From Crenobacter luteus (GTDB taxonomy: Bacteria; Pseudomonadota; Gammaproteobacteria; Burkholderiales; Chromobacteriaceae): a DNA stretch of 64,000 nucleotides. The stretch is taken from positions 1 to 64,000 of the forward strand of contig NZ_SLXG01000014.1 in the NCBI RefSeq assembly GCF_004345725.1, given 5' to 3'. The translations under genes were made by a program, and so were the position numbers. Positions 1-64,000 of this stretch are shown piece by piece; the first letter of the stretch is position 1, and each line of letters opens with the position of its first letter. The notes beneath the pieces are model-generated. The model saw only the letters and a list, made by a program, of their open reading frames with translations. It was not told the DNA's origin and made no database searches.

Positions 1-95
1 CTGCTCTTCCGTGAACCGCTTCTTCAAGTCCGTTCTCCTCGTATAAAACGAACTTTACTAAGTTTCAGGTGGCCCTGTTTAGGGGGAGCAGGTCA
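1..95 (-). mobile_element. End of an IS3-family insertion sequence (5' end of orfA)
   Basis: Read on the minus strand, 95-82 gives TGACCTGCTCCCCC, a typical IS3-family (IS407-like) terminal repeat starting with TGA. At about 27-1 a TTG start opens a frame reading LKKRFTEEQ, the usual beginning of an IS3-group OrfA transposase. The rest of the element lies left of the window, so its length, the other inverted repeat and the target duplication cannot be seen. It abuts the truncated phage gene J directly, so it is the likely cause of that truncation. Confidence 0.8.
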
Positions 96-430
96 GTCAC
101 ACCAAGGCCCGCCCGTTGACCGACTTGGTGGAAGTTTTGGCACCGCAGCCGGTGGACTACGTGGTAGATGCCCAGCTCACGCTCTACACCGATGCCGACG
201 CGACATCGGCGGGAGCATTGCTGCAGGCCGCCGCCGAGAAGCACGTCAGCACGCTGGCGGCGAAGCTGGGCCGCGACATCGTTCCCAGCCAGTTGGTGGC
301 TGCTCTATCGGTGCCAGGCGTGTACCGCGTCGAGCTGCTGGAACCGGCAGCCGTTCGCTCGCTCGCACCCCATGAGTGGGCGCGCTGCACGGCCATCAAC
401 GTCCGTGTGACGGGGAGGAGTGATGGCTAA
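96..430 (+). pseudogene. Phage baseplate assembly protein J, C-terminal fragment cut by the IS element
   Basis: The open frame continues upstream of any start codon to the IS end and reads ARPLTDLVEVLAPQPVDY, which resembles the C-terminal third of P2 gpJ (family knowledge). P2 gpJ is about 300 residues; only about 110 remain here. The TTG at 116 could be called as a start, but the homologous reading runs through it. Its stop overlaps the start of the next gene by 8 nt, the usual J-I arrangement of P2-like phages. The baseplate is unlikely to be assembled from this fragment, so the prophage is probably defective. Confidence 0.75.
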
Positions 431-1283
431 CTGGACGCCGCGCCCAACCGGGCTGCTCCCCGACTCGCTGGCGCACGATAGCCGGCTGGCGGCTTTCGAC
501 GCCTTGCTTTCGCGCATCCAGCAGCTGGACACCGCGCCGACCCTGGTCAATCTGGTGGACAGCGTCAGCAGCGAGGCGCTGCCAGCCCTGGGCGAGCAGT
601 TCCACGTCATGGGTCACGAAGGCTGGTATTTGGCCAGCACCGACGAACAACGCCGGGCGCTGATCAAGCGCGCCATAGAGCTGCACCGCTACCGTGGTAC
701 CCGCTATGCCCTGGATGAGGTGTTGGCCATCTTCGGCGTGACGGCCGAACTGGCCGAATGGTGGCAGCAAAACCCACCGGCCACCCCGTACACCTTCGAT
801 CTGCTGCTGTGGGTGAACGACAACCTGCTGCCAGGGCAGCCCATCCTTACCGCCGGGCTATACGACAGCCTCCGGCGTATGGTCGACGTCGTGAAGCCTG
901 CACGGAGCGGCTACGGCTTCAAGGTGGGCGTGCGCTTCGACCAGCCCGCCTGGTCGCTGGCCAACGCCCAGGAAGCCGCCGCCGTCGGCCGCTGGGCCGG
1001 CGACGCCCAGGCCGTGCAGCCGACGCCGGCCGCGCAGCCGCTGCGCCTGGCCAGCTCCGTGGCCACCACCGCCACTTGCCGCAATGCCGCCGAGCCGCTG
1101 GCCGTGCAGCCAACATCTGCGGAGCAGCCGCTGCGCGCCGCCAACGTCCAGCAGGCGCATGCCGTGACGCGCCTGTTGGCCGAGCCGCAGCCGGTACAGC
1201 CGGCCCCCGCAACCAACGCCGTGCGGCTCGCCTCGGCCTGCCGCCCGCTGTCCGTTCTACGTGTTTCGATGGAGGTTCAATGA
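423..1283 (+). CDS. P2 gpI-type phage tail protein I
   Basis: A 286-residue protein. Residues 1-190 match the phage tail protein I family: it opens LLPDSLAHDSRLAAFDALL and has the motif HRYRGTRYALDEVL near residue 80. In P2, gpI sits at the baseplate. The C-terminal 100 residues are an Ala/Pro/Val-rich degenerate repeat (AVQP-T/A-xAxPLR, at least four times) not typical of P2 gpI. ATG at 423 is chosen over GTG at 420 because GGGGAGGAG ends two bases before it. A single copy of the window-wide 10-mer lies at 1175-1184, the only one in the prophage. Confidence 0.85.
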   Translation: MANWTPRPTGLLPDSLAHDSRLAAFDALLSRIQQLDTAPTLVNLVDSVSSEALPALGEQFHVMGHEGWYLASTDEQRRALIKRAIELHRYRGTRYALDEVLAIFGVTAELAEWWQQNPPATPYTFDLLLWVNDNLLPGQPILTAGLYDSLRRMVDVVKPARSGYGFKVGVRFDQPAWSLANAQEAAAVGRWAGDAQAVQPTPAAQPLRLASSVATTATCRNAAEPLAVQPTSAEQPLRAANVQQAHAVTRLLAEPQPVQPAPATNAVRLASACRPLSVLRVSMEVQ

Positions 1284-1783
1284 GCACGCCACTACTGCCG
1301 ACGATTCTGGAAGTCGGTCTCAACGCGATCTGGCGCGCCGGCAATGACGGCCTGGCTGCCCAGATCACCCACATCGCCCTGGGCGACATGGGCTACACGC
1401 CCAACCAGGGCCAGACCGGTCTGCGCTCCGAGCGCGCCCGCTACCCGGTGGCGGATGGCAAGCGCGTCAGTTCGCGCCAGATTCACCTGACCGCCTTGGC
1501 CGCCGGCAACACCGAGTTCTGGGTGCGCGAAGTCGGCTTCGTGCTGGCTGACGGCACGATGCTCGCCGTCTGGAGCGATCAGAACAAACCGCTCGCGTAC
1601 AAAGCGGCCGGCGTCGATCTGCTACTGGCCTATGACTTGACGCTATCAGCGGTACCGGCGGACAGCGTGGCGGTGCAGTCCACCGGCGCCGGTCTGTCGC
1701 TGGCAATGGCCGGCGAGTACGCCTCACTGGCCAACGCCATGGTCAAGTTGCAGCGCCTCGTCATCAAACCCTACCTGCAATAA
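1280..1783 (+). CDS. Phage tail fibre protein, gpH N-terminal-type
   Basis: 167 residues, with ATG overlapping the stop of the tail I gene (ATGA) and GGAGG 5 nt upstream. The sequence (ITHIALGDMGYTP near residue 30, EFWVREVGFVLADGT near residue 80) is typical of the N-terminal, baseplate-attaching domain of P2-like tail fibres. It ends after the fibre-attachment domain without the long collagen-like shaft of P2 gpH, so the distal fibre may be supplied by the next gene. The frame stays open far upstream, but that part is only a shadow of gene I. Confidence 0.8.
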   Translation: MSTPLLPTILEVGLNAIWRAGNDGLAAQITHIALGDMGYTPNQGQTGLRSERARYPVADGKRVSSRQIHLTALAAGNTEFWVREVGFVLADGTMLAVWSDQNKPLAYKAAGVDLLLAYDLTLSAVPADSVAVQSTGAGLSLAMAGEYASLANAMVKLQRLVIKPYLQ

Positions 1784-1795
1784 AGGAGAAGCCCT

Positions 1796-2605
1796 ATGAG
1801 CCTGGAATCCCAAATCGCCGCGCTGGTCGACTCGACCACCGCCCTGACCCAAGAGGTCGCCAATAAGCAGGCACACGTCGATGCTCGCGTCACCGCCAAG
1901 ATTGCCGATCTAGACAACTGGCGTGCGGGCCATCTGGATGAGCATCCGGCCATCGCTGTCAACTTCAACGCCAGCCTTACCGCGCTCGGCGGTACGGAAC
2001 CACAGCAATTGCCGCTGGCAATGGGAGTGCATGCTGGTGGTGACTTCTGGGGTAAGTTTGACGTCACCATCATCCCGGTGCGAACTGGCGAAGATCCGAC
2101 CACCCGCCCGCCGGTGGTGCGTGAACTCCTTCAATACATGGGCTGCGACCGCCAGCACTTTTCGGCCAAGTTCAACATCGTCCAGCTCACGATCAAGAGC
2201 ATCGCCGCAGGGTTCGGGCCGTACGTTTTTCATATTCCGTACCAGCACGTCAAGGTAAGTGAGTTCACCAGTGTGGTGATGTACCACAAGGTGGTCGGCG
2301 GGGCGGATTGGGGTTGGACGGACAGTGCAAAAAAAGGTGTGTGGAATCAGGTCACCCACCATTTCAGCTCGAACAACGCGGGCGAATACGTCCACGTCGA
2401 TATCGGCGTCGGTGGTGCACCAGCCGTGGGCGACACCCTCTACCTCGCGCTGCCGCAAATTGTGCCCGGCAAGTGGAACCCACAGCATCGTGCCCCGCAG
2501 ATGTACAACATCTTCGACCTGATCCTGGACGTGGCCGCCAGTGGTACGCCGCCTGCCGGCATGCTGGGCGGCGTCTTCGCAGGCATCACCAATACCAATC
2601 GCTAA
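1796..2605 (+). CDS. Putative phage tail fibre/receptor-binding protein
   Basis: 269 residues starting with ATG behind AAGGAG (1783-1788), 12 nt after the tail-fibre gene. The first 50 residues are a predicted alpha-helical, Ala-rich segment that could trimerise. The remainder is rich in Gly, Val and aromatics, as in beta-structured fibre tips. I do not recognise a named family. Its place between the gpH-like protein and a tail assembly chaperone is where P2-like phages keep the distal fibre, so a receptor-binding role is inferred from context. Confidence 0.6.
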   Translation: MSLESQIAALVDSTTALTQEVANKQAHVDARVTAKIADLDNWRAGHLDEHPAIAVNFNASLTALGGTEPQQLPLAMGVHAGGDFWGKFDVTIIPVRTGEDPTTRPPVVRELLQYMGCDRQHFSAKFNIVQLTIKSIAAGFGPYVFHIPYQHVKVSEFTSVVMYHKVVGGADWGWTDSAKKGVWNQVTHHFSSNNAGEYVHVDIGVGGAPAVGDTLYLALPQIVPGKWNPQHRAPQMYNIFDLILDVAASGTPPAGMLGGVFAGITNTNR

Positions 2606-2615
2606 GGACTGAACC

Positions 2616-2888
2616 ATGCAACAACTGCAGAAGAGCCACTCTGATCAGCGCGACGAGCACACCCTGATCATGACCGCCACCGGGCTGGCTTCGCCCGCCG
2701 AACTGCGGGCACAGGCACTGCGTGCCGAGCGCAACCGCCGGCTGAACGAGTGCGACTGGACCCAGCTGTCCGACGCACCGCTGACCGCTGAGCAGAAAGC
2801 CGCCTGGGCCAGCTACCGCCAGGCGTTGCGCGACGTGCCGGAAGCCGCCGCTGACCTCGATAACGTCGTATGGCCGGTGCAGCCGTGA
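2616..2888 (+). CDS. Phage tail-fibre assembly chaperone-like protein
   Basis: 90 residues. The stretch RAERNRRLNECDWTQLSDAP followed by LTAEQKAAWASYRQALRD is diagnostic of the small phage tail assembly chaperone family often found immediately after tail-fibre genes. It is short, acidic and helical, with no membrane segment. It overlaps the next reading frame by 19 nt. The N-terminal 30 residues are not conserved in the family as I know it. Confidence 0.7.
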   Translation: MQQLQKSHSDQRDEHTLIMTATGLASPAELRAQALRAERNRRLNECDWTQLSDAPLTAEQKAAWASYRQALRDVPEAAADLDNVVWPVQP

Positions 2889-3250
2889 GATTGCCCCACC
2901 TGGTGATCTACACCGACCGCCTGCCCTCCGGGGTAGGCGGCACGGCCAACGACCCGATCGTGCGCATCCGTCCCGAGTACCGCGCCGACGCCGGCATCCA
3001 CGCCCACGAGTACGAGCACGTTCGCCAGTGGTACCAGGAGGGCGTGGTGGGCATGGCGCTGGTGGCGCTGCTCGCGCTGGTGGGCGGCACCCACTGGTCC
3101 CTGGCACTGGCGATCGCACCGGCCGGCATGGCCACGCACTCGCTGGCCTACGCCCTGTGGGCACGGCATCGGCTGTGGTGTGAGGTGCAGGCGTACCAGG
3201 TGCAGATGCGGCACGGTCTGAGTCTGGACGATGCCGTCGCTCGGCTATGA
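2870..3250 (+). CDS. Phage protein with HAHEYEH metal-binding-like motif
   Basis: 126 residues if started at ATG 2870, or 121 from GTG 2885. It carries HAHEYEHVRQW near residue 45, resembling an HExxH zinc-protease helix although the spacing is HEYEH. This is followed by two adjacent hydrophobic segments (about 60-95). Similar short proteins occur beside tail genes in P2-like prophages and are usually left hypothetical. Membrane location and metal binding are inferences from sequence. It could act in lysis or host envelope modification, but nothing here proves it. Confidence 0.6.
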   Translation: MAGAAVRLPHLVIYTDRLPSGVGGTANDPIVRIRPEYRADAGIHAHEYEHVRQWYQEGVVGMALVALLALVGGTHWSLALAIAPAGMATHSLAYALWARHRLWCEVQAYQVQMRHGLSLDDAVARL

Positions 3251-3325
3251 GTCCCCGCTACAAGTTGGGATCGCACTACAACGACGCGCGCCGTTTGTTG
3301 AGCGCGTAGGAAGAGAAGACAGCGA

Positions 3326-3353
3326 CCGGGAGGGTGTTGGAGCACCCTCCCGG
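3326..3353. repeat. Perfect 11-bp hairpin in the com upstream region
   Basis: CCGGGAGGGTG (3326-3336) pairs perfectly with CACCCTCCCGG (3343-3353) around the loop TTGGAG. No T-run follows on either strand, so it is not a standard intrinsic terminator. It sits in the 211-bp gap between the HEYEH gene and com. The rest of that gap shows no convincing gene. It may end late-gene transcription or regulate com. Confidence 0.5.
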
Positions 3354-3461
3354 CCAGCTGACCCGCAGACCATAGCTGCAAGTCATCCCGAGGCTGCCGC
3401 CTTCAGCGCTGAAAGCGCGGCAAGTCTAGCGGAATAATTGACACCCGATAAGGGCTTGCAG

Positions 3462-3677
3462 ATGTTTAACGTTGAAATTCGCTGTGGCCAGTGTGGCCGC
3501 AAACTGGCCTCTGGCCGCTATATCGAACTGACCATCAAGTGCCCGCGCTGTCGGGCCATGAACCATTTGAAGGCCGAGAGCCTCCCCTCCGAGCGCCCAG
3601 GAGCGCCACAACAAGGAGACGACGATGGACGCCAGTCCGATCATCCCTTGGCTGGGCGGCAAACGACGCCTGGCTGA
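3462..3677 (+). CDS. com: Com-like zinc-finger translational regulator
   Basis: 71 residues. Two knuckles, CGQC at about 9-12 and CPRC at about 28-31, reproduce the layout of phage Mu Com, which binds the mom mRNA and opens its ribosome site. The ATG at 3462 is preferred to upstream in-frame TTG codons because it begins just before the conserved core. The gene overlaps the following methyltransferase start (3625) by 53 nt, as com overlaps mom in Mu. The Com fold and arrangement are clear; regulation of this particular methyltransferase is inferred. Confidence 0.8.
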   Translation: MFNVEIRCGQCGRKLASGRYIELTIKCPRCRAMNHLKAESLPSERPGAPQQGDDDGRQSDHPLAGRQTTPG

Positions 3678-4419
3678 CAAGCTGTTACCCCTGTTCCCGA
3701 AACACGAGTGCTATGTGGAACTGTTCTGCGGTGGCGCGGCACTGTACTTCCTGCGCCACGTCCCCGCGCCGGTCGAGGTGCTGAATGATGTGAACGGGGA
3801 ATTGGTGAATTTATATAGGGTGGTGCAGAGCCACATGGAGGAGTTCGTCCGGCAGTTCAAGTGGGCACTGAGCAGCCGCGAGGTGTTCAAGTGGCAGCAG
3901 ATGACCCGCCCGGAGACCCTGACCGATATCCAGCGCGCGGCGCGTTTTTTCTACCTGCAGCACCATGCGTTTGGCGGCAAAGTGGCTGGCCAGAACTACG
4001 GCACAGCCACCACCGCGCCTATGATCAACCTCTGCAGGATCGAAGAAAACCTCAGTGCAGCGCATCTGCGGTTGGCTGGCACCAACGTCGAGCACCTTTC
4101 GTGGCAGGACTGCCTGAAGCGCTATGGCCGTCCGCATACCTTCTTCTATGCCGATCCGCCGTACTGGCAAACCGAAGGCTACGGCGTGCCTTTCGAGTTC
4201 GACCAATACCTGCAGCTGGCCGAGGCAATGCGGACTTGCAAGGGGAAGGTGATGGTCAGCATCAATGACCACCCCGACATTCGGGCGGCGTTCAAGGGTT
4301 TCTGGATGGAAGGGCTGGACATCAAGTACAGCACCGGCAACGCCCACGGCGCACCCGAAACCAGCCGGGAGCTGGTGATTACCAACCGGGAGCCTGAGGC
4401 GCTGGGCGGGTTATTCTAA
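3625..4419 (+). CDS. D12-class DNA adenine N6-methyltransferase (phage Dam-like)
   Basis: 264 residues. It begins IIPWLGGKRRLADKLLPLFP, with the family SAM-binding motif. FCGGAALYF follows at about 33-41, and the catalytic DPPY is at about 178 (FFYADPPYW). These are the three landmarks of D12/Dam-type adenine methylases, which protect phage DNA from host restriction or adjust regulation. AAGGAG lies 8 nt before ATG 3625. The start lies inside com, suggesting translational coupling or Com-controlled translation. Target sequence cannot be told from the protein alone. Confidence 0.88.
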   Translation: MDASPIIPWLGGKRRLADKLLPLFPKHECYVELFCGGAALYFLRHVPAPVEVLNDVNGELVNLYRVVQSHMEEFVRQFKWALSSREVFKWQQMTRPETLTDIQRAARFFYLQHHAFGGKVAGQNYGTATTAPMINLCRIEENLSAAHLRLAGTNVEHLSWQDCLKRYGRPHTFFYADPPYWQTEGYGVPFEFDQYLQLAEAMRTCKGKVMVSINDHPDIRAAFKGFWMEGLDIKYSTGNAHGAPETSRELVITNREPEALGGLF

Positions 4420-4784
4420 AAACAAAACCCCAATAATATTCTACCTGAAAAGCCTTGCACGCCAAGGCCAGAAGCAACAAGCCCCGCATTGCGCGGGGCT
4501 TCGTGACAATTAACGCGCAAATCCGGTGCGGCGTGGTGTTAAGCTGTGGTGCCAAAACTAGCGCAAACGGGTGCCAAAATGCGCGCCGCGTTACAGGTGT
4601 GCGTAGACAGCCGATGCACTTGGCGCGGGAAGCAGCGAGCAGGGTCGCCAGGGGCGCGGGGCCGTGCGCGGACGGAAGGCGGCGCATGATAACCACCCAG
4701 CAACGGGGATGGCTCGGTATAGAGAGAGGCGCGACGGGCGGAAACGTCGGATGGGAAACAGAATCAGCTTGGGTGGGCTGATAA
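4420..4784. other. Prophage-end intergenic stretch with one weak hairpin
   Basis: No supported gene. A hairpin AAGCCCCGC / GCGGGGCTT at 4479-4501 could terminate the methyltransferase transcript, although only a short T-run follows. A minus-strand frame over 4379-4945 is Pro/Ser/Arg-rich, overlaps the methyltransferase end and looks like chance. Confidence 0.5.
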
Positions 4785-4955
4785 GGCAAGCACTTGGGCC
4801 GCCCCGAGAAAGCTGCCGTTGAGCAGGTGGCGGAGCCGAGGCGGGCAGGGGTCAGTATTTCGCAGGCGGCAGCCCGGCTCGGCGTCCCGGAAAGTACGGT
4901 CAAGGCTCTCACTTCCGAGACTCGCCGGAGCGGAATATTAGACACGATTGTCTAA
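4785..4955 (+). pseudogene. C-terminal remnant of a serine site-specific recombinase
   Basis: After an in-frame stop at 4782-4784 the frame reads GKHLGRPEKAAVEQVAE and then GVSISQAAARLGVPESTVKA, ending at TAA 4953-4955. A GKxLGRP hinge followed by a helix-turn-helix is the C-terminal DNA-binding tail of Gin/Hin/Tn3-resolvase-type serine recombinases. The catalytic domain with its serine is missing and no start codon is suitable, so it is a relic. Such invertases flip tail-fibre segments in Mu- and P2-like phages, fitting the prophage setting. A transposase OrfA remnant is the alternative. Confidence 0.5.
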
Positions 4956-4963
4956 TATTCCGC
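4930..4963. repeat. Perfect 15-bp inverted repeat, candidate recombination or attachment site
   Basis: GCGGAATATTAGACA (4930-4944) and TGTCTAATATTCCGC (4949-4963) are exact inverse complements separated by CGAT. The site overlaps the end of the recombinase remnant and lies between the prophage and the tRNA. It is notably AT-rich for this genome. No T-run follows, so it is not an obvious terminator. A recombinase-binding or prophage junction role is inference. Confidence 0.55.
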
Positions 4964-4979
4964 CTAAAACCCCGCACGC

Positions 4980-5010
4980 AAAACGGGCCTTGCATTGCTG
5001 CAAGGCCCGT
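4980..5010 (-). terminator. Intrinsic terminator of tRNA-Thr
   Basis: A perfect 12-bp stem (ACGGGCCTTGCA at 4983-4994, TGCAAGGCCCGT at 4999-5010, loop TTGC) followed on the minus strand by TTTT. It lies 7 nt downstream of the tRNA 3' end. Confidence 0.85.
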
Positions 5011-5016
5011 CGTATC

Positions 5017-5092
5017 TGGTGCCGGCGAAAGGAGTCGAACCCTCGACCTTCTGATTACAAGTCAGCTGCTCTACCAACTGAGCTACGCCGGC
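5017..5092 (-). tRNA. tRNA-Thr (anticodon UGU)
   Basis: Minus-strand sequence folds as a tRNA: acceptor GCCGGCG (from 5092) pairs with CGCCGGC (ending 5021). The D arm contains GCTCAGTTGGTAGAGC, the anticodon arm is CTGACTTGTAATCAG (anticodon TGT), and the T arm contains GGTTCGACTCC. Discriminator A and an encoded CCA (5019-5017) end the gene. It borders the prophage remnant, and tRNA genes are common phage attachment sites; no second att copy is visible in the window. Confidence 0.97.
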
Positions 5093-5103
5093 GAAGGAGG
5101 CGG

Positions 5104-5133
5104 ATTATCGCCCAGTTACGTCATATGCCGCAA
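5104..5133 (-). promoter_or_regulatory. Candidate promoter of tRNA-Thr
   Basis: On the minus strand TTGCGG (5133-5128) and GATAAT (5109-5104) are 18 bp apart, with the -10 box 11 nt before the tRNA 5' end. The -35 partly overlaps the intergenic end of the neighbouring basic-protein gene. Matches are fair rather than strong. Confidence 0.45.
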
Positions 5134-5136
5134 GCC

Positions 5137-5877
5137 TCAGCGCCCGGATTTGCTCACCCGGTGCAGGGTCTGCACCCTTGACTTGGCCGTTGCGGCCGAC
5201 CTGGCCGGGCGCTGCTTCTGTTGCGGGCGCACCTTTTGGCTGCGCACGACACGTTTGGGCTTGGCCGCGACGCGCGCCGGCGTGGCCGATTTCTTTTGCA
5301 TGCTTGCCGGGCCGGCCGCGCGCAGCTTGCGCGCCGTCGCCTTTTGGGTGGCGGTCCCCCGGTTGCCGATGGCGTGCGTGGGGCGGGCGGTGCGCTTCGA
5401 CGCCTGCAGCGGGCGGGCGGATCCCGCGGCCTTCGACGTCGGCTGCTTGCCCTCGTGGCGGCGGGACGTCGCCTGGGTGGCGATGCGGCCGCGCTTGCCG
5501 TCCTTCGCCTTGATCGCGACCGGACGGCTAACGCCTCGCGCTCTCGGTTTGAGCGACGGACTCACGCTCGACGGTCGTTTCTTGCCGGCCACCGGGCGGG
5601 GCGAGGCCTTGTGGTCGCGTTTTGTTGCCCGGTCGGCCCGTTTCGGGCCCGACGTGGTCGTCCGGACGGGCCGGGGCTCGGCTTGCACCTTGCGAACCGG
5701 GGTGGCCGCCGGCTGGGGCGCCGGGGCAGCGGCCCGGTTGGCCTTGGCGCGCGCCGGCGCTCTGGGCTGGAAGTCGCCAGGCAGCGGCGCGTCCTCGAGG
5801 GTGGCCTGGGCCGGTGCGGCAAGGCAGAGGCCGAGCAGCCCCAGCGCGCACAGGCGTCGGAATGCGTTGAAAGTCAT
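5137..5877 (-). CDS. Exported Ala/Arg/Lys-rich basic protein of unknown function
   Basis: 246 residues from ATG 5877, which gives a clean signal peptide (FRRLCALGLLGLCLAAPAQA, cut after AQA near residue 25). After a short acidic stretch the mature part is low-complexity: Ala, Arg, Lys, Pro, Thr and Ser dominate, with histone H1-like KK/AxKP patterns and no cysteine. The predicted charge is strongly positive. No domain is recognised. It could bind nucleic acid, lipopolysaccharide or peptidoglycan outside the inner membrane. It is a single gene converging on the tRNA. Confidence 0.7.
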   Translation of the reverse strand: MTFNAFRRLCALGLLGLCLAAPAQATLEDAPLPGDFQPRAPARAKANRAAAPAPQPAATPVRKVQAEPRPVRTTTSGPKRADRATKRDHKASPRPVAGKKRPSSVSPSLKPRARGVSRPVAIKAKDGKRGRIATQATSRRHEGKQPTSKAAGSARPLQASKRTARPTHAIGNRGTATQKATARKLRAAGPASMQKKSATPARVAAKPKRVVRSQKVRPQQKQRPARSAATAKSRVQTLHRVSKSGR

Positions 5878-6015
5878 GATGGGGGCGTAGTCGTATACAA
5901 TCGGCAATTACAGGATGGGCTGTGTTTTTTATATTAACATGGAAAGGCTTTGCGCCCGACTGGGCGCAGCCCATGAGAATCGATACCGATCGACGAATTA
6001 CGAGGGGGAATCCGC

Positions 6016-6807
6016 ATGATTTTGCAAAAGAAATGGGTACTTGCCGGCGTGGTGGCCGCGGCGCTCGCCGTGACGGCCTGCAGCAAGAAAGAGGAAGCGC
6101 CGGCTGCCGGTGCGGCGGGCGAGGCGCGCGAATACATCGTCGGCAGCGACGCCGCGTACGCGCCGTTCGAGTTCCAGAACGACAAGAACGAAGTGGTCGG
6201 CTTCTCGGTCGAGGTGCTGTCCGCGGTGGCGGAAAAGGGTGGCTTCAAGGTCCGCTTCCTGAACACGCCGTGGGAGGGCATTTTCGCAACGCTTGACCAG
6301 GGCGACCGCGACATCATTTCCTCGTCGGTGACCATTACCGACCAGCGCAAGCAGAGCATGGACTTTTCCGAGCCTTACTTCGAGGCGCGCCAGCTGATCG
6401 CCGTCGGCAAGGGTGTCGGCGACGTCAAGTCCTTCCAGGACCTCAAGAACAAGAAGGTATCGGTGCAGACCGGCACCACCGGCGACGAAGTGGTCCAGAA
6501 GCTGCTCGGCAAAACCAGCCCGAACATCAAGCGCTTCGAAAGCATGCCGCTGGCGCTCAAGGAGCTCGAAAGCGGCGGCGTGCAGGCGTCGGTCGGCGAC
6601 AACGGCGTGGTGATCAACTACGTGAAGAACAACCCGGGCAGCGGCATCGTCACCGTCGAGGACGCGCAGACCTTCGCCCCCGAGTTCTACGGTTTCGCGG
6701 TGAAAAAAGGCAATACCGAGCTGCTGGAGAAGATCAACAAGGGGCTCGCGGCGATCAAGGCCGACGGCACCTACGACCAGATCTACAAGAAATATTTCGG
6801 TAACTGA
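6016..6807 (+). CDS. Amino-acid ABC transporter substrate-binding lipoprotein
   Basis: 263 residues. A lipoprotein signal ends in LAVTAC with the lipid-bearing Cys at 22, followed by a flexible Ala/Glu-rich linker. The body is a family-3 solute-binding protein: YAPFEFQNDKNEVVGFSVEV near 50, DIISSSVTITDQRK near 97 and DFSEPYFEARQLIAV near 115. It captures polar amino acids in the periplasm and hands them to the permease encoded 123 nt downstream. A terminator lies between the two genes, so binding protein is probably made in excess. Substrate (Gln, Arg or His type) cannot be assigned. Confidence 0.9.
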   Translation: MILQKKWVLAGVVAAALAVTACSKKEEAPAAGAAGEAREYIVGSDAAYAPFEFQNDKNEVVGFSVEVLSAVAEKGGFKVRFLNTPWEGIFATLDQGDRDIISSSVTITDQRKQSMDFSEPYFEARQLIAVGKGVGDVKSFQDLKNKKVSVQTGTTGDEVVQKLLGKTSPNIKRFESMPLALKELESGGVQASVGDNGVVINYVKNNPGSGIVTVEDAQTFAPEFYGFAVKKGNTELLEKINKGLAAIKADGTYDQIYKKYFGN

Positions 6808-6815
6808 GCAGGGCC

Positions 6816-6847
6816 CCTTCCCCGGCAAACGCCGGGGAAGGTTTTTT
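6816..6847 (+). terminator. Terminator between binding-protein and permease genes
   Basis: Perfect 11-bp stem CCTTCCCCGGC (6816-6826) / GCCGGGGAAGG (6831-6841), loop AAAC, followed by TTTTTT. It would lower permease expression relative to the binding protein. Confidence 0.9.
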
Positions 6848-6930
6848 CATGACCGCCCGTCCGCCGCGACGGGCCAACGGCGCGCCCGCCGGGCGACGCA
6901 TGACAAGACGATGTTCGTAGGGAGGACATC

Positions 6931-7674
6931 ATGGATTTTCGCTGGCAGATGATCGTCGAGTATCTGCCCCTGTTCATCGACGGGATCAAGATGACGCTGG
7001 GCATCACCTTGATCGCGATCTTCTTCGGGGTGCTGATCGGCCTTTTCATGGGGGTGGCCAGGTTGGCCGAGGCGCGCCACGGCGCGCTCAAATGGGCGCT
7101 CAAGCTCGGCGTGCGCTGGCCGGCCGGCGCCTACGTCACCTTTTTCCGCGGCACGCCGCTGTTCGTGCAGATTCTGCTGGTCCACTTCGCGCTGATGCCG
7201 ATGCTGGTGCACCCGACCGACGGGCTGTTGATCGACGGCGACTTGGCGCGCGACATCCGCCAGAACTACGGCGCCTTTTTCTCTGGCTTGTTGGCGCTGA
7301 CGCTGAACGCCGGCGCCTACATCACCGAGATCTTCCGCGCCGGCATCCAGTCGATCGACAAGGGCCAGATGGAGGCGGCGCGCTCGCTCGGCCTCTCCTA
7401 CGGCAAGGCGATGCGCTTCGTGGTGATCCCGCAGGCCTTCCGCCGCATGCTGCCACCCCTGGGCAACGAGGCGATCATGCTGCTCAAGGACAGCTCGCTC
7501 GTGTCGGCGATCGGCCTTGCCGAGCTGGCGTTCGCCGCGCGCACCGTCGCCGGCGTCTACTCGCGCTACTGGGAGCCGTACCTGACGATCTCCTTCGTCT
7601 ACCTCGCGCTGACCATTCTGATGGCCTGGGGCATCGCCCACCTCGAGACGCGGCTGAAGATCGCGACGCGCTGA
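6931..7674 (+). CDS. Amino-acid ABC transporter permease (GlnP/HisM family)
   Basis: 247 residues with about five membrane segments (13-37, 70s-90s, 110-130, 180s and 215-235). The cytoplasmic EAA loop EAARSLGLSYGKAMRFVVIP near residue 150 is the contact site for an ATPase. The family forms homo- or heterodimers in the inner membrane with a family-3 binding protein, here the upstream lipoprotein. ATG follows GGGAGGA. No ATP-binding subunit is encoded nearby in the window, so it must come from elsewhere or be shared. One copy of the repeated 10-mer (7062) encodes LAE. Confidence 0.88.
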   Translation: MDFRWQMIVEYLPLFIDGIKMTLGITLIAIFFGVLIGLFMGVARLAEARHGALKWALKLGVRWPAGAYVTFFRGTPLFVQILLVHFALMPMLVHPTDGLLIDGDLARDIRQNYGAFFSGLLALTLNAGAYITEIFRAGIQSIDKGQMEAARSLGLSYGKAMRFVVIPQAFRRMLPPLGNEAIMLLKDSSLVSAIGLAELAFAARTVAGVYSRYWEPYLTISFVYLALTILMAWGIAHLETRLKIATR

Positions 7675-7693
7675 GGTCACGCACTTCGCCGCA

Positions 7694-7718
7694 GCCGGCC
7701 TTCGGGCCGGCTTTTTTC
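7694..7718 (+). terminator. Terminator after the permease gene
   Basis: GCCGGCC (7694-7700), loop TTCG, GGCCGGC (7705-7711), then TTTTTT. Confidence 0.88.
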
Positions 7719-7740
7719 TTGCCGGCCGGCGGGGGCGGGC

Positions 7741-7770
7741 CTGACCGGCAGGGCCGCGCCGTGCTAAGAT
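7741..7770 (+). promoter_or_regulatory. Candidate gyrA promoter
   Basis: CTGACC (7741-7746) and TAAGAT (7765-7770) with an 18-bp spacer. The -10 is preceded by TGC, an extended -10 pattern. The expected transcript start is about 33 nt before the gyrA ATG. Confidence 0.5.
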
Positions 7771-7809
7771 CGCAGGTATTTGCCATCAAGAGCGATTGCC
7801 CATTTACCC

Positions 7810-10391
<2,582 letters not shown>

Positions 10392-10395
<4 letters not shown>

Positions 10396-10865
10396 GCGTG
10401 AACACCCCCGCCAACCGCGAAGTATTCGAGACGCTCGCGGCGGTGTTCGCCAGGCTGCCGCACTGCAAGACGCTCGGCTTCGAATACGTCGGCCTCGACG
10501 GCGTCAAGCCGACGCTGAAGGTCGAATGGCGGCCCGACCTCGTCGGCAATCCGGCGACCGGCGTGGTGCACGGCGGCGTGATCACCTCGCTGGTCGACAC
10601 CACCAGCGCGATCGCGGTCTCCGCAAGGTTGGCCGAGCTCGAGACGATCGCCACGCTCGACTTGCGCATCGACTACCTGAAGGCCGCGACGCCGGGGCGA
10701 GCGATCTTCTGCACCGCCGAATGCTACCGGCTCGCCGGCCAGGTCGGCTTCACGCGCGCCGTCTGCTATCACGACGACGCGAACGATCCGATCGCGCACG
10801 GCGTCGCCACCTTCATGCGCGAATCGACCCCGCTGCCGATCTGGCGCGACGGAGGGACGAAATGA
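10392..10865 (+). CDS. PaaI-family hotdog thioesterase (first of a pair)
   Basis: 157 residues from ATG 10392, overlapping the gyrA stop as ATGA. The hotdog signature [19 protein letters not shown] (near 55-75) contains the HGG turn that positions acyl-CoA and the acidic residue of PaaI-type thioesterases. Such enzymes hydrolyse aromatic or medium acyl-CoA. No signal peptide or membrane segment is seen, so it is cytoplasmic. It is translationally coupled to both neighbours. Physiological substrate unknown. Confidence 0.85.
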
Positions 10866-11308
10866 GCGCCTTCATGGAACGATTGCTCGAGCTGCGCGAT
10901 CAGAAGCGCTACCGGGACATCATCGACGCGATTCCGTACGCGCGGCTGATGGGCGTCGAATTCGCCGAGGACGAGACGGGCGGGCTGCTGTTCTCCTTGC
11001 CGTTCGACGCGAAGAACGTCGGCAACACCGTGCTGCCGGCGCTGCACGGCGGGCTGATCGGCGGCTTCCTCGAGAACGCCGCGCTGATCCACCTGATGTG
11101 GAACCGCGAATCGCTCGAGACGCCGAAGATCGTCGACTTCTCGCTCGACTACCTGCGCTCCGGGCGCGCCCGGACGCTGTACGCCCGCTGCACGATCACC
11201 AAGCAGGGCAAGCGCGTCGCGCACGTGCTGATCGAGGCCTGGCAGGACGAGCCGAGCCGGCCGGTCGCCGTCGCGCGCGCGCACTTCCTTTTGCAAACCG
11301 CTGCCTGA
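10862..11308 (+). CDS. PaaI-family hotdog thioesterase (second of a pair)
   Basis: 148 residues starting at ATG 10862, overlapping the previous stop. The motif PALHGGLIGGFLENAALIH (near 60-78) matches the PaaI hotdog centre, with Glu in place of the first copy's Asp. The two proteins are diverged paralogues and may form a heteromeric double-hotdog enzyme, which is inference from their coupling. The gene ends 19 nt before serC, so the gyrA-thioesterases-serC run is probably one transcript. Confidence 0.83.
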   Translation: MSAFMERLLELRDQKRYRDIIDAIPYARLMGVEFAEDETGGLLFSLPFDAKNVGNTVLPALHGGLIGGFLENAALIHLMWNRESLETPKIVDFSLDYLRSGRARTLYARCTITKQGKRVAHVLIEAWQDEPSRPVAVARAHFLLQTAA

Positions 11309-11327
11309 CACGTTGGAGACAGACAAG

Positions 11328-12410
11328 ATGGCCAAGGTGTACAACTTTTCCGCCGGCCCGGCGGTCCTGCCGCACGAAGTGCTGGCCGAAGCGCAGAGCG
11401 AGATGCTCGACTGGCACGGCTCCGGCATGTGCGTGATGGAAATGAGCCATCGCGGCAAGGAGTTCATGGAGATCATCCACGACGCCGAGCACGACCTGCG
11501 CGAACTCATGGGCATCCCGTCGAACTACAAGGTGCTGTTCCTGCAAGGCGGCGCCAGCCTGCAGTTCGCGATGGTGCCGCTCAACCTGCTGGGCGACAAG
11601 GCCGGCTTCGACCTGGTCGACACCGGCCACTGGTCCAGGCTCGCCGCCAAGGAAGGGCGCCGCTACGGCAAGGTCAACGTCGTCGCCAGCAGCGAAGACC
11701 GCCGCTACAGCTACGTGCCGCGCCAGGACGCATGGCAGTGCGACCCGAACGCCGCCTACCTGCACTACACCTCGAACGAGACCATCGGCGGCCTGCAGTT
11801 CGACTTCGTGCCCGAGGTCGACGTGCCGCTCGTGTGCGACATGTCGTCCGACCTGTTGTCGCGCGAAGTCGACGTATCCAAGTTCGGCCTGATCTACGCC
11901 GGCGCGCAAAAGAACATCGGCCCGTCCGGCCTGACGCTGGTGGTGGTGCGCGAAGACCTGCTCGGCCGCGCGCGCGCCGACCTGCCGACCATGCTCAACT
12001 ACCAGACCCACGCCGACGCCGACTCGATGTACAACACGCCGGCGACCTACCCGATCTACATCGCCGGCCTGGTGTTCAAGTGGATGAAGGAGCAGGGCGG
12101 CGTCAAGGCGATGGCGGCGCGCAACACCGAGAAGGCCGGGCTGCTCTACCACGCGATCGACGCCAGCGACGGCTTCTACACCACCCATATCGAGGCGCCG
12201 TTCCGCTCGCAGATGAACGTGGTGTTCCGCCTGAAGGACGAGGCGCTCGAGGACACCTTCCTGTCCGAGGCGAAAAAGAACGGCCTCGTGCAGCTCAAGG
12301 GTCACCGCGCCGTCGGCGGCATGCGCGCGTCGATCTACAACGCGATGCCGATCGAGGGCGTCAAGCAGCTGGTGCACTTCATGCTCGACTTCGCGCGCCA
12401 GCACGGCTGA
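11328..12410 (+). CDS. serC: Phosphoserine aminotransferase
   Basis: 360 residues, the typical length. It is a PLP enzyme of fold type I converting 3-phosphohydroxypyruvate to phosphoserine, and also serving pyridoxine synthesis. Visible landmarks are YNFSAGPAVLP at the N-terminus, GGASLQF near 78, the PLP-lysine segment AGAQKNIGPSG near 193-203 and GGMRASIYNAMP near 330. ATG 11328 is chosen because the family begins just before YNFSAGPA; an ATG 15 nt upstream lacks that fit. pheA follows after a terminator. Confidence 0.97.
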   Translation: MAKVYNFSAGPAVLPHEVLAEAQSEMLDWHGSGMCVMEMSHRGKEFMEIIHDAEHDLRELMGIPSNYKVLFLQGGASLQFAMVPLNLLGDKAGFDLVDTGHWSRLAAKEGRRYGKVNVVASSEDRRYSYVPRQDAWQCDPNAAYLHYTSNETIGGLQFDFVPEVDVPLVCDMSSDLLSREVDVSKFGLIYAGAQKNIGPSGLTLVVVREDLLGRARADLPTMLNYQTHADADSMYNTPATYPIYIAGLVFKWMKEQGGVKAMAARNTEKAGLLYHAIDASDGFYTTHIEAPFRSQMNVVFRLKDEALEDTFLSEAKKNGLVQLKGHRAVGGMRASIYNAMPIEGVKQLVHFMLDFARQHG

Positions 12411-12428
12411 GCCCGCGGCAAGGGGCGG

Positions 12429-12438
12429 CTCGGCCAAC
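12429..12438 (+). repeat. Intergenic copy of the CTCGGCCAAC word after serC
   Basis: CTCGGCCAACCTTGCG, carrying the extended 3' CTT, lies 18 nt after the serC stop and just before the terminator hairpin. Confidence 0.9.
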
Positions 12439-12444
12439 CTTGCG

Positions 12445-12474
12445 AACCCGCCGGCATGCCGGCGGGTTTTTTTG
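12445..12474 (+). terminator. serC terminator
   Basis: AACCCGCCGGC (12445-12455) pairs with GCCGGCGGGTT (12458-12468), followed by a T-run through 12473. The 12475-12659 interval beyond holds no gene I can support. Confidence 0.9.
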
Positions 12475-12659
12475 TCGCCCGCGGGACGATCCGGGCGCAA
12501 ACTGGCTGCCGCGCGTTCAGGCGCAGGGGGCGTCGTCCTCGTGCCGCCCGCGAGCGCGCCGGCACCGGGAATTTCTCGCGACACGCCTTGCGACGACCGG
12601 CCATCTCGCGGAAACTTAGTCGATTGCCAAGGCCACCTGCCATTTGAAAGACTGAGAAC

Positions 12660-13733
12660 GTGTCGGAAGAACTGCTAAAACAACATCGGGACGCCATCGA
12701 CAGCATCGACGCCCAGGTTCTGAAACTGCTCAACGAGCGCGCCGAGCACGCGCGCACCATCGGCGAGATCAAGGGGAGCGGTGTCGTCTACCGTCCCGAG
12801 CGCGAGGCGCAGGTCCTGCGCCGCATCAAGGACATCAACCCGGGTCCCTTGCCGGGCGAATCGGTCGCGCGGCTGTTCCGCGAGATCATGTCCGAGTGTC
12901 TGGCGCTCGAACGGCCGCTGTCCATCGCCTTCCTCGGCCCCGAGGGCACCTTCACCCAGCAGGCGGCGGTCAAGCACTTCGGCCACGCCGCGCATACCGT
13001 CGCCTGCGCGTCGATCGACGAGGTGTTCCGCCTGGTCGAATCGCGCCAGCTCGACTACGCCGTCGTGCCGGTCGAGAACTCGACCGAGGGCGCGGTCGGC
13101 CGCACGCTCGACCTCTTGGTCAACACCCCGCTGAAGATCTGCGGCGAGGTGGTGCTGCGCATCCACCACCACCTGCTGCGCAAGACGCCGGACTTCGACG
13201 GCGTCCGCCGCGTCTACTCGCACGCGCAGTCGCTCGCGCAGTGTCACGAATGGCTGAACAAGAACCTGCCGGCCGACGTCGAGCGCGTGTCGGTGGCGAG
13301 CAACGCCGAAGCGGCGCGGCTGGCCAGCGAGGACGACAGCTTCGCCGCGATCGCCGGCCAGTCGGCCGCCGAGCGCTACAGCCTCGTCAAGCTGGCCGAG
13401 AACATCGAGGACGAGCCGAACAACACCACGCGCTTTCTGGTGCTCGGCCACCAGGACGTCGCGCCCAGCGGCCAGGACAAGACCTCGATCGTCGTCTCGG
13501 CGCCCAACCGCCCGGGCGCGGTGCACTCGCTTCTGGCGCCGATGGCCGAGAACGGCGTATCGATGACCAAGTTCGAATCGCGCCCGTCGCGCGCCGGCCT
13601 GTGGGACTACGTGTTCTTCATCGACCTCGAGGGCCATCACGGCGACGCAGCGCTGCAGCAGGCGCTCGACGGCCTCGCGGCGCGCGCCGCCTACGTCAAG
13701 GTGCTCGGCTCCTACCCGGTGGCGGTGCTCTGA
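12660..13733 (+). CDS. pheA: Bifunctional chorismate mutase / prephenate dehydratase
   Basis: 357 residues from a GTG start. Residues 1-85 are an AroQ chorismate mutase helix bundle (IDSIDAQVLKLLNERAEHA, then REAQVLRRI). Residues 90-270 are the prephenate dehydratase, opening IAFLGPEGTFTQQAA and ending with the catalytic NTTRFLVLG. Residues 280-357 are an ACT domain with FESRPSRAG, the phenylalanine-binding feedback site. The enzyme makes phenylpyruvate from chorismate. An upstream ATG was not found in a suitable place. It follows the serC terminator and needs its own promoter. Confidence 0.96.
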   Translation: MSEELLKQHRDAIDSIDAQVLKLLNERAEHARTIGEIKGSGVVYRPEREAQVLRRIKDINPGPLPGESVARLFREIMSECLALERPLSIAFLGPEGTFTQQAAVKHFGHAAHTVACASIDEVFRLVESRQLDYAVVPVENSTEGAVGRTLDLLVNTPLKICGEVVLRIHHHLLRKTPDFDGVRRVYSHAQSLAQCHEWLNKNLPADVERVSVASNAEAARLASEDDSFAAIAGQSAAERYSLVKLAENIEDEPNNTTRFLVLGHQDVAPSGQDKTSIVVSAPNRPGAVHSLLAPMAENGVSMTKFESRPSRAGLWDYVFFIDLEGHHGDAALQQALDGLAARAAYVKVLGSYPVAVL

Positions 13734-13797
13734 CCCGGCGCGGCTCCGCTCGATCGCGCCGGCGGGGGCTTTCCGCGCCGGCGGCACAAACAGCTTT

Positions 13798-14397
13798 ATG
13801 GGAAACAGGATGGAACTGGAATCGATCTGCGTCTTCTGCGGCGCCAATCCGGGCGTGCGCCCCGAATACCGCGCCGCCGCCGAGGCCTTCGGCCGGCGCG
13901 TCGCCGACGAGGGGCTGACGCTGGTCTACGGCGGCGGCAACGTCGGCCTGATGGGCGCGGTCGCCGACGCGGCGCTAGCCGCCGGCGGGCGCGTCAAGGG
14001 CGTCATCCCCGGCTTTCTGAAGGACAAGGAAGTCGCGCACGGCGGACTGAGCGAGCTGATCGTCACCGAGTCGATGCACCAGCGCAAGGCGCAGATGGCC
14101 GCGCATTCGGACGCTTTCGTCGCGCTGCCGGGCGGCTTCGGCACCTTCGAGGAGCTGTTCGAGATGGTCACCTGGTCGCAGCTGCACCTGCACAAGAAGC
14201 CGGTCGCGCTGTTGAACCTCAACGGCTTCTACGACCCCTTGATGGCGCTGATCGACAAGGGCATCACCGAGGGCTTCATCCGCGAGGACAACCGCGGCCT
14301 CGTCACCGCCCACCCGGACATCGACGACCTGTTCGCGGCCCTGCGCACCTACCACCATCGCGCGGCCGACCGCTGGCTGCCGACGGTCGCGGGCTAG
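13798..14397 (+). CDS. LOG-family (TIGR00730) nucleoside monophosphate phosphoribohydrolase
   Basis: 199 residues from ATG 13798, with an alternative ATG at 13810. The signature PGGFGTFEELFE near residue 108 and the nucleotide-binding YGGGNVGLMG near 44 define the LOG/YgdH-like family, which cleaves ribose 5-phosphate from nucleoside monophosphates such as AMP or cytokinin nucleotides. It is cytoplasmic, and bacterial roles are poorly defined. It lies 64 nt after pheA with no clear terminator between, so may be co-transcribed. Neither start has a strong ribosome site. Confidence 0.9.
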   Translation: MGNRMELESICVFCGANPGVRPEYRAAAEAFGRRVADEGLTLVYGGGNVGLMGAVADAALAAGGRVKGVIPGFLKDKEVAHGGLSELIVTESMHQRKAQMAAHSDAFVALPGGFGTFEELFEMVTWSQLHLHKKPVALLNLNGFYDPLMALIDKGITEGFIREDNRGLVTAHPDIDDLFAALRTYHHRAADRWLPTVAG

Positions 14398-14489
14398 CGC
14401 GCCGGCCAAGTCGGGCGGCGGCTTCGCCGTGACCGTCGCCCGCATCAAGCGTGGCCCACCTTTTTCTTCACCCCAAGAAGGAGAACCCC

Positions 14490-15173
14490 ATGTCCGAACA
14501 ATCCGTCGCCGTGGTGCTGTCCGGCTGCGGCGTGGTCGACGGCGCCGAGATCACCGAGGCGGTCGGCCTCTTGATCGCGCTGTCCCAGGCCGGCATTCCC
14601 TACGTCTGCTATGCGCCCGACCGGCCGCAGATGCACGTGTTCGACCACGCCAAGGGCGAGGACGGGGACGGGGCGCGCAACATCCTGACCGAGTCGGCGC
14701 GCATCGCGCGCGGCAAGATCGCGCCGCTGTCGCGGCTCAAGGCGTCCGAGCACGCGGCGGTGCTGTTCCCCGGCGGTTTCGGCGCGGCCAAGAACCTTTC
14801 CACCTTCGCGACCGACGGCCGCGACGCACGCCTCTACGACGACGTGCGCACCGTCGCGCTCGACTTCATCCTCGAGCAGAAACCGCTGCTCGCGCTGTGC
14901 GCGGCGCCGCTGGTGCTGGCGCTGGCCGCGCGCGACGCCGGTATCCAGGGCGCGAAGCTGACCGTCGGCACGCACGCCGAGGGCGCGGCGCTGGTCGAGG
15001 CGCTGGAGGCCTGGGGCCAGACCCACGTCGAGACGCCGGTCGACGCCGCCTGCGTCGACGAGGCGCACCGTTTCGTCACCGCGCCGGCCTATATGTACGG
15101 CGCGGCCACCCCGGCCGAGGTATTCGCCTCGTGCCAGGCGGCCGTCGCGGCGCTCAAGCCGCTGCTGCACTGA
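14490..15173 (+). CDS. elbB: ElbB-type DJ-1/PfpI family glyoxalase
   Basis: 227 residues from ATG 14490, which has AAGGAG 7 nt upstream; an in-frame ATG further up is not supported. It opens VVLSGCGVVDGAEITEA and has LFPGGFGAAKNLSTFA near 88 and ALCAAPLVLALA near 133, the nucleophile-elbow cysteine of the ElbB (isoprenoid biosynthesis-associated glyoxalase) branch. ElbB proteins convert glyoxal to glycolate. The isoprenoid connection in the name is historical and weak. Confidence 0.92.
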   Translation: MSEQSVAVVLSGCGVVDGAEITEAVGLLIALSQAGIPYVCYAPDRPQMHVFDHAKGEDGDGARNILTESARIARGKIAPLSRLKASEHAAVLFPGGFGAAKNLSTFATDGRDARLYDDVRTVALDFILEQKPLLALCAAPLVLALAARDAGIQGAKLTVGTHAEGAALVEALEAWGQTHVETPVDAACVDEAHRFVTAPAYMYGAATPAEVFASCQAAVAALKPLLH

Positions 15174-15215
15174 GCCGCCGGTCCGTTCAACCCGGGTGCG
15201 CAAAGGAGAAGAACC

Positions 15216-15674
15216 ATGGCCGAGGAAGTGATCAGGCTGACGCTGACGCAGCGTCAGGACTACCAGTTCGACACCCGCTTCGACGGCGGCCAGTCGCTGG
15301 TCGCCGACGAGCCGCCGCCGCTGGGCGGCGGGGCAGGGCCGGCGCCGACGCAGCTGCTGCTCGCGTCGGTGGCCAACTGCCTGACGGCGAGCCTGCTGTT
15401 CGCGCTGCGCAAGTACCGCGAACCGGACGCACCGCTGTCGACCGCGGCCGAGTGCGAGGTCGACCGCAACGAGCGGGGCCGCCTGCGCGTGACCGGCATC
15501 GCCGTCACGCTGCGGCTCGGCCTGCCGGCGCACGCCTACGGCAAGCTCGACCGCATCCTGGCCAGCTTCGAAGATTTCTGCACCGTCACGCAGAGCGTCG
15601 CCGCCGCGATCCCGACCCGGGTGACGGTGGTCGATTCGCTCGGCGCCGTCGTGAAGGTCCCCGAGACGGTCTGA
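15216..15674 (+). CDS. OsmC/Ohr-family peroxiredoxin-like protein
   Basis: 152 residues with an AAGGAG ribosome site. The two family cysteines are visible: SVANCLTASL near residue 53 and DFCTVTQSV near 122. These reduce organic hydroperoxides in OsmC/Ohr proteins. The spacing and the Pro-rich APTQLLLASV segment fit the YhfA-type OsmC group rather than classic Ohr. Cytoplasmic. It lies 42 nt after elbB, suggesting one detoxification transcript, and ends at a strong terminator built from two copies of the repeated word. Confidence 0.88.
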   Translation: MAEEVIRLTLTQRQDYQFDTRFDGGQSLVADEPPPLGGGAGPAPTQLLLASVANCLTASLLFALRKYREPDAPLSTAAECEVDRNERGRLRVTGIAVTLRLGLPAHAYGKLDRILASFEDFCTVTQSVAAAIPTRVTVVDSLGAVVKVPETV

Positions 15675-15693
15675 GCGGCCGGCGGCGTCAAGT

Positions 15694-15735
15694 AAAAAGC
15701 TCGGCCAACCTTGCGAGGGTTGGCCGAGCTTTTTC
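15694..15735. terminator. Bidirectional terminator made of two inverted CTCGGCCAAC words
   Basis: A perfect 17-bp stem: AAAAAGCTCGGCCAACC (15694-15710) with GGTTGGCCGAGCTTTTT (15718-15734), loop TTGCGAG. It has A/T runs on both sides and lies between two converging genes (OsmC and DUF484). The stem core is an exact inverted pair of the window-wide 10-mer. Confidence 0.95.
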
Positions 15736-15750
15736 GTGACCGGACGCCGT

Positions 15751-16401
15751 TCAGCGCGCGTCGCGTTCGAGCACGCGCAACAGCGCGGCCGAGACCATCT
15801 CGCCGATCTGCGCGAGGTACTGGGTGTGCATCGCGCGGGTGAACCGGTCGGCGTCGCCGCTGGCGAGCACCAGCAGGCCGAAGGGTTCGCGGCCCGGCGC
15901 GCGCAGCGGCAGCTGGGCGAACGATTCGAGCACCGGCTGCGCCGGGAACCAGCCGATCACCTCGTCGCTGGCGTAGGGGCCGCAATAGGGCGCCGACAGA
16001 TTGCGCGCGTGCTGGCGGGTCGCCTCGCGCGTGCAGCACAGCGCGGGGAGGGCGGCTGCGGCCGGGTGCCACAGCCGCAGCGCGACGCGGTCGAGTCCGA
16101 AGGCGTCGGCGAAGGTCGACGTCAGCGCCTCGACCAGCGCCGACGGCTCGTCCTCGGCCAACAGCGCCAGCGTCAGCCGGTGCAGGCGGCCGAGCGTGCG
16201 GTCGTTCGCCTCGCCGTGCGCGAGCAGTTGCGCGAGCCGGCCCTCAAGCTGGCGCGTCTTGTCGCGCAGCTCGAGCAGCTGCCGCTCGGCCAACGGTACG
16301 ACGACCCGCTCGGCGGCCGGCCTGAGGCCGAAACGCGCCGCATGCGCCTGCAGGAAGGCCGGATCGGCCTCGAGAAACGCCAACACCTCGTCGCTATGCA
16401 T
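15751..16401 (-). CDS. DUF484 family protein (GAF-like)
   Basis: 216 residues from ATG 16401; the frame is open upstream only because it shadows dapF. The family is recognised by its N-terminus (VLAFLEADPAFLQAHA), a coiled-coil with RQLLELRDKTRQLEGRL near 40-57, and a C-terminal GAF-like domain ending GEMVSAALLRVL. It is commonly the gene next to dapF and a Xer recombinase in Proteobacteria; here dapF is adjacent but xerC is not in the window on this side. Function unknown. Two repeat copies (16153, 16285) each encode LAE. Confidence 0.88.
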   Translation of the reverse strand: MHSDEVLAFLEADPAFLQAHAARFGLRPAAERVVVPLAERQLLELRDKTRQLEGRLAQLLAHGEANDRTLGRLHRLTLALLAEDEPSALVEALTSTFADAFGLDRVALRLWHPAAAALPALCCTREATRQHARNLSAPYCGPYASDEVIGWFPAQPVLESFAQLPLRAPGREPFGLLVLASGDADRFTRAMHTQYLAQIGEMVSAALLRVLERDAR

Positions 16402-16433
16402 CGTCACCCCGCTTTGCGCTGAGCCGCGCCCGT

Positions 16434-17264
16434 TCAGAACTCGACTTCGCCGGAGAACACCGTCACCGCCGGACCGGTCATGTAGACCGGCTGGCCGGGG
16501 CCGGCCCAGGAAATGCTCAGGTCGCCGCCGCGCGTGTGGACCTTGACCGTCTCGTCCAGCAGGCCGCGGCGGATGCCGGCGACCACCGCCGCGCAGGCGC
16601 CGGTGCCGCAGGCCAGCGTCTCGCCGGCGCCGCGCTCGAACACGCGCAGGCGGATCTCGTCGCGCGCGACGACCTGCATGAAGCCGGCGTTGACGCGCTC
16701 GGGAAAGCGCGGGTGCGACTCGATCGCCGCGCCGACCGCGCCGACCGGCGCGGCGTCGACGTCGTCGACCACCTGGACCGCGTGCGGATTGCCCATCGAC
16801 ACCACGCTGATCTGCCAGGTGCCGCCGGCCGCCTCGAGCGGGTAGCTCACCGCCTCGGCGTCGGCGACGAAGGGAATCTCGGCCGGCGCCAGGCGCGGCA
16901 CGCCCATATCGACCTTCACGCTGCCGTCGGCCTCCAGCTGCGGCACGATCACGCCGCGCGCCGTCTCGACGCGGATCGCCGGCTTGTTGGTCAGCCGCTG
17001 CTCGGTGACGAAGCGCGCGAAGCAGCGCGCGCCGTTGCCGCACTGCTCGACCTCGCCGCCGTCGTTGTTGAAGATGCGGTAGCGGAAGTCGTTGTCGGCG
17101 TCACGCGGCGCCTCGACCAGCAACAACTGGTCGAAGCCGATACCGAAGTGCCGGTCGCCCAGCTCGCGGATGCGCTCGGGGCTAAGGGTCACGGTCTGGC
17201 GCACGCCGTCGATCACGACGAAGTCGTTGCCGAGGCCGTGCATCTTGCTGAATTTGAGTTTCAT
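16434..17264 (-). CDS. dapF: Diaminopimelate epimerase
   Basis: 276 residues, usual length. It interconverts LL- and meso-diaminopimelate for lysine and peptidoglycan. The catalytic cysteine pair is present: [11 protein letters not shown] near residue 73 and [12 protein letters not shown] near 220, in a PLP-independent two-fold symmetric enzyme. It opens [15 protein letters not shown], confirming the start. DUF484 follows 32 nt downstream in the same direction. Confidence 0.97.
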
Positions 17265-17336
17265 GCTGTGCTTGTGAAGGGGGAATCGCGGATCGGCATC
17301 ATATTAACACCCCGCATACTGCCGTCATCCGGAAAA

Positions 17337-17366
17337 TTGACACCCTTACTGATCGATAAGTAAAGT
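17337..17366 (+). promoter_or_regulatory. Candidate promoter and operator of the TetR operon
   Basis: TTGACA (17337-17342) and TAAAGT (17361-17366) are 18 bp apart. Inside lies an inverted repeat TTACT (17346-17350) / AGTAA (17359-17363), a plausible self-operator for the TetR protein just downstream. The predicted start of transcription falls almost on the ATG at 17373, so the mRNA may have little or no leader. Confidence 0.5.
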
Positions 17367-17372
17367 GAAGTC

Positions 17373-17969
17373 ATGACGACGATGCAGACAGCCCCCGCCG
17401 CGCGCGACGACACCCGCGGCAAGATTCTCGACCTCGCCGAGCTGCTGTGGCTCGGACGCGGCTTCAACGGCTTCAGCTACCAGCACATCAGCCGCGAGCT
17501 CGGCGTGAAAAACGCCGCGATCCACTACCACTTCCCGCACAAGGTCGACCTCGGCGTCGAGCTGGTACGCCGCTACCGCCGGCGACTGGCGCGCTACATC
17601 GAGGCGGCGGCCGAGCTCGACGCGCGCGGCCAACTCGAGCGCTTCATCGCGCTGTCCGACGCCTACTATCGGAACGAACAGCAGATCTGCCCGTCGGGCA
17701 GCCTGTCGGCCGAGTTCCACACGCTGCCGGACGCGCTGAAGGCCGAGGCGGCGCTGTTCGTCGCCGAGATGCGCGCCTGGGCGCTGGCCCTTGTGCGGCG
17801 CGGGCGCGAGGAGGGCGCTTTCGCGCCGTCCTCGTCCGACGCGGAGGCCGCCGATCTGCTCTACGCGTCGCTGCAGGGCGCGCTGCAACTGGCGCGCATG
17901 GCGCCGGACCTGCTGCCCCAGGTCAAGTCGGCGCTGCGCGCGCAGCTGGGCATTCCCCCGGGCGCCTGA
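17373..17969 (+). CDS. TetR/AcrR-family transcriptional repressor
   Basis: 198 residues. An N-terminal helix-turn-helix (KILDLAELLWLGRGFNGFSY then HISRELGVKNAAIHYHFPHK) is followed by a ligand-binding helical domain. The subfamily often controls acyl-CoA or solvent-related genes. It heads an operon with a DUF4442 hotdog gene 54 nt downstream and a crotonase-family gene, so an acyl-CoA inducer is inferred. Confidence 0.9.
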   Translation: MTTMQTAPAARDDTRGKILDLAELLWLGRGFNGFSYQHISRELGVKNAAIHYHFPHKVDLGVELVRRYRRRLARYIEAAAELDARGQLERFIALSDAYYRNEQQICPSGSLSAEFHTLPDALKAEAALFVAEMRAWALALVRRGREEGAFAPSSSDAEAADLLYASLQGALQLARMAPDLLPQVKSALRAQLGIPPGA

Positions 17970-18023
17970 AACGCCCTCCCGAAAAAAACCGACAAGAAAA
18001 ACACCGTCCACACGAGGATATCC

Positions 18024-18539
18024 ATGAACCGAAGCCCGAACCGCATGAGCCGGCTCGCCGCGCGCTGCAACGCGCTGCCGCCGTCGTTGCGCAGCCCCAT
18101 CCTGACCCGCCTGTTTGCGCGGCTGGTGCCGTTTCTCGGCACCGCGTCGTTGCGCTTCGACCGCGTGACGCCGCACCAGGTGGTGGTATCGATCCGAAAC
18201 CGCCGCAAGGTACAGAACCACATCAAGGGCGTGCACGCGGCGGCGATGGCGCTGTTGGCCGAGACCGCGACCGGTTTCGTCGTCGGCATGAACGTGCCCG
18301 ACGACAAGCTGATGCTGCTCAAATCGATGCGGGTCAACTACCAGCGGCGCTCGCAGGGCGACATGCGCGCGGTCGCGACGCTCAGCGAGGAACAGATCGA
18401 CGGTTTCTTTCGCGCCGACAAGGGCGAGGTGACCGTGCCGGTAGTCGTCACCGACGCCAGCGGCGAGGCGCCGATCGCCTGCGAAATGGTATGGGCGTGG
18501 GTTCCGAAGAAACGCGAGCGGACCGGGGAGGGGGCATGA
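18024..18539 (+). CDS. DUF4442 hotdog-fold thioesterase-like protein
   Basis: 171 residues. The centre HIKGVHAAAMALLAETATGF (near 73-92) and SMRVNYQRRSQGDM match DUF4442, a hotdog family related to PaaI thioesterases. ATG is preceded by GAGGA at 8 nt. Its stop overlaps the next start (ATGA). It probably hydrolyses an acyl-CoA produced or consumed by the crotonase partner. Contains one repeat copy at 18254, encoding LAE. Confidence 0.82.
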   Translation: MNRSPNRMSRLAARCNALPPSLRSPILTRLFARLVPFLGTASLRFDRVTPHQVVVSIRNRRKVQNHIKGVHAAAMALLAETATGFVVGMNVPDDKLMLLKSMRVNYQRRSQGDMRAVATLSEEQIDGFFRADKGEVTVPVVVTDASGEAPIACEMVWAWVPKKRERTGEGA

Positions 18540-19348
18540 AAATGGAATGGCAGAGTCTGGAAGTCGCACGTCACGGCGCCGTGGCTTGCGTGACGCTGAA
18601 CCGGCCGCGGCAGGCCAACGCGCTCGACGCGACGCTGTGGCGTGAACTGCGCGAGGCGATGGAGTGGTGCGACCGCAGCGCTGACGTCCGCGCCGTGGTG
18701 CTCGCCGGACACGGCCGGCATTTCTGCGCCGGTCTCGACCTTGCCATGCTCGCCGGGCTGTCGGCGCGGATAGCCGACCCTTGCGGCGGCCGTCAGCGCG
18801 AGAAACTGCTGGCCGAGATCGAGGCGCTGCAGGCCAGCGTCAACAGCCTCGAGGCGTGCCGCAAACCGGTGATCGCCGCCGTGCACGGCGCCTGCGTCGG
18901 CGGCGGCCTCGACATCGCGCTGGCGGCCGACATCCGCTACGCGAGCGAGGACGCGTTCTTCGGCGTGCGCGAGGTGGCGATGGGCATGGTCGCCGACGTC
19001 GGCACGCTACAGCGCCTGCCGCGCGTGGTCGGCGAAGGCGTGGCGCGCGAATGGGCGTACACGGGCCGCGACGTGACGGCGGCGGAAGCCTTCGCCGCGA
19101 AACTGGTGAACCGGCTCGCGGCGGACCGCGACGCCGTCGTCGCCGCCGCGCTGGACACCGCCAGCCAGATCGCCGCGCGTTCGCCGCTGGCGGTGCGCGG
19201 CACCAAGCGCGTGCTGAACTACAGCCGCGACCACGGCGTACGCGACGGCCTGGCGTTCGTCGCGCAATGGAACGCGGCGATGCTGTTGTCCGAAGATTTG
19301 GCCGCCGCGGCGACCGCGGACCGGCAGGCAGCGACGTTCCGCGACTGA
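18536..19348 (+). CDS. Enoyl-CoA hydratase/isomerase (crotonase family)
   Basis: 270 residues from ATG 18536, overlapping the previous stop. It has the oxyanion-hole segments HFCAGLDLAMLAGL near 61 and HGACVGGGLDIALAADIRYA near 120. VREVAMGMVADVGTLQRLPR near 146 includes the Glu and Asp placement of dienoyl-CoA isomerase-like (ECH1) members. A beta-oxidation role in unsaturated fatty-acid breakdown is therefore favoured over simple hydration. It is the last gene before dif. Confidence 0.88.
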   Translation: MKMEWQSLEVARHGAVACVTLNRPRQANALDATLWRELREAMEWCDRSADVRAVVLAGHGRHFCAGLDLAMLAGLSARIADPCGGRQREKLLAEIEALQASVNSLEACRKPVIAAVHGACVGGGLDIALAADIRYASEDAFFGVREVAMGMVADVGTLQRLPRVVGEGVAREWAYTGRDVTAAEAFAAKLVNRLAADRDAVVAAALDTASQIAARSPLAVRGTKRVLNYSRDHGVRDGLAFVAQWNAAMLLSEDLAAAATADRQAATFRD

Positions 19349-19361
19349 AGCCGCGCCCAGT

Positions 19362-19392
19362 ACCCGGCCGTTTGACGAAACGGCCGGGTTTT
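19362..19392 (+). terminator. Terminator of the TetR-crotonase operon
   Basis: ACCCGGCCGTTT (19362-19373) pairs with AAACGGCCGGGT (19378-19389), loop GACG, then TTTT. Confidence 0.88.
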
Positions 19393-19456
19393 CGGCATCT
19401 TGAGCACGATTTTCGCGTCGGAAGAGGGGTTTCTACCACCGCGCGGCGTATATTCT

Positions 19457-19484
19457 AGTTCGCATAATTTATATTATGTTAGAT
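19457..19484. other. dif: Chromosomal dif site (XerC/XerD recombination site)
   Basis: A 28-bp site in the 405-bp gene-free gap 19349-19753. Left (XerC) arm AGTTCGCATAA, centre TTTATA, right (XerD) arm TTATGTTAGAT. E. coli dif has arms GGTGCGCATAA and TTATGTTAAAT around TGTATA, giving 24 of 28 identical bases. From memory the Neisseria dif shares the whole XerC arm. It stands out as an AT-rich patch. XerCD acts here, under FtsK control, to resolve chromosome dimers, so this marks the replication terminus. The rest of the gap shows no gene. Confidence 0.93.
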
Positions 19485-19753
19485 TTTGAGGTGCATGCTT
19501 AAAGCGACGATTGCCGTCATTGCCGCGACCAGCTGCGGCAACGCGGCATCCAGACCATGAGGGATTGGCAGAAACAGCAACCGGATTTGTTCAAAAACGC
19601 GTTCGCAATCGTTTGGGACTGGACGACCCCGGCAAAACCAGGCGCGCACGACTGGCCGCGGCCATGGTCTAAACTTCACCAAAAGCCAAGGTCGAATTGG
19701 CAGGAGTCCGGGAATTTGTCGTCCGGCGCAGGCCGGACGACGGGAGAAAGACC

Positions 19754-19957
19754 ATGAACGCACGCAAACAGGCCGGCTGGTATACCGGCACGCTGATGTT
19801 CACCCTGATCATGGCCGTGGTGCTGTTCGTCGCCCAGCCGTGGATCCCGCTGGCGCTGCTGGCCACGCTGGCGGTGTTCGGCGTCGTCGCGGCCGTCAAT
19901 CACGGGATCGACTCGTGGAAACGGCATCATCCCCACGACAGGACGCCGGTCCATTGA
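19754..19957 (+). CDS. Small two-helix membrane protein
   Basis: 67 residues from ATG 19754 with GGGAGAAAG upstream. Two hydrophobic helices (about 12-27 and 31-48) are followed by a His-rich basic tail SWKRHHPHDRTPVH. No family is recognised. It stands alone between dif and a terminator made of the repeated word. Confidence 0.6.
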   Translation: MNARKQAGWYTGTLMFTLIMAVVLFVAQPWIPLALLATLAVFGVVAAVNHGIDSWKRHHPHDRTPVH

Positions 19958-19973
19958 ATGCCTCCGGCGTAGC

Positions 19974-20009
19974 CCTCGGCCAACTCCAAGCGGGTTGGCC
20001 GAGGCTTTT
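19974..20009. terminator. Second terminator built from two inverted CTCGGCCAAC words
   Basis: CCTCGGCCAAC (19974-19984) pairs with GTTGGCCGAGG (19994-20004) around TCCAAGCGG, followed by CTTTT. It separates the small membrane protein from the converging lipoprotein gene, the same architecture as the hairpin at 15694. Confidence 0.92.
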
Positions 20010-20022
20010 GTGGGCTCCGCCG

Positions 20023-20310
20023 TCAGTTGCCGCTGCTATCGAGCGACTTGCCGACCACTTTGTCGTTGATGAACTGCACGGTGATCGTCGTCCTGCCGTC
20101 GCGCCAGGTCGCCGAACCGCCCGACAGCCCGAGCAGGCTGGCGCCGCTGGCTTCGTCGGGCGCGCCGAGGATGGCGGTGACATCCTGGCGGCTCATGCCG
20201 TTGTTGATCTTGTCGAAATTGGCCGGCGTGACCTTGCTGCAGGCGACGAGCGACACGGCCAGCGCCGCCGCGGCCAGGCGTAGAACGGGTCGCAGGAAGT
20301 CGGCTCTCAT
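20023..20310 (-). CDS. Small lipoprotein with SmpA/DUF3862-like domain
   Basis: 95 residues from ATG 20310; the signal peptide ends in VSLVAC, placing the lipidated Cys near residue 24. The mature part, FDKINNGMSRQDVTAILGAP then ATWRDGRTTITVQFINDKVV, has the shape of the small SmpA/OmlA- or DUF3862-type fold, which in BamE binds outer-membrane assembly factors and in relatives binds beta-lactamase. It is too short for BamE itself. Confidence 0.75.
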   Translation of the reverse strand: MRADFLRPVLRLAAAALAVSLVACSKVTPANFDKINNGMSRQDVTAILGAPDEASGASLLGLSGGSATWRDGRTTITVQFINDKVVGKSLDSSGN

Positions 20311-20468
20311 GCAAATGGCTCCGTGAACACGATGCCCCAGCATAGCAAAACGCCTCACGCCGGCGTCAAGCCGGCCGGACGGCGACGGCACGATACGCGT
20401 TTTGGCAAGCCGAAGGGTACGCGGACGCCTCTGGCCGACGTCGGTCCCGCTGATTCGAGGAGGATACG

Positions 20469-21344
20469 ATGCAAGACCCCGACGACCTGACCGCGCGCGA
20501 CGCCGCTCCGCCCGACCCGCCGCGCCGCGACTTCCTGTCGCTGCTGATCAGCACCGGCTTCGCGCTGGCGGTGCAGCCGGTGGCCGCCTCGACGCTGAAC
20601 ACCGACACGACCGGTCTCGAGGCCGACACGGTCGCCATCCCGGTCGGCGCGGCGCTGCTGCCGGCCTACCGCGCGCAGCCGGCCGGCGCTAAGCGGCCCT
20701 TGCCGGTGGTGCTGGTGGTGCAGGAGATTTTCGGCGTGCACGAACACATCCAGGACCTGTGTCGCCGGCTCGCCAAGGCCGGCTACCTCGCGATCGCGCC
20801 GGAGCTCTACTTCCGCCAGGGCGATCCACGCCGTTACGACAGCGTGTCCGAACTGCTTGCCCAACTGGTCGCCAAGGTGCCCGACGCGCAGGTGATGACC
20901 GACCTCGACGCGACCGCCGCCTGGGCCGTCGCTCATGGCGGCGACGCGCGGCGCCTCGCCGTGACCGGCTTTTGCTGGGGCGGTCGGATCGTCTGGCTGT
21001 ACGCGGCGCACAACCCGCGGCTGGCGGCCGGGGTCGCCTGGTACGGCCGTTTGAGCGGCGAGCTCACGCCGAATGCGCCGCGTCAGCCCATCGAGGTCGC
21101 CGCGGCGCTGAAGGTGCCGGTGCTCGGCCTCTACGGCGGGCGCGACAAGGGCATCCCGCTCGAATCGGTCGAGCGGATGCGGGCGCGGCTCAAGCAGGCC
21201 GGCGGGCGCTCCGACATCGTCGTTTATCCGGATGCCGACCACGGCTTCAACGCCGACTACCGGCCGAGCTACCACCCCGCCGCGGCGCGCGACGGCTGGG
21301 CGCGCATGCTCGACTGGTTCGCCCGCCACGGCGTCAAGCCCTGA
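20469..21344 (+). CDS. Exported dienelactone hydrolase family protein
   Basis: 291 residues. An N-terminal [18 protein letters not shown] resembles a twin-arginine signal. The alpha/beta-hydrolase core shows [20 protein letters not shown] near 80, the nucleophile elbow GFCWGG near 165 (Cys, as in dienelactone hydrolases), the acid in GGRDKG near 222 and the His in PDADHGFN near 256. Family members open lactone rings of aromatic breakdown products, but many have other ester substrates. GAGGAGG precedes the start. Confidence 0.88.
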
Positions 21345-21367
21345 CGGCGTCCAGGGCGGCCGGCGAC

Positions 21368-21402
21368 AAAAAACGCCGCGTACCCGTTACGGTGCGCGGC
21401 GT
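21368..21402 (-). terminator. Terminator downstream of the DUF1857 gene
   Basis: On the minus strand a 12-bp stem with one G-T pair (21402-21391 with 21384-21373), loop 21390-21385, followed by TTTTTT (21373-21368). May also serve the converging hydrolase gene. Confidence 0.8.
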
Positions 21403-21428
21403 CTTGCCGTGCTGCGGGCCGGGTGGAC

Positions 21429-21911
21429 TCAGCCGAGCTCGCCGGCGGCCGCCAGCGCGCGGATCTGGCGGATCGCGTCGACGTCGGTGTCGCGGTAGGC
21501 CGATTTCACCCAGGGAACGAAATAGCTGTCGGACGCGTCGCCGCCCTCCTGTCCCGGCTGTTCGGGCAGGCCGGTCTGGTAGCTGAAGCGCACGCACAAC
21601 ACGCCGGGCGCCGGCGTCTCGATGGCGACGGTCAGGCTGCCGCCGGGGTGGGACTCGCTCGCCTCGGTGTCGAAGCGCAGCGATTTTTCGTGCACGACGT
21701 GGACGGTGTCCGCGACGGTGAAGTGGCCGAAGTCGAGCTCGCGGCGGAACCAGTCCTGACCGCGCTCGGTCACCCGGGCACCCTCGAGCTGTTCCATAAA
21801 GAGCATCGGGTCCTCGGCGCGGCGCATCAGGCCGCGCCACAGTTGCGCCACCGTCAGCGGCGCGCTGTCGACGCGCGGGTCGTTCACCAGCACGATATGT
21901 TCGAACTGCAT
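21429..21911 (-). CDS. DUF1857 family SRPBCC protein
   Basis: 160 residues. It begins FEHIVLVNDP and contains LTVAQLWRGLMRRAEDP, both typical of DUF1857, a START/SRPBCC-fold lipid-binding group of bacteria and fungi. A central acidic loop EQPGQEGGDASDSYFVPW leads to the C-terminal helix. No signal peptide. Function unknown in bacteria. Confidence 0.82.
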   Translation of the reverse strand: MQFEHIVLVNDPRVDSAPLTVAQLWRGLMRRAEDPMLFMEQLEGARVTERGQDWFRRELDFGHFTVADTVHVVHEKSLRFDTEASESHPGGSLTVAIETPAPGVLCVRFSYQTGLPEQPGQEGGDASDSYFVPWVKSAYRDTDVDAIRQIRALAAAGELG

Positions 21912-21995
21912 GTCGGGTACTCCTCGATCTGATCGCCGCGCAGTGTACGGCAGCGCCGAGGCCCGGCCAAGCCCGGCGGCGGCGCTCGTCCGGCC

Positions 21996-23465
21996 TCAGG
22001 CGTGCTCGTCGGCGACCTGGCCGTAGCGGACCACCTGGTTCCGCCCCTGCCGCTTGGCGCGGTAGAGCGCGATGTCGGCCTTCTCGATCACCGCGCGACC
22101 GCTGTCGCCGTGGTCGGGGAAGGCGGCGATGCCGAAGCTGGCGGTCACGCTCAGCGCGTCGTCGAGCCCCGGCAGCGCGACCGGCGTGGCGGCCAGCTCG
22201 CTGCGCCACGATTCGACGCGCACCGCCGCCACCTCCTGACTCAGACCGGGTAGCACGACGATGAATTCCTCGCCGCCGTAGCGGCCGACGATGTCGCCCG
22301 CCCTCACCCAGCCGGCCAGGAGTTGGCCGAGCGCCCTGAGCGCCGCGTCGCCGGCGGCGTGGCCGTAGTTGTCGTTGATGCGCTTGAAGTGGTCGAAGTC
22401 GATCATCACCACGGTAACCGGCTCGCCCTGCCGGCGCGCGCGCGCCAGTTCCTTGGGCAGCATTTCCTCGAGGTAGACGCGGTTGTAGAGGCCGGTCAGC
22501 GGATCGCGTACCGCGCGCTCCCTGAGTTTCTCGTTCAGCAGGTGGATCTCGCGGTAGCTCTCCTCGAGCGCCGTGCTGGCGCGCAGCAGCGAGCGGTGCT
22601 GCCGCGCCAGCGCCAGCAGGAAGACGCCGGCCACCGCCAGCGTGATCAGGCCGATCGCGCCGACCGTCAGCGTCTGGCGCATGAACAGCGTGTCGACCGG
22701 GCCGCGCCGCGCGGCGACGTCGACGAACAGTGGCAGCTCGCCAACCGCGACCGGGCCGACCCGCCACGGCGACTCGTCGTGCATGTCGACGTGCAGCGCC
22801 CTCCCCGTTTGCGCCGCCAGCGGGTCGGGCCGTGCCAGTTGTGCGCCGATCCGTTGCGGCGCCGCCGGCAGCTGCGCCATCAAGGTGCCGTCGAGATGGC
22901 GCCAGCGCACGCTCACGCCGGCCGGCGGCGGCAGGCGCGCCAGCCGCTCGGACAGCGCCTCGGCGCGCACGCGCAGCACGATCACGCCGTCGAAGCGGCC
23001 GCTCGCGCTCCAGCGCGGGCGGCTCAGCGTCAAAAGCCAGCGGCCGTCCGGGGCGCGGCGCACCACGTCGAGGTAGAGTGCGTCGCCCCCGCGCCGGCGC
23101 GGGCCGACGAACCAGGGTTGGCCGAGCGCCGAATCGCCGCCTGCGCCGAGCCGGCGCCCGAGTCCGTCGAAGGCGGCGGCCTCGACCAGCTCCGGCCGCA
23201 GCACCCGCCACGCGTCGAAGGCGGCGGCCAGTCCGGCGACACCGTCGCGCTCTTCGGCGTGCCGCAGCAGACGCAGGGCGTCGTCGAGCGCGCCGACTTG
23301 CTCGGCGCCGGCCGCGACGTAGGTATCGCTCAATTGCGTCAGTTCGCGCTCCATCCGCGCCGACAGCCGGGCGCTCTGGTCGAAACTCCAGAGCAGGAAC
23401 ATGGCGAGCAACAGGCCGGCCAACAGGCCGGCCTGTGCGATCGCCAGCCGATTGAAGCGGGTCAT
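21996..23465 (-). CDS. Membrane diguanylate cyclase with periplasmic sensor
   Basis: 489 residues from ATG 23465. Transmembrane helix at about 9-28, a Cache-like periplasmic domain of roughly 240 residues, a second helix near 278-300, then a GGDEF domain. The active loop is RYGGEEF, and RAGD five residues before it is the product-inhibition I-site, so it should make cyclic di-GMP and be feedback-controlled. The signal sensed is unknown. The upstream open frame is a shadow of the divergent methyltransferase. Two repeat copies (22322, 23117) encode LGQ on the sense strand. Confidence 0.93.
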   Translation of the reverse strand: MTRFNRLAIAQAGLLAGLLLAMFLLWSFDQSARLSARMERELTQLSDTYVAAGAEQVGALDDALRLLRHAEERDGVAGLAAAFDAWRVLRPELVEAAAFDGLGRRLGAGGDSALGQPWFVGPRRRGGDALYLDVVRRAPDGRWLLTLSRPRWSASGRFDGVIVLRVRAEALSERLARLPPPAGVSVRWRHLDGTLMAQLPAAPQRIGAQLARPDPLAAQTGRALHVDMHDESPWRVGPVAVGELPLFVDVAARRGPVDTLFMRQTLTVGAIGLITLAVAGVFLLALARQHRSLLRASTALEESYREIHLLNEKLRERAVRDPLTGLYNRVYLEEMLPKELARARRQGEPVTVVMIDFDHFKRINDNYGHAAGDAALRALGQLLAGWVRAGDIVGRYGGEEFIVVLPGLSQEVAAVRVESWRSELAATPVALPGLDDALSVTASFGIAAFPDHGDSGRAVIEKADIALYRAKRQGRNQVVRYGQVADEHA

Positions 23466-23602
23466 CCGAAAGGTCTCGCGGGTGTGCGGCAGACGCCGCT
23501 CCTTGCAGCATAGAACCTCGGCGCGACGGCACGGGCCGGGCGTGCAGCCTGCCGCGTCGGCGCTTGGGGCGAGGCCGCTCCCCGCCATGCGGATGTGATA
23601 AG

Positions 23603-23612
23603 CTCGGCCAAC
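23603..23612 (+). repeat. Intergenic copy of the CTCGGCCAAC word in the methyltransferase leader
   Basis: AGCTCGGCCAACC, 22 nt before the methyltransferase ATG and immediately after GTGATAAG, a possible -10 region. Confidence 0.9.
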
Positions 23613-23633
23613 CCCGCGCAACCGAGAAAGCCC

Positions 23634-24263
23634 ATGTCCGACGCCCGCGAATTCTGGAATCCACGCTTTGCCGCCGCCGACTATCTGTACGGCACCGAAC
23701 CCAACGACTTCCTGCGCGAAGAGGCGCACCGCCTCAAGCCCGGCGACCGCGTGCTGTCGCTGGGCGACGGCGAAGGACGCAACGGCGTCTTCCTCGCCGG
23801 CCAAGGCTGCGCGGTGACCGCGCTCGACGCGGCCGAGGTCGGGCTCGCGAAGGCCGAGGCGCTGGCGCGCCAGCGCGGCGTCGTGCTGACCACCCTGCAC
23901 GCCGACCTCGAGCATTACCATCTGGAGCCGGAAAGCTGGGACGGCATCGTCGCGATCTTCTGCCACCTGCCGTCCGCCTTCCGCGCCCGCGTGTTCGCCG
24001 ACGTCGTCGCCGCGCTCAAACCGGGTGGCGTACTGCTGCTCGAGGGCTATACGCCGCGCCAGCTCGCCTACGGCAGCGGCGGCCCCAAGGAGGTCGACCT
24101 GCTCTACGAGCCCGAAACGCTGCGCGCCGAACTGGCCGGGCTGGAGTTCGAACGTCTCACCGAGCTGACTAGGCCGGTGCTCGAGGGGCGGCTGCATACC
24201 GGCATGGCAGCCGTGCTGCAGATCGTCGCGCGCAAGCCGTTCGCCGCCGGGGCCGGACGATGA
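23634..24263 (+). CDS. Class I SAM-dependent methyltransferase (TehB-like)
   Basis: 209 residues. FWNPRFAAADYLYGTEPNDF at the N-terminus is typical of a small TehB/thiopurine-type group. Motif I is VLSLGDGEGRNGVFLA near 38-53, with acidic ALDAAEVG at strand 2 and GGVLLLEGYTP near 131. ATG 23634 chosen because the family starts just before it. Substrate unknown, with tellurite or small thiols possible. Its stop overlaps the next start. Confidence 0.85.
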   Translation: MSDAREFWNPRFAAADYLYGTEPNDFLREEAHRLKPGDRVLSLGDGEGRNGVFLAGQGCAVTALDAAEVGLAKAEALARQRGVVLTTLHADLEHYHLEPESWDGIVAIFCHLPSAFRARVFADVVAALKPGGVLLLEGYTPRQLAYGSGGPKEVDLLYEPETLRAELAGLEFERLTELTRPVLEGRLHTGMAAVLQIVARKPFAAGAGR

Positions 24264-25342
24264 GGCGCGCACGCCCCCTGCCCTACGACACGATGATCCG
24301 CGCGGCGGCCATCGCGCTGCTGACGCTGGCGTGCCTGCGCATCGTGCTGCCCTTTCTCGGCGCGCTGACCTGGGCCGCGATCATCGCGTTGTCGGCGTGG
24401 CCGGCCTTCGTCTGGCTGCGCGACCGGCTCGGCGGCCGCAAGAAGAGCGCCGCACTGATCGTCGCGCTGACCTTGGCGCTCGCGCTGATCGCGCCGCTGA
24501 CGCTGATGGTGCTGCAACTGGCCGACGCCATTCCGCGGGCGATCCGGCTGCTGAGCGAACTGTCGACCATGACTCTGCCGCAACCGCCGGCCTGGATGAC
24601 CGGACTGCCGCTCGCCGGCCCGTGGCTGGCCGAGCTGTGGCAGAGCGCCCACGCCGACCTGTCGACGCTGTTCGCCCGCGTCAAGCCCTACGCGAACGAG
24701 GCGGCGCTGTGGCTGCTCGGCGAGGGCGCCTCGCTAGGACGGGGACTGCTCGAGCTGGCGGTTGCCGTCGCCGTGTCCGGTGTGCTGCTGGCCTACGGCG
24801 ACGCGCTGTGGGACGGCTTCGAACGCGTCGTCGCGCGGCTGGGTGGCCGCATGGGCGGCGAGCTGCCCGAGCTGATCGCGCGCACCGTGCGCAGCGTCAC
24901 CACCGGCGTGGTCGGCACCGCGCTGGTGCAGGCGCTGCTGGCGATGATCGGCTTCGCGATCGCCGGCGTGCCCGGCACGCTGGTGCTCGGCCTGTTGTGC
25001 TTCGTCGTCGCGGTCGCGCAGCTGCCGACGCTGCTGGTCTGGGTGCCGGCGACGATCTGGCTGTTCTACAGCGGCGACACCGGCTACGCGATCTTCCTCG
25101 GCCTGTGGGGCGCGCTGCTGGTGCAGAACATCGACAATTTCCTCAAGCCCTACCTGATCAGCCAGGGTGCCGGCCTGCCGCTGCCGCTGATCTTCCTCGG
25201 CGTGATCGGCGGCCTGCTGGCCTGGGGCATGATAGGCCTCTTCCTCGGGCCGACCGTGCTGGCGGTCGGCTACAGCGTGTTCGGCCGCTGGCTGGCGCAA
25301 GAGCCGCGGCGGGCACACCCGGGTGGCGGAGGTGCGGATTAA
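24260..25342 (+). CDS. AI-2E family (PerM/YdiK-type) membrane transporter
   Basis: 360 residues with about eight helices: two pairs at the N-terminus (about 12-45 and 60-90), a soluble middle (about 95-150), and a C-terminal cluster including VPGTLVLGLLCFVVAVAQLP and IFLGVIGGLLAWGMIGLFLG, which are signatures of the family. Members export varied small molecules, and the autoinducer-2 link holds only for some. Coupled by ATGA to the methyltransferase. Confidence 0.9.
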   Translation: MRRARPLPYDTMIRAAAIALLTLACLRIVLPFLGALTWAAIIALSAWPAFVWLRDRLGGRKKSAALIVALTLALALIAPLTLMVLQLADAIPRAIRLLSELSTMTLPQPPAWMTGLPLAGPWLAELWQSAHADLSTLFARVKPYANEAALWLLGEGASLGRGLLELAVAVAVSGVLLAYGDALWDGFERVVARLGGRMGGELPELIARTVRSVTTGVVGTALVQALLAMIGFAIAGVPGTLVLGLLCFVVAVAQLPTLLVWVPATIWLFYSGDTGYAIFLGLWGALLVQNIDNFLKPYLISQGAGLPLPLIFLGVIGGLLAWGMIGLFLGPTVLAVGYSVFGRWLAQEPRRAHPGGGGAD

Positions 25343-25441
25343 GACTCGTTAACAAAGCCGCGCCGGCGGGAAGGGGGAACTTTGCTAGCATGGTCTTGTT
25401 CTTAACCCCTACTGCCACTGAACATTCCGGGAGGTTTGGCG

Positions 25442-25648
25442 ATGAAAATGGCGAAAACGATGACCCTGATCGCGCTGATGGCCGGCACGCTGGCCGGCTG
25501 CGCCGGCATGACCGAACGTCAACGCAATACCGCGATCGGCGCGGCCGGCGGCGCGGTGCTCGGCTCGGTGCTAACCGGCGGCGACGCGGTCGGCACCGTG
25601 GGCGGCGCGGCCGTCGGCGGCGTGATCGGCAACCAGATCAAGAAGTAA
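25442..25648 (+). CDS. OsmB-like glycine-zipper lipoprotein
   Basis: 68 residues from ATG 25442, 7 nt after GGGAGG. Lipoprotein signal LMAGTLAGC, with Cys near 20. The body is a glycine-zipper two-helix segment (IGAAGGAVLGSVLTGGDAVG then VGGAAVGGVIGNQIKK), the domain of OsmB and Rick_17kDa proteins. Such lipoproteins reside in the outer membrane and are often osmotic-stress induced. Confidence 0.85.
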   Translation: MKMAKTMTLIALMAGTLAGCAGMTERQRNTAIGAAGGAVLGSVLTGGDAVGTVGGAAVGGVIGNQIKK

Positions 25649-25650
25649 GC

Positions 25651-25660
25651 CTCGGCCAAC
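25651..25660 (+). repeat. Intergenic copy of the CTCGGCCAAC word after the OsmB-like gene
   Basis: CTCGGCCAAC, two nt after the stop codon and 4 nt before the terminator stem. Confidence 0.9.
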
Positions 25661-25664
25661 GTCA

Positions 25665-25699
25665 CGCAAAAGCGCGGGCATGATGCCCGCGCTTTTGCG
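25665..25699 (+). terminator. Terminator of the OsmB-like gene
   Basis: Perfect 16-bp stem CGCAAAAGCGCGGGCA (25665-25680) / TGCCCGCGCTTTTGCG (25684-25699), loop TGA. Confidence 0.9.
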
Positions 25700-25789
25700 T
25701 GCGCGCCAGCCACGGCCGGGCGTCCTCGCCCTGGCGTTTCGCCCGCGCCGCGTTAAGATAGACCGTCTCCGTCACGGTTTTCCCATGTC

Positions 25790-27151
25790 ATGAGCGCGAC
25801 AACGATGCAGTGGCAGCGCCTGCTCTCCACCCAACGCTTCAAGCGGGTCGACGGCGAGGTCCGTCCGACCCGCACCCCGGCCACCAGCGAGGGGGCGCCG
25901 GGTTTGCGCAGCGATTTTCACATCGACCACGACCGCGTGGTGTTCTCGAGCGCGTTCCGGCGCCTCGGTCGCAAGACGCAGGTTCACCCGCTCGCCCAGC
26001 ACGACCACACCCACAACCGGCTCACGCACAGCGTCGAGGTCGCCAGCGTCGGCCGCAGCCTCGGCAACCGCGTCGGCGCGATGATGGCGCACGCCGGCGT
26101 GTTGCCGGCCGGCACGACGCCGTTCGACATCGGCGCGGTGGTGCAGGTGGCCTGCCTCGCGCACGACATCGGCAACCCGCCGTTCGGCCATACCGGCGAG
26201 GACGCGCTGCGCGACTGGTTCCGCGACCCGGCGCGCGCGACCTTGCTGGCGGGGCTGACGCCGGCCGAGGCGCGCGACGTGCAGACCTACGAAGGCAACG
26301 CGCACAGCCTGAGAATGCTCGCCTCGCTCGAGATGTACGCCGGCGAAGGCGGCATGCGGCTGACCGCCGCGGCGATCGGCGCGCTGATCAAGTACCCGTG
26401 GACCGCCAGCGCCGAGCCCGCCTACGCGCGCGACAAGTTCAACGTCTACCAGAGCGAGCTGCCCTACTTTGACCGTGTCGCCGACGAACTCGGTCTGGTC
26501 GCGCGCGGACCCGGGCAGTGGGCGCGCCACCCGCTGTCCTACCTGATGGAGGCCGCCGACGACATCTGCTACGCGATACTCGACCTCGAGGACGCGGTCG
26601 AGATCGGCATCCTCGACGCCGCCGAGTTCGAGAAGCTGTTTTCCAAATTCGCCGAGGTGGAAAAACTGTGGACCGCGCCGAGCGTGCGCCAGCGCTGCGC
26701 GATGCTGCGCGGGATGGCGATCGGCCGCTGCGTCACCGAAGTGGCCGAGAAATTCATGCTGCACCAGGACACGCTCTTGGCCGGCGCCTTCCAGGGCAAG
26801 GACCTGATCGACGTGTGCGCGCCCGAGATCCGCGAGACGCTGCTCGAGGCGAAAAAACTCGCCAGCCAGAAGGTCTACCGCCACCGCACCAAGCTCGTCA
26901 CCGAGATCGCCGCCTTCCCCTGCCTGACGACGCTGCTCGACGTGCTGGTGCCGGCGGTAGCGGCCAGGGTGCGCGGCGAGCGGCTGTCGGCGCGCCACGC
27001 GCTGGCGCTCGGCCTGATGGCCGAGGCCCCCGTCGAGGACGGCGACTCGCTCTACCTTGGCTACATGAAGGTGCTCGACTTCGTCGGCGCGATGACCGAC
27101 AACGCCGCCGCCAGCCTCGCGCGCGAGATCTCGGGCGTCGGCATCCTCTGA
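25790..27151 (+). CDS. dgt: Deoxyguanosinetriphosphate triphosphohydrolase (dGTPase)
   Basis: 453 residues. HD-domain phosphohydrolase releasing triphosphate from dGTP. Metal ligands lie in NRLTHSVEVASVGRSLG near 78-93 and CLAHDIGNPPFGHTGE near 124-139. The opening DFHIDHDRVVFSSAFRRL is characteristic. Length and motifs fit the dGTPase type 2/3 group rather than the 505-residue E. coli enzyme. TAAGAT at 25754 may be its -10 box. Start could also be ATG 25805. Confidence 0.93.
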   Translation: MSATTMQWQRLLSTQRFKRVDGEVRPTRTPATSEGAPGLRSDFHIDHDRVVFSSAFRRLGRKTQVHPLAQHDHTHNRLTHSVEVASVGRSLGNRVGAMMAHAGVLPAGTTPFDIGAVVQVACLAHDIGNPPFGHTGEDALRDWFRDPARATLLAGLTPAEARDVQTYEGNAHSLRMLASLEMYAGEGGMRLTAAAIGALIKYPWTASAEPAYARDKFNVYQSELPYFDRVADELGLVARGPGQWARHPLSYLMEAADDICYAILDLEDAVEIGILDAAEFEKLFSKFAEVEKLWTAPSVRQRCAMLRGMAIGRCVTEVAEKFMLHQDTLLAGAFQGKDLIDVCAPEIRETLLEAKKLASQKVYRHRTKLVTEIAAFPCLTTLLDVLVPAVAARVRGERLSARHALALGLMAEAPVEDGDSLYLGYMKVLDFVGAMTDNAAASLAREISGVGIL

Positions 27152-27290
27152 CCGAGCGTCTTCAGCCGCCGCGACGCAAAAACCCGCCCGCCGCGCAGCT
27201 TGGCCGAGCCCTCGCCTTCTTCGCGGGGGCGGCTTGGCAGCCGCCGGCGCCGCGGGGGACAATGGCCGTTTTCCCCCGCCCGCCCCGCAC

Positions 27291-28166
27291 ATGCTCGTCC
27301 GCATCCTCACCATCATCCTGCCGGTCCTGATCATCGTGCTGATCGGCTGGCTCTACAGCCGCAAGACCCGCCCCGACCTGTCGGCGATGAACCGGCTCAA
27401 TATGCAGGTCTGCGTGCCATTGCTGGTTTTTTCCGTGCTGGCTGCCAAGGATTTCGACCTCGCCGCGCAATGGCGGCTGTTGCCCGCCTCGCTCGGCGTG
27501 ATCCTGCTCTCCGGCCTGATCGCCTGGCCGGTGGCGCGCGCCTTCCGGCTCAGCCCGCGCACGCTGCTGCCGCCGATGATGTTCAACAACAACGGCAATA
27601 TGGGGCTGCCGCTGGCGCTGCTGGCCTTCGGCCGCGAGGGCTTCAACGCTTTCGTCGTGCCGTTTGCCTTGTCCAACCTGCTGCACTTCACGCTCGGCGC
27701 CTACTTCTTCAGCCGCCACACCCGGCTGCGCGACGTCGCGACCAATCCGATCGTGATCGCCAGCGCGCTCGGCGTCGCGTGCGGGCTGGCGCGCGTCGCG
27801 CTGCCGGACTGGTTGATGCTGGCGGTCAAGATGCTCGGCGACGTGTCGATCCCGCTGATGCTGTTCGCGCTCGGCGCGCGCATGGTCGACGTCAGCTTCG
27901 CCGGCTGGCGCGTCGGCCTGCTGGGCGCGGTGCTGTGCCCGCTGACCGGCCTGGCCGCCGCCTGGCTGATGGTGTCGTGGCTGGCGCTGACGCCGCTGCA
28001 GACCAGCCTCGTCTACCTGTTCGGCGCGCTGCCGCCGGCGGTGCTGAACTTCCTGATGGCCGAACACTACCGGCAGGAGCCGGACCGGATGGCGTCTATC
28101 GTGCTGATCGGCAACCTTGCCAGCCTGCTGTTCGTACCGGCCGGCCTGTGGCTCGCGCTGCACTGA
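27291..28166 (+). CDS. AEC-family (auxin efflux carrier-type) transporter
   Basis: 291 residues from ATG 27291, all hydrophobic, with about ten helices. NNNGNMGLPLALLAFG near 99 and the split Gly/Asn-rich centre match the AEC family, which includes malonate and dicarboxylate carriers in bacteria. Helix 1 begins right at the start, supporting it. Substrate unknown. The 27152-27290 gap has a near-match (TTGGCCGAG at 27200) to the repeated word. Confidence 0.85.
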   Translation: MLVRILTIILPVLIIVLIGWLYSRKTRPDLSAMNRLNMQVCVPLLVFSVLAAKDFDLAAQWRLLPASLGVILLSGLIAWPVARAFRLSPRTLLPPMMFNNNGNMGLPLALLAFGREGFNAFVVPFALSNLLHFTLGAYFFSRHTRLRDVATNPIVIASALGVACGLARVALPDWLMLAVKMLGDVSIPLMLFALGARMVDVSFAGWRVGLLGAVLCPLTGLAAAWLMVSWLALTPLQTSLVYLFGALPPAVLNFLMAEHYRQEPDRMASIVLIGNLASLLFVPAGLWLALH

Positions 28167-28215
28167 GCGGCGTCGAAATCCGGCAGAACGCCGAACCGGT
28201 TGCTAGAATGGTGCC

Positions 28216-28857
28216 ATGCACCATGCCCTCCCGACCCGTTTCTGCCTGATCCGCCACGGTGAAACCGACTGGAACACCGAACGCCGGATCCAGGGCCATC
28301 TCGACCGTCCGCTGAACGCCCGCGGCCTTGCCCAGGCGCGCGACGTGGCACGCCATCTGTCGGCGCGGCACCGCTTCGACGCGATCTACAGCAGCGACCT
28401 GACCCGCACCCGGCAGACCGCCGAGCCCGCCGCGCACGCGCTCGGCCTCCCGGCCCGGCCCCACCCCGCGCTACGCGAACGCCACTACGGCCGGCTGCAG
28501 GGGCTGACCTACGCCGAGATCGCCGAACGGCATCCGCAGGACCACCAGCGGCTGAAGGCGCGCCAGCCCGACTTCACGCCCGAGGGCGGCGAGAGTCTGA
28601 ACGCGCTCGCCGCTCGCGTCCGGGAGGCGTTGACCGGGTTCGCCGACCGCCACCCCGGCGGTACCGTGCTGGTCGTCACCCACGGCGGCGTGCTCGACGT
28701 CGCCCACCGGCTCGCCAGCGGCGCCGCGCTGTCGACGCCCCGCGACTTCGACCTGCCGAACGCCGCGTTCAACTGGCTGCGCTACGCGCACGGCGAGTGG
28801 CAGCTCGAGAGCTGGGCCGACACCCGTCACCTCGCCGACGCGCTCGACGAACTGTAA
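28216..28857 (+). CDS. Histidine phosphatase family protein (phosphoglycerate-mutase-like)
   Basis: 213 residues. Catalytic LIRHGETDWNTERRIQGHLD near 9-30, RERHYGRLQGL near 90 and the second His in VVTHGGVLDVAH near 155. The ETxWN form is shared by GpmB- and CobC-like phosphatases; which substrate it uses cannot be told. A TAGAAT box at 28204-28209 lies so close to the ATG that the message could be leaderless. Confidence 0.9.
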   Translation: MHHALPTRFCLIRHGETDWNTERRIQGHLDRPLNARGLAQARDVARHLSARHRFDAIYSSDLTRTRQTAEPAAHALGLPARPHPALRERHYGRLQGLTYAEIAERHPQDHQRLKARQPDFTPEGGESLNALAARVREALTGFADRHPGGTVLVVTHGGVLDVAHRLASGAALSTPRDFDLPNAAFNWLRYAHGEWQLESWADTRHLADALDEL

Positions 28858-28914
28858 GCCGCCGGCCGCGCGCGACTCACCGCATAGCCCCGCCCCTTTT
28901 TGGCAGACACACCG

Positions 28915-29328
28915 ATGAGCGAAGAAAAAATCGTCAAGAGCGACGCCGAATGGCGCGCCCAGCTGAGTCCCGAGCAGTACTACGTCACGCGCCAGGCCGG
29001 CACCGAGCGCCCGTTCAGCGGCGAACACTACTATCGGCACGACGATGGCGACTATCGCTGCGTCTGCTGCGACGCGCTGCTGTTCCGCTCCGGCACCAAG
29101 TTCGATGCCGGCTGCGGTTGGCCGAGCTTCTGGGAAGAGGCCGTGCCGGGCAGCGTCGTCCGGCTGCGCGATACCAGCCACGGCATGATCCGCACCGAGG
29201 TGCGCTGCGCGCGCTGCGACGCCCATCTCGGCCACGTGTTCCCGGACGGCCCGGAGCCGACCGGGGAGCGCTACTGCATCAACTCGCTGGCGCTGACCTT
29301 CCGCGCCGCTGAGCCCCCCGTGTCGTAG
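28915..29328 (+). CDS. msrB: Peptide methionine-(R)-S-oxide reductase
   Basis: 137 residues from ATG 28915. Zinc pairs CVCCD near 46 and CARCD near 95, the [12 protein letters not shown] motif near 64, and the catalytic cysteine in RYCINSLAL near 121 define MsrB, which reduces oxidised methionine in proteins using thioredoxin. No signal peptide, so cytosolic. The repeat copy at 29117 falls exactly in the conserved GWPSF motif. Confidence 0.96.
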
Positions 29329-29354
29329 ACCGACGCCGCCGCGACGCCCCTCGC

Positions 29355-29389
29355 CAAAAGGCCCGAACCCCGACGGTTCGGGCCTTTTG
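29355..29389. terminator. msrB terminator
   Basis: Perfect 15-bp stem CAAAAGGCCCGAACC (29355-29369) / GGTTCGGGCCTTTTG (29375-29389), loop CCGAC. Confidence 0.92.
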
Positions 29390-29597
29390 CTGTCCGCCCG
29401 GCCCGGCAATGCCGTTCCTTGTGCCGCCCCGAGTTAGGCCAAACCGATATTTTTCATTTTTGCTTATTACAACAAAAAGCAATTTCTTGCATAAAGTATT
29501 ACCAGGCAATAAAACCAAAACAACGGGCAGTCTGAAACAATGCGACCGGCGCAAGCACGTCATCGTTGCTGCCCCTCGCGCAGCAAGGAGAATGACC

Positions 29598-32054
29598 ATG
29601 CAGATCTTCAAACCGACCCTGCTCGCCCTGTCGGTATGCCTCGGTTTACACGCCCTGTCGGCGCAGGCGGAGCTGGCCCGGGTCGGACCGATAGACCGTG
29701 CCAACGGCTACCCGCAGTGGTATCAGGACACCACCGGCCTGGCCCTCGATTCCTGTGTCATTCTCAACCAGACCGAACTGAGCGGCGGCTGGTGCCTGCT
29801 GCTGCCCCAGGACGTGCCCGGCGGCCGGGCCCCCGAGGTTTTCCCCGGCGCCTTCGCCGACGAGCATTTCTATTGGTCGGCCAACGCCGGCGCCGGCGCC
29901 GTCCCGGTCGGCAACGGCCAGACCATGCGCGCGCAGCTGGTCCTGGCGCTGGAGGCCGCCTTCGGCACCGGGCCGGTCGCTGCCGGCGACCAGGTCGTGT
30001 TCACCCGCTTGCGGATCCGACTCGACCCACTGCCTTTCGACGGCAGTTATACGGTCTACACCCCCTACGGCAAGTTCGAGTTTCCCGACCAGGTCGCCGG
30101 TGGACGCTTGTTTTTCACCGAGGACATCGGCCTGACGCCCGGCGGCTTCACCGAGGCGCTGAACGGCAACGTCGGCCCCTTCCTCTTGCCGTCGCCGACC
30201 CCCGGCGGCGCCGAGCTGCCGCCGATCCCTAACCTGAAGCCCGGGCAGGACCCGTTCTACGATGCGCTGGTCGCCGGCGGCGGCGCGACCCCCTACCCGG
30301 GGGGCGGCAAGAAATACATCGCCGACCCCGCCCGGCTCGGCCCGGTCACCGGCAGCCCGCGGCCCGACTACGTCGTCAGGGGCGGCGCGACGCGCAACGC
30401 GAATATCTTCCGCGTCGAGGGGCCGAACGGCTTCGTCTACGAGACCACGGATTTCGCGCTGTCGGGCCGCCTGTACGACGGCGCGATCGCCGGCGCCCTG
30501 CACGTCGACCGCGCTAGTTACACGCGCGAGGGCTCGGCCAACCAGGTCAACGTGTTCGCCACGGCTTTCCCGATCACGCAAGGACGCACGCCGGCAGGCC
30601 CGCCGCCGGCGACGGTGGCGACGCAGTTGTCCTATTTCGACGCGCCCTGCACGCCCACGCTGGATGCGAACGGCAATCCGGTGCCGCCGTACAGCGCGCC
30701 GGCCAACGCCGCGGCCAACCCGATGTCCGCCAGCGGCAGCCGCTACTTCGGCCGCAGCGCGCCGGCGACGCTGCCGTCCGAGCTGTGCGTCCGCGCCAAC
30801 ACGGTCAACGCCAGTGGCCAAGCCTCGTCAAGCTATCTGCCGGTGCAACTGGGCGACCAGATCCTGATCGACGAGGCAATCTACGATCCGTCCAGCCGCC
30901 GCCTCTCGGTCGCGGCCCGCTCCGGCGATCGCGTCGCCGCGCAAGTGCTGACGGTCAGCGGCCTGGGCACGATAGACGCGACGACCGGCCGGCTGGTCGT
31001 CGACTCGCTGCTCGCGCCGCCCGACAAGGTTACGGTGCTGTCGAGCGGCGGCGGCCTGAACGCCTTGCAGGTGAGTCTGGGTAACGTCGCCGGGGGGGTA
31101 AACGTACTGCCGCTGGCGCAGGATGATGCCGTATCCATGCACGAGGACTGCTCGACTGCGCCGTCAAGTACACCTTGCGCAGCGCCGGTCGTCATCGACG
31201 TGCTGGCCAACGACAGCAACGTCGCCGGAGGCACGGTCAGCATCACCTCGGCGCCGCTGCTGGGCACCGCCACGGTCACCCCTGACGGCCGCATCGCCTA
31301 CACGCCCAAGCTGAACGCCAACGGCAACGACCGCATCGGCTATCGGGTCACGGTCGGCAATCAAGTTTCCAACGAAGCTGGCGTCGCGATCGCCATCGCC
31401 GCCGTCAACGACACGCCGACCGCCGTCAACGACACGACGCAAGCGGTACGTGGCGTCGCCAACGTGGTGAATGTTTTTGCCAACGACAGCGACCCGGACG
31501 GCGCCGGCGACCTGGCCCGCGCGCTGATCGTCACCGGCAACGCCAGCCTCGGCATCGTGTCGGGCGCCAGCTACGGCGGCGGCGTCGTCGACTTCACCCC
31601 GCCGGCGACGACCGCAGCCGGCAACTACAACTTTACCTACCGGGCGGTCGACCAGGCCGGCGCGCAGTCCGCGCCGGCGACGGTGACGGTGACCGTGTCG
31701 GCCGGCGAAACGATCACCGCAGCCCGCGCGCGCTACACCCAGTCCAAGGGGCGCTGGGACGCCAGCGGCACCGCCAGCCCCGCCTCCGGCCAGACGCTGA
31801 CGCTGCGCTACGCCGACGGTCTCTACCGGGTAAACGGCATCTGCAGCGGCAATGCAAACGGCACGGCGGTGGGTACGGCGGTGGTCGACGCGGCCGGCGC
31901 CTGGGCTTTCGACCTGAGCCTGGGCAGCACGGTCGGCATCCTCAACCCGAGCAACACGGGCAACAGCGCCGGTTTCTGGTGCACGCTGCCGCGCAATTTG
32001 CGCGTCACCTCCTCGCTCGGCGGCGGCGTCACCGTGCCGATCACGCTGAAATAA
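29598..32054 (+). CDS. Large secreted protein with C-terminal cadherin/Ig-like repeats
   Basis: 818 residues from ATG 29598 (AAGGAG at 7 nt), giving signal peptide FKPTLLALSVCLGLHALSAQ with cleavage after AQA. A 500-residue N-terminal domain of unknown family starts GPIDRANGYPQWYQDTTGLA. After it come Ig/VCBS-like repeats: VLPLAQDDAVSMHED then VIDVLANDSNVAGGTV near 500-600, and VNDTPTAVNDTTQAV then VFANDSDPDGAGDL near 605-640. The FANDSDPDG loops probably bind calcium. The last 80 residues are a separate beta domain ending VTVPITLK. Likely surface or secreted. The 29410-29591 leader is strikingly AT-rich for this genome, suggesting acquired regulation or silencing. Confidence 0.75.
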   Translation: MQIFKPTLLALSVCLGLHALSAQAELARVGPIDRANGYPQWYQDTTGLALDSCVILNQTELSGGWCLLLPQDVPGGRAPEVFPGAFADEHFYWSANAGAGAVPVGNGQTMRAQLVLALEAAFGTGPVAAGDQVVFTRLRIRLDPLPFDGSYTVYTPYGKFEFPDQVAGGRLFFTEDIGLTPGGFTEALNGNVGPFLLPSPTPGGAELPPIPNLKPGQDPFYDALVAGGGATPYPGGGKKYIADPARLGPVTGSPRPDYVVRGGATRNANIFRVEGPNGFVYETTDFALSGRLYDGAIAGALHVDRASYTREGSANQVNVFATAFPITQGRTPAGPPPATVATQLSYFDAPCTPTLDANGNPVPPYSAPANAAANPMSASGSRYFGRSAPATLPSELCVRANTVNASGQASSSYLPVQLGDQILIDEAIYDPSSRRLSVAARSGDRVAAQVLTVSGLGTIDATTGRLVVDSLLAPPDKVTVLSSGGGLNALQVSLGNVAGGVNVLPLAQDDAVSMHEDCSTAPSSTPCAAPVVIDVLANDSNVAGGTVSITSAPLLGTATVTPDGRIAYTPKLNANGNDRIGYRVTVGNQVSNEAGVAIAIAAVNDTPTAVNDTTQAVRGVANVVNVFANDSDPDGAGDLARALIVTGNASLGIVSGASYGGGVVDFTPPATTAAGNYNFTYRAVDQAGAQSAPATVTVTVSAGETITAARARYTQSKGRWDASGTASPASGQTLTLRYADGLYRVNGICSGNANGTAVGTAVVDAAGAWAFDLSLGSTVGILNPSNTGNSAGFWCTLPRNLRVTSSLGGGVTVPITLK

Positions 32055-32062
32055 GCGGCGCC

Positions 32063-32093
32063 ACGCCCGGGCCGCAAGGCCCGGGCGTTTTTC
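32063..32093 (+). terminator. Terminator after the secreted-protein gene
   Basis: ACGCCCGGGCC (32063-32073) / GGCCCGGGCGT (32078-32088), loop GCAA, then TTTTT. Confidence 0.92.
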
Positions 32094-32115
32094 TCACATG
32101 ATTTTGCGCGGGCTT

Positions 32116-33432
32116 TCAGCCCGACAGCCGGCTCGAGAACTGGCCCACCGCGCTGACCACGCGCTGCGCGCCGTCCTGGATGTCGACGATCACCGCGCCG
32201 GCGCGGCTCGCCAGCTCCAGCCCCTGCTCGGCCTGCCGCTTGCCGTGGCCGACCAGCGACACGGCGTGCTCGGCCAACTTCTGGTTCTGTTGCACGACGT
32301 CGACGATTTCCTTCGTCGCGGCCGTGGTGCGCGAGGCCAGCTGACGCACCTCGTCGGCGACCACCGCGAAGCCGCGCCCCGACTCGCCGGCGCGCGCCGC
32401 CTCGATCGCCGCGTTCAGCGCCAGCAGATTGGTCTGGTCGGCAATGTCGCCGATGCTCTGGATGATCGAGCCAATCAGCTGCGACTGTCTGTCCAGCGCC
32501 GCGATACCCTCGGCCGCCTCCTGCATCCGCTCGGCCAACGCGTTCATCACCTGCACCGTCTGCCGAATCACCTCGGCGCCGTTCTGTGCGCTGTCGTCGG
32601 TCTGCCGCGACGTGCCGTAGGCGATCTGCGCCGCTTCGGCAATTGCCTGCTCGCGCTCCACCTCGTCGGTGATCACCGTGGCGAACTTCACCACCTTGTA
32701 CAGGCGGTCGTGTGCGTCGGTGATCGGGTTGTAAGACGCCTCGAGCCACACCGTGCGTCCCTGGCTATCGACCCGCTTGAAGCGGCCGGTGACGAACTCG
32801 CCGCGCGCCAGCCTCTCCCAGAAAGCTCGATAGGCCGGCGAATCGGCCTCGGCGGGCTCGCAGAACAAGCGGTGATGCTTGCCCTTGATCTGCGCCAGCG
32901 TATAGCCCATCCCCTGCAGAAAACGCTCGTTGGCGTCGAGCACCACGCCGTCGAGGTCGAACTCGATCACTGCGGTGGAGCGCTGCAAGGCCTTGATCAG
33001 GTTTTCGTGCTCGCGCGAGGCCTCGATGGTGCGCGTCAGGTCGTTGGAATACATCGAAAAATGCAGCAAACGGCCGTCGCTGCCGCGTATCGGCTGCAAG
33101 ATGGTGCGCAACCAGGCTTCCTTGCCGTTGCCGCGCAACAGCCGCACCGCGCCGCTCAAGTGTTCGCCACGGTCAACCGCCCGCTTCAGGTTCGAATGAA
33201 AGTCCAGCCCGTGCAAATAGGCAGGGACCAGCTCGCAGATATGGCGCCCCTGCAACTCAGCGCCGCGATAGTGCATTTCGCGCTCGAAATGGGCGTTCAC
33301 CGACTCGATTCGCCCCTCGCGGTCGAGGTAGAGCGCCAGCATTTCGTCGTCGAGGCTGTTGCGGACCTGCTCGATCGAGGAGAGGCGTTCGCGCAGTTCG
33401 GCAAGTTCTTGTTTGAGACGTTTATTGAACAT
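32116..33432 (-). CDS. Soluble PAS-PAS methyl-accepting chemotaxis transducer (BdlA-like)
   Basis: 438 residues from ATG 33432. N-terminal coiled coil (about 1-25), two PAS domains (about 30-135 and 150-265, the second with [18 protein letters not shown]), then a signalling hairpin whose tip reads [20 protein letters not shown]. There is no membrane helix and no HAMP domain. This layout matches Pseudomonas BdlA-type transducers that tie redox or cyclic-di-GMP cues to chemotaxis and biofilm dispersal. The hairpin is short, so a methylation-poor receptor is possible. Two repeat copies (32269, 32530) encode LAE. Confidence 0.88.
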
Positions 33433-33848
33433 GGGACTAATCGACGGCCAGGTGGAAATGGGCGGGTGGCGCGGCCGGGGCCACACCGCGACTGGGGCTG
33501 GACGGCCCCCGGAAACTGCGCATCCGCCAGTGCACGACGCGCGGTGCACGGCGCGAGATGGTCGCGATCATAAGGGAAAGCGTCAAACGGGGGAACCTGA
33601 ACGCCGGCAATAGCGCGAAAGCGGAAGACCGCTGTCGTGCGGTCGGACATCGTGCAGCGTAGCGCCAGGCCGAACGACGGCGAGGCGTGCGGTAGGCGCC
33701 GCCGGCATGTTGGCCATATCGGCCGCTGCTGCGAGCTCACCCGGCAGAGGCGCCTGGCCGATGGACGACGACAAGCCCGGCTGCACTGGCGGCCGGATGC
33801 GATGGTCGGCGACGAGCGCGCCGGTGTGGCCTCTTGCTCTGGCGGTAC
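33433..33848. other. Gene-free 416-bp stretch between the chemotaxis and TrmH genes
   Basis: No convincing gene on either strand. It must hold the transducer promoter: CCCTTATGAT on the minus strand near 33575-33566 offers a TATGAT -10, but no good -35 is seen. No clear terminator hairpin was found for the TrmH gene. Confidence 0.5.
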
Positions 33849-34667
33849 TCAAGCGCCCGGCGCCTCGCGCTGCCTGACCCGCTCGAACAGGCACACGGTG
33901 GCCGCCATCGCGACGTTCAGCGACTCGGCCGAGCCCGGCATCGGGATCTTCACCCGTGCCGGCGCCAGCGCCTGCAGCGCCGGCGACACGCCGGCGCCCT
34001 CGTTGCCGAATACGAAGGCGGTCGGGCCGGACAGGTCGACCGCATACAGCGACACCGCGCCGTCGAGCGCGGTCACCACCCGGGTGCCGGCGAAGGCGTC
34101 GAGCACGGCGGCGAGGTCGGCCTCCTCGTGGATGTCGAGCGCGAAGTGCGCGCCCATGCCGGCGCGCAGCACCTTGGGCGAGAACACGTCGACGCAGCCC
34201 TTCGACAGGTAGACGGCGCCGGCGCCGGCCGCGGCGGCGCAGCGCAGGATGGTGCCGAGGTTGCCCGGGTCCTGCAGGTCTTCGAGCAGCACGACGCAGT
34301 CGGGCTGGCGCGTCCAGTTCGGCACCGGGCGTGGTAGCACGGCGAGAATCTCCGGCGCGCTCGCCAGGCTGGTGACGCGGCTCAGCGCGCCTTCGGCGAT
34401 CAGGTAGCCGGGGCAGTCGAGCCGGGAGAGCAAGGCGCGCAGTTCGAGGTGCTGGCCGGCGGCCGGATTGACGTAGACGGCGGCGGGCTTGTGGCCGGCC
34501 TCGAGCGCGGCCTCGATCAGGTGGAGGCCCTCGAGCAGCATCAGCCCGGCGCGGCGGCGCTCGCGCGCGCTGTCTGTCAGCCGCGACAGCTGCTTGATCG
34601 TGTCGTTGTGGGCCGAGGTGATGAGCTTGAGGCGGTCGAAATCAGGCATGTCGGGCGAGTTGGGCAA
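33849..34667 (-). CDS. TrmH/SpoU-family RNA 2'-O-methyltransferase
   Basis: 272 residues if started at ATG 34667, or 266 from ATG 34649. N-terminal substrate-binding part (HNDTIKQLSRLTDSARER) followed by a SPOUT knot with VVLLEDLQDPGNLGTILRCA near 124, FVFGNEGAGVS near 218 and SAESLNVAMAATVCLFE near 246, the three SpoU motifs. It methylates ribose in rRNA or tRNA. Its start overlaps the end of the upstream HDOD gene. The target nucleotide is unknown. Confidence 0.92.
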   Translation of the reverse strand: MPNSPDMPDFDRLKLITSAHNDTIKQLSRLTDSARERRRAGLMLLEGLHLIEAALEAGHKPAAVYVNPAAGQHLELRALLSRLDCPGYLIAEGALSRVTSLASAPEILAVLPRPVPNWTRQPDCVVLLEDLQDPGNLGTILRCAAAAGAGAVYLSKGCVDVFSPKVLRAGMGAHFALDIHEEADLAAVLDAFAGTRVVTALDGAVSLYAVDLSGPTAFVFGNEGAGVSPALQALAPARVKIPMPGSAESLNVAMAATVCLFERVRQREAPGA

Positions 34668-35967
34668 TCAGGGTCTTGAAGCGCCGGTAGCGGTCGTCGT
34701 CGATCGGACGGCCGCTGACGGCATTGTCGACGTAAAACAGGCCGACGAGCGTGTCGCCCGAGAACACGGTCATCACCGCGAACTCGACCGGTTCGCCGGC
34801 GAGGAAGAAGGGGTCGGCGTAGCGGACAGCTAGCTGGGCGCGCGCGTCCGCTGGCGCGTGAAAACTCTGCGGTCGCGCGCACAAGAGCTCGAAGAAACCG
34901 CCCGGCGTGCGCTCGAGCTCGACACGGCGCAAGGGGTGCTCGGCCGACAGGCCGACCTGGTACCTGAGCCGCAGCGCCGGCTGGCCGGCGACGGCCTGCC
35001 AGAACAGCACGCGGTCGAACTTCAGCTCGTTGGCCAGTGTCCGGATCGCCTCGCGCAGCGCGGCGTCCAGGTCGGCCTCGGTCGACAAGGCAGCCACCTC
35101 GCGCGGCGCCGGCGACGGTGCGCCGGGAGACAGGGCGAGGTCGCGCGCCGGGAAGGTATAGCCCGGCGCGCGCGGATGGCGCGCGACCGACAGCGCGGCG
35201 TGCGCGACGGCGGCGTGCAGCGTCGCGAAGTCGCTGCCGATCAGCCGGGCCGCCGCGTCGATGCCGGCCAGGAATTGCGGCCGCCACCAGCCCTGCGCCA
35301 GCCCGTTGGCGGTCGCCACCGCCAGCCGCAATAGCTGGCGCCGCTTCGCGTCCTGGCCGGCGCCAGCGCCGAACAGCGCGGCCAGCCCGGCCGGCAGCGA
35401 GAAGGCGTCGCAAAAGCGCAGCAGCAGCTTGGGGTAGTCGACGCCGAACTCGGCCGACACCGCCGACAGCAGCGGCGCGTCGGGTACATGGTTGCGCTCG
35501 ACGAGGTAGAGGCAGGCAGGCAGGTTGTAGACCAAGGCGGCGAGGAAAACGTCTTCGACTTTGTGCTCGTTCGCGATCGACAGCCATTCCTTGGCGATCA
35601 GCGCGGCGACCCGACCGCGGCCGAGCCAGTCGCCGGCCGCCTCGAAGGTCGCCATGTCGAGCCGTCCCTTGACCGGCCACAGCGGCGGCAGCGGCCCGAG
35701 CCGGCGCGTCGACGCCTCCAGACCGATCAGCATCAGCATCTGCTCGACGGTCGGCGTGCCCTCGGGACGCCGCAGCGCCGCCGACGGGCCGACGGCGCGC
35801 AACAGGTCGAACAGCAGCAGCGGGTCGGACAAGCAGAGGTTGGCCAGGTCGGAGAAGTGGATCAGGTCCGGATGGCGCGCGACGAGCTGCGACAGCTCGA
35901 CCTGCGTACCGGGAAGGACGGGCCATCGCCGCGCGGCGATCGTGGAAAACCAGTCAGCAAGCTCCAT
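34642..35967 (-). CDS. HDOD-domain signalling protein
   Basis: 441 residues. An HDOD domain at about 15-230 (LPGTQVELSQLVARHPDL, LANLCLSDPLLLFDLLRAVG) lacks the HD metal ligands, as is normal for the group. The remainder, with FDRVLFWQAV and FAVMTVFSGDTLVGLFYVDN, looks like a GAF-type sensor. HDOD proteins are output or scaffold modules in cyclic-di-GMP and chemotaxis signalling. Its neighbours include motAB and the PAS transducer. Overlaps both adjacent genes. Confidence 0.85.
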   Translation of the reverse strand: MELADWFSTIAARRWPVLPGTQVELSQLVARHPDLIHFSDLANLCLSDPLLLFDLLRAVGPSAALRRPEGTPTVEQMLMLIGLEASTRRLGPLPPLWPVKGRLDMATFEAAGDWLGRGRVAALIAKEWLSIANEHKVEDVFLAALVYNLPACLYLVERNHVPDAPLLSAVSAEFGVDYPKLLLRFCDAFSLPAGLAALFGAGAGQDAKRRQLLRLAVATANGLAQGWWRPQFLAGIDAAARLIGSDFATLHAAVAHAALSVARHPRAPGYTFPARDLALSPGAPSPAPREVAALSTEADLDAALREAIRTLANELKFDRVLFWQAVAGQPALRLRYQVGLSAEHPLRRVELERTPGGFFELLCARPQSFHAPADARAQLAVRYADPFFLAGEPVEFAVMTVFSGDTLVGLFYVDNAVSGRPIDDDRYRRFKTLIAQLARHA

Positions 35968-36700
35968 GGGGGCGGCGCCACAAGTAAAGCGCCCGCTGCA
36001 GCGGCCCGCCCAGGGGCAGGGTTTCGTCCGCCGTCACGCCGGGCACGGTGAAACTGTTGCTGATCAGCAGGGCGCCGGCCTCGGCCCCCTGCAGGAAACG
36101 CGCCCACACGCGCGGCATCGGTGCCGGCGACAGGAAGACGTAGATCGCGTGGTAGCCGTGCCAGTCGCAACGCCACAGGCTCGCGAAGCGGATGCGCACT
36201 GCAGCCGGGCGGCCGGCGGCGAACCAGCGCCACTTCGCCCACGCCCAGGCCAGCCACGCGTTCTCGACGCCGGTGATCGTCAGGTCCGGACGCCGCCGCG
36301 CCAGCGCCAGCGCCAGCCGCGCATCGCCGCAGCCGGCCTCGAGCAGCGCGGCGCCCTGCGGCAGCCGCTCGGCCAGCGCCTCGACGACGCGCAGATTAGA
36401 ACGGTACAACGGCACGCGTTCGGAAAAGGCGTTGCGGCCAAGACCCAGCGTCAGCGCGAGCGCGGCGAGGTAGAGCCAGGGTGGCAGCGCCAGCGTCAGC
36501 GCCATCGCCACCGTCGGCCACAGCAGCGCGTAAAGCCAGCGCGCCGGCGCGGCGATCCGGCAGGCCATCGCCAGCGCGACCGCCACGAGCGCGGCGAGCG
36601 AGGACCAGGCGAGCGGCTCGGCCAACGGCGCGAACCACAGCCAGGCGAGCGCGGCGGCGGCAAGCTGGATCAGGCCGGGCCGGATGAGGCGACGCATCAC
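35954..36700 (-). CDS. Membrane-anchored class I methyltransferase
   Basis: 248 residues. Three or four hydrophobic helices (about 10-60 and 62-90) precede a SAM domain with motif I AALLEAGCGDARLALALA near 115 and the acidic GVENAWLAWAWAKWRW near 142. The overall pattern (class I fold after membrane helices) recurs next to motAB in related beta-proteobacteria as I know them, but function is undetermined. Overlaps both neighbours by 4-14 nt, so one operon with motB. Repeat copy at 36617 encodes LAE in the membrane part. Confidence 0.75.
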   Translation of the reverse strand: MMRRLIRPGLIQLAAAALAWLWFAPLAEPLAWSSLAALVAVALAMACRIAAPARWLYALLWPTVAMALTLALPPWLYLAALALTLGLGRNAFSERVPLYRSNLRVVEALAERLPQGAALLEAGCGDARLALALARRRPDLTITGVENAWLAWAWAKWRWFAAGRPAAVRIRFASLWRCDWHGYHAIYVFLSPAPMPRVWARFLQGAEAGALLISNSFTVPGVTADETLPLGGPLQRALYLWRRPHGAC

Positions 36701-37581
36701 GGCGTCCCGCTGGAAGTTGGACCGGCTGCGCCGACCGGGGCCGCCGCGTCGGCCGGCAGGCCGTCGCGCAGGATGGCCGCTTCGGTTTCCTTGTTCAGCA
36801 CGACGATCGCGATGCGGCGGTTTTCCGAGCTGAACACGTTCTGACGGTTCAGCGGGTCGGCCGCGGCCAGTCCGACGACGCGCAGCACCTTCTCGTCGAG
36901 CATGCCGCCGGCCAAGAGTTCACGGCGCGCCGCGTTCGCACGGTCGGCCGACAGCTCCCAGTTGCTGTAGGCGCGTTCGCCGCGTGAGAACGGCTTGGCG
37001 TCGGTGTGGCCCGAGATGCTGATGCGGTTGGACACCTCGTTCAGCTCGCGGCCGAGCTCGCGCAGGATGGTCTGCGTGTGCGGCAAGAGCCGGTAGCTGC
37101 CGGAGTCGAACATCGGACGGTTCTGCTCGTCGATGATCTGTACCTGCAAGCCGTCGGGCGTCATCTCCAGCCGCAGCTGGTTCTTGTAGTCCTTGAAGAC
37201 GGGGCTTTGCTCGAGCCGCTGGCGCAGCTTCTGCTGCAGCCGTGTCAGCCGCTGCTTCTCGAGAGACCTCTCCTGCTCCTCGACCTTGGCGACCTGGCCG
37301 CTCTTGCGCGTCAGATCCTGGCCGCCGCCCTTGACGATGGCGTTGGCGTCGCCGCTGCCGCTGCCACCGGCCAGCGCGACCTTCAGCGGCGTGCGGAAGT
37401 ATTCCGAGATGCCCTGCAGGTCGCCCTGCGACACCGAGCCCAGCAGCCACATCAGCAGGAAGAAGGCCATCATCGCCGTCACGAAGTCGGCGTAGGCGAT
37501 CTTCCACGCGCCGCCGTGGTGACCGTGGCCACCCTTCTTGATGCGCTTGACGACGATGGGGCGTTGCGATTCGTCAGCCAT
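36697..37581 (-). CDS. motB: Flagellar motor stator protein MotB
   Basis: 294 residues. A single helix near 28-50 holds the proton-carrying Asp in AYADFVTAMMAFFLLMWL. A linker and plug follow, then the OmpA-like peptidoglycan-binding domain with ISISGHTDAKPFSRGERAYS near 187 and NWELSADRANAARREL. The Ala/Pro-rich tail is variable. With MotA it forms the stator. Ends overlapping the methyltransferase. Confidence 0.96.
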   Translation of the reverse strand: MADESQRPIVVKRIKKGGHGHHGGAWKIAYADFVTAMMAFFLLMWLLGSVSQGDLQGISEYFRTPLKVALAGGSGSGDANAIVKGGGQDLTRKSGQVAKVEEQERSLEKQRLTRLQQKLRQRLEQSPVFKDYKNQLRLEMTPDGLQVQIIDEQNRPMFDSGSYRLLPHTQTILRELGRELNEVSNRISISGHTDAKPFSRGERAYSNWELSADRANAARRELLAGGMLDEKVLRVVGLAAADPLNRQNVFSSENRRIAIVVLNKETEAAILRDGLPADAAAPVGAAGPTSSGTP

Positions 37582-37584
37582 CGC

Positions 37585-38445
37585 TCACCTGCCCTTGGCC
37601 TGCTTGACGTGTTCCTCGAGCTCCTTGAACGACGGCCGGTCGGCCGAGGCGAGCACCTTGCGGCCGAACTCGACCGCGACCTGCGGCGCGTAGCCGTTCA
37701 GGCTCGCCAGCAGCGTGACCTTGACGGTCTGGAAGATGCGCGTGCTGTCGGCCAGCCGGTGCTCGAGGATGGTGGCCAGCGGGCCGACGAAACCGTAGGC
37801 CAGCAAAATGCCGAGGAAGGTGCCGACCAGCGCGGCGGCGATCAGCATGCCGAGCTCGGACGGCGGGATGCCGACCGACTCCATGGTGTGCACGACGCCC
37901 ATCACCGCTGCGACGATACCGAAGGCCGGCAGGCCGTCGGCGAGGCCCTTGACCGCGTTCACCGGAATCTCGCCCTCGTGGTGGTGGGTCTCGATCTCGA
38001 CGTCCATCAGGTTCTCGATCTCGAAGGCGTTCAGGTTGCCGCCGACCATCAGGCGCAGGTAGTCGGTGATGAATTCGACCAGATGGTGGTCGGCGAGGAT
38101 GGTCGGATACTTGGAGAAGATCGGGCTCGATTCGGGGTTCTCGACGTCCGCCTCGATCGACATCAGGCCCTCCTTGCGCACCTTGGTCAACAGCTCGAAC
38201 AAGAGGGCGAACAGCTCCATGTAGATCGCCTTGTTGTACTTGCTGCCCTTGAACACGGTCGGGAAGGCCTTCAGGGTGGCCTTCAGCGGCGCGCCGCCGT
38301 TGGCGACGACGAAGGCGCCGATGGCCGCACCGCCGATCATCAGGATCTCGACCGGCTGGAACAAGGAGGCCAGATGACCGCCGGCCAGCGCGAAGCCGCC
38401 GAGCACCGAGGCGAGAATGATGAAATAACCGATCCCGACGAACAT
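37585..38445 (-). CDS. motA: Flagellar motor stator protein MotA
   Basis: 286 residues from ATG 38445, four transmembrane helices (two at about 1-50, two at about 170-225). The motif GLADGLPAFGIVAAVMGVVH near 166-185 carries the functional proline, and a second proline lies near 222. The family's large cytoplasmic loop between helices 2 and 3 includes the torque-generating region. MotB follows 3 nt later. Proton-type stator is inferred from MotB. Confidence 0.96.
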   Translation of the reverse strand: MFVGIGYFIILASVLGGFALAGGHLASLFQPVEILMIGGAAIGAFVVANGGAPLKATLKAFPTVFKGSKYNKAIYMELFALLFELLTKVRKEGLMSIEADVENPESSPIFSKYPTILADHHLVEFITDYLRLMVGGNLNAFEIENLMDVEIETHHHEGEIPVNAVKGLADGLPAFGIVAAVMGVVHTMESVGIPPSELGMLIAAALVGTFLGILLAYGFVGPLATILEHRLADSTRIFQTVKVTLLASLNGYAPQVAVEFGRKVLASADRPSFKELEEHVKQAKGR

Positions 38446-38517
38446 GCATCCGATCCTGTGTGTTGGAAGTGTCGGGCGAAAACGCCCCCACCCGCTTCGA
38501 ATAGCGATTGGGGGATG

Positions 38518-38523
38518 ATTGTA
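38518..38523 (-). promoter_or_regulatory. Candidate motA promoter (extended -10)
   Basis: Minus-strand TGCTACAAT includes TACAAT at 38523-38518 with the TGn extension, about 73 nt before the motA ATG. A weak TTGCGC -35 lies near 38540. No flagellar sigma-28 box was recognised. Confidence 0.45.
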
Positions 38524-38590
38524 GCAAAGATATGCCTTGCGCAAAGCGCGCGGCATGAGGGCGCCCGCATGGGGAGCCCGCCATGCCCTT

Positions 38591-39925
38591 TCATACGTGC
38601 AGCAGCAGGAATTTGCGCTCCCACGGGCTGATCACCCGGAAATATTCGGCGAATTCCTTCTGCTTGAGCGCGACGTACATATCGACGAAACGTCGGCCGA
38701 GCACGCTGGCGAGCGCCTCGCTGCCGGAGAGCATCTCGAGCGCGTCGTCGGTGCTGGCCGGGAACTGGTAGGGCAGCTCGTAGGCGTTGCTCTGCATCGG
38801 CTCGGTGCAGTCTATCCTACGCACCATGCCCAGATAACCGCAGGCCAGCGTCGCGGCCATCGCCAGGTAGGGGTTGACGTCGACGCCGGCGACGCGGTTC
38901 TCGATGCGGCGGTTCTCGGGCGAGGAATGCGGCACGCGGAAGCCGACCGTGCGGTTGTCGTAACCCCACTGTACGTTGATCGGCGCGGCGGTGTAGCGCG
39001 ACAACCGGCGCAGCGAATTCACGTAGGGCGCGAAGAAGGGCATGCCCTGCGGCAGGAAGGTCTGCAGCCCGCCGAGGTAGTGGAAGAAGGCCGGCGAGGG
39101 CTTGCCGTCGGGCAGGGTGAACAGGTTGCGGCCGGTCTTCACCTCGCGCACGCTCTGGTGCATGTGCATCGCGCTGCCGGGCTCGCTCTCCATCGGCTTG
39201 GCCATGAAGGTCGCGTACATCTGATGACGGAACGCCGCCTCGCGTACGGTGCGCTTGAACAGGAAGACCTGGTCGGCCAGGTCGAGCGGGTCGCCGTGCA
39301 CGAAATTGATTTCCATCTGGCAAGCGCCGATCTCGTGGATCAGCGTGTCGATGCCCAGCCCCTGCGCGTCGCAGTAGTCGTAGATGTCCTCGAACAGCGG
39401 GTCGAACTCGTTGACCGCGTCGATCGCGTAGGAGCGCCGGCCAAACTCGGTGCGGCCGGTGCGACCGATGGGCGGCGCCAGCGGCACGTCGGGGTCGGGG
39501 TTGGGTGCGACGAGGTAGAACTCCATCTCGGGCGCGAGCACCGGCGCCCAGCCCTGCTCGGCGTACAGCGCGAGCACGCGCTTGAGCACGTTGCGCGGCG
39601 CGACGTCGACCACCTGGCCGTCGGAGCGGAAACAGTCGAAGATCAGCTGGGCGGTCGGGTCGGTTGCCCACGGCACGACCCGCAGCGTGGCCGGGTCGGG
39701 CCTGAGCACCATGTCGGGGTCGGTCAGGTCGAGCATGTGGGCGTCCGGGTAGTCGCCGGTCACCGTCTGCAGCAGCGCCACCTCGGGCAGCCGCATTTCC
39801 TGATCGGACGCAAACTTTTCCTTCGGAATGATCTTGCCGCGTGCGACGCCGGCCATGTCCGGCAGGATGCACTCCACTTCGGTGATGCGTCGGTCGCGCA
39901 TCCACTCCAATATCGGGTTGGCCAT
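38591..39925 (-). CDS. Glutamine-synthetase-family gamma-glutamylpolyamine synthetase (PuuA-like)
   Basis: 444 residues from ATG 39925. The glutamine-synthetase catalytic centre is present (VLAPEMEFYLVAP near 133, SAMHMHQSV near 255, and INVQWGYDNRTVGFRVP near 321). Length and the missing adenylylation tyrosine loop place it in the PuuA/FluG branch, not GlnA. PuuA ligates glutamate to putrescine. Adjacent PuuD-like hydrolase supports this pathway, although no puuB, puuC or permease is nearby, so the link to putrescine is inferred. Confidence 0.85.
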   Translation of the reverse strand: MANPILEWMRDRRITEVECILPDMAGVARGKIIPKEKFASDQEMRLPEVALLQTVTGDYPDAHMLDLTDPDMVLRPDPATLRVVPWATDPTAQLIFDCFRSDGQVVDVAPRNVLKRVLALYAEQGWAPVLAPEMEFYLVAPNPDPDVPLAPPIGRTGRTEFGRRSYAIDAVNEFDPLFEDIYDYCDAQGLGIDTLIHEIGACQMEINFVHGDPLDLADQVFLFKRTVREAAFRHQMYATFMAKPMESEPGSAMHMHQSVREVKTGRNLFTLPDGKPSPAFFHYLGGLQTFLPQGMPFFAPYVNSLRRLSRYTAAPINVQWGYDNRTVGFRVPHSSPENRRIENRVAGVDVNPYLAMAATLACGYLGMVRRIDCTEPMQSNAYELPYQFPASTDDALEMLSGSEALASVLGRRFVDMYVALKQKEFAEYFRVISPWERKFLLLHV

Positions 39926-40018
39926 GACGGGCTCCTCCTTGCGCTTTGCAGGCCGGATTGACGACGTCGACGGCGACCCGGGGCGCAAGGCCCCTCCCCT
40001 TTCTTTCCGCGCCGAAGG

Positions 40019-40774
40019 CTACTCCAGCCGCTTGTCGCGGTGGCTCCGGCACGCGTCGCCGAAGGCGCGGAAAATCGCTGTCGACACAGGGTTGTTCCAG
40101 TATTGCCACTCGGGATGCCACTGCAGCGCAAGCAGGAAGCCACGCGCGGCGTCCATCCGGAACGCTTCGACGAGACCGTCTTCGGCCACGCCCTCGACCA
40201 CCAGCCCGGGCGCCAGTCGCTTGACGCCCTGCTGGTGCAGCGAATTCACCTCGATGCGCTCGCTTCCGGCCCACTCGGCCAACCATCCGCCCGGCGTGAG
40301 GTTCACATGGTGCGCCGGACCGTACTGCCGTTCGAGCGGCGCGTCGCTCGACTCGCGATGGTCGAAATAGCCCGGCTCGTCCTGCACGTGCTGGTAAAGC
40401 TCGCCGCCGAGTGCGACGTTGACCTCCTGTGCGCCGCGGCAGATGCCGAGCACCGGCAAGCCCCGCTCGACCGCGCGGACCACCAGCGGCAGCGTGCTCG
40501 CGTCGCGCCCCGGGTCGTGCAGCATGCCCGCGCGACTGGGGGCGCCGCCGTAGAGGTGGGGCTGGATGTTGGACGGCGAGCCGGGCAGCAGGATGCCGTC
40601 CAGCCAGCCGAGCGTCTCGTCGAGCAGGGCATCGTCGCCCAGCGACGGAATCAGCCACGGCAGCGCGCCGGCGCCGCTGGTCAGCGCGGTGATGTATTTC
40701 TCGCCGACCGCGTGGAACGGGAAGGCGTGGAACAGCTTGATATCGCAGGGGATGCCAACCACCGGACGCTTCAT
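40019..40774 (-). CDS. Class I glutamine-amidotransferase-like gamma-glutamyl-GABA hydrolase (PuuD-like)
   Basis: 251 residues from ATG 40774. Nucleophile elbow LPVLGICRGAQEVNVALGG near 104-122 and His-Glu in LALQWHPEWQ near 225. GILLPGSPSNIQPHLYGG is typical of peptidase C26 PuuD. It releases GABA from gamma-glutamyl-GABA. The gene ends 94 nt before the PuuA-like start, in the same direction. Repeat copy at 40274 encodes LAE. Confidence 0.87.
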   Translation of the reverse strand: MKRPVVGIPCDIKLFHAFPFHAVGEKYITALTSGAGALPWLIPSLGDDALLDETLGWLDGILLPGSPSNIQPHLYGGAPSRAGMLHDPGRDASTLPLVVRAVERGLPVLGICRGAQEVNVALGGELYQHVQDEPGYFDHRESSDAPLERQYGPAHHVNLTPGGWLAEWAGSERIEVNSLHQQGVKRLAPGLVVEGVAEDGLVEAFRMDAARGFLLALQWHPEWQYWNNPVSTAIFRAFGDACRSHRDKRLE

Positions 40775-40794
40775 CGTTGCTTCTCCCGTCGACG

Positions 40795-41919
40795 CTATTC
40801 GGATTGCGCGAGCGCCAGCAGCGGCTCGACGTAGGGCAGGCCGAGCGCCTCGGCGACCGCCGGGTGGGTCATGCGCCCCCGGCACACGTTCAGACCGTTG
40901 CGCAGATGCGGGTTCGCCATCAGCGCGGCGCGCCAGCCCTGGTCGGCCAGCGCCAGCGCGTAGGGCAGCGTCGCGTGCGTGAGTGCCTGCGTGGCGGTGC
41001 GCGCGACGCCGCCTGGCATGTTGGCGACGCAATAGTGGACGATGCCGTCGACGACGTAGGTCGGATTCTGATGCGTGGTCGGCCGGCTGGTCTCGAAGCA
41101 ACCGCCCTGGTCGATCGCGACGTCGACCAGCACCGCACCCGGCGGCATGGACTTGAGCATGCTCCGCGACACCAGCCGGGGCGCGGCGGCGCCCGGTACC
41201 AGCACCGCGCCGACGACCAGGTCGGCGTCGCGGATCGCCGCCTCGATATGGCTCTGGCTAGAAAACAGCGTCTTGATGCGGCCGCCGAACAGGTTGTCGA
41301 TCTCGCGCAACCGCGGCAACGACTTGTCGAGGATCATGACGTCGGCGCCCAGCCCCATCGCGGTCCGCGCCGCGTTCAGGCCGACTACGCCACCGCCGAG
41401 CACCACCACGCGCGCCGGCGGCACGCCCGGCACACCCGACAGCAGCACGCCGCGCCCGCCCTGCGCCTTTTCGAGCGCGTGCGCGCCAGCCTGGATCGCC
41501 ATGCGGCCGGCGACCTCCGACATCGGCGCCAAGAGCGGCAGGCCGCCGCGCTCGTCGGTCACCGTCTCGTAGGCGATCGCCACCGCGCCGGACTCGACCA
41601 GCAGGGCGGCCTGCCCCGGGTCGGGCGCCAGGTGCAGATAGGTGAACAGGACCTGGTCCGGGCGCAGCATGCGGCACTCGACCGGCTGGGGCTCCTTGAC
41701 CTTGATCACCAGTTCGGCACGCGCAAACACCGACTCGGCGTCGGGCAGGATCGACGCACCGGCCTCGAGGTACTGTTCGTCGGAAAAGCCGATCGCCTGA
41801 CCGGCGTGCGCCTGCACCAGCACCTTGTGGCCGTGCGCGACGAGTTCGCGCACGCCGGACGGGGTCAGCCCCACGCGGTACTCGTGATTCTTGATTTCCT
41901 TCGGTACGCCGATCTCCAT
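40795..41919 (-). CDS. ald: Alanine dehydrogenase
   Basis: 374 residues from ATG 41919. It opens [20 protein letters not shown]. Substrate residues appear as [11 protein letters not shown] near 72 and FTYLHLAPD near 94. The NAD fold is [20 protein letters not shown] near 169. The enzyme interconverts alanine with pyruvate plus ammonia and NADH. It is cotranscribed with the Puu-like genes (20-nt gap), tying pyruvate and GABA nitrogen metabolism together. Confidence 0.94.
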
Positions 41920-42073
41920 CGCGGCCTCCTCGAACAAGGGTCGTCGCGTCCGGCCCTGGCGGGCCGGACGCCGTCGTTTGGCGACGTATTGCTTTGATAT
42001 TGGATGCAGAAGCGCCGACTTGCCAAACCGTGCCACGTCGCGCGCCCGGCACGACGCGAGGAAACCGCGCAGA

Positions 42074-42109
42074 CAGCACAAGGGGCGCCAGATGGCGCCC
42101 CTTGTGCTG
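42074..42109. repeat. Perfect 17-bp inverted repeat upstream of ald
   Basis: CAGCACAAGGGGCGCCA (42074-42090) is an exact inverse complement of TGGCGCCCCTTGTGCTG (42093-42109), with GA between. It lies between yajQ and ald, 155-190 bp upstream of ald. No T-run follows on either strand. It may be a factor-assisted terminator of yajQ or an operator. Confidence 0.6.
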
Positions 42110-42125
42110 CCGGGACCGCTGCGGC

Positions 42126-42611
42126 TCAGTCGCGGAAATTGTTGTACTGCAGCGGGAAGTCGACGACCTCCTTGCGAGCCAGCGCGATCACCTCCTGCAG
42201 CACGTCGCGCTTGGCGCCGGAAACCCTGACCGCCTCGCCCTGGATGCTGGCCTGGACCTTGAGCTTGGAGTCTTTGATCAGTTTGACGATGCGCTTGGCC
42301 AGCTCGGTGTCGATCCCCTCCTTGACGGTGATCGCGCGCTTGACCTTGTTGCCGCTGACCTTCTCGAGCTTGCCCTCGTCGAGGCAGCGCACGTCGACGC
42401 CGCGCTTGGACAGCTTGCCGATCAGGATTTCCTTGACCTGGTCGAGCTGGAATTCGGAGTCGGCAAACAGCGTCAGCACCTTGTCGGCCGCTTCGATGCG
42501 GGCGTCGCTACCCTTGAAATCGTAACGGGTCGACACCTCCTTGTTGGCCTGGTCCACGGCGTTGCGCACTTCGACCTTGTTGACTTCGGACACGATATCG
42601 AACGACGGCAT
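42126..42611 (-). CDS. YajQ-family nucleotide-binding protein
   Basis: 161 residues, full length. It begins [20 protein letters not shown] and ends [12 protein letters not shown], the exact family boundaries. Duplicate ferredoxin-like domains bind nucleotides, and some YajQ proteins bind cyclic di-GMP and act in virulence regulation. The window also has one GGDEF enzyme and an HDOD protein, so a signalling role is possible but not shown. Confidence 0.95.
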
Positions 42612-42713
42612 TGCTGGCTTTCCTGTATCTGGTCGGTATGCGGCGGCGACATGCCGCCGGTTCTGCGGGCCTTATACCGCCGGAGCACAGCGCATGGCAA
42701 GCGCCTGACCGGC

Positions 42714-43202
42714 TCAGACCGCCGTTGGGCGGCGCGCGGCGCGCTCGGCCAACAGCCGCGCCAGTCCCCGCTCACCCTCGCGCATCACCCGGTCGTGGTT
42801 CCACACGAACACCGGCCGGGCCAGCGGCGCCAGCCAGTTCATCCACGCCCGCGTGGTCTGCACATGCCACTCGTAGCACACCTCGGTGACGCCGTTTTCG
42901 CACGAGAAGCGCCAGCAGCCCCGCCCCTCGAGCTCGCCCTCGACACGAGCCTCGAGCCGGTGCAGGCGTTCGACGCGCGTCACGCGCGTCTCGAAGGTCA
43001 GGCTGTAAGGCAGGACGCTGCGCCACGTCAGCCGCTGGCGCGCGCCGACGCCATCGGCCGCACCGCGATCGAGGTCGACGACCCGCTCGACCCCGCGCCA
43101 CCACGACGGCCAGTTGGCCGAGTCGTAGATCGCCTCCCAGACCGCGTCCAGCGGCGCGTCAAAGCGCCAACGCGTCAGCAAGCGGTATTCTCGCCGTCTC
43201 AT
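42714..43202 (-). CDS. SRPBCC/polyketide-cyclase-type lipid-binding protein
   Basis: 162 residues from ATG 43202, overlapping the previous stop. It begins YRLLTRWRFDAPLDAVWEAI, then SANWPSWWRGVERV, a START-like helix-grip pattern for hydrophobic ligands. No signal peptide. It is the last of four coupled genes with a LolA-like protein, a cupredoxin and a mini-lipoprotein. Contains two repeat copies (42744 LAE, 43113 SAN). Confidence 0.78.
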   Translation of the reverse strand: MRRREYRLLTRWRFDAPLDAVWEAIYDSANWPSWWRGVERVVDLDRGAADGVGARQRLTWRSVLPYSLTFETRVTRVERLHRLEARVEGELEGRGCWRFSCENGVTEVCYEWHVQTTRAWMNWLAPLARPVFVWNHDRVMREGERGLARLLAERAARRPTAV

Positions 43203-43879
43203 CGGCTGGGCCGGAAGAACGCGTCGGGGAAGGCGACGTCGCGCTCGACTTGGTCCAGCGTCACCACCTCGACCGGCGCACCTCGCGCGTCGTAGCTCTC
43301 GACACGCACCGGGAACAGCGTCGCGCGTTCGAACCACACCCGGTAGCGCGCCACCTCGCCGATGGATCGACCCGCGGCGCCGACGATCTCGACGCCAAAC
43401 GCCCCCGGCAACACCGGGGCCGACGCGTCCAGCTCGACCACCCTGCCGCCGTGGCGCAGCGCCTGCAGATGTTCGAGCAAGGCGCCGACGTCGGAGCGGT
43501 CGATACGATGGCCGCGCCGGTCGCGCAGCAGGGGATTGTCCGGCGACAGCTCGAGCACCGGCTTGCGGTCGACGCCGAAGGGCCACAGGCGGACGCGGCG
43601 CACGGTCGGGTCGAACACCAGCACCGCGCCGACGTGCGGCCCGAGAAAGTCCATCCGGACCCAGCCTGGCCGGCGAAAGGCATAGCGCAGGCTCCGCCTT
43701 TCGCCGTCTGCCGCGACCGAGACGACCGTCGCCGCGTAGCCGGACAGCGCGGCGTAACGCGCCTCGGCCGCGTCGAGCAACGCTGCACCGTCAGGCGGCG
43801 CAGCAAAACCAGCCGACGCGACCAAACCGAACACGCACGCCGCCCGGACCGGCACGCCCAAGGCTTCGCGCACCGTCAC
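43199..43879 (-). CDS. Exported LolA/LppX-fold periplasmic protein
   Basis: 226 residues. Signal peptide VPVRAACVFGLVASAGFAAP. Mature sequence (AEARYAALSGYAATVVSVA, YAFRRPGWVRMDFLGPHVGA, VEVVTLDQVERDVAFPDAFF) has the incomplete beta-barrel pattern of the LolA/RseB/LppX clan that carries lipids or lipoproteins across the periplasm. It is not LolA itself. The gene overlaps SRPBCC and is 3 nt from the cupredoxin stop. Confidence 0.72.
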   Translation of the reverse strand: MTVREALGVPVRAACVFGLVASAGFAAPPDGAALLDAAEARYAALSGYAATVVSVAADGERRSLRYAFRRPGWVRMDFLGPHVGAVLVFDPTVRRVRLWPFGVDRKPVLELSPDNPLLRDRRGHRIDRSDVGALLEHLQALRHGGRVVELDASAPVLPGAFGVEIVGAAGRSIGEVARYRVWFERATLFPVRVESYDARGAPVEVVTLDQVERDVAFPDAFFRPSR

Positions 43880-43882
43880 GAC

Positions 43883-44299
43883 TCACTCCTCGACGTCGAG
43901 TTGCCCGGCCATGCCGCGCTGGCGGTGGTCGCGAAAGAACAGCAGCCGGTTCGGGCAGTAATACAGGTAACGCCCGGTGGCCGTCGGCGTGAAGCGGATC
44001 TGCTGTGCCTGTTCGCCCAGCGTCAGGTCGGCGAGACGCTGCCCGTCCGGGCCCTCGAGCACGAAACGGTGCGGCACGCCAGCCATGCCCTCCAGCCGCA
44101 CCGACAGCTCGACCGGCTGACCGGCCTTGACGACGACATGCGCCGGCCTGAAGTAATAGCTGCCGCCGACGATGTCGACGCGTTGCGCGCCATCGGCGCC
44201 GGGTGCGGGACGGACCGGCGCGATTTCAGCCCCCGCGGTCGCGGCCACGAACAGCAGTGCGCACAAACAAAGCCGATTGAGGCTTGCAGCGACCGTCAT
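43883..44299 (-). CDS. Exported cupredoxin-like copper protein
   Basis: 138 residues from ATG 44299. Signal peptide about 1-24. VDIVGGSYYFRPAHVVVKAG and GVPHRFVLEGPDG lead to YYCPNRLLFFRDHRQRGM. The His, Cys, His and Met spacing fits a type I copper site, although the usual C-x-x-x-x-H-x-x-x-x-M is stretched by an insertion (CPNRLLFFRDHRQRGM). Probably a periplasmic electron or copper carrier. Its ATG overlaps the stop of the mini-lipoprotein by one base (TGATG). Confidence 0.75.
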   Translation of the reverse strand: MTVAASLNRLCLCALLFVAATAGAEIAPVRPAPGADGAQRVDIVGGSYYFRPAHVVVKAGQPVELSVRLEGMAGVPHRFVLEGPDGQRLADLTLGEQAQQIRFTPTATGRYLYYCPNRLLFFRDHRQRGMAGQLDVEE

Positions 44300-44445
44300 C
44301 AATAACCTCCGCCACCGCCCTTGCGCTCGTAAGGCGTCGCCTTGTCGCCAGCGCCGTAACCGTTCGCACAGCCCGTCGCCCCGACCGCTGTCGCGATCGC
44401 CAATGCTGCGGCCACCCAGCGCATCCACCTCGTCATGCTCTTCAT
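44299..44445 (-). CDS. Tiny Gly-rich lipoprotein, first gene of the cupredoxin operon
   Basis: 48 residues. WVAAALAIATAVGATGC gives a lipobox with Cys near 26. Only about 20 residues remain, ending in GGGGGY. It overlaps the cupredoxin start by one base, so the four genes (lipoprotein, cupredoxin, LolA-like, SRPBCC) form a translationally coupled set. No family recognised. Confidence 0.65.
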   Translation of the reverse strand: MKSMTRWMRWVAAALAIATAVGATGCANGYGAGDKATPYERKGGGGGY

Positions 44446-44676
44446 GCCGGAAACTCCCTCATGCGGCCGACGGCGGCGCGCCGGCCCAGCCCTTGCCCAC
44501 CCCGGCACGAACCGCCGCGTATCGCCGGGCTTCCGTTATAGGCCTTCGACGCGCTTGAGCCGAGCTCGAAACGGCTGACGCCGTACGCGCGGCCGAGAGC
44601 GACGACCGGCGTGGCGAGCGTAAAGCCTTCCGGCCCGTCGTAGTCCGGCGGGCGTTGACGTCGCGTTCGTCTGCGC

Positions 44677-45099
44677 TCAGTCGGCCAGGGTCATCTCGAC
44701 GATGCGCGGCGGCTCGACGCCGTAGTCGCAGTAGCGCAGCCAGCGCGGCCGGATCAGCAGGTAGGCGGTATCGGGCCAAGCCTCGCGCAACCGGGCGTCG
44801 GGGAAGCGGGCGAAGTAGGCCTGCTTGCTGTGCTGCAGCTCGGCGCCGACCGGCTCGCAGGCCAGCCCCTCGTACTGCAGCGTCAGCCGGTCGCGCCAGC
44901 CTATCACCAGCGCGACCTGCGGGTTGCGCTGCAGATTGCGGTACTTGCGCGACAGCTGGCTGGTATCCAGCACCAGCTCCAGCCCCGGCAGGACGGCCAC
45001 GCCGACCAGCGCGGCCTCGGGACGGCCGTCGCCGTCCACCGTCGCGATCACCGCGTGGTCGTGCAATCGCAGGAATTCGTAGAGCTCGTGTCGCGTCAT
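44677..45099 (-). CDS. Pyridoxamine 5'-phosphate oxidase-fold flavoprotein
   Basis: 140 residues. A split-barrel FMN-binding protein: VIATVDGDGRPEAALVGVAV near 17 and LSRKYRNLQRNPQVALVIGW near 48. It is shorter than PdxH and lacks its C-terminal region, so is not the vitamin B6 enzyme. Such proteins reduce F420/FMN or haem-type substrates. Separate small gene. Confidence 0.82.
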   Translation of the reverse strand: MTRHELYEFLRLHDHAVIATVDGDGRPEAALVGVAVLPGLELVLDTSQLSRKYRNLQRNPQVALVIGWRDRLTLQYEGLACEPVGAELQHSKQAYFARFPDARLREAWPDTAYLLIRPRWLRYCDYGVEPPRIVEMTLAD

Positions 45100-45224
45100 G
45101 GCCCGCTCCCGGCAAGTTACCCCTTCCCTTTATGAGGCATGATGGCGCGCCGGGCCAGCCGTTTCGCCGCAAAACGGCCGGCCCGGCTGTGGTATATAGG
45201 AACCGTTTCTTCGCCGCGTCTGCC

Positions 45225-46340
45225 ATGAAATTCCTTACGCCCCAACCTTCGCTTACGCCCGCCGGCACCCCGCACGCAAAGACCGCGCTGATCGGCGCGC
45301 GCGACGACGCCGAAGCCGTCGCGCTCTGGTTGGCCGAACACCACGATTCGCCGCGCACCCTCGCCAGCTACCGCAAGGAGACCGAACGCTTCCTGCTGTG
45401 GTTGGCCGAGCGCGGCAAATCGCTGTCCGGCGTGCTGCGCGAAGACGTGCTCGCCTACCAGGCTTTTCTCGCCGACCCGCAGCCGGCATGGCGCTGGGTC
45501 GGGCCGAGCCGGCCGCGCGGGCACGCGGAATGGAAGCCGTTCGGCGGCCCGCTGTCGGCCGCCAGCGTGCGCCACAGCCTGACGGTGCTCGGCGCGCTGT
45601 TCGCCTACCTGAACGACGCGGCCTACCTGGCGGGCAACCCCTTCCGCCTGAAGAAGCGGCGGCAGGCCGCGCCGCGCGCCGCCGGCGTCGAACGCCACCT
45701 CGACCGCGACTGCTGGCAGGCGGTGCTGGCCGCGCTCGACGCGCTGCCGGCCGGCACGCCGCGCGAACGCGACCACGCCGAACGCGCGCGCTGGCTGTTC
45801 GCGCTGCTCTACCTGTCCGGCGCGCGGCGCAGCGAGATCGCCGGCGCGAAAATGGGCGACTGGTTCGAGCGGCGCGGCCGCTGGTGGTGGCGCATCCACG
45901 GCAAGGGTGGCGTCGTCGCCGACGTGCCGGTGTCCGACGCGCTGTTCGCCGCCCTCGTCCGCTACCGCGCCGGGCTCGGCCTCGCGCCGCGGCCGCTGCC
46001 CGGCGAGGACGTGCCGCTCGTCTGCCGCGTCACCGGACAGGGTGCGCGTCGCTTCGCGCCGCTGTCGGACAAGGCGATCTACCTGATCGTCAAGACGGTG
46101 TTCGCGCGCGCCGTCGAGGTCGCGCCGGCCGACAAGCGCGACACGCTCGCCGCCGCGACGACGCACTGGCTGCGCCACACCGCCGCCAGCCACCAGCTCG
46201 ACGCCGGCGTGCCGCTGCTGCTGGTCAGCCAGAATCTGCGCCACGCCAGCCTGCAGACGACGCGCCGCTATCTGCATAGCGAGGACGACGCGCGCCACGA
46301 CGCGAGCCGCGGCCTCGACTGGCGGCTGCCCGAACCCTGA
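45225..46340 (+). CDS. Tyrosine recombinase (phage-integrase family)
   Basis: 371 residues from ATG 45225. A SAM-like N-terminal core-binding domain (TLASYRKETERFLLWLAERG near 45) precedes the catalytic domain. Catalytic residues visible: Arg in SGARRSEIAGAK near 205, His-Arg in THWLRHTAASHQ near 313, His in NLRHASLQTTRRYLH and Tyr in RRYLH. No tRNA or phage gene is adjacent, and both neighbours are housekeeping genes. It may be an Xer-like host enzyme or an orphan integrase; it is about 70 residues longer than XerC/D. Repeat copy 45401 encodes LAE. Confidence 0.87.
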   Translation: MKFLTPQPSLTPAGTPHAKTALIGARDDAEAVALWLAEHHDSPRTLASYRKETERFLLWLAERGKSLSGVLREDVLAYQAFLADPQPAWRWVGPSRPRGHAEWKPFGGPLSAASVRHSLTVLGALFAYLNDAAYLAGNPFRLKKRRQAAPRAAGVERHLDRDCWQAVLAALDALPAGTPRERDHAERARWLFALLYLSGARRSEIAGAKMGDWFERRGRWWWRIHGKGGVVADVPVSDALFAALVRYRAGLGLAPRPLPGEDVPLVCRVTGQGARRFAPLSDKAIYLIVKTVFARAVEVAPADKRDTLAAATTHWLRHTAASHQLDAGVPLLLVSQNLRHASLQTTRRYLHSEDDARHDASRGLDWRLPEP

Positions 46341-46416
46341 GCGCGGCGCCGCACGTTATGATGTCGGTCTTTTTGCAAATCCCGTCGGCCGGCGCCGGCC
46401 GCGACGGCCAGAAACG

Positions 46417-48198
46417 GTGAACCACGCCATGCACCCGCTGAAAAAGCTGTTCGACCACGCGCGCCGCTACCGGCGCGACGCGCTCCTCGCGTCGGTCTAC
46501 TCGATCGCCAACAAGCTGTTCGACATCCTGCCCGAGGTGCTGATCGGCGTCGCCGTCGACGTCGTCGTCAGCCGCCAGGATTCCTTCCTCGCGCGCCTAG
46601 GTTTCGTCGACGTGAAGGTGCAGCTGGTCGTGCTCGGCGTGCTGACGGTGGCGATCTGGGGCTTCGAGTCGCTGTTCGAGTACCTGTATTCGGTCAAGTG
46701 GCGCCGGCTCGCGCAGGATTTGCAGCACGACATGCGGCTCGAGGCTTATCGCCACGTGCAACAGCTCGAGATGGCGTGGTTCGAGCAGAAGAAGAGCGGC
46801 CAGCTGATGGCGGTGATGAACGACGACATCAACCAGATGGAGCGCTTCCTGAACGGCGGCGCCAACAGCATCCTGCAGGTGCTGTCGTCGACGGTGCTGG
46901 TCAGCGCGGTGTTCTTCGCGCTGTCGCCCAGCCTCGCGGCGCTGGCGCTCGCGCCGGTGCCGCTCATCCTCTACGGCGCCTTCTGGTTCCAGAAGCGGCT
47001 CGCGCCGCGCTACGCGGCGGTGCGCGAGGCGGCCGGCGACATCAACGCGCGGCTGGCGAACAACCTGTCGGGCATCGCGACGATCAAGAGCTACGCGGCC
47101 GAGGAATTCGAGGCGGCACATGTCGAGGCCGCCAGCCTCGCCTACCGCGACAAGAACGGCGCGGCGATCCGTTTTTCGAGCGCGATCACGCCGGTGATCC
47201 GCATCGCCATCCTCGCCGGCTTCGTCACCACGCTGGTCTACGGAGGCTGGATGACGCTGTCGGGCGAACTGGCGGTCGGCAGCTACAGCGTGCTCGTCTT
47301 CCTGACCCAGCGGCTGTTGTGGCCGCTGACCGGCCTGGCCGAGATCGCCGACCTCTACCAGCGCTCGATGGCGTCGATCGAACGCGTGCTGCAGCTGGTC
47401 GACACGCCGATCGGCATCCCCTACGCCGGCCGCGCGCTGCCGCGCGAAGCCGTCGCCGGCGCGGTCGAGTTCCGCGCCGTCGACTTTTCCTACACCGGCG
47501 CCGCGCCGACGCTATCCGGCGTCGACCTCACGATCCGGGCCGGCGAAACGGTCGGCATCGTCGGCAGCACCGGCTCGGGCAAGAGCACGCTGGTCAAACT
47601 CCTGCTGCGCTTTTATACCCCGCAGCGCGGCGCGATCCTGCTCGACGGCGAGGACATCGGCTCGGCCAAGCTCCAGGACCTGCGCCGGCTGATCGGCTAC
47701 GTCAGCCAGGAACCCTTCCTGACCGACGGCAGCGTCGCCGACAACATCGCCTACGGCACGCCGGATGCGACGCGCGCCGACGTCGAGGCCGCCGCGCGCG
47801 CCGCCGAGGCGCACGACTTCATCGCCCGCCTGCCGCAGGGCTACGACACCGAAGTCGGCGAGCGCGGCCAGCGCCTGTCGGGCGGACAACGCCAGCGCAT
47901 CGCGCTGGCGCGCGCGATCCTGAAGAACCCGCCGGTGCTGATCCTCGACGAAGCCACGTCGGCGGTCGACAACGAGACCGAGGCGGCGATCCAGCGCTCG
48001 CTCGCCCACGTCGCGCGCGGCCGCACCACCATCGTGATCGCGCACCGGCTGTCGACCGTCCGTCAGGCCGACCGCATCTGGGTGATGGAGCACGGCCGCA
48101 TCGTCGAGACCGGCGACCACGACGCGCTCGTCGCGCAGAACGGCGTCTACGCCGGGCTGTGGCGGCTGCAAACCGGCGAAAGCTTGGCCGAGGCCTGA
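46417..48198 (+). CDS. ABC exporter, fused membrane and ATPase domains (MsbA-like)
   Basis: 593 residues from GTG 46417 or 589 from ATG 46429. Six membrane helices in about 1-310, then an ATPase with Walker [13 protein letters not shown] near 378, Q-loop [13 protein letters not shown], signature [14 protein letters not shown] near 486, Walker [14 protein letters not shown] near 508 and the H-loop in VIAHRLST. Half-transporters of this type export lipids, peptides or drugs as dimers. The substrate is undetermined. Its stop is followed by the repeat at 48210. Confidence 0.93.
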
Positions 48199-48209
48199 TC
48201 CGGGCCGGA

Positions 48210-48219
48210 CTCGGCCAAC
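48210..48219 (+). repeat. Intergenic copy of the CTCGGCCAAC word after the ABC exporter
   Basis: ACTCGGCCAACTT, 12 nt after the stop codon; the exporter terminator lies 60 nt further on. Confidence 0.88.
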
Positions 48220-48269
48220 TTGTCGCCCCGCGGAACGGCATCGCCGCTCCGTCCGGCTCGCCGGCATGA

Positions 48270-48297
48270 AAAAAGGCACCCCGACGGGTGCCTTTTT
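48270..48297. terminator. Bidirectional terminator between the exporter and the RHH gene
   Basis: AAAAAGGCACCC (48270-48281) / GGGTGCCTTTTT (48286-48297), loop CGAC. Confidence 0.9.
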
Positions 48298-48317
48298 GGT
48301 GGACGCGATGCGCGCGC

Positions 48318-48614
48318 TCAGAACAGCTCGCCGGTGCGGCCGGTCTGCGACTGGCAGGCGATCACCAGCGCGCGGTTGATCGCCTCCTTCTTGCTGACAC
48401 CCCACCACTCGACCATCTTGTCGAGCGCCTTCTGCGCGTCGCGCGACAGCTCGACCGACATCGACAGCTCCTGGAAGCGCGCGCGGCGCAAGGCACGGCT
48501 GCGCCGCTTGCGTTCGGCGTCGGTCATCGCGCGCACGCCGAGCGGCTTGCGGCCCGGCTTTTTCTTCACGCCGCCGATCAAATCCAGGGTGTAGTGGTCG
48601 CAGGGGTCTTTCAT
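48318..48614 (-). CDS. Small basic ribbon-helix-helix-like DNA-binding protein
   Basis: 98 residues from ATG 48614. A basic stretch KKKPGRKPLGVR and ERKRRSRALRRARFQ is followed by MSVELSRDAQKALDKMVEWW and GVSKKEAINRAL, a ribbon-helix-helix pattern. It resembles small plasmid- or phage-type copy-control or LexA-regulated proteins of gamma/beta-proteobacteria, but I cannot name the family surely. Its target is unknown. The 48615-48800 gap upstream shows no further gene. Confidence 0.6.
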   Translation of the reverse strand: MKDPCDHYTLDLIGGVKKKPGRKPLGVRAMTDAERKRRSRALRRARFQELSMSVELSRDAQKALDKMVEWWGVSKKEAINRALVIACQSQTGRTGELF

Positions 48615-48800
48615 GGGCCTTTCGATGCCGCGCCGAGACAGAGAGGGGCGCAAGGATAGCACGAAGCGGGCTCGGTCGCAGCGGCGCCGGTCACCATGTC
48701 GACATCGCTCGCCGCCGTTTCTTTGCCATGAATGCCGCGAACTGCGGCAGATGCGCGAGAGAGGCCGCGGCGGCGCCCGGGACGGTCGTGGACGACGATA

Positions 48801-48833
48801 AAAACGCCGCGTCGATAGCGACGCGGCGTTTTT
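48801..48833 (-). terminator. Terminator after pgpA
   Basis: AAAACGCCGCGTCG (48801-48814) / CGACGCGGCGTTTT (48819-48832), loop ATAG. T-runs on both strands, 17 bp past the pgpA stop. Confidence 0.9.
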
Positions 48834-48849
48834 CCGGCCTGGGCCGGGG

Positions 48850-49347
48850 CTAGAGCGGCAGCAGGCCCGCCGCGAGGTCGAGCACGATTACCGCGAACAG
48901 CGCGGCGAGCGCGTCGTCGAGCATCACGCCGAAGCCGCCGTGCACGCGCTCGTCGAACAGGCGGATCGGCCAAGGCTTGGCGATGTCGAACAGCCGGAAC
49001 AGCGCGAAGGCGAGCGCCCAGCCGGCAAGCGACGGCGGCGCGAACGCGAGCACCGCCAGCATCGCGACGATCTCGTCGATCACGATGCCGCCGTGGTCGT
49101 GCACGCCGAGCGAACGGCAGGCGACGCCGCTGGCCCAGCAGCCGAGCGCGAACAGCGGCGCGCATAACCAGGCGATCTGGAGCGCCGTGAGGCCCGCCGC
49201 GATCAGCAGGGCGTAGAGCGGCAGCGCGACCAGCGTGCCGACCGTACCCGGCGCGCGCGGCGAGAGCCCGGCGCCGAAGCCGAAAGCGATGAAGTGCGCC
49301 GGATGACGCACGAGGAAGGCGAAGCCGGGCTCAGGCGAAGTGGTCAT
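48850..49347 (-). CDS. pgpA: Phosphatidylglycerophosphatase A
   Basis: 165 residues. HFIAFGFGAGLSPRAPGTVG near 17-36 and GGIVIDEIVAMLAV near 85 are the two PgpA signatures, with four hydrophobic helices. It removes phosphate from phosphatidylglycerophosphate in the inner membrane. Overlaps thiL by 17 nt at its start and closes the rib-nusB-thiL-pgpA cluster. Confidence 0.95.
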   Translation of the reverse strand: MTTSPEPGFAFLVRHPAHFIAFGFGAGLSPRAPGTVGTLVALPLYALLIAAGLTALQIAWLCAPLFALGCWASGVACRSLGVHDHGGIVIDEIVAMLAVLAFAPPSLAGWALAFALFRLFDIAKPWPIRLFDERVHGGFGVMLDDALAALFAVIVLDLAAGLLPL

Positions 49348-50284
49348 AACCCGCCCTTTGCAGCGCCACCGGCCGGCCGGCCGAATCGACCAGCGTCACG
49401 CCGGCTTCCGGCGATCGCACGCGGCCGACGCGCGTGACCGCGACGCCGAGTTGCAGACCAAGCGCCTCGATCGCCGCGCGGTTCGCGGCCGGCGCGCTGA
49501 AGGCGAGCTCGTAGTCGTCGCCGCCGGCGGCGATCAGCTCCGGATAGCGCGCGCGGCGCTCGGCCAACCACGGATGGGTCGGCAGCGCGTCGAACCACAG
49601 CTCGGCGCCTTTGTTCGAGCGCTCAAGGATGTGACCGAAATCGGCGAACCAGCCGTCGGAGACGTCGACCGCCGCGTGCGCCAAGCCGAGCAAGCCTTGG
49701 CCGAGCGCGACGCGCGGCTCGGGCCGCTCGAGCCGCGCCAGGCCGGCGGCGAGCGCGTCGGCCGGCAGCTTGAGGTCGCCGGCGAGCTTCTCGCGCAGCG
49801 CCATCGCGCCCAGGCCCAGCGTGCCGCTGACCCACACGTCGTCACCTTCCTGCGCCGCGTTGCGCCGCAGCGCGCGGCCGCTCGGCGCTTCGCCGAACAC
49901 GGTCACCGACAACGTCAGCGGGCCGCGCGTGGTGTCGCCGCCGATCACGCCGACGTCGAAGCGGTCGGCCAGCGCGAAGAAGCCGTCGGCGAAGCGCGCG
50001 ACCCAGGCCTCGTCGCTGTGCGGCAGCGCGACGGCCAGCACCACCCAGCGCGGGGCGGCGCCCATCGCCGCCATGTCGGACAGGTTGACCGCCAGCGTCT
50101 TGTGCCCGAGCGCGGCCGGGTCGACGTCGGCGAAGAAGTGCCGCCCCTCGACCAGCATGTCGACCGAGACATGCAAATCGTGCCCCGGCGTCGGCCGCAC
50201 GATGGCCGCGTCGTCGCCGACGCCGAGTACGGCGTTCTTCGCCGGCCGGTCGAAGTAGCGGCGGATCAGTTCGAATTCGTTCAT
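49331..50284 (-). CDS. thiL: Thiamine-monophosphate kinase
   Basis: 317 residues from ATG 50284. ATP/Mg elements: GVGDDAAIV near 22-30, VSVDMLVEGRHFF near 38, AVNLSDMAAMGA near 64, and DVSDGWFADFGHI near 208. It makes thiamine diphosphate from the monophosphate. Clustered with nusB and pgpA. Repeat copy 49559 encodes LAE. Confidence 0.95.
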   Translation of the reverse strand: MNEFELIRRYFDRPAKNAVLGVGDDAAIVRPTPGHDLHVSVDMLVEGRHFFADVDPAALGHKTLAVNLSDMAAMGAAPRWVVLAVALPHSDEAWVARFADGFFALADRFDVGVIGGDTTRGPLTLSVTVFGEAPSGRALRRNAAQEGDDVWVSGTLGLGAMALREKLAGDLKLPADALAAGLARLERPEPRVALGQGLLGLAHAAVDVSDGWFADFGHILERSNKGAELWFDALPTHPWLAERRARYPELIAAGGDDYELAFSAPAANRAAIEALGLQLGVAVTRVGRVRSPEAGVTLVDSAGRPVALQRAGYDHFA

Positions 50285-50348
50285 GGCTATACGTGAAAAC
50301 ACCCGCGCCTGGGGCGCGGGTGGCGAGCTAGGGAGGGCGGGCCGGCGC

Positions 50349-50834
50349 TTATTGCGCGTCCGGCTCGGCGTCGGGCGCGGCGGCCGGCTCGGGCTGACGG
50401 CGGCGCGGCTTCAGACGGACCTCTTCGGGGCGCACCTCGGCGGCGAGCTTGTCGAGCACGCCGTTGACGAATTTGTGACCGTCGGTGCCGCCGAAGGTCT
50501 TGGCGATCTCGATCGCCTCGTTGATGATCACCGGGTACGGCGTCGCGACCTGCTTGTTCAGCTCGAGCGCGGCCATCAGCAGGATCGCGCGCTCGACCGG
50601 GCTGACCTCGGACGACGGGCGCTCGTAGAACTGGACCAACTGGCGCGACAGCGCGTCGACGTCCTGCAACACACCGTAGAGGATGGTGCGGAACAGCGCC
50701 TCGTCGGCCTTGGCGAAGTAGTCGTTCTCGCGCAGGTGTTTTTCGATCAGCGAGGCCGGGCGGTCCGGGTTCAGCTGCCATTCGTAAATGCCCTGCACGG
50801 CGAATTCGCGTGCGCGGCGGCGTGCCGTTTTCAT
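50349..50834 (-). CDS. nusB: Transcription antitermination factor NusB
   Basis: 161 residues. RRRAREFAVQGIYEWQLN at the start, then VERAILLMAALELN and IINEAIEIAKTFGGTDGHKF near 103-122, the RNA- and NusE-contact helices. Partner of NusE in rRNA antitermination. The C-terminal 30 residues (Pro, Ala, Glu-rich) are an unusual extension, not part of the fold. Confidence 0.95.
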   Translation of the reverse strand: MKTARRRAREFAVQGIYEWQLNPDRPASLIEKHLRENDYFAKADEALFRTILYGVLQDVDALSRQLVQFYERPSSEVSPVERAILLMAALELNKQVATPYPVIINEAIEIAKTFGGTDGHKFVNGVLDKLAAEVRPEEVRLKPRRRQPEPAAAPDAEPDAQ

Positions 50835-50902
50835 CGGGGTCTTCCTTTAAAGAACGCGCGAGCGGCCCGCCTGGGCGGCCGCCCGCGATTGCAAGGGGGA
50901 AC

Positions 50903-51370
50903 TCAGGCGGACAGCGCGGCCTGCAGGCGCGCCATCTCGACGGCGACGCGCGCGGCGTCGCGGCCCTTCTCGAGCATGCGCACCTCGGCCTGCTCGTCGG
51001 TCTCGGTGGTCAGGATGGCGTTGGCGATCGGAATGTCGAAATCGAGGCCGACGCGGGTGACGCCGGCGCCCGACTCGTTCGAGACCAGCTCGAAGTGGTA
51101 GGTTTCGCCGCGGATCACCGCGCCGAGCGCGACCAGCGCGTCGAAACGGCCGCTCTTGGCCATGGTCTGCAGCACCAGCGGCACTTCGAGCGCGCCGGGC
51201 ACGGTCGCCAGCGTCACGTCGGCGGCGGCGACGCCGAGCGCCGCCAGCTCGGCGAGGCAGGCGTCGCGCAGGCCGTGGCACACCGACTCGGTGAAGCGGG
51301 CCATCACGATGCCGATCTTCAGGCCCTGGCCGTTGAGGTCGGGTTCGATGCGGGAAATGGCGTCAAGCAT
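50903..51370 (-). CDS. ribH: 6,7-dimethyl-8-ribityllumazine synthase
   Basis: 155 residues. The catalytic [18 protein letters not shown] (near 83-100) contains the key His. [15 protein letters not shown] precedes it. It condenses the pyrimidine and butanone phosphate into lumazine. Probably forms the family's pentamers or capsids. Gene lies 45 nt after ribBA and 68 nt before nusB. Confidence 0.96.
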
Positions 51371-51415
51371 GGCGTCCTCGCGGCTGTCTTGAAAAAGGGC
51401 GCAATTTTAACCGAT

Positions 51416-52522
51416 TTAGCCGGGGATGTGTTCCGGCTGGCAAAAACCGGTCACTTCCAGCCCGAAACCGGCCAGGCCGCCCAGCGGGGTCGGCGACGCC
51501 ATCAGCTTCATCTTGCCGACGCCGAGCGACTTGAGCATCTGCGCGCCAAGGCCAAAGGTCTTGCTGTCCCACTTCGGCCGGCTAGGCGCGGTGCCCTCGC
51601 CCGGCAACGCGCGCGCCAGGAGGTCGTCGCCGCTCTCGGAGCGGTGCAGCAGCACGACCACGCCGCAGCCGTGCGCCTCGATCTGTCCGAGCGCGTTCGG
51701 CAGCGTCCAGCTGTGGCCCTGCCCCATCGGGTCGATCAGGTCCATCACCGACAGCGGCTCGTGCACGCGCACCAGCGTTTCCTTGTCGGCGCGCGGCTGG
51801 CCCTTGACGAGGGCGAGGTGGGTCGCGTGCGTCGTCACGTCGCGGAAGGCGTGCAGCTGGAAGGCGCCGAACGGCGTGGCGACCGGGCGCTGGCCGACTG
51901 CCTCGACCAGCGACTCGGTGCGGCTGCGGTAGTGGATCAGGTCGGCGATGGTGCCGACCTTGAGACCGTGCTGTTCGGCGAATACCAAAAGTTCGGGCAG
52001 GCGCGCCATCGTGCCATCGTCGTTCATGATCTCGCAGATCACCGACGCCGGCTCGAGGCCGGCCAGCTGCGCGAGGTCGCAGCCGGCCTCGGTGTGGCCG
52101 GCGCGCTTGAGCACGCCGCCGCTCTGCGCCTTGAGCGGGAAGATGTGGCCGGGCATCACGATGTCGGCCGGCTTGGCGTTGCGCGCGACCGCCGCCTGGA
52201 CGGTGCGCGCGCGGTCGGCGGCCGAGATGCCGGTGGTCACGCCCTCGGCCGCCTCGATCGACACGGTGAAGTTGGTGCCGTGCGGCGTGCCGTTGTCGGT
52301 CACCATCAAGGGCAGGTTCAGCTGCCGGCAGCGCGCCTCGGTCAGCGTCAGGCAGATCAGGCCGCGCGCGTGCTTGGCCATGAAGTTGATCGTCTCGGCG
52401 GTCACATGCTCGGCGGCGACGACGATATCGCCCTCGTTCTCGCGGTCCTCGGCGTCGACCAGCACGACCATCTTGCCCGCCGCGATATCGGCGATGATGT
52501 CTTGAATCGGGGAAATGTTCAT
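51416..52522 (-). CDS. RibBA with an intact butanone-phosphate synthase and degenerate cyclohydrolase domain
   Basis: 368 residues. Residues 1-205 are the 3,4-dihydroxy-2-butanone 4-phosphate synthase, with VVLVDAEDRENEGDIVVAAE near 19-38 and RAGHTEAGCDLA near 140. The C-terminal part keeps the outline of GTP cyclohydrolase II, but the zinc cysteines of the GDVFGSxRCDC loop are absent (VHEPLSVMDLIDPMGQGHSW instead). This degenerate form is known in beta-proteobacteria, implying a separate ribA elsewhere. I therefore give no gene symbol. Confidence 0.92.
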   Translation of the reverse strand: MNISPIQDIIADIAAGKMVVLVDAEDRENEGDIVVAAEHVTAETINFMAKHARGLICLTLTEARCRQLNLPLMVTDNGTPHGTNFTVSIEAAEGVTTGISAADRARTVQAAVARNAKPADIVMPGHIFPLKAQSGGVLKRAGHTEAGCDLAQLAGLEPASVICEIMNDDGTMARLPELLVFAEQHGLKVGTIADLIHYRSRTESLVEAVGQRPVATPFGAFQLHAFRDVTTHATHLALVKGQPRADKETLVRVHEPLSVMDLIDPMGQGHSWTLPNALGQIEAHGCGVVVLLHRSESGDDLLARALPGEGTAPSRPKWDSKTFGLGAQMLKSLGVGKMKLMASPTPLGGLAGFGLEVTGFCQPEHIPG

Positions 52523-52550
52523 TTGACTTCCAGTCCTTGCGTCGGCCGGG

Positions 52551-52560
52551 CTCGGCCAAC
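52551..52560 (+). repeat. Intergenic copy of the CTCGGCCAAC word in the riboflavin operon
   Basis: GCTCGGCCAACCTTG, the full extended form, in the 52-bp gap between the ATP-PPase gene and ribBA. Confidence 0.9.
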
Positions 52561-52574
52561 CTTGTAGATGCGGT

Positions 52575-53240
52575 TCAGGCGAGCCTCAGGTCGAGGCTCG
52601 CGTAGTCGCCGTGCGCGTGGATGTCGCCGGCGACGAGCGCCAACGGCGCGACGAACGGCGGGCCGTCGACCACCAGCGTGTGAAACTCGCCGGCCTCGGC
52701 GCAGGGGTCGACGCCGCCGGCGACCAGTTCGTCGACCAGCTCGTGCGTCAGCGTCCTGCCGAGCAGTTCGGCCGGCGCCATCGCCGTGTTGACGGTGACG
52801 ATCAGCGCGCGGATGCCGGCGTCCAGACCCTCGCGCACCAGCGCGAGACGGTCTTCCTGCCACAAGGGCAGCGAAGCGGACAGGCCCGCGGCGGCGCAGA
52901 CTTTTTCTTCCCACTCGCGGTGCGCGTCGAGGTCGACGTCGCCGAATACCGCCATCTCGACGCCGTCGGCGGCGAAGGCTTGGAGCCGCTTGACGAAAGC
53001 CGCCTCGTAGCCGCTCCAGCTGGCGTCGGCGGTGACGAGCGGCAGATTCATCGCCGCGGCCTGCGCGACCATCACCTCGCGGCGCACGCCGTGCGAGCGG
53101 CTGCGCACGCCGTCCTCGTCGAACACCGTGAACAGCGCCGCAACACGGGCGCCGGCGCGGTGCGCGCGCCACAGCGCGAGGCAGGAATCCTTGCCGCCGC
53201 TCCAGGAGACGACGGTTTTCTTGTCTTTCAGCGTAGTCAT
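52575..53240 (-). CDS. Diphthine-ammonia-ligase-like (Dph6 family) ATP pyrophosphatase
   Basis: 221 residues. PP-loop VVSWSGGKDSCLALWRAHRA near 10-29, then VFGDVDLDAHREWEEKVC near 97 and VDPCAEAGEFHTLVVDGPPF near 180 define the Dph6/MJ0570 group. In eukaryotes and archaea this enzyme amidates diphthine, a modification bacteria lack, so the substrate here must differ. It lies inside the riboflavin operon between ribE and ribBA, hinting at a role in flavin or related cofactor handling. Confidence 0.85.
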   Translation of the reverse strand: MTTLKDKKTVVSWSGGKDSCLALWRAHRAGARVAALFTVFDEDGVRSRSHGVRREVMVAQAAAMNLPLVTADASWSGYEAAFVKRLQAFAADGVEMAVFGDVDLDAHREWEEKVCAAAGLSASLPLWQEDRLALVREGLDAGIRALIVTVNTAMAPAELLGRTLTHELVDELVAGGVDPCAEAGEFHTLVVDGPPFVAPLALVAGDIHAHGDYASLDLRLA

Positions 53241-53292
53241 TCGCGCGATCGTCGGAAAAGTGTTTTGCCTATGGCGGCGCGCGGGGCGGAAT

Positions 53293-53904
53293 TCAAGCCC
53301 CGCGCTCGGCGAGCACGCGCTCGACGGTGTCGACGATGGCCTGGGTGTGCGGGTCGATCTCGATGTTGACGAAATCGCCCGGCTTGCGCACGCCCATCAG
53401 CGTGCGGCTCAGCGTCTCGGGGATCAGGTGCACGCAGAAGCGGTCGCCCTCGACCTCGCCGATGGTCAGGCTGCAGCCGTCGACGCCGATATAGCCCTTG
53501 GCCAGCACATACTTCATCAGCTGCGCCGGCAGGCGGAACCACATGGTGCGGTTGTTCGGCGTATCGACCACCTTGACCACCTCGCCGGTCGAGACGATGT
53601 GGCCGGACATCGCGTGGCCGCCGATGTCGTCGCCGAAGCGGGCGGCGCGCTCGACGTTGACGCGGTCGCCCTCGGCCAGTTGGCCGAGGTTGGTCAGGCG
53701 CAGCGTTTCGTGCATCAGGTCGAAGCTGACGATGTCGCCGTCGATGGCGGTGACGGTCAGGCAGCAACCGTTGTGGGCGACCGACGCGCCGACCGTCAGG
53801 CCCGGCAGCAGCTCGGCCGGCAGGCGCAGCGCGTGGGTGCGGAAGTTTTCTTTGTCGACGACGCGGACGATCTCGGCCGTCCCTTGCACGATTCCGGTGA
53901 ACAT
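53293..53904 (-). CDS. ribE: Riboflavin synthase, alpha chain
   Basis: 203 residues from ATG 53904. It begins [13 protein letters not shown]. The two lumazine-protein repeats are visible: [17 protein letters not shown] near 38-54 and [16 protein letters not shown] near 135. It dismutates lumazine to riboflavin. The repeat at 53679 lies in [14 protein letters not shown]. It is first in the visible rib operon; a ribD gene is absent on this side of the cluster, being replaced by divergent prfC. Confidence 0.96.
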
Positions 53905-53967
53905 GGATGCCTCGGGTATGCGGTGCGGAAAAGAGCAATGATAGCGAAATCCGCGCGCCGCGGTGGG

Positions 53968-53977
53968 CTCGGCCAAC
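53968..53977 (+). repeat. Intergenic copy of the CTCGGCCAAC word between ribE and prfC
   Basis: GCTCGGCCAACG, in the divergent promoter region; TACAAT at 54021-54026 is a possible prfC -10 box. Confidence 0.9.
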
Positions 53978-54056
53978 GCCCGGGACGGCGCGGGCCGTGC
54001 CGGAGCGCGGCAAACTTGGGTACAATTCCCCTCTTTTGACCCCGAGCTTCACCACC

Positions 54057-55667
<1,611 letters not shown>

Positions 55668-55680
55668 GGACGACGTCGCG

Positions 55681-56562
55681 ATGAACGCCTTCGGCTGGAT
55701 CGCCGAGATCGCGCGCGAGTACGCGGTCGACCTCGGCCGCACCGGCGGGCTGATCCTCCTGCTGGTGGTCGCCCGCATCGCGATCGCGCGCGCGATCGCC
55801 GCCAACCCGCGCGTGCCGATCGACGCGCGCCGGCGCTGGTCGATCAACGCGCGCAACGCGCTGGTACTGGTCGGCGTGCTCGGCGTCGCCGGCATCTGGG
55901 CCAAGGAGATCGAGACCTTCGCGGTCTCGGTGGTCGCCTTCGCCGCCGCGCTGGTGCTGGCGACCAAGGAGCTGATCATGTGCCTGGGCGGCGCCTTCCT
56001 GCGCACGATGAGCAACGCGTTCTCGGTCGGCGACCACATCGAGATCGGCGGCCACCGCGGTCGCGTCGTCGACATCAACCTGTTCTCGACGACGATCATG
56101 GAAATCGGCCCGCGCCACGACGCGCATTTCATCACCGGCCGCGCGGTGTCGCTGCCCAACAGCCTGCTGCTGACCGCGCCGGTGATCCGCGAAAATTTCA
56201 TGGGCGACATCGTCGTGCACGTGATCACCGTGCCGCTGTCCTACGAGCACAACCCGAACCGGATGGAGGCGATGCTGCTGGCGATCGCCAACGAGGTGTG
56301 CGCGCCCCACCTGGCGGCCGCCGAGCGCCACATGCTGCACATCGAGGCGCGCCATCTGGTCGACACGCCGTCGGTCCAGCCGCGCATCGCCTTCCTGCCG
56401 GTCGACGACAAACGCTACCAGCTGATGCTGCGCGTCGCCATCCCCGCCAACGAACGCAACCGCGTCGAGCAGGCCATCCTGCACCGCCTGATGCAACAAG
56501 CCTTCCCCGACTGCGACGCGGCGCTGCCGGCGCGCGCCACCGCCGAGGTCAAGCCGTCATGA
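55681..56562 (+). CDS. MscS-family mechanosensitive channel
   Basis: 293 residues. Two or three N-terminal helices (about 20-38, 58-80, 85-110), then the beta domain RTMSNAFSVGDHIEIGGHRG and RVVDINLFSTTIMEIG near 116-145, and the NSLLLTAPVIRENF region. It opens under membrane tension to protect against osmotic downshock. Lacking the long N-terminal extension of MscK, it is a small-conductance type. Downstream TetR gene overlaps by ATGA. Confidence 0.9.
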   Translation: MNAFGWIAEIAREYAVDLGRTGGLILLLVVARIAIARAIAANPRVPIDARRRWSINARNALVLVGVLGVAGIWAKEIETFAVSVVAFAAALVLATKELIMCLGGAFLRTMSNAFSVGDHIEIGGHRGRVVDINLFSTTIMEIGPRHDAHFITGRAVSLPNSLLLTAPVIRENFMGDIVVHVITVPLSYEHNPNRMEAMLLAIANEVCAPHLAAAERHMLHIEARHLVDTPSVQPRIAFLPVDDKRYQLMLRVAIPANERNRVEQAILHRLMQQAFPDCDAALPARATAEVKPS

Positions 56563-57200
56563 GCAAACCGCGCGGCAAGACCTTCGAGCGCATCGTCCGC
56601 GAGAGCCTCGCGCTGTTCAACGAGCACGGCGAGCGCAACGTCACCACCAACCACATCGCGGCGCACCTGGGCATCAGCCCCGGCAATCTCTACTATCACT
56701 TCCGCAACAAGGAAGAAATCGTCTACCAGATTTTCTGCCAGTACCGCGACTGCCTCACCGAACGGCTGGCGATGCCGGTCGACCGGGCGCTGACGGCCGC
56801 CGACCTGGGCGCCTTCCTCGACACCGCCTTCGACGTGATGTGGCGTTACCGCTTCCTGTTCCACGACCAGCCGGGCCTGCTGGCGCGCAACCCGCAGCTG
56901 CAGCAGGACTATCTGGAGTTCGTCAATTCGACCTTCCGCGCCCTGCTGTTCGGCCACTTCCGCGAATTCGTCCGCCTCGGTCTGCTGCGCATCGACGACG
57001 CCGACATCGAGCCGGTGATGCTCAACATCTGGCTGGTGGTGAAGTTCTGGTTCGCCTTCGAGGAGGCCGCGCACCCGCACGACCGGAGCGGCGCGGCCTA
57101 CAGCCGGCGCGGCGTGCGCCAGGTGCTCACGCTGCTCAAGCCCTACGTACAGCCGGACTTCCAGCCCGTTTTCAACGCGCTGCTGGAGCGCACGGCCTGA
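56559..57200 (+). CDS. TetR/AcrR-family transcriptional regulator
   Basis: 213 residues from ATG 56559. Helix-turn-helix at about 20-50 (NVTTNHIAAHLGISPGNLYY, HFRNKEEIV), then a ligand-binding domain with aromatic-rich VMWRYRFLFHDQPGLLARNP. This subfamily is found regulating lipid or amino-acid related genes in beta-proteobacteria. Target genes are not apparent; the coupled MscS gene is a candidate. Confidence 0.88.
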   Translation: MSKPRGKTFERIVRESLALFNEHGERNVTTNHIAAHLGISPGNLYYHFRNKEEIVYQIFCQYRDCLTERLAMPVDRALTAADLGAFLDTAFDVMWRYRFLFHDQPGLLARNPQLQQDYLEFVNSTFRALLFGHFREFVRLGLLRIDDADIEPVMLNIWLVVKFWFAFEEAAHPHDRSGAAYSRRGVRQVLTLLKPYVQPDFQPVFNALLERTA

Positions 57201-57296
57201 TAGCCCCTCGTCGCCGGCGACGGCGCCGCTTTGTTTTTGCGCCGCCGGGCGCTTATCCTTGCGGGTCCGGATAAAACAACACGAGAAGAGACAGCC

Positions 57297-58175
57297 ATGG
57301 ACAAAATCGGATTCGTCGGCCTCGGCCTGATGGGCCAGCCGATGACCCGCCGCCTGATCGAAGCCGGTTTCGACGTCACCGTCTGGAACCGTTCGCCCGA
57401 CAAGTGCGCCGACCTCGTCGCCGCCGGCGCCCACCTCGCCGCCAGCCTCGGCGAGCTGGTCGAGCGCGTCGACGTGGTGATGAGCTGCGTGTCCGACACC
57501 GCCGCCGTCGAGGCGGTGGTGTTCGGCGAGCACGGCGTCGCCGCGCACGGCGCGGCCGGCAAGCTGCTGGTCGACTTTTCCAGCATCGAGCCGGCGGCGA
57601 CGCGCGACTTCGCCGCGCGGCTCGAAGCCGCCTGCGGCATGCGCTGGGTCGACGCGCCGGTCTCGGGCGGCACCGCCGGCGCCGAGAACGGCACGCTGGT
57701 CATCATGGCCGGCGGCCGCGACGAGGACGTCGAGCGGCTGCGGCCGCTCGCCGCGCCGCTGTCGCAGCGGCTGACGCGCATGGGCGGCGTCGGCGCCGGC
57801 CAGGTGACCAAGGTCTGCAACCAGCTGATCGTCGCCGCCAACGCGATGCTGATCGCCGAGGCGGTGACGTTGGCCGAGAAGAGCGGCGTCGACGCCAGCC
57901 AGCTCGCGCCGGCGCTCGCCGGCGGCTTCGCCGACTCCAAGCCGTTCCAGATCCTGTCGCCGCGGATGGCGACGAAAACTTTCGAGCCGGTGCAGTGGAA
58001 GGTCGCGACGCTGCTCAAAGACCTCGACAACGCCGTCAAACTCGCGCGCGAGGTCGGCGGCGGCACGCCGCTGGCGGGCTTGGCCAACCAGTTGATGCGT
58101 GTGTTCGCCGAACAGGGCAACCGGGATCGCGACCTCGCTAGCGTGATCGAACTCTACCAGCGGCCGGCGCGCTGA
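57297..58175 (+). CDS. Beta-hydroxyacid dehydrogenase (3-hydroxyisobutyrate/tartronate-semialdehyde type)
   Basis: 292 residues from ATG 57297. NADP-fold IGFVGLGLMGQPMTRRLIEA at residues 4-23, substrate motif VDAPVSGGTAGAENGTL near 117, and the catalytic Lys in GAGQVTKVCNQLIV near 165. The exact substrate among hydroxyisobutyrate, tartronate semialdehyde or glyoxylate cannot be assigned. Repeat copy at 57869 encodes LAE. Confidence 0.9.
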   Translation: MDKIGFVGLGLMGQPMTRRLIEAGFDVTVWNRSPDKCADLVAAGAHLAASLGELVERVDVVMSCVSDTAAVEAVVFGEHGVAAHGAAGKLLVDFSSIEPAATRDFAARLEAACGMRWVDAPVSGGTAGAENGTLVIMAGGRDEDVERLRPLAAPLSQRLTRMGGVGAGQVTKVCNQLIVAANAMLIAEAVTLAEKSGVDASQLAPALAGGFADSKPFQILSPRMATKTFEPVQWKVATLLKDLDNAVKLAREVGGGTPLAGLANQLMRVFAEQGNRDRDLASVIELYQRPAR

Positions 58176-58570
58176 CCGCCGGGCGGGGCGGCCGCCCCGC
58201 CGCCTCCCCCTTCCCGCGAACTTCGCCGCTTAAGCCGGCGATTTCGCGCGGCAATCCGGCAAAGCGCTTGCGCCGGCCCGGGTTTTGCCTTATAGTCTCG
58301 CCACTTCGCGCTTGCCGCATCGGCAGGCGCACCATGTTTCATCGTCCCCCACCTCGCTTTTGCCTCGTCTTTCGCCGTTTTCCTTTGCAGAACACGCATC
58401 GCGGCTCGATTAACAGGTAGGTGCCGATGAGTATCGGATGCGCAACGACCGCATCCAGAACGCGCCGACCCTCCTGTTTGGTCCGGGCCCTCGGGTCTTC
58501 CGGACAGCCTTGTATCGTCCACAGGGCTCGGCCAACCTTTGCCGTCACTCCGGCAATCAAAGGAAAATAC
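58176..58570 (+). promoter_or_regulatory. Long helicase 5' leader with candidate promoter
   Basis: Gene-free 395 bp. TTGCGC (58268-58273) and TATAGT (58291-58296) are 17 bp apart, implying a leader of about 270 nt before the helicase ATG. Such leaders are usual on cold-inducible RNA helicase genes. The segment includes one copy of the repeated word, CTCGGCCAACCTTT, at 58527, and no other structure I could define by eye. Confidence 0.5.
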
Positions 58571-59980
<1,410 letters not shown>

Positions 59981-60000
59981 GCCGTTCCCGAGCAGGAATG

Positions 60001-60028
60001 AAAAAAGCCACCCCAGGGTGGCTTTTTT
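60001..60028. terminator. Helicase terminator
   Basis: AAAAAAGCCACC / GGTGGCTTTTTT around CCAG, with A and T runs on both sides; serves the helicase and possibly the converging gene. Confidence 0.9.
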
Positions 60029-60102
60029 CGTGCCGGACAGCCCTCGCCCGGCACGGTCGCGGCGAGGGCCCGGCCAAGCTGGACGAGCGCGCAGCGGCGG
60101 CC

Positions 60103-60450
60103 TTACAGCGCCAGCGGCGGCAGGCCGTGCTGCGCGCGCGCGCGGTTGCAGGCGTCGTCGTACACGCCGATCGCCGAGCGCGGCGCGAATTCGCGGCACG
60201 GCGACGGGCGCTCCTTGTAGATGCCGCAGTGCACCGCCTCGCCGATGACGCCGACCAGCGCGCGGCAACGCGGCCGGGCGTAGTCGGTGCCTTTCAGTCG
60301 CATCAGGCTGGCCGTTTCCGCGTCGGCCAGGCCGTCGGGCACGCAGCCGCCCTCGCTCGACAATTCGGAGCGGTGGAAGGTGACGCGGAAGGCGGCGCAG
60401 CAGGCGCCGCAGGACAGACAGGCCGACAGCGGCTTGCGAGCGTCTTGCAT
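60103..60450 (-). CDS. YkgJ-family cysteine-cluster protein
   Basis: 115 residues from ATG 60450. Cysteines in ACLSCGACCAAFRVTFHRSE near 10-29 and HCGIYKERPSPCREF near 74-88 form the putative metal or FeS cluster of the YkgJ/UPF0153 group. The function of the family is unknown. Its start abuts the stop of the upstream alpha/beta hydrolase, so the pair is co-transcribed. Confidence 0.87.
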   Translation of the reverse strand: MQDARKPLSACLSCGACCAAFRVTFHRSELSSEGGCVPDGLADAETASLMRLKGTDYARPRCRALVGVIGEAVHCGIYKERPSPCREFAPRSAIGVYDDACNRARAQHGLPPLAL

Positions 60451-61400
60451 CACTCGCCCCCTGCCGGCGGCGCGAGCGCTGCCTCGATCAGCTTCAGCGT
60501 CGCCTCGGGCTTCTCGACCGGCAGGTTGTGGCCGCCTTCGTCGGCCACCATCAGCGGCGCGCGGTAGCGTGCGGCGAAACGCTCGCCGACTTCGAGCGGG
60601 AACACCTTGTCCTTGCGGCTCCAGATCAGCGCGATCGGCGGCAGCGCCGCCGCGTCGAGCCGCGCCAGATAACGCCCGCGCGACGCGACCAGCTCGCGCA
60701 TCAGCGCGGTCAGCTCGGCCTCGCGGCCGGCGAAATAGTGACGGCGCACGTCGTCGAGCACGAAATCGGACGCCGGGCGCGGCCGGTCGAACACCACGCG
60801 CATCACCCGCTCCAGCTCGCGCGCGCCGGCCGGCACGAACAGCGCCTCGGCGCTCGGTGCGCCGGCACGCGCGAGCATGGCGGCGAGCTCGGCGTCGCCG
60901 AAGCCCGCGCCCGGCGCGTTGATGATCACCAGCTGCGCGACGCGGCCCGGCAGCCGGCGGCCGACCTCCATCGCGACGAGGCCGCCGTAGGACACGCCGA
61001 CCAGGCGCACGCCGGCCAGGCCGCGCGACTCGATCAGCTCGGCGATCGCGTCGGCCTGGGCGTCGAGGCTGGGCGCGCGGCGCGCGTGGCTGGCGCCGAA
61101 CCACAAGAGGTCGGGCACCAGCACGCGGTGCTGGCGCGCCAGCGCCGTCGCCTGCCCCTTCCAGGTGACCAGGCCGTTGCCGCCGAAGCCGTGCAGCAGC
61201 ATCAGCGGCTCGCCGCGGCCGGCCTCGTGGTAGACCAGCCGCCCCTCGGGCAGCGCCAGCTCGCGGGCCTCGAAGCCTTCGGCGCGCGCGGCCGACGCGA
61301 CCCAGCGCGCGTGCAGCGACGCCGGCGAGCAGGCGGCGAGGCCGCCGAGCAGCCCCAGCGCGACGGCGAGGGCCGCGCATCGTTTCGTCAGCGCCCGCAT
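60450..61400 (-). CDS. Alpha/beta-hydrolase lipoprotein
   Basis: 316 residues. Lipoprotein signal ends LGGLAAC, Cys near 24. Core: oxyanion MLLHGFGGNG near 67, nucleophile Ser in LVGVSYGGLVAME near 134, acid in IWSRKDKVFPLE near 262 and His in EGGHNLPVEKP near 289. An esterase or lipase-like enzyme bound to the membrane; substrate unknown. Overlaps the YkgJ gene. Confidence 0.87.
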   Translation of the reverse strand: MRALTKRCAALAVALGLLGGLAACSPASLHARWVASAARAEGFEARELALPEGRLVYHEAGRGEPLMLLHGFGGNGLVTWKGQATALARQHRVLVPDLLWFGASHARRAPSLDAQADAIAELIESRGLAGVRLVGVSYGGLVAMEVGRRLPGRVAQLVIINAPGAGFGDAELAAMLARAGAPSAEALFVPAGARELERVMRVVFDRPRPASDFVLDDVRRHYFAGREAELTALMRELVASRGRYLARLDAAALPPIALIWSRKDKVFPLEVGERFAARYRAPLMVADEGGHNLPVEKPEATLKLIEAALAPPAGGE

Positions 61401-61410
61401 GTCACCCCCG

Positions 61411-62139
61411 TCAGATCCGCTCGCCCGGCGCCAGGTAGCGCCACTGGCCCGCCGGCAGGTCGGACAGCTTGACGCGACCGATGCGGATGCGCTTGAGGCC
61501 GACCACCTTCAGGCCGACCTGCTCGCACATGCGGCGGATCTGGCGCTTCTTGCCTTCCTGCAGCACGAAGCGCAGCTGGTCCTGGTTCTGCCAGCTCACC
61601 TTGGCCGGCTTGAGTTTTTCGCCGTCGAGGCTCAAACCGTGGTTGAGCAGGCGCAAGCCGTCTTCGGACAGCTTGCCCTCGACGCGCACCAGGTACTCCT
61701 TCTCGACCTCGCTGGTCTCGCCGATGATGTGCTTGGCGACGCGGCCATCCTGGGTCAGGATCAACAGCCCCACCGAATCGATGTCGAGCCGGCCGGCCGG
61801 CGCGAGGCCCTTGAGGTGGTCGCGCGAGAAGCGGATGCCGCTCTTGTCGCCCTTCCAGTGGTTTTGCGGCGTGACCAGCACCACCGCCGGCTGGTAGCCG
61901 CCCTCGGCCTGGCCGGACACGTAGCCGACCGGCTTGTTCAGCAGGATGGTCACGCGCTGGCTCTGCGTTTCGCGCGCGCGCGGGTCGAGGTCGATGCGCT
62001 GGCCCGGCGCGACCTTTTGGCCGAGCACGGCGACTTCGCCGTCGACCTTCACCCAGCCCCGTTCGATATAGCTGTCGGCCTCGCGGCGCGAACACAGGCC
62101 GAGCTCGGCCAACCTTTTGGACAAACGGACGGGTTCCAT
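61411..62139 (-). CDS. Dual-domain rRNA pseudouridine synthase (RluB/RluF type)
   Basis: 242 residues from ATG 62139. S4 RNA-binding domain at about 5-60 ([20 protein letters not shown]) followed by the catalytic domain with the active Asp in [17 protein letters not shown] near 116. C-terminal [20 protein letters not shown] near 196 fits the RsuA/RluB/E/F family; the close match to RluF is inferred. It modifies 23S rRNA. A repeat copy (62104) lies within the first 12 codons and encodes LAE. Confidence 0.92.
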
Positions 62140-62244
62140 GGGACTCCAAACAAAACCGGGCGGCCAGCGCCGCCCGCGGAAAATCGACGCCGTATTGTAA
62201 GAAATGCCGGCGGCGCGGCCAACCTTTGCCACGCGGCGGACGAG

Positions 62245-62268
62245 AAAAAACCCGCACGGCGGCGGGTT
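62245..62268 (-). terminator. Terminator after the zinc-ribbon gene
   Basis: Minus strand: AACCCGC (62268-62262) pairs with GCGGGTT (62255-62249), loop of six, followed by a T-run (62250-62245). Confidence 0.75.
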
Positions 62269-62329
62269 CGCGGGCGCGGCGCGAAGGCGGGCGAGCCGGC
62301 GCTTCATCGCGCCCACGTCGCCCCGGCGT

Positions 62330-62614
62330 TCAATCGAACAGCTCTTCCCAGAAACTCTTCTTGCGCTTGGGCGGGTACGGCCGCTGCGCGTGCTGCGGCG
62401 GCTGACCGTATTGCGGTGGCTGGCCACCGTAGCCCTGGGCCGGCGACGGGCCCGGCGCCGCGGCGGGCTCCAGGTCGCGCACCGCGCGCGCGACGATCTT
62501 GTCGAGCTCGCCGCGGTCCAGCCACACGCCGCGGCATCGCGGGCAGTAATCGATCTCGACCCCCTGGCGTTCGCTCATCACCAGCGTGGTGTCCTTGCAG
62601 ACGGGGCAGTGCAT
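62330..62614 (-). CDS. TFIIB-type zinc-ribbon protein
   Basis: 94 residues. CPVCKDTTL at 3-11 and [16 protein letters not shown] near 22 are the four-cysteine zinc ribbon of the zf-TFIIB family. Then a linker and a Pro/Gln/Tyr-rich low-complexity region ([10 protein letters not shown]), and a conserved FWEELFD end. Its function is unknown. Lies 84 nt from the next gene. Confidence 0.85.
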
Positions 62615-62698
62615 TCGGCAGTCTCCTTGAGGTGCTTGGGTGGGCCATCGCCCACGGCGACGGTGCGGATAAAGACCCGGCGCGCGGCCCGGGGTTCC

Positions 62699-63523
62699 TC
62701 AGGCTCGGGCCAAGGTCCAGCCCGGCTCGTGCCGCTCGGCGAGCACAAAGCCGGCGCCTTCGTCGCGATAGTCCCAGCGCTCGAGGGCCACACGCCGGGT
62801 GCCCTCCACGACCGGCTCGAGCACCAGGCGGTTGAAGGAATTGCCCTGCCCGGCGCGCAGCCGTCGCGACACCGCGGTGCCGGCCTGCATCACCCAGGCG
62901 TCGCCGGCCGGCTCGCCGTGCCGCGCGGCCAACGGCCGGATGAACGGGTGATGGATGTGGCCGCCGAGGAAGAGCCGCGCGCCGGCGGCGACGCCCTCGC
63001 GCACCAGCTCGTGCGCGCCGTGCATCAGGTTCGCGTGGTCGCTATCGAGCAGGCAGTCGACCGGGTGATGGGCGACGACGACCTTCAGCGCGCCGGCCGG
63101 CGCGGCCGCGAGCGCGGCGAGCAACGCCGCGCGCGCCGCGCGGCCGACGCGACCGTTCCGGTGCCGCAGCGGCACCGTGCTGTCGACGCCGAATACCGCG
63201 AGCGCGTCGTCGATCAAGCACGGCGCACGCGCCGCGCCGAAGGCGCGCTCGAACTCGCCGTAGGGCGCGAGCAGCCGCTCGACCGGCTTGAACAGCGGCA
63301 GGTCGTGGTTGCCGGGCACCGCGACGCAGGCGCGCGGCGCGAGGCACGCGACGAGCGCGCGCGCGCGCTCGAACTCGTCGCGGCGCGCGCGCTGCGTGAG
63401 GTCGCCCGACAGCACCAGCACGTCGATCGGCGGGTTGGCCGAGGCCCAGCGCAAGAACGCGTCGACGACCTCGGGCCGCTCGACACCGAAGTGGGTGTCC
63501 GACAGGTGCAGCAACGTCGTCAC
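62699..63523 (-). CDS. Calcineurin-like metallophosphoesterase
   Basis: 274 residues from a GTG start. Metal ligands in order: LHLSDTHFG near 5-13, VLSGDLTQR near 37, VPGNHDLPLF near 68, VVAHHPVD near 147 and GGHIHHPF near 183. Resembles the small phosphodiesterase branch, so cyclic nucleotide, ADP-ribose or lipid phosphates are candidates. Its start overlaps the lipid-kinase gene (GTGA). Confidence 0.9.
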   Translation of the reverse strand: MTTLLHLSDTHFGVERPEVVDAFLRWASANPPIDVLVLSGDLTQRARRDEFERARALVACLAPRACVAVPGNHDLPLFKPVERLLAPYGEFERAFGAARAPCLIDDALAVFGVDSTVPLRHRNGRVGRAARAALLAALAAAPAGALKVVVAHHPVDCLLDSDHANLMHGAHELVREGVAAGARLFLGGHIHHPFIRPLAARHGEPAGDAWVMQAGTAVSRRLRAGQGNSFNRLVLEPVVEGTRRVALERWDYRDEGAGFVLAERHEPGWTLARA

Positions 63524-64000
63524 GGCGCGCCCCCGCCGTCGGGCGGCGCCAGCAGGGTCAGCGCGTCGCGTCGCACCGAGAAGCGCAGCGGCATCGCCAG
63601 CCGCAGCACCTCGCCGTCGATCGCGACCTTGACCCGCCCGGCGTGGCCGCGCACCTCGACCGTTCGGGCGCAGAAGTGTTGCAGGTTCTCGTCGTCGGCC
63701 AGCCGGCCGAGCGCGCCGCGCGTCAACAGCTTGACGCGGTCCCAGCGCGTCAGCGGCCGCATCACCATCGCCGCGAGCCGGCCGTCGGCGACGCACTCGG
63801 CCTCGGGCAGGTTCAGGTCGGCCAGTTGCAGCGGGTTGTTGCCGAAGAACACCATCGCGGTGCGGCAACGGCGCGGCGCGCCGTCGACCACCATCTCGAC
63901 GCGCAGGCTGCGGTGCTCGCGCAGCAGCGTGTAGAGGCCCGACAGGAAGGCGACCGCGCGGCTGCGGCCGAGCCGGCCCTTGTGGCGTTCGCGCGCCTCG
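63520..64000 (-). CDS. Diacylglycerol-kinase-family lipid kinase, C-terminal part (runs off the window)
   Basis: The open frame continues past the right edge; about 159 residues are visible. Sequence EMVVDGAPRRCRTAMVFFGN (near the family's second domain), then LADLNLPEAECVADGRLAAM and VKVAIDGEVLRLAMPLRFSV match the beta-rich C-terminal domain of YegS/DAGK-like kinases. The catalytic N-terminal part is not in view. It overlaps the phosphoesterase start by 4 nt. Confidence 0.8.
   Translation of the reverse strand, partial: EARERHKGRLGRSRAVAFLSGLYTLLREHRSLRVEMVVDGAPRRCRTAMVFFGNNPLQLADLNLPEAECVADGRLAAMVMRPLTRWDRVKLLTRGALGRLADDENLQHFCARTVEVRGHAGRVKVAIDGEVLRLAMPLRFSVRRDALTLLAPPDGGGAP

Follow-up and report, generated by a model that had tools for sequence, protein, structure and literature searches.

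The window analysed here, a 64,000-nucleotide stretch of Crenobacter luteus DNA, belongs to a contig of 70,490 bases (C14) in a draft genome of 57 contigs. Some 19 kb from the left end of this contig, positions 19457-19484 of the plus strand read AGTTCGCATAATTTATATTATGTTAGAT, a 28-mer whose sequence and coordinates are exact in the window. It falls within a 405-bp gap between a gene of the enoyl-CoA hydratase family and a small membrane-protein-like ORF, in agreement with an earlier note on this DNA that had placed it in a gene-free gap. Measured over 100-bp windows, GC content near the site is about 43-49%, compared with about 68% for the window as a whole. The part of the gap to the right of the site (19485-19753) has a GC content of about 55-60% and is unaligned to the stretches compared from G001, a congeneric genome that is complete in a single contig of 3.27 Mb. 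The features of the locus are as follows:

4843-18532, plus strand: KOPS-type octamers (GGGNAGGG) left of the site, four on the plus strand (4843, 15331, 16045, 18525) and one on the minus strand (6815)
16434-17264, minus strand: dapF-like gene of the conserved XerC-side block, named from a reading of its sequence, with a 90.6% identical ortholog at the same place in G001
18539-19348, plus strand: gene of the crotonase/enoyl-CoA hydratase family, XerC side of the site (NF004794, 357 bits), with an ortholog at the same place beside the G001 dif
19349-19753, no strand: intergenic, locally AT-rich gap that holds the site, delimited from the sequence, its ORFs and local GC
19457-19467, plus strand: XerC-binding arm, AGTTCGCATAA, identical to the XerC arm of Neisseria meningitidis dif and to that of G001
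19468-19473, plus strand: central hexamer TTTATA, identical in G001 and one base (position 13) away from the Neisseria TGTATA
19474-19484, plus strand: XerD-binding arm, TTATGTTAGAT, matching the Neisseria arm TTATGTTAAAT at 10 of 11 positions
22799-62851, minus strand: KOPS-type octamers right of the site, eight on the minus strand (22799, 24276, 30291, 39992, 45121, 51717, 58208, 62844) and three on the plus strand (25368, 36014, 39110)

The 28-mer has the layout of proteobacterial dif sites, with an 11-bp XerC arm, a 6-bp centre and an 11-bp XerD arm (AGTTCGCATAA-TTTATA-TTATGTTAGAT). It matches the dif sequence of N. meningitidis MC58 tabulated by Carnoy and Roten (AGTTCGCATAATGTATATTATGTTAAAT; PMC2731167) at 26 of 28 positions: the whole XerC arm, the length of the centre and 10 of the 11 XerD-arm bases are common to both, and C. 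luteus has T for G at position 13 and G for A at position 26. The earlier note had reported that the centre and one XerD-arm base depart from Neisseria, which holds for these two positions, with position 13 as the only difference inside the centre. The E. coli dif has the same arrangement and differs at positions 1, 4, 13 and 26; its score of 24 of 28, recomputed here, is the figure given previously. From base composition, about 6e-7 chance matches of 24/28 to the E. coli site are expected per genome, and about 1e-10 matches of 26/28 to the Neisseria site. No match was found in dinucleotide-shuffled versions of the window.

The site is also unique. Searched with up to three mismatches allowed, the genome (2.86 Mb in 57 contigs) returned a single match, and still a single one when the centre and the outer bases were left free; the single copy anticipated by the earlier note was thus found, and the genome as assembled holds no better dif elsewhere. 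With a relaxed pattern, exactly one comparable site is present in 54 of 61 genomes of the family.

The position of the site relative to replication signals is clearest in G001, where we read GC skew and KOPS, the motifs that orient FtsK, from 20-kb samples around the chromosome and from a contiguous stretch of 440 kb. The G001 dif (AGTTCGCATAATTTATATTATGTTATTT) lies at 2,710,859 on the minus strand; it has the first 25 bases and the XerC-side neighbouring genes in common with C. luteus, and differs by TT in place of GA at positions 26-27 and in its XerD-side DNA. In the 20-kb samples, skew is positive and KOPS are mostly on the plus strand from about 1.65 to 2.7 Mb; from 2.8 Mb through the start of the record, skew is mostly negative and KOPS are mostly on the minus strand. 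The flip from mostly positive to negative skew occurs at about 2.71 Mb, and cumulative GC skew over the 440-kb stretch peaks at 2.69-2.72 Mb. KOPS number 28 plus and 5 minus to the left of dif, and 4 plus and 21 minus to its right (Fisher p = 1.4e-7). The site falls in the 10-kb interval between the cumulative KOPS maximum (2,702,634) and the next minus-strand KOPS (2,712,516).

The C. luteus draft displays the same KOPS switch, more weakly. Because the draft contig holds only 19 kb to the left of the site, where local GC skew is flat, the reversal of skew in this genome is not directly readable; the reversal that the earlier note expected at the site is seen in the complete G001 chromosome. 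KOPS on the contig are distributed 4 plus to 1 minus on the left and 3 plus to 8 minus on the right, a bias that is not significant alone (p = 0.077); a looser octamer, GGGNRGGG, picked post hoc, gives p = 0.005. Synteny with G001 places another contig, C27, which carries five plus-strand KOPS, no minus-strand KOPS and positive skew, putatively just upstream of C14 and in the same orientation. Adding this contig brings the counts to 9 plus and 1 minus on the left versus 3 plus and 8 minus on the right (p = 0.006). Strong KOPS polarity also occurs elsewhere in the genome, with 33 plus and 3 minus on contig C1. The terminus placement proposed in the earlier note holds clearly for the site in G001, and the C. 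luteus contigs agree with it more weakly, through KOPS polarity.

Gene order adds a conserved place. The G001 dif is flanked by the same XerC-side genes (dapF-like, TetR-like, thioesterase-like and enoyl-CoA hydratase-family), whose proteins are 78-91% identical, and this synteny runs without a break until it ends some 160 bp short of the site. The XerD side of the window has a mosaic structure; its blocks lie in G001 at 2.49-2.50, 2.67-2.69, 2.76 and 2.79-2.80 Mb, to the left and to the right of the G001 dif. This suggests several inversions about the terminus, since repeated inversions of this kind would give such a pattern. The mosaic runs from window position 19732 to the end of the contig.

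Sequence match, single copy, conserved place and KOPS switch together uphold the proposal of a chromosomal dif site: the 28-mer at 19457-19484 is real and almost certainly the dif of C. luteus, with a probability that we put at about 0.97. It pins down the replication terminus of the genome. It is a dif of an ordinary, well-known kind with a minor genus-level variant.

The genome encodes the corresponding machinery. XerD is on contig C3 (TIGR02225, 331.6 bits for an equivalog cut-off of 329.6) and XerC on contig C28, where the untrimmed ORF has TIGR02224 as its best family and scores slightly under the cut-off (316 bits versus 335). Two FtsK translocases with a gamma domain are present, on contigs C22 and C27. 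G001 also has two different FtsK-gamma translocases, at 2690053 and 2731884, each about 21 kb from dif, one to its left and one to its right. A tyrosine recombinase encoded in the window at 45231-46337 (plus strand), 26 kb from the site, was considered as XerC or XerD and rejected as either: it scores 73 bits to TIGR02224, against the cut-off of 335, and the real XerD and XerC lie on C3 and C28. It is kept in G001 (2757981), and a similar tyrosine recombinase occurs there at 2702079, about 8 kb from dif.

By analogy with E. coli, the 28-mer would be expected to bind the two recombinases and to undergo strand exchange in an FtsK-dependent manner. When sister chromosomes cross over an odd number of times, a chromosome dimer would arise; FtsK at the septum would track KOPS to the terminus and activate XerD on the right arm, and XerC would then complete the exchange at the left arm, converting the dimer into two monomers. 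With this site, standard XerCD-FtsK dimer resolution would be confirmed in another proteobacterial genus, which beyond annotation is of little value.

Two other readings of the 28-mer have to be weighed. One takes up the integrated IMEX-type element raised in the earlier note: the 28-mer would be the attL or attR end of such an element, inserted by XerCD, rather than a plain dif. The gene order on the XerD side, unlike that of G001 from the site onward, the unusual outer XerD arm and the inovirus-like element that adjoins the G001 dif could all be taken in this sense. However, an element of this kind should have a second dif-like site at its far end, and the partner is absent: the next best sequence in the contig matches 14 of 22 arm positions (the other-strand reading of the site itself excluded), and the genome-wide search with up to three mismatches found no second copy. 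An intact IMEX is unsupported because the contig contains no second dif-like site flanking any element. The divergent right side is made up of blocks that in G001 flank the terminus on either side, a pattern expected from inversions around it, and the ORFs immediately right of the site (19557-19757, plus strand, and 19479-19763, minus strand) match no phage family in PHROG, so that a phage remnant at this place was rejected too. The IMEX-end reading, to which the single copy leaves little room, is very unlikely, and such an end would in any case still hold a working dif. The other reading, a chance or relic dif-like sequence devoid of function, has a negligible probability: at most about 6e-7 matches are expected per genome, the site occurs once per genome across the family (54/61), and its counterpart in G001 sits at the switch of skew and KOPS.

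The element beside the G001 dif is a 7.1-kb stretch (2703276-2710400) located 0.5 kb from the site on its XerD side. Two copies of TTTGACATTATAAA, a sequence resembling a reversed XerD arm, delimit it and occur nowhere else in that genome; the stretch carries a phage-type regulator and a gene similar to RstB of CTX phage. It looks like a degraded, Xer-integrated, inovirus-like phage (IMEX-like), with its other genes as cargo.

Variation of the dif itself is confined to few positions. At position 13 the genus Crenobacter (C. luteus and G001) has T, where the family's other genera carry A, C or G; no base of the central hexamer varies more from species to species (PMC2731167), so the central variant is a difference of the expected kind. 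The TTTATA centre is frequent outside Crenobacter, with 58 stretches in an exact-pattern scan of genome contigs, including Undibacterium, Succinivibrio, Thioglobus-type symbionts and Neisseria weixii; the GAT ending is absent from all these other TTTATA-centre sites. The XerD arm is TTATGTCAAAT in most of the family and TTATGTTATTT in G001. Full 28-mers listed for the family end in CAAAT, with the genus Crenobacter as the exception (TAGAT here, TATTT in G001), and the base found here at position 26 is unlike that of every listed family member outside the genus. The lineage variant suggested by the earlier note is borne out to this extent: the position-26 base, in the outer XerD arm, is probably genus-level, because the sister species likewise lacks the AAT ending. 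The outer arm of the genus (GAT here, TTT in G001, AAT elsewhere among the listed family) might conceivably derive from an old Xer-dependent phage integration in an ancestor, in which the phage arm replaced that of the host dif and the element was then lost here and decayed in G001, a scenario that we regard as improbable. A mildly useful detail is that the XerD arm naturally tolerates a change at position 26.
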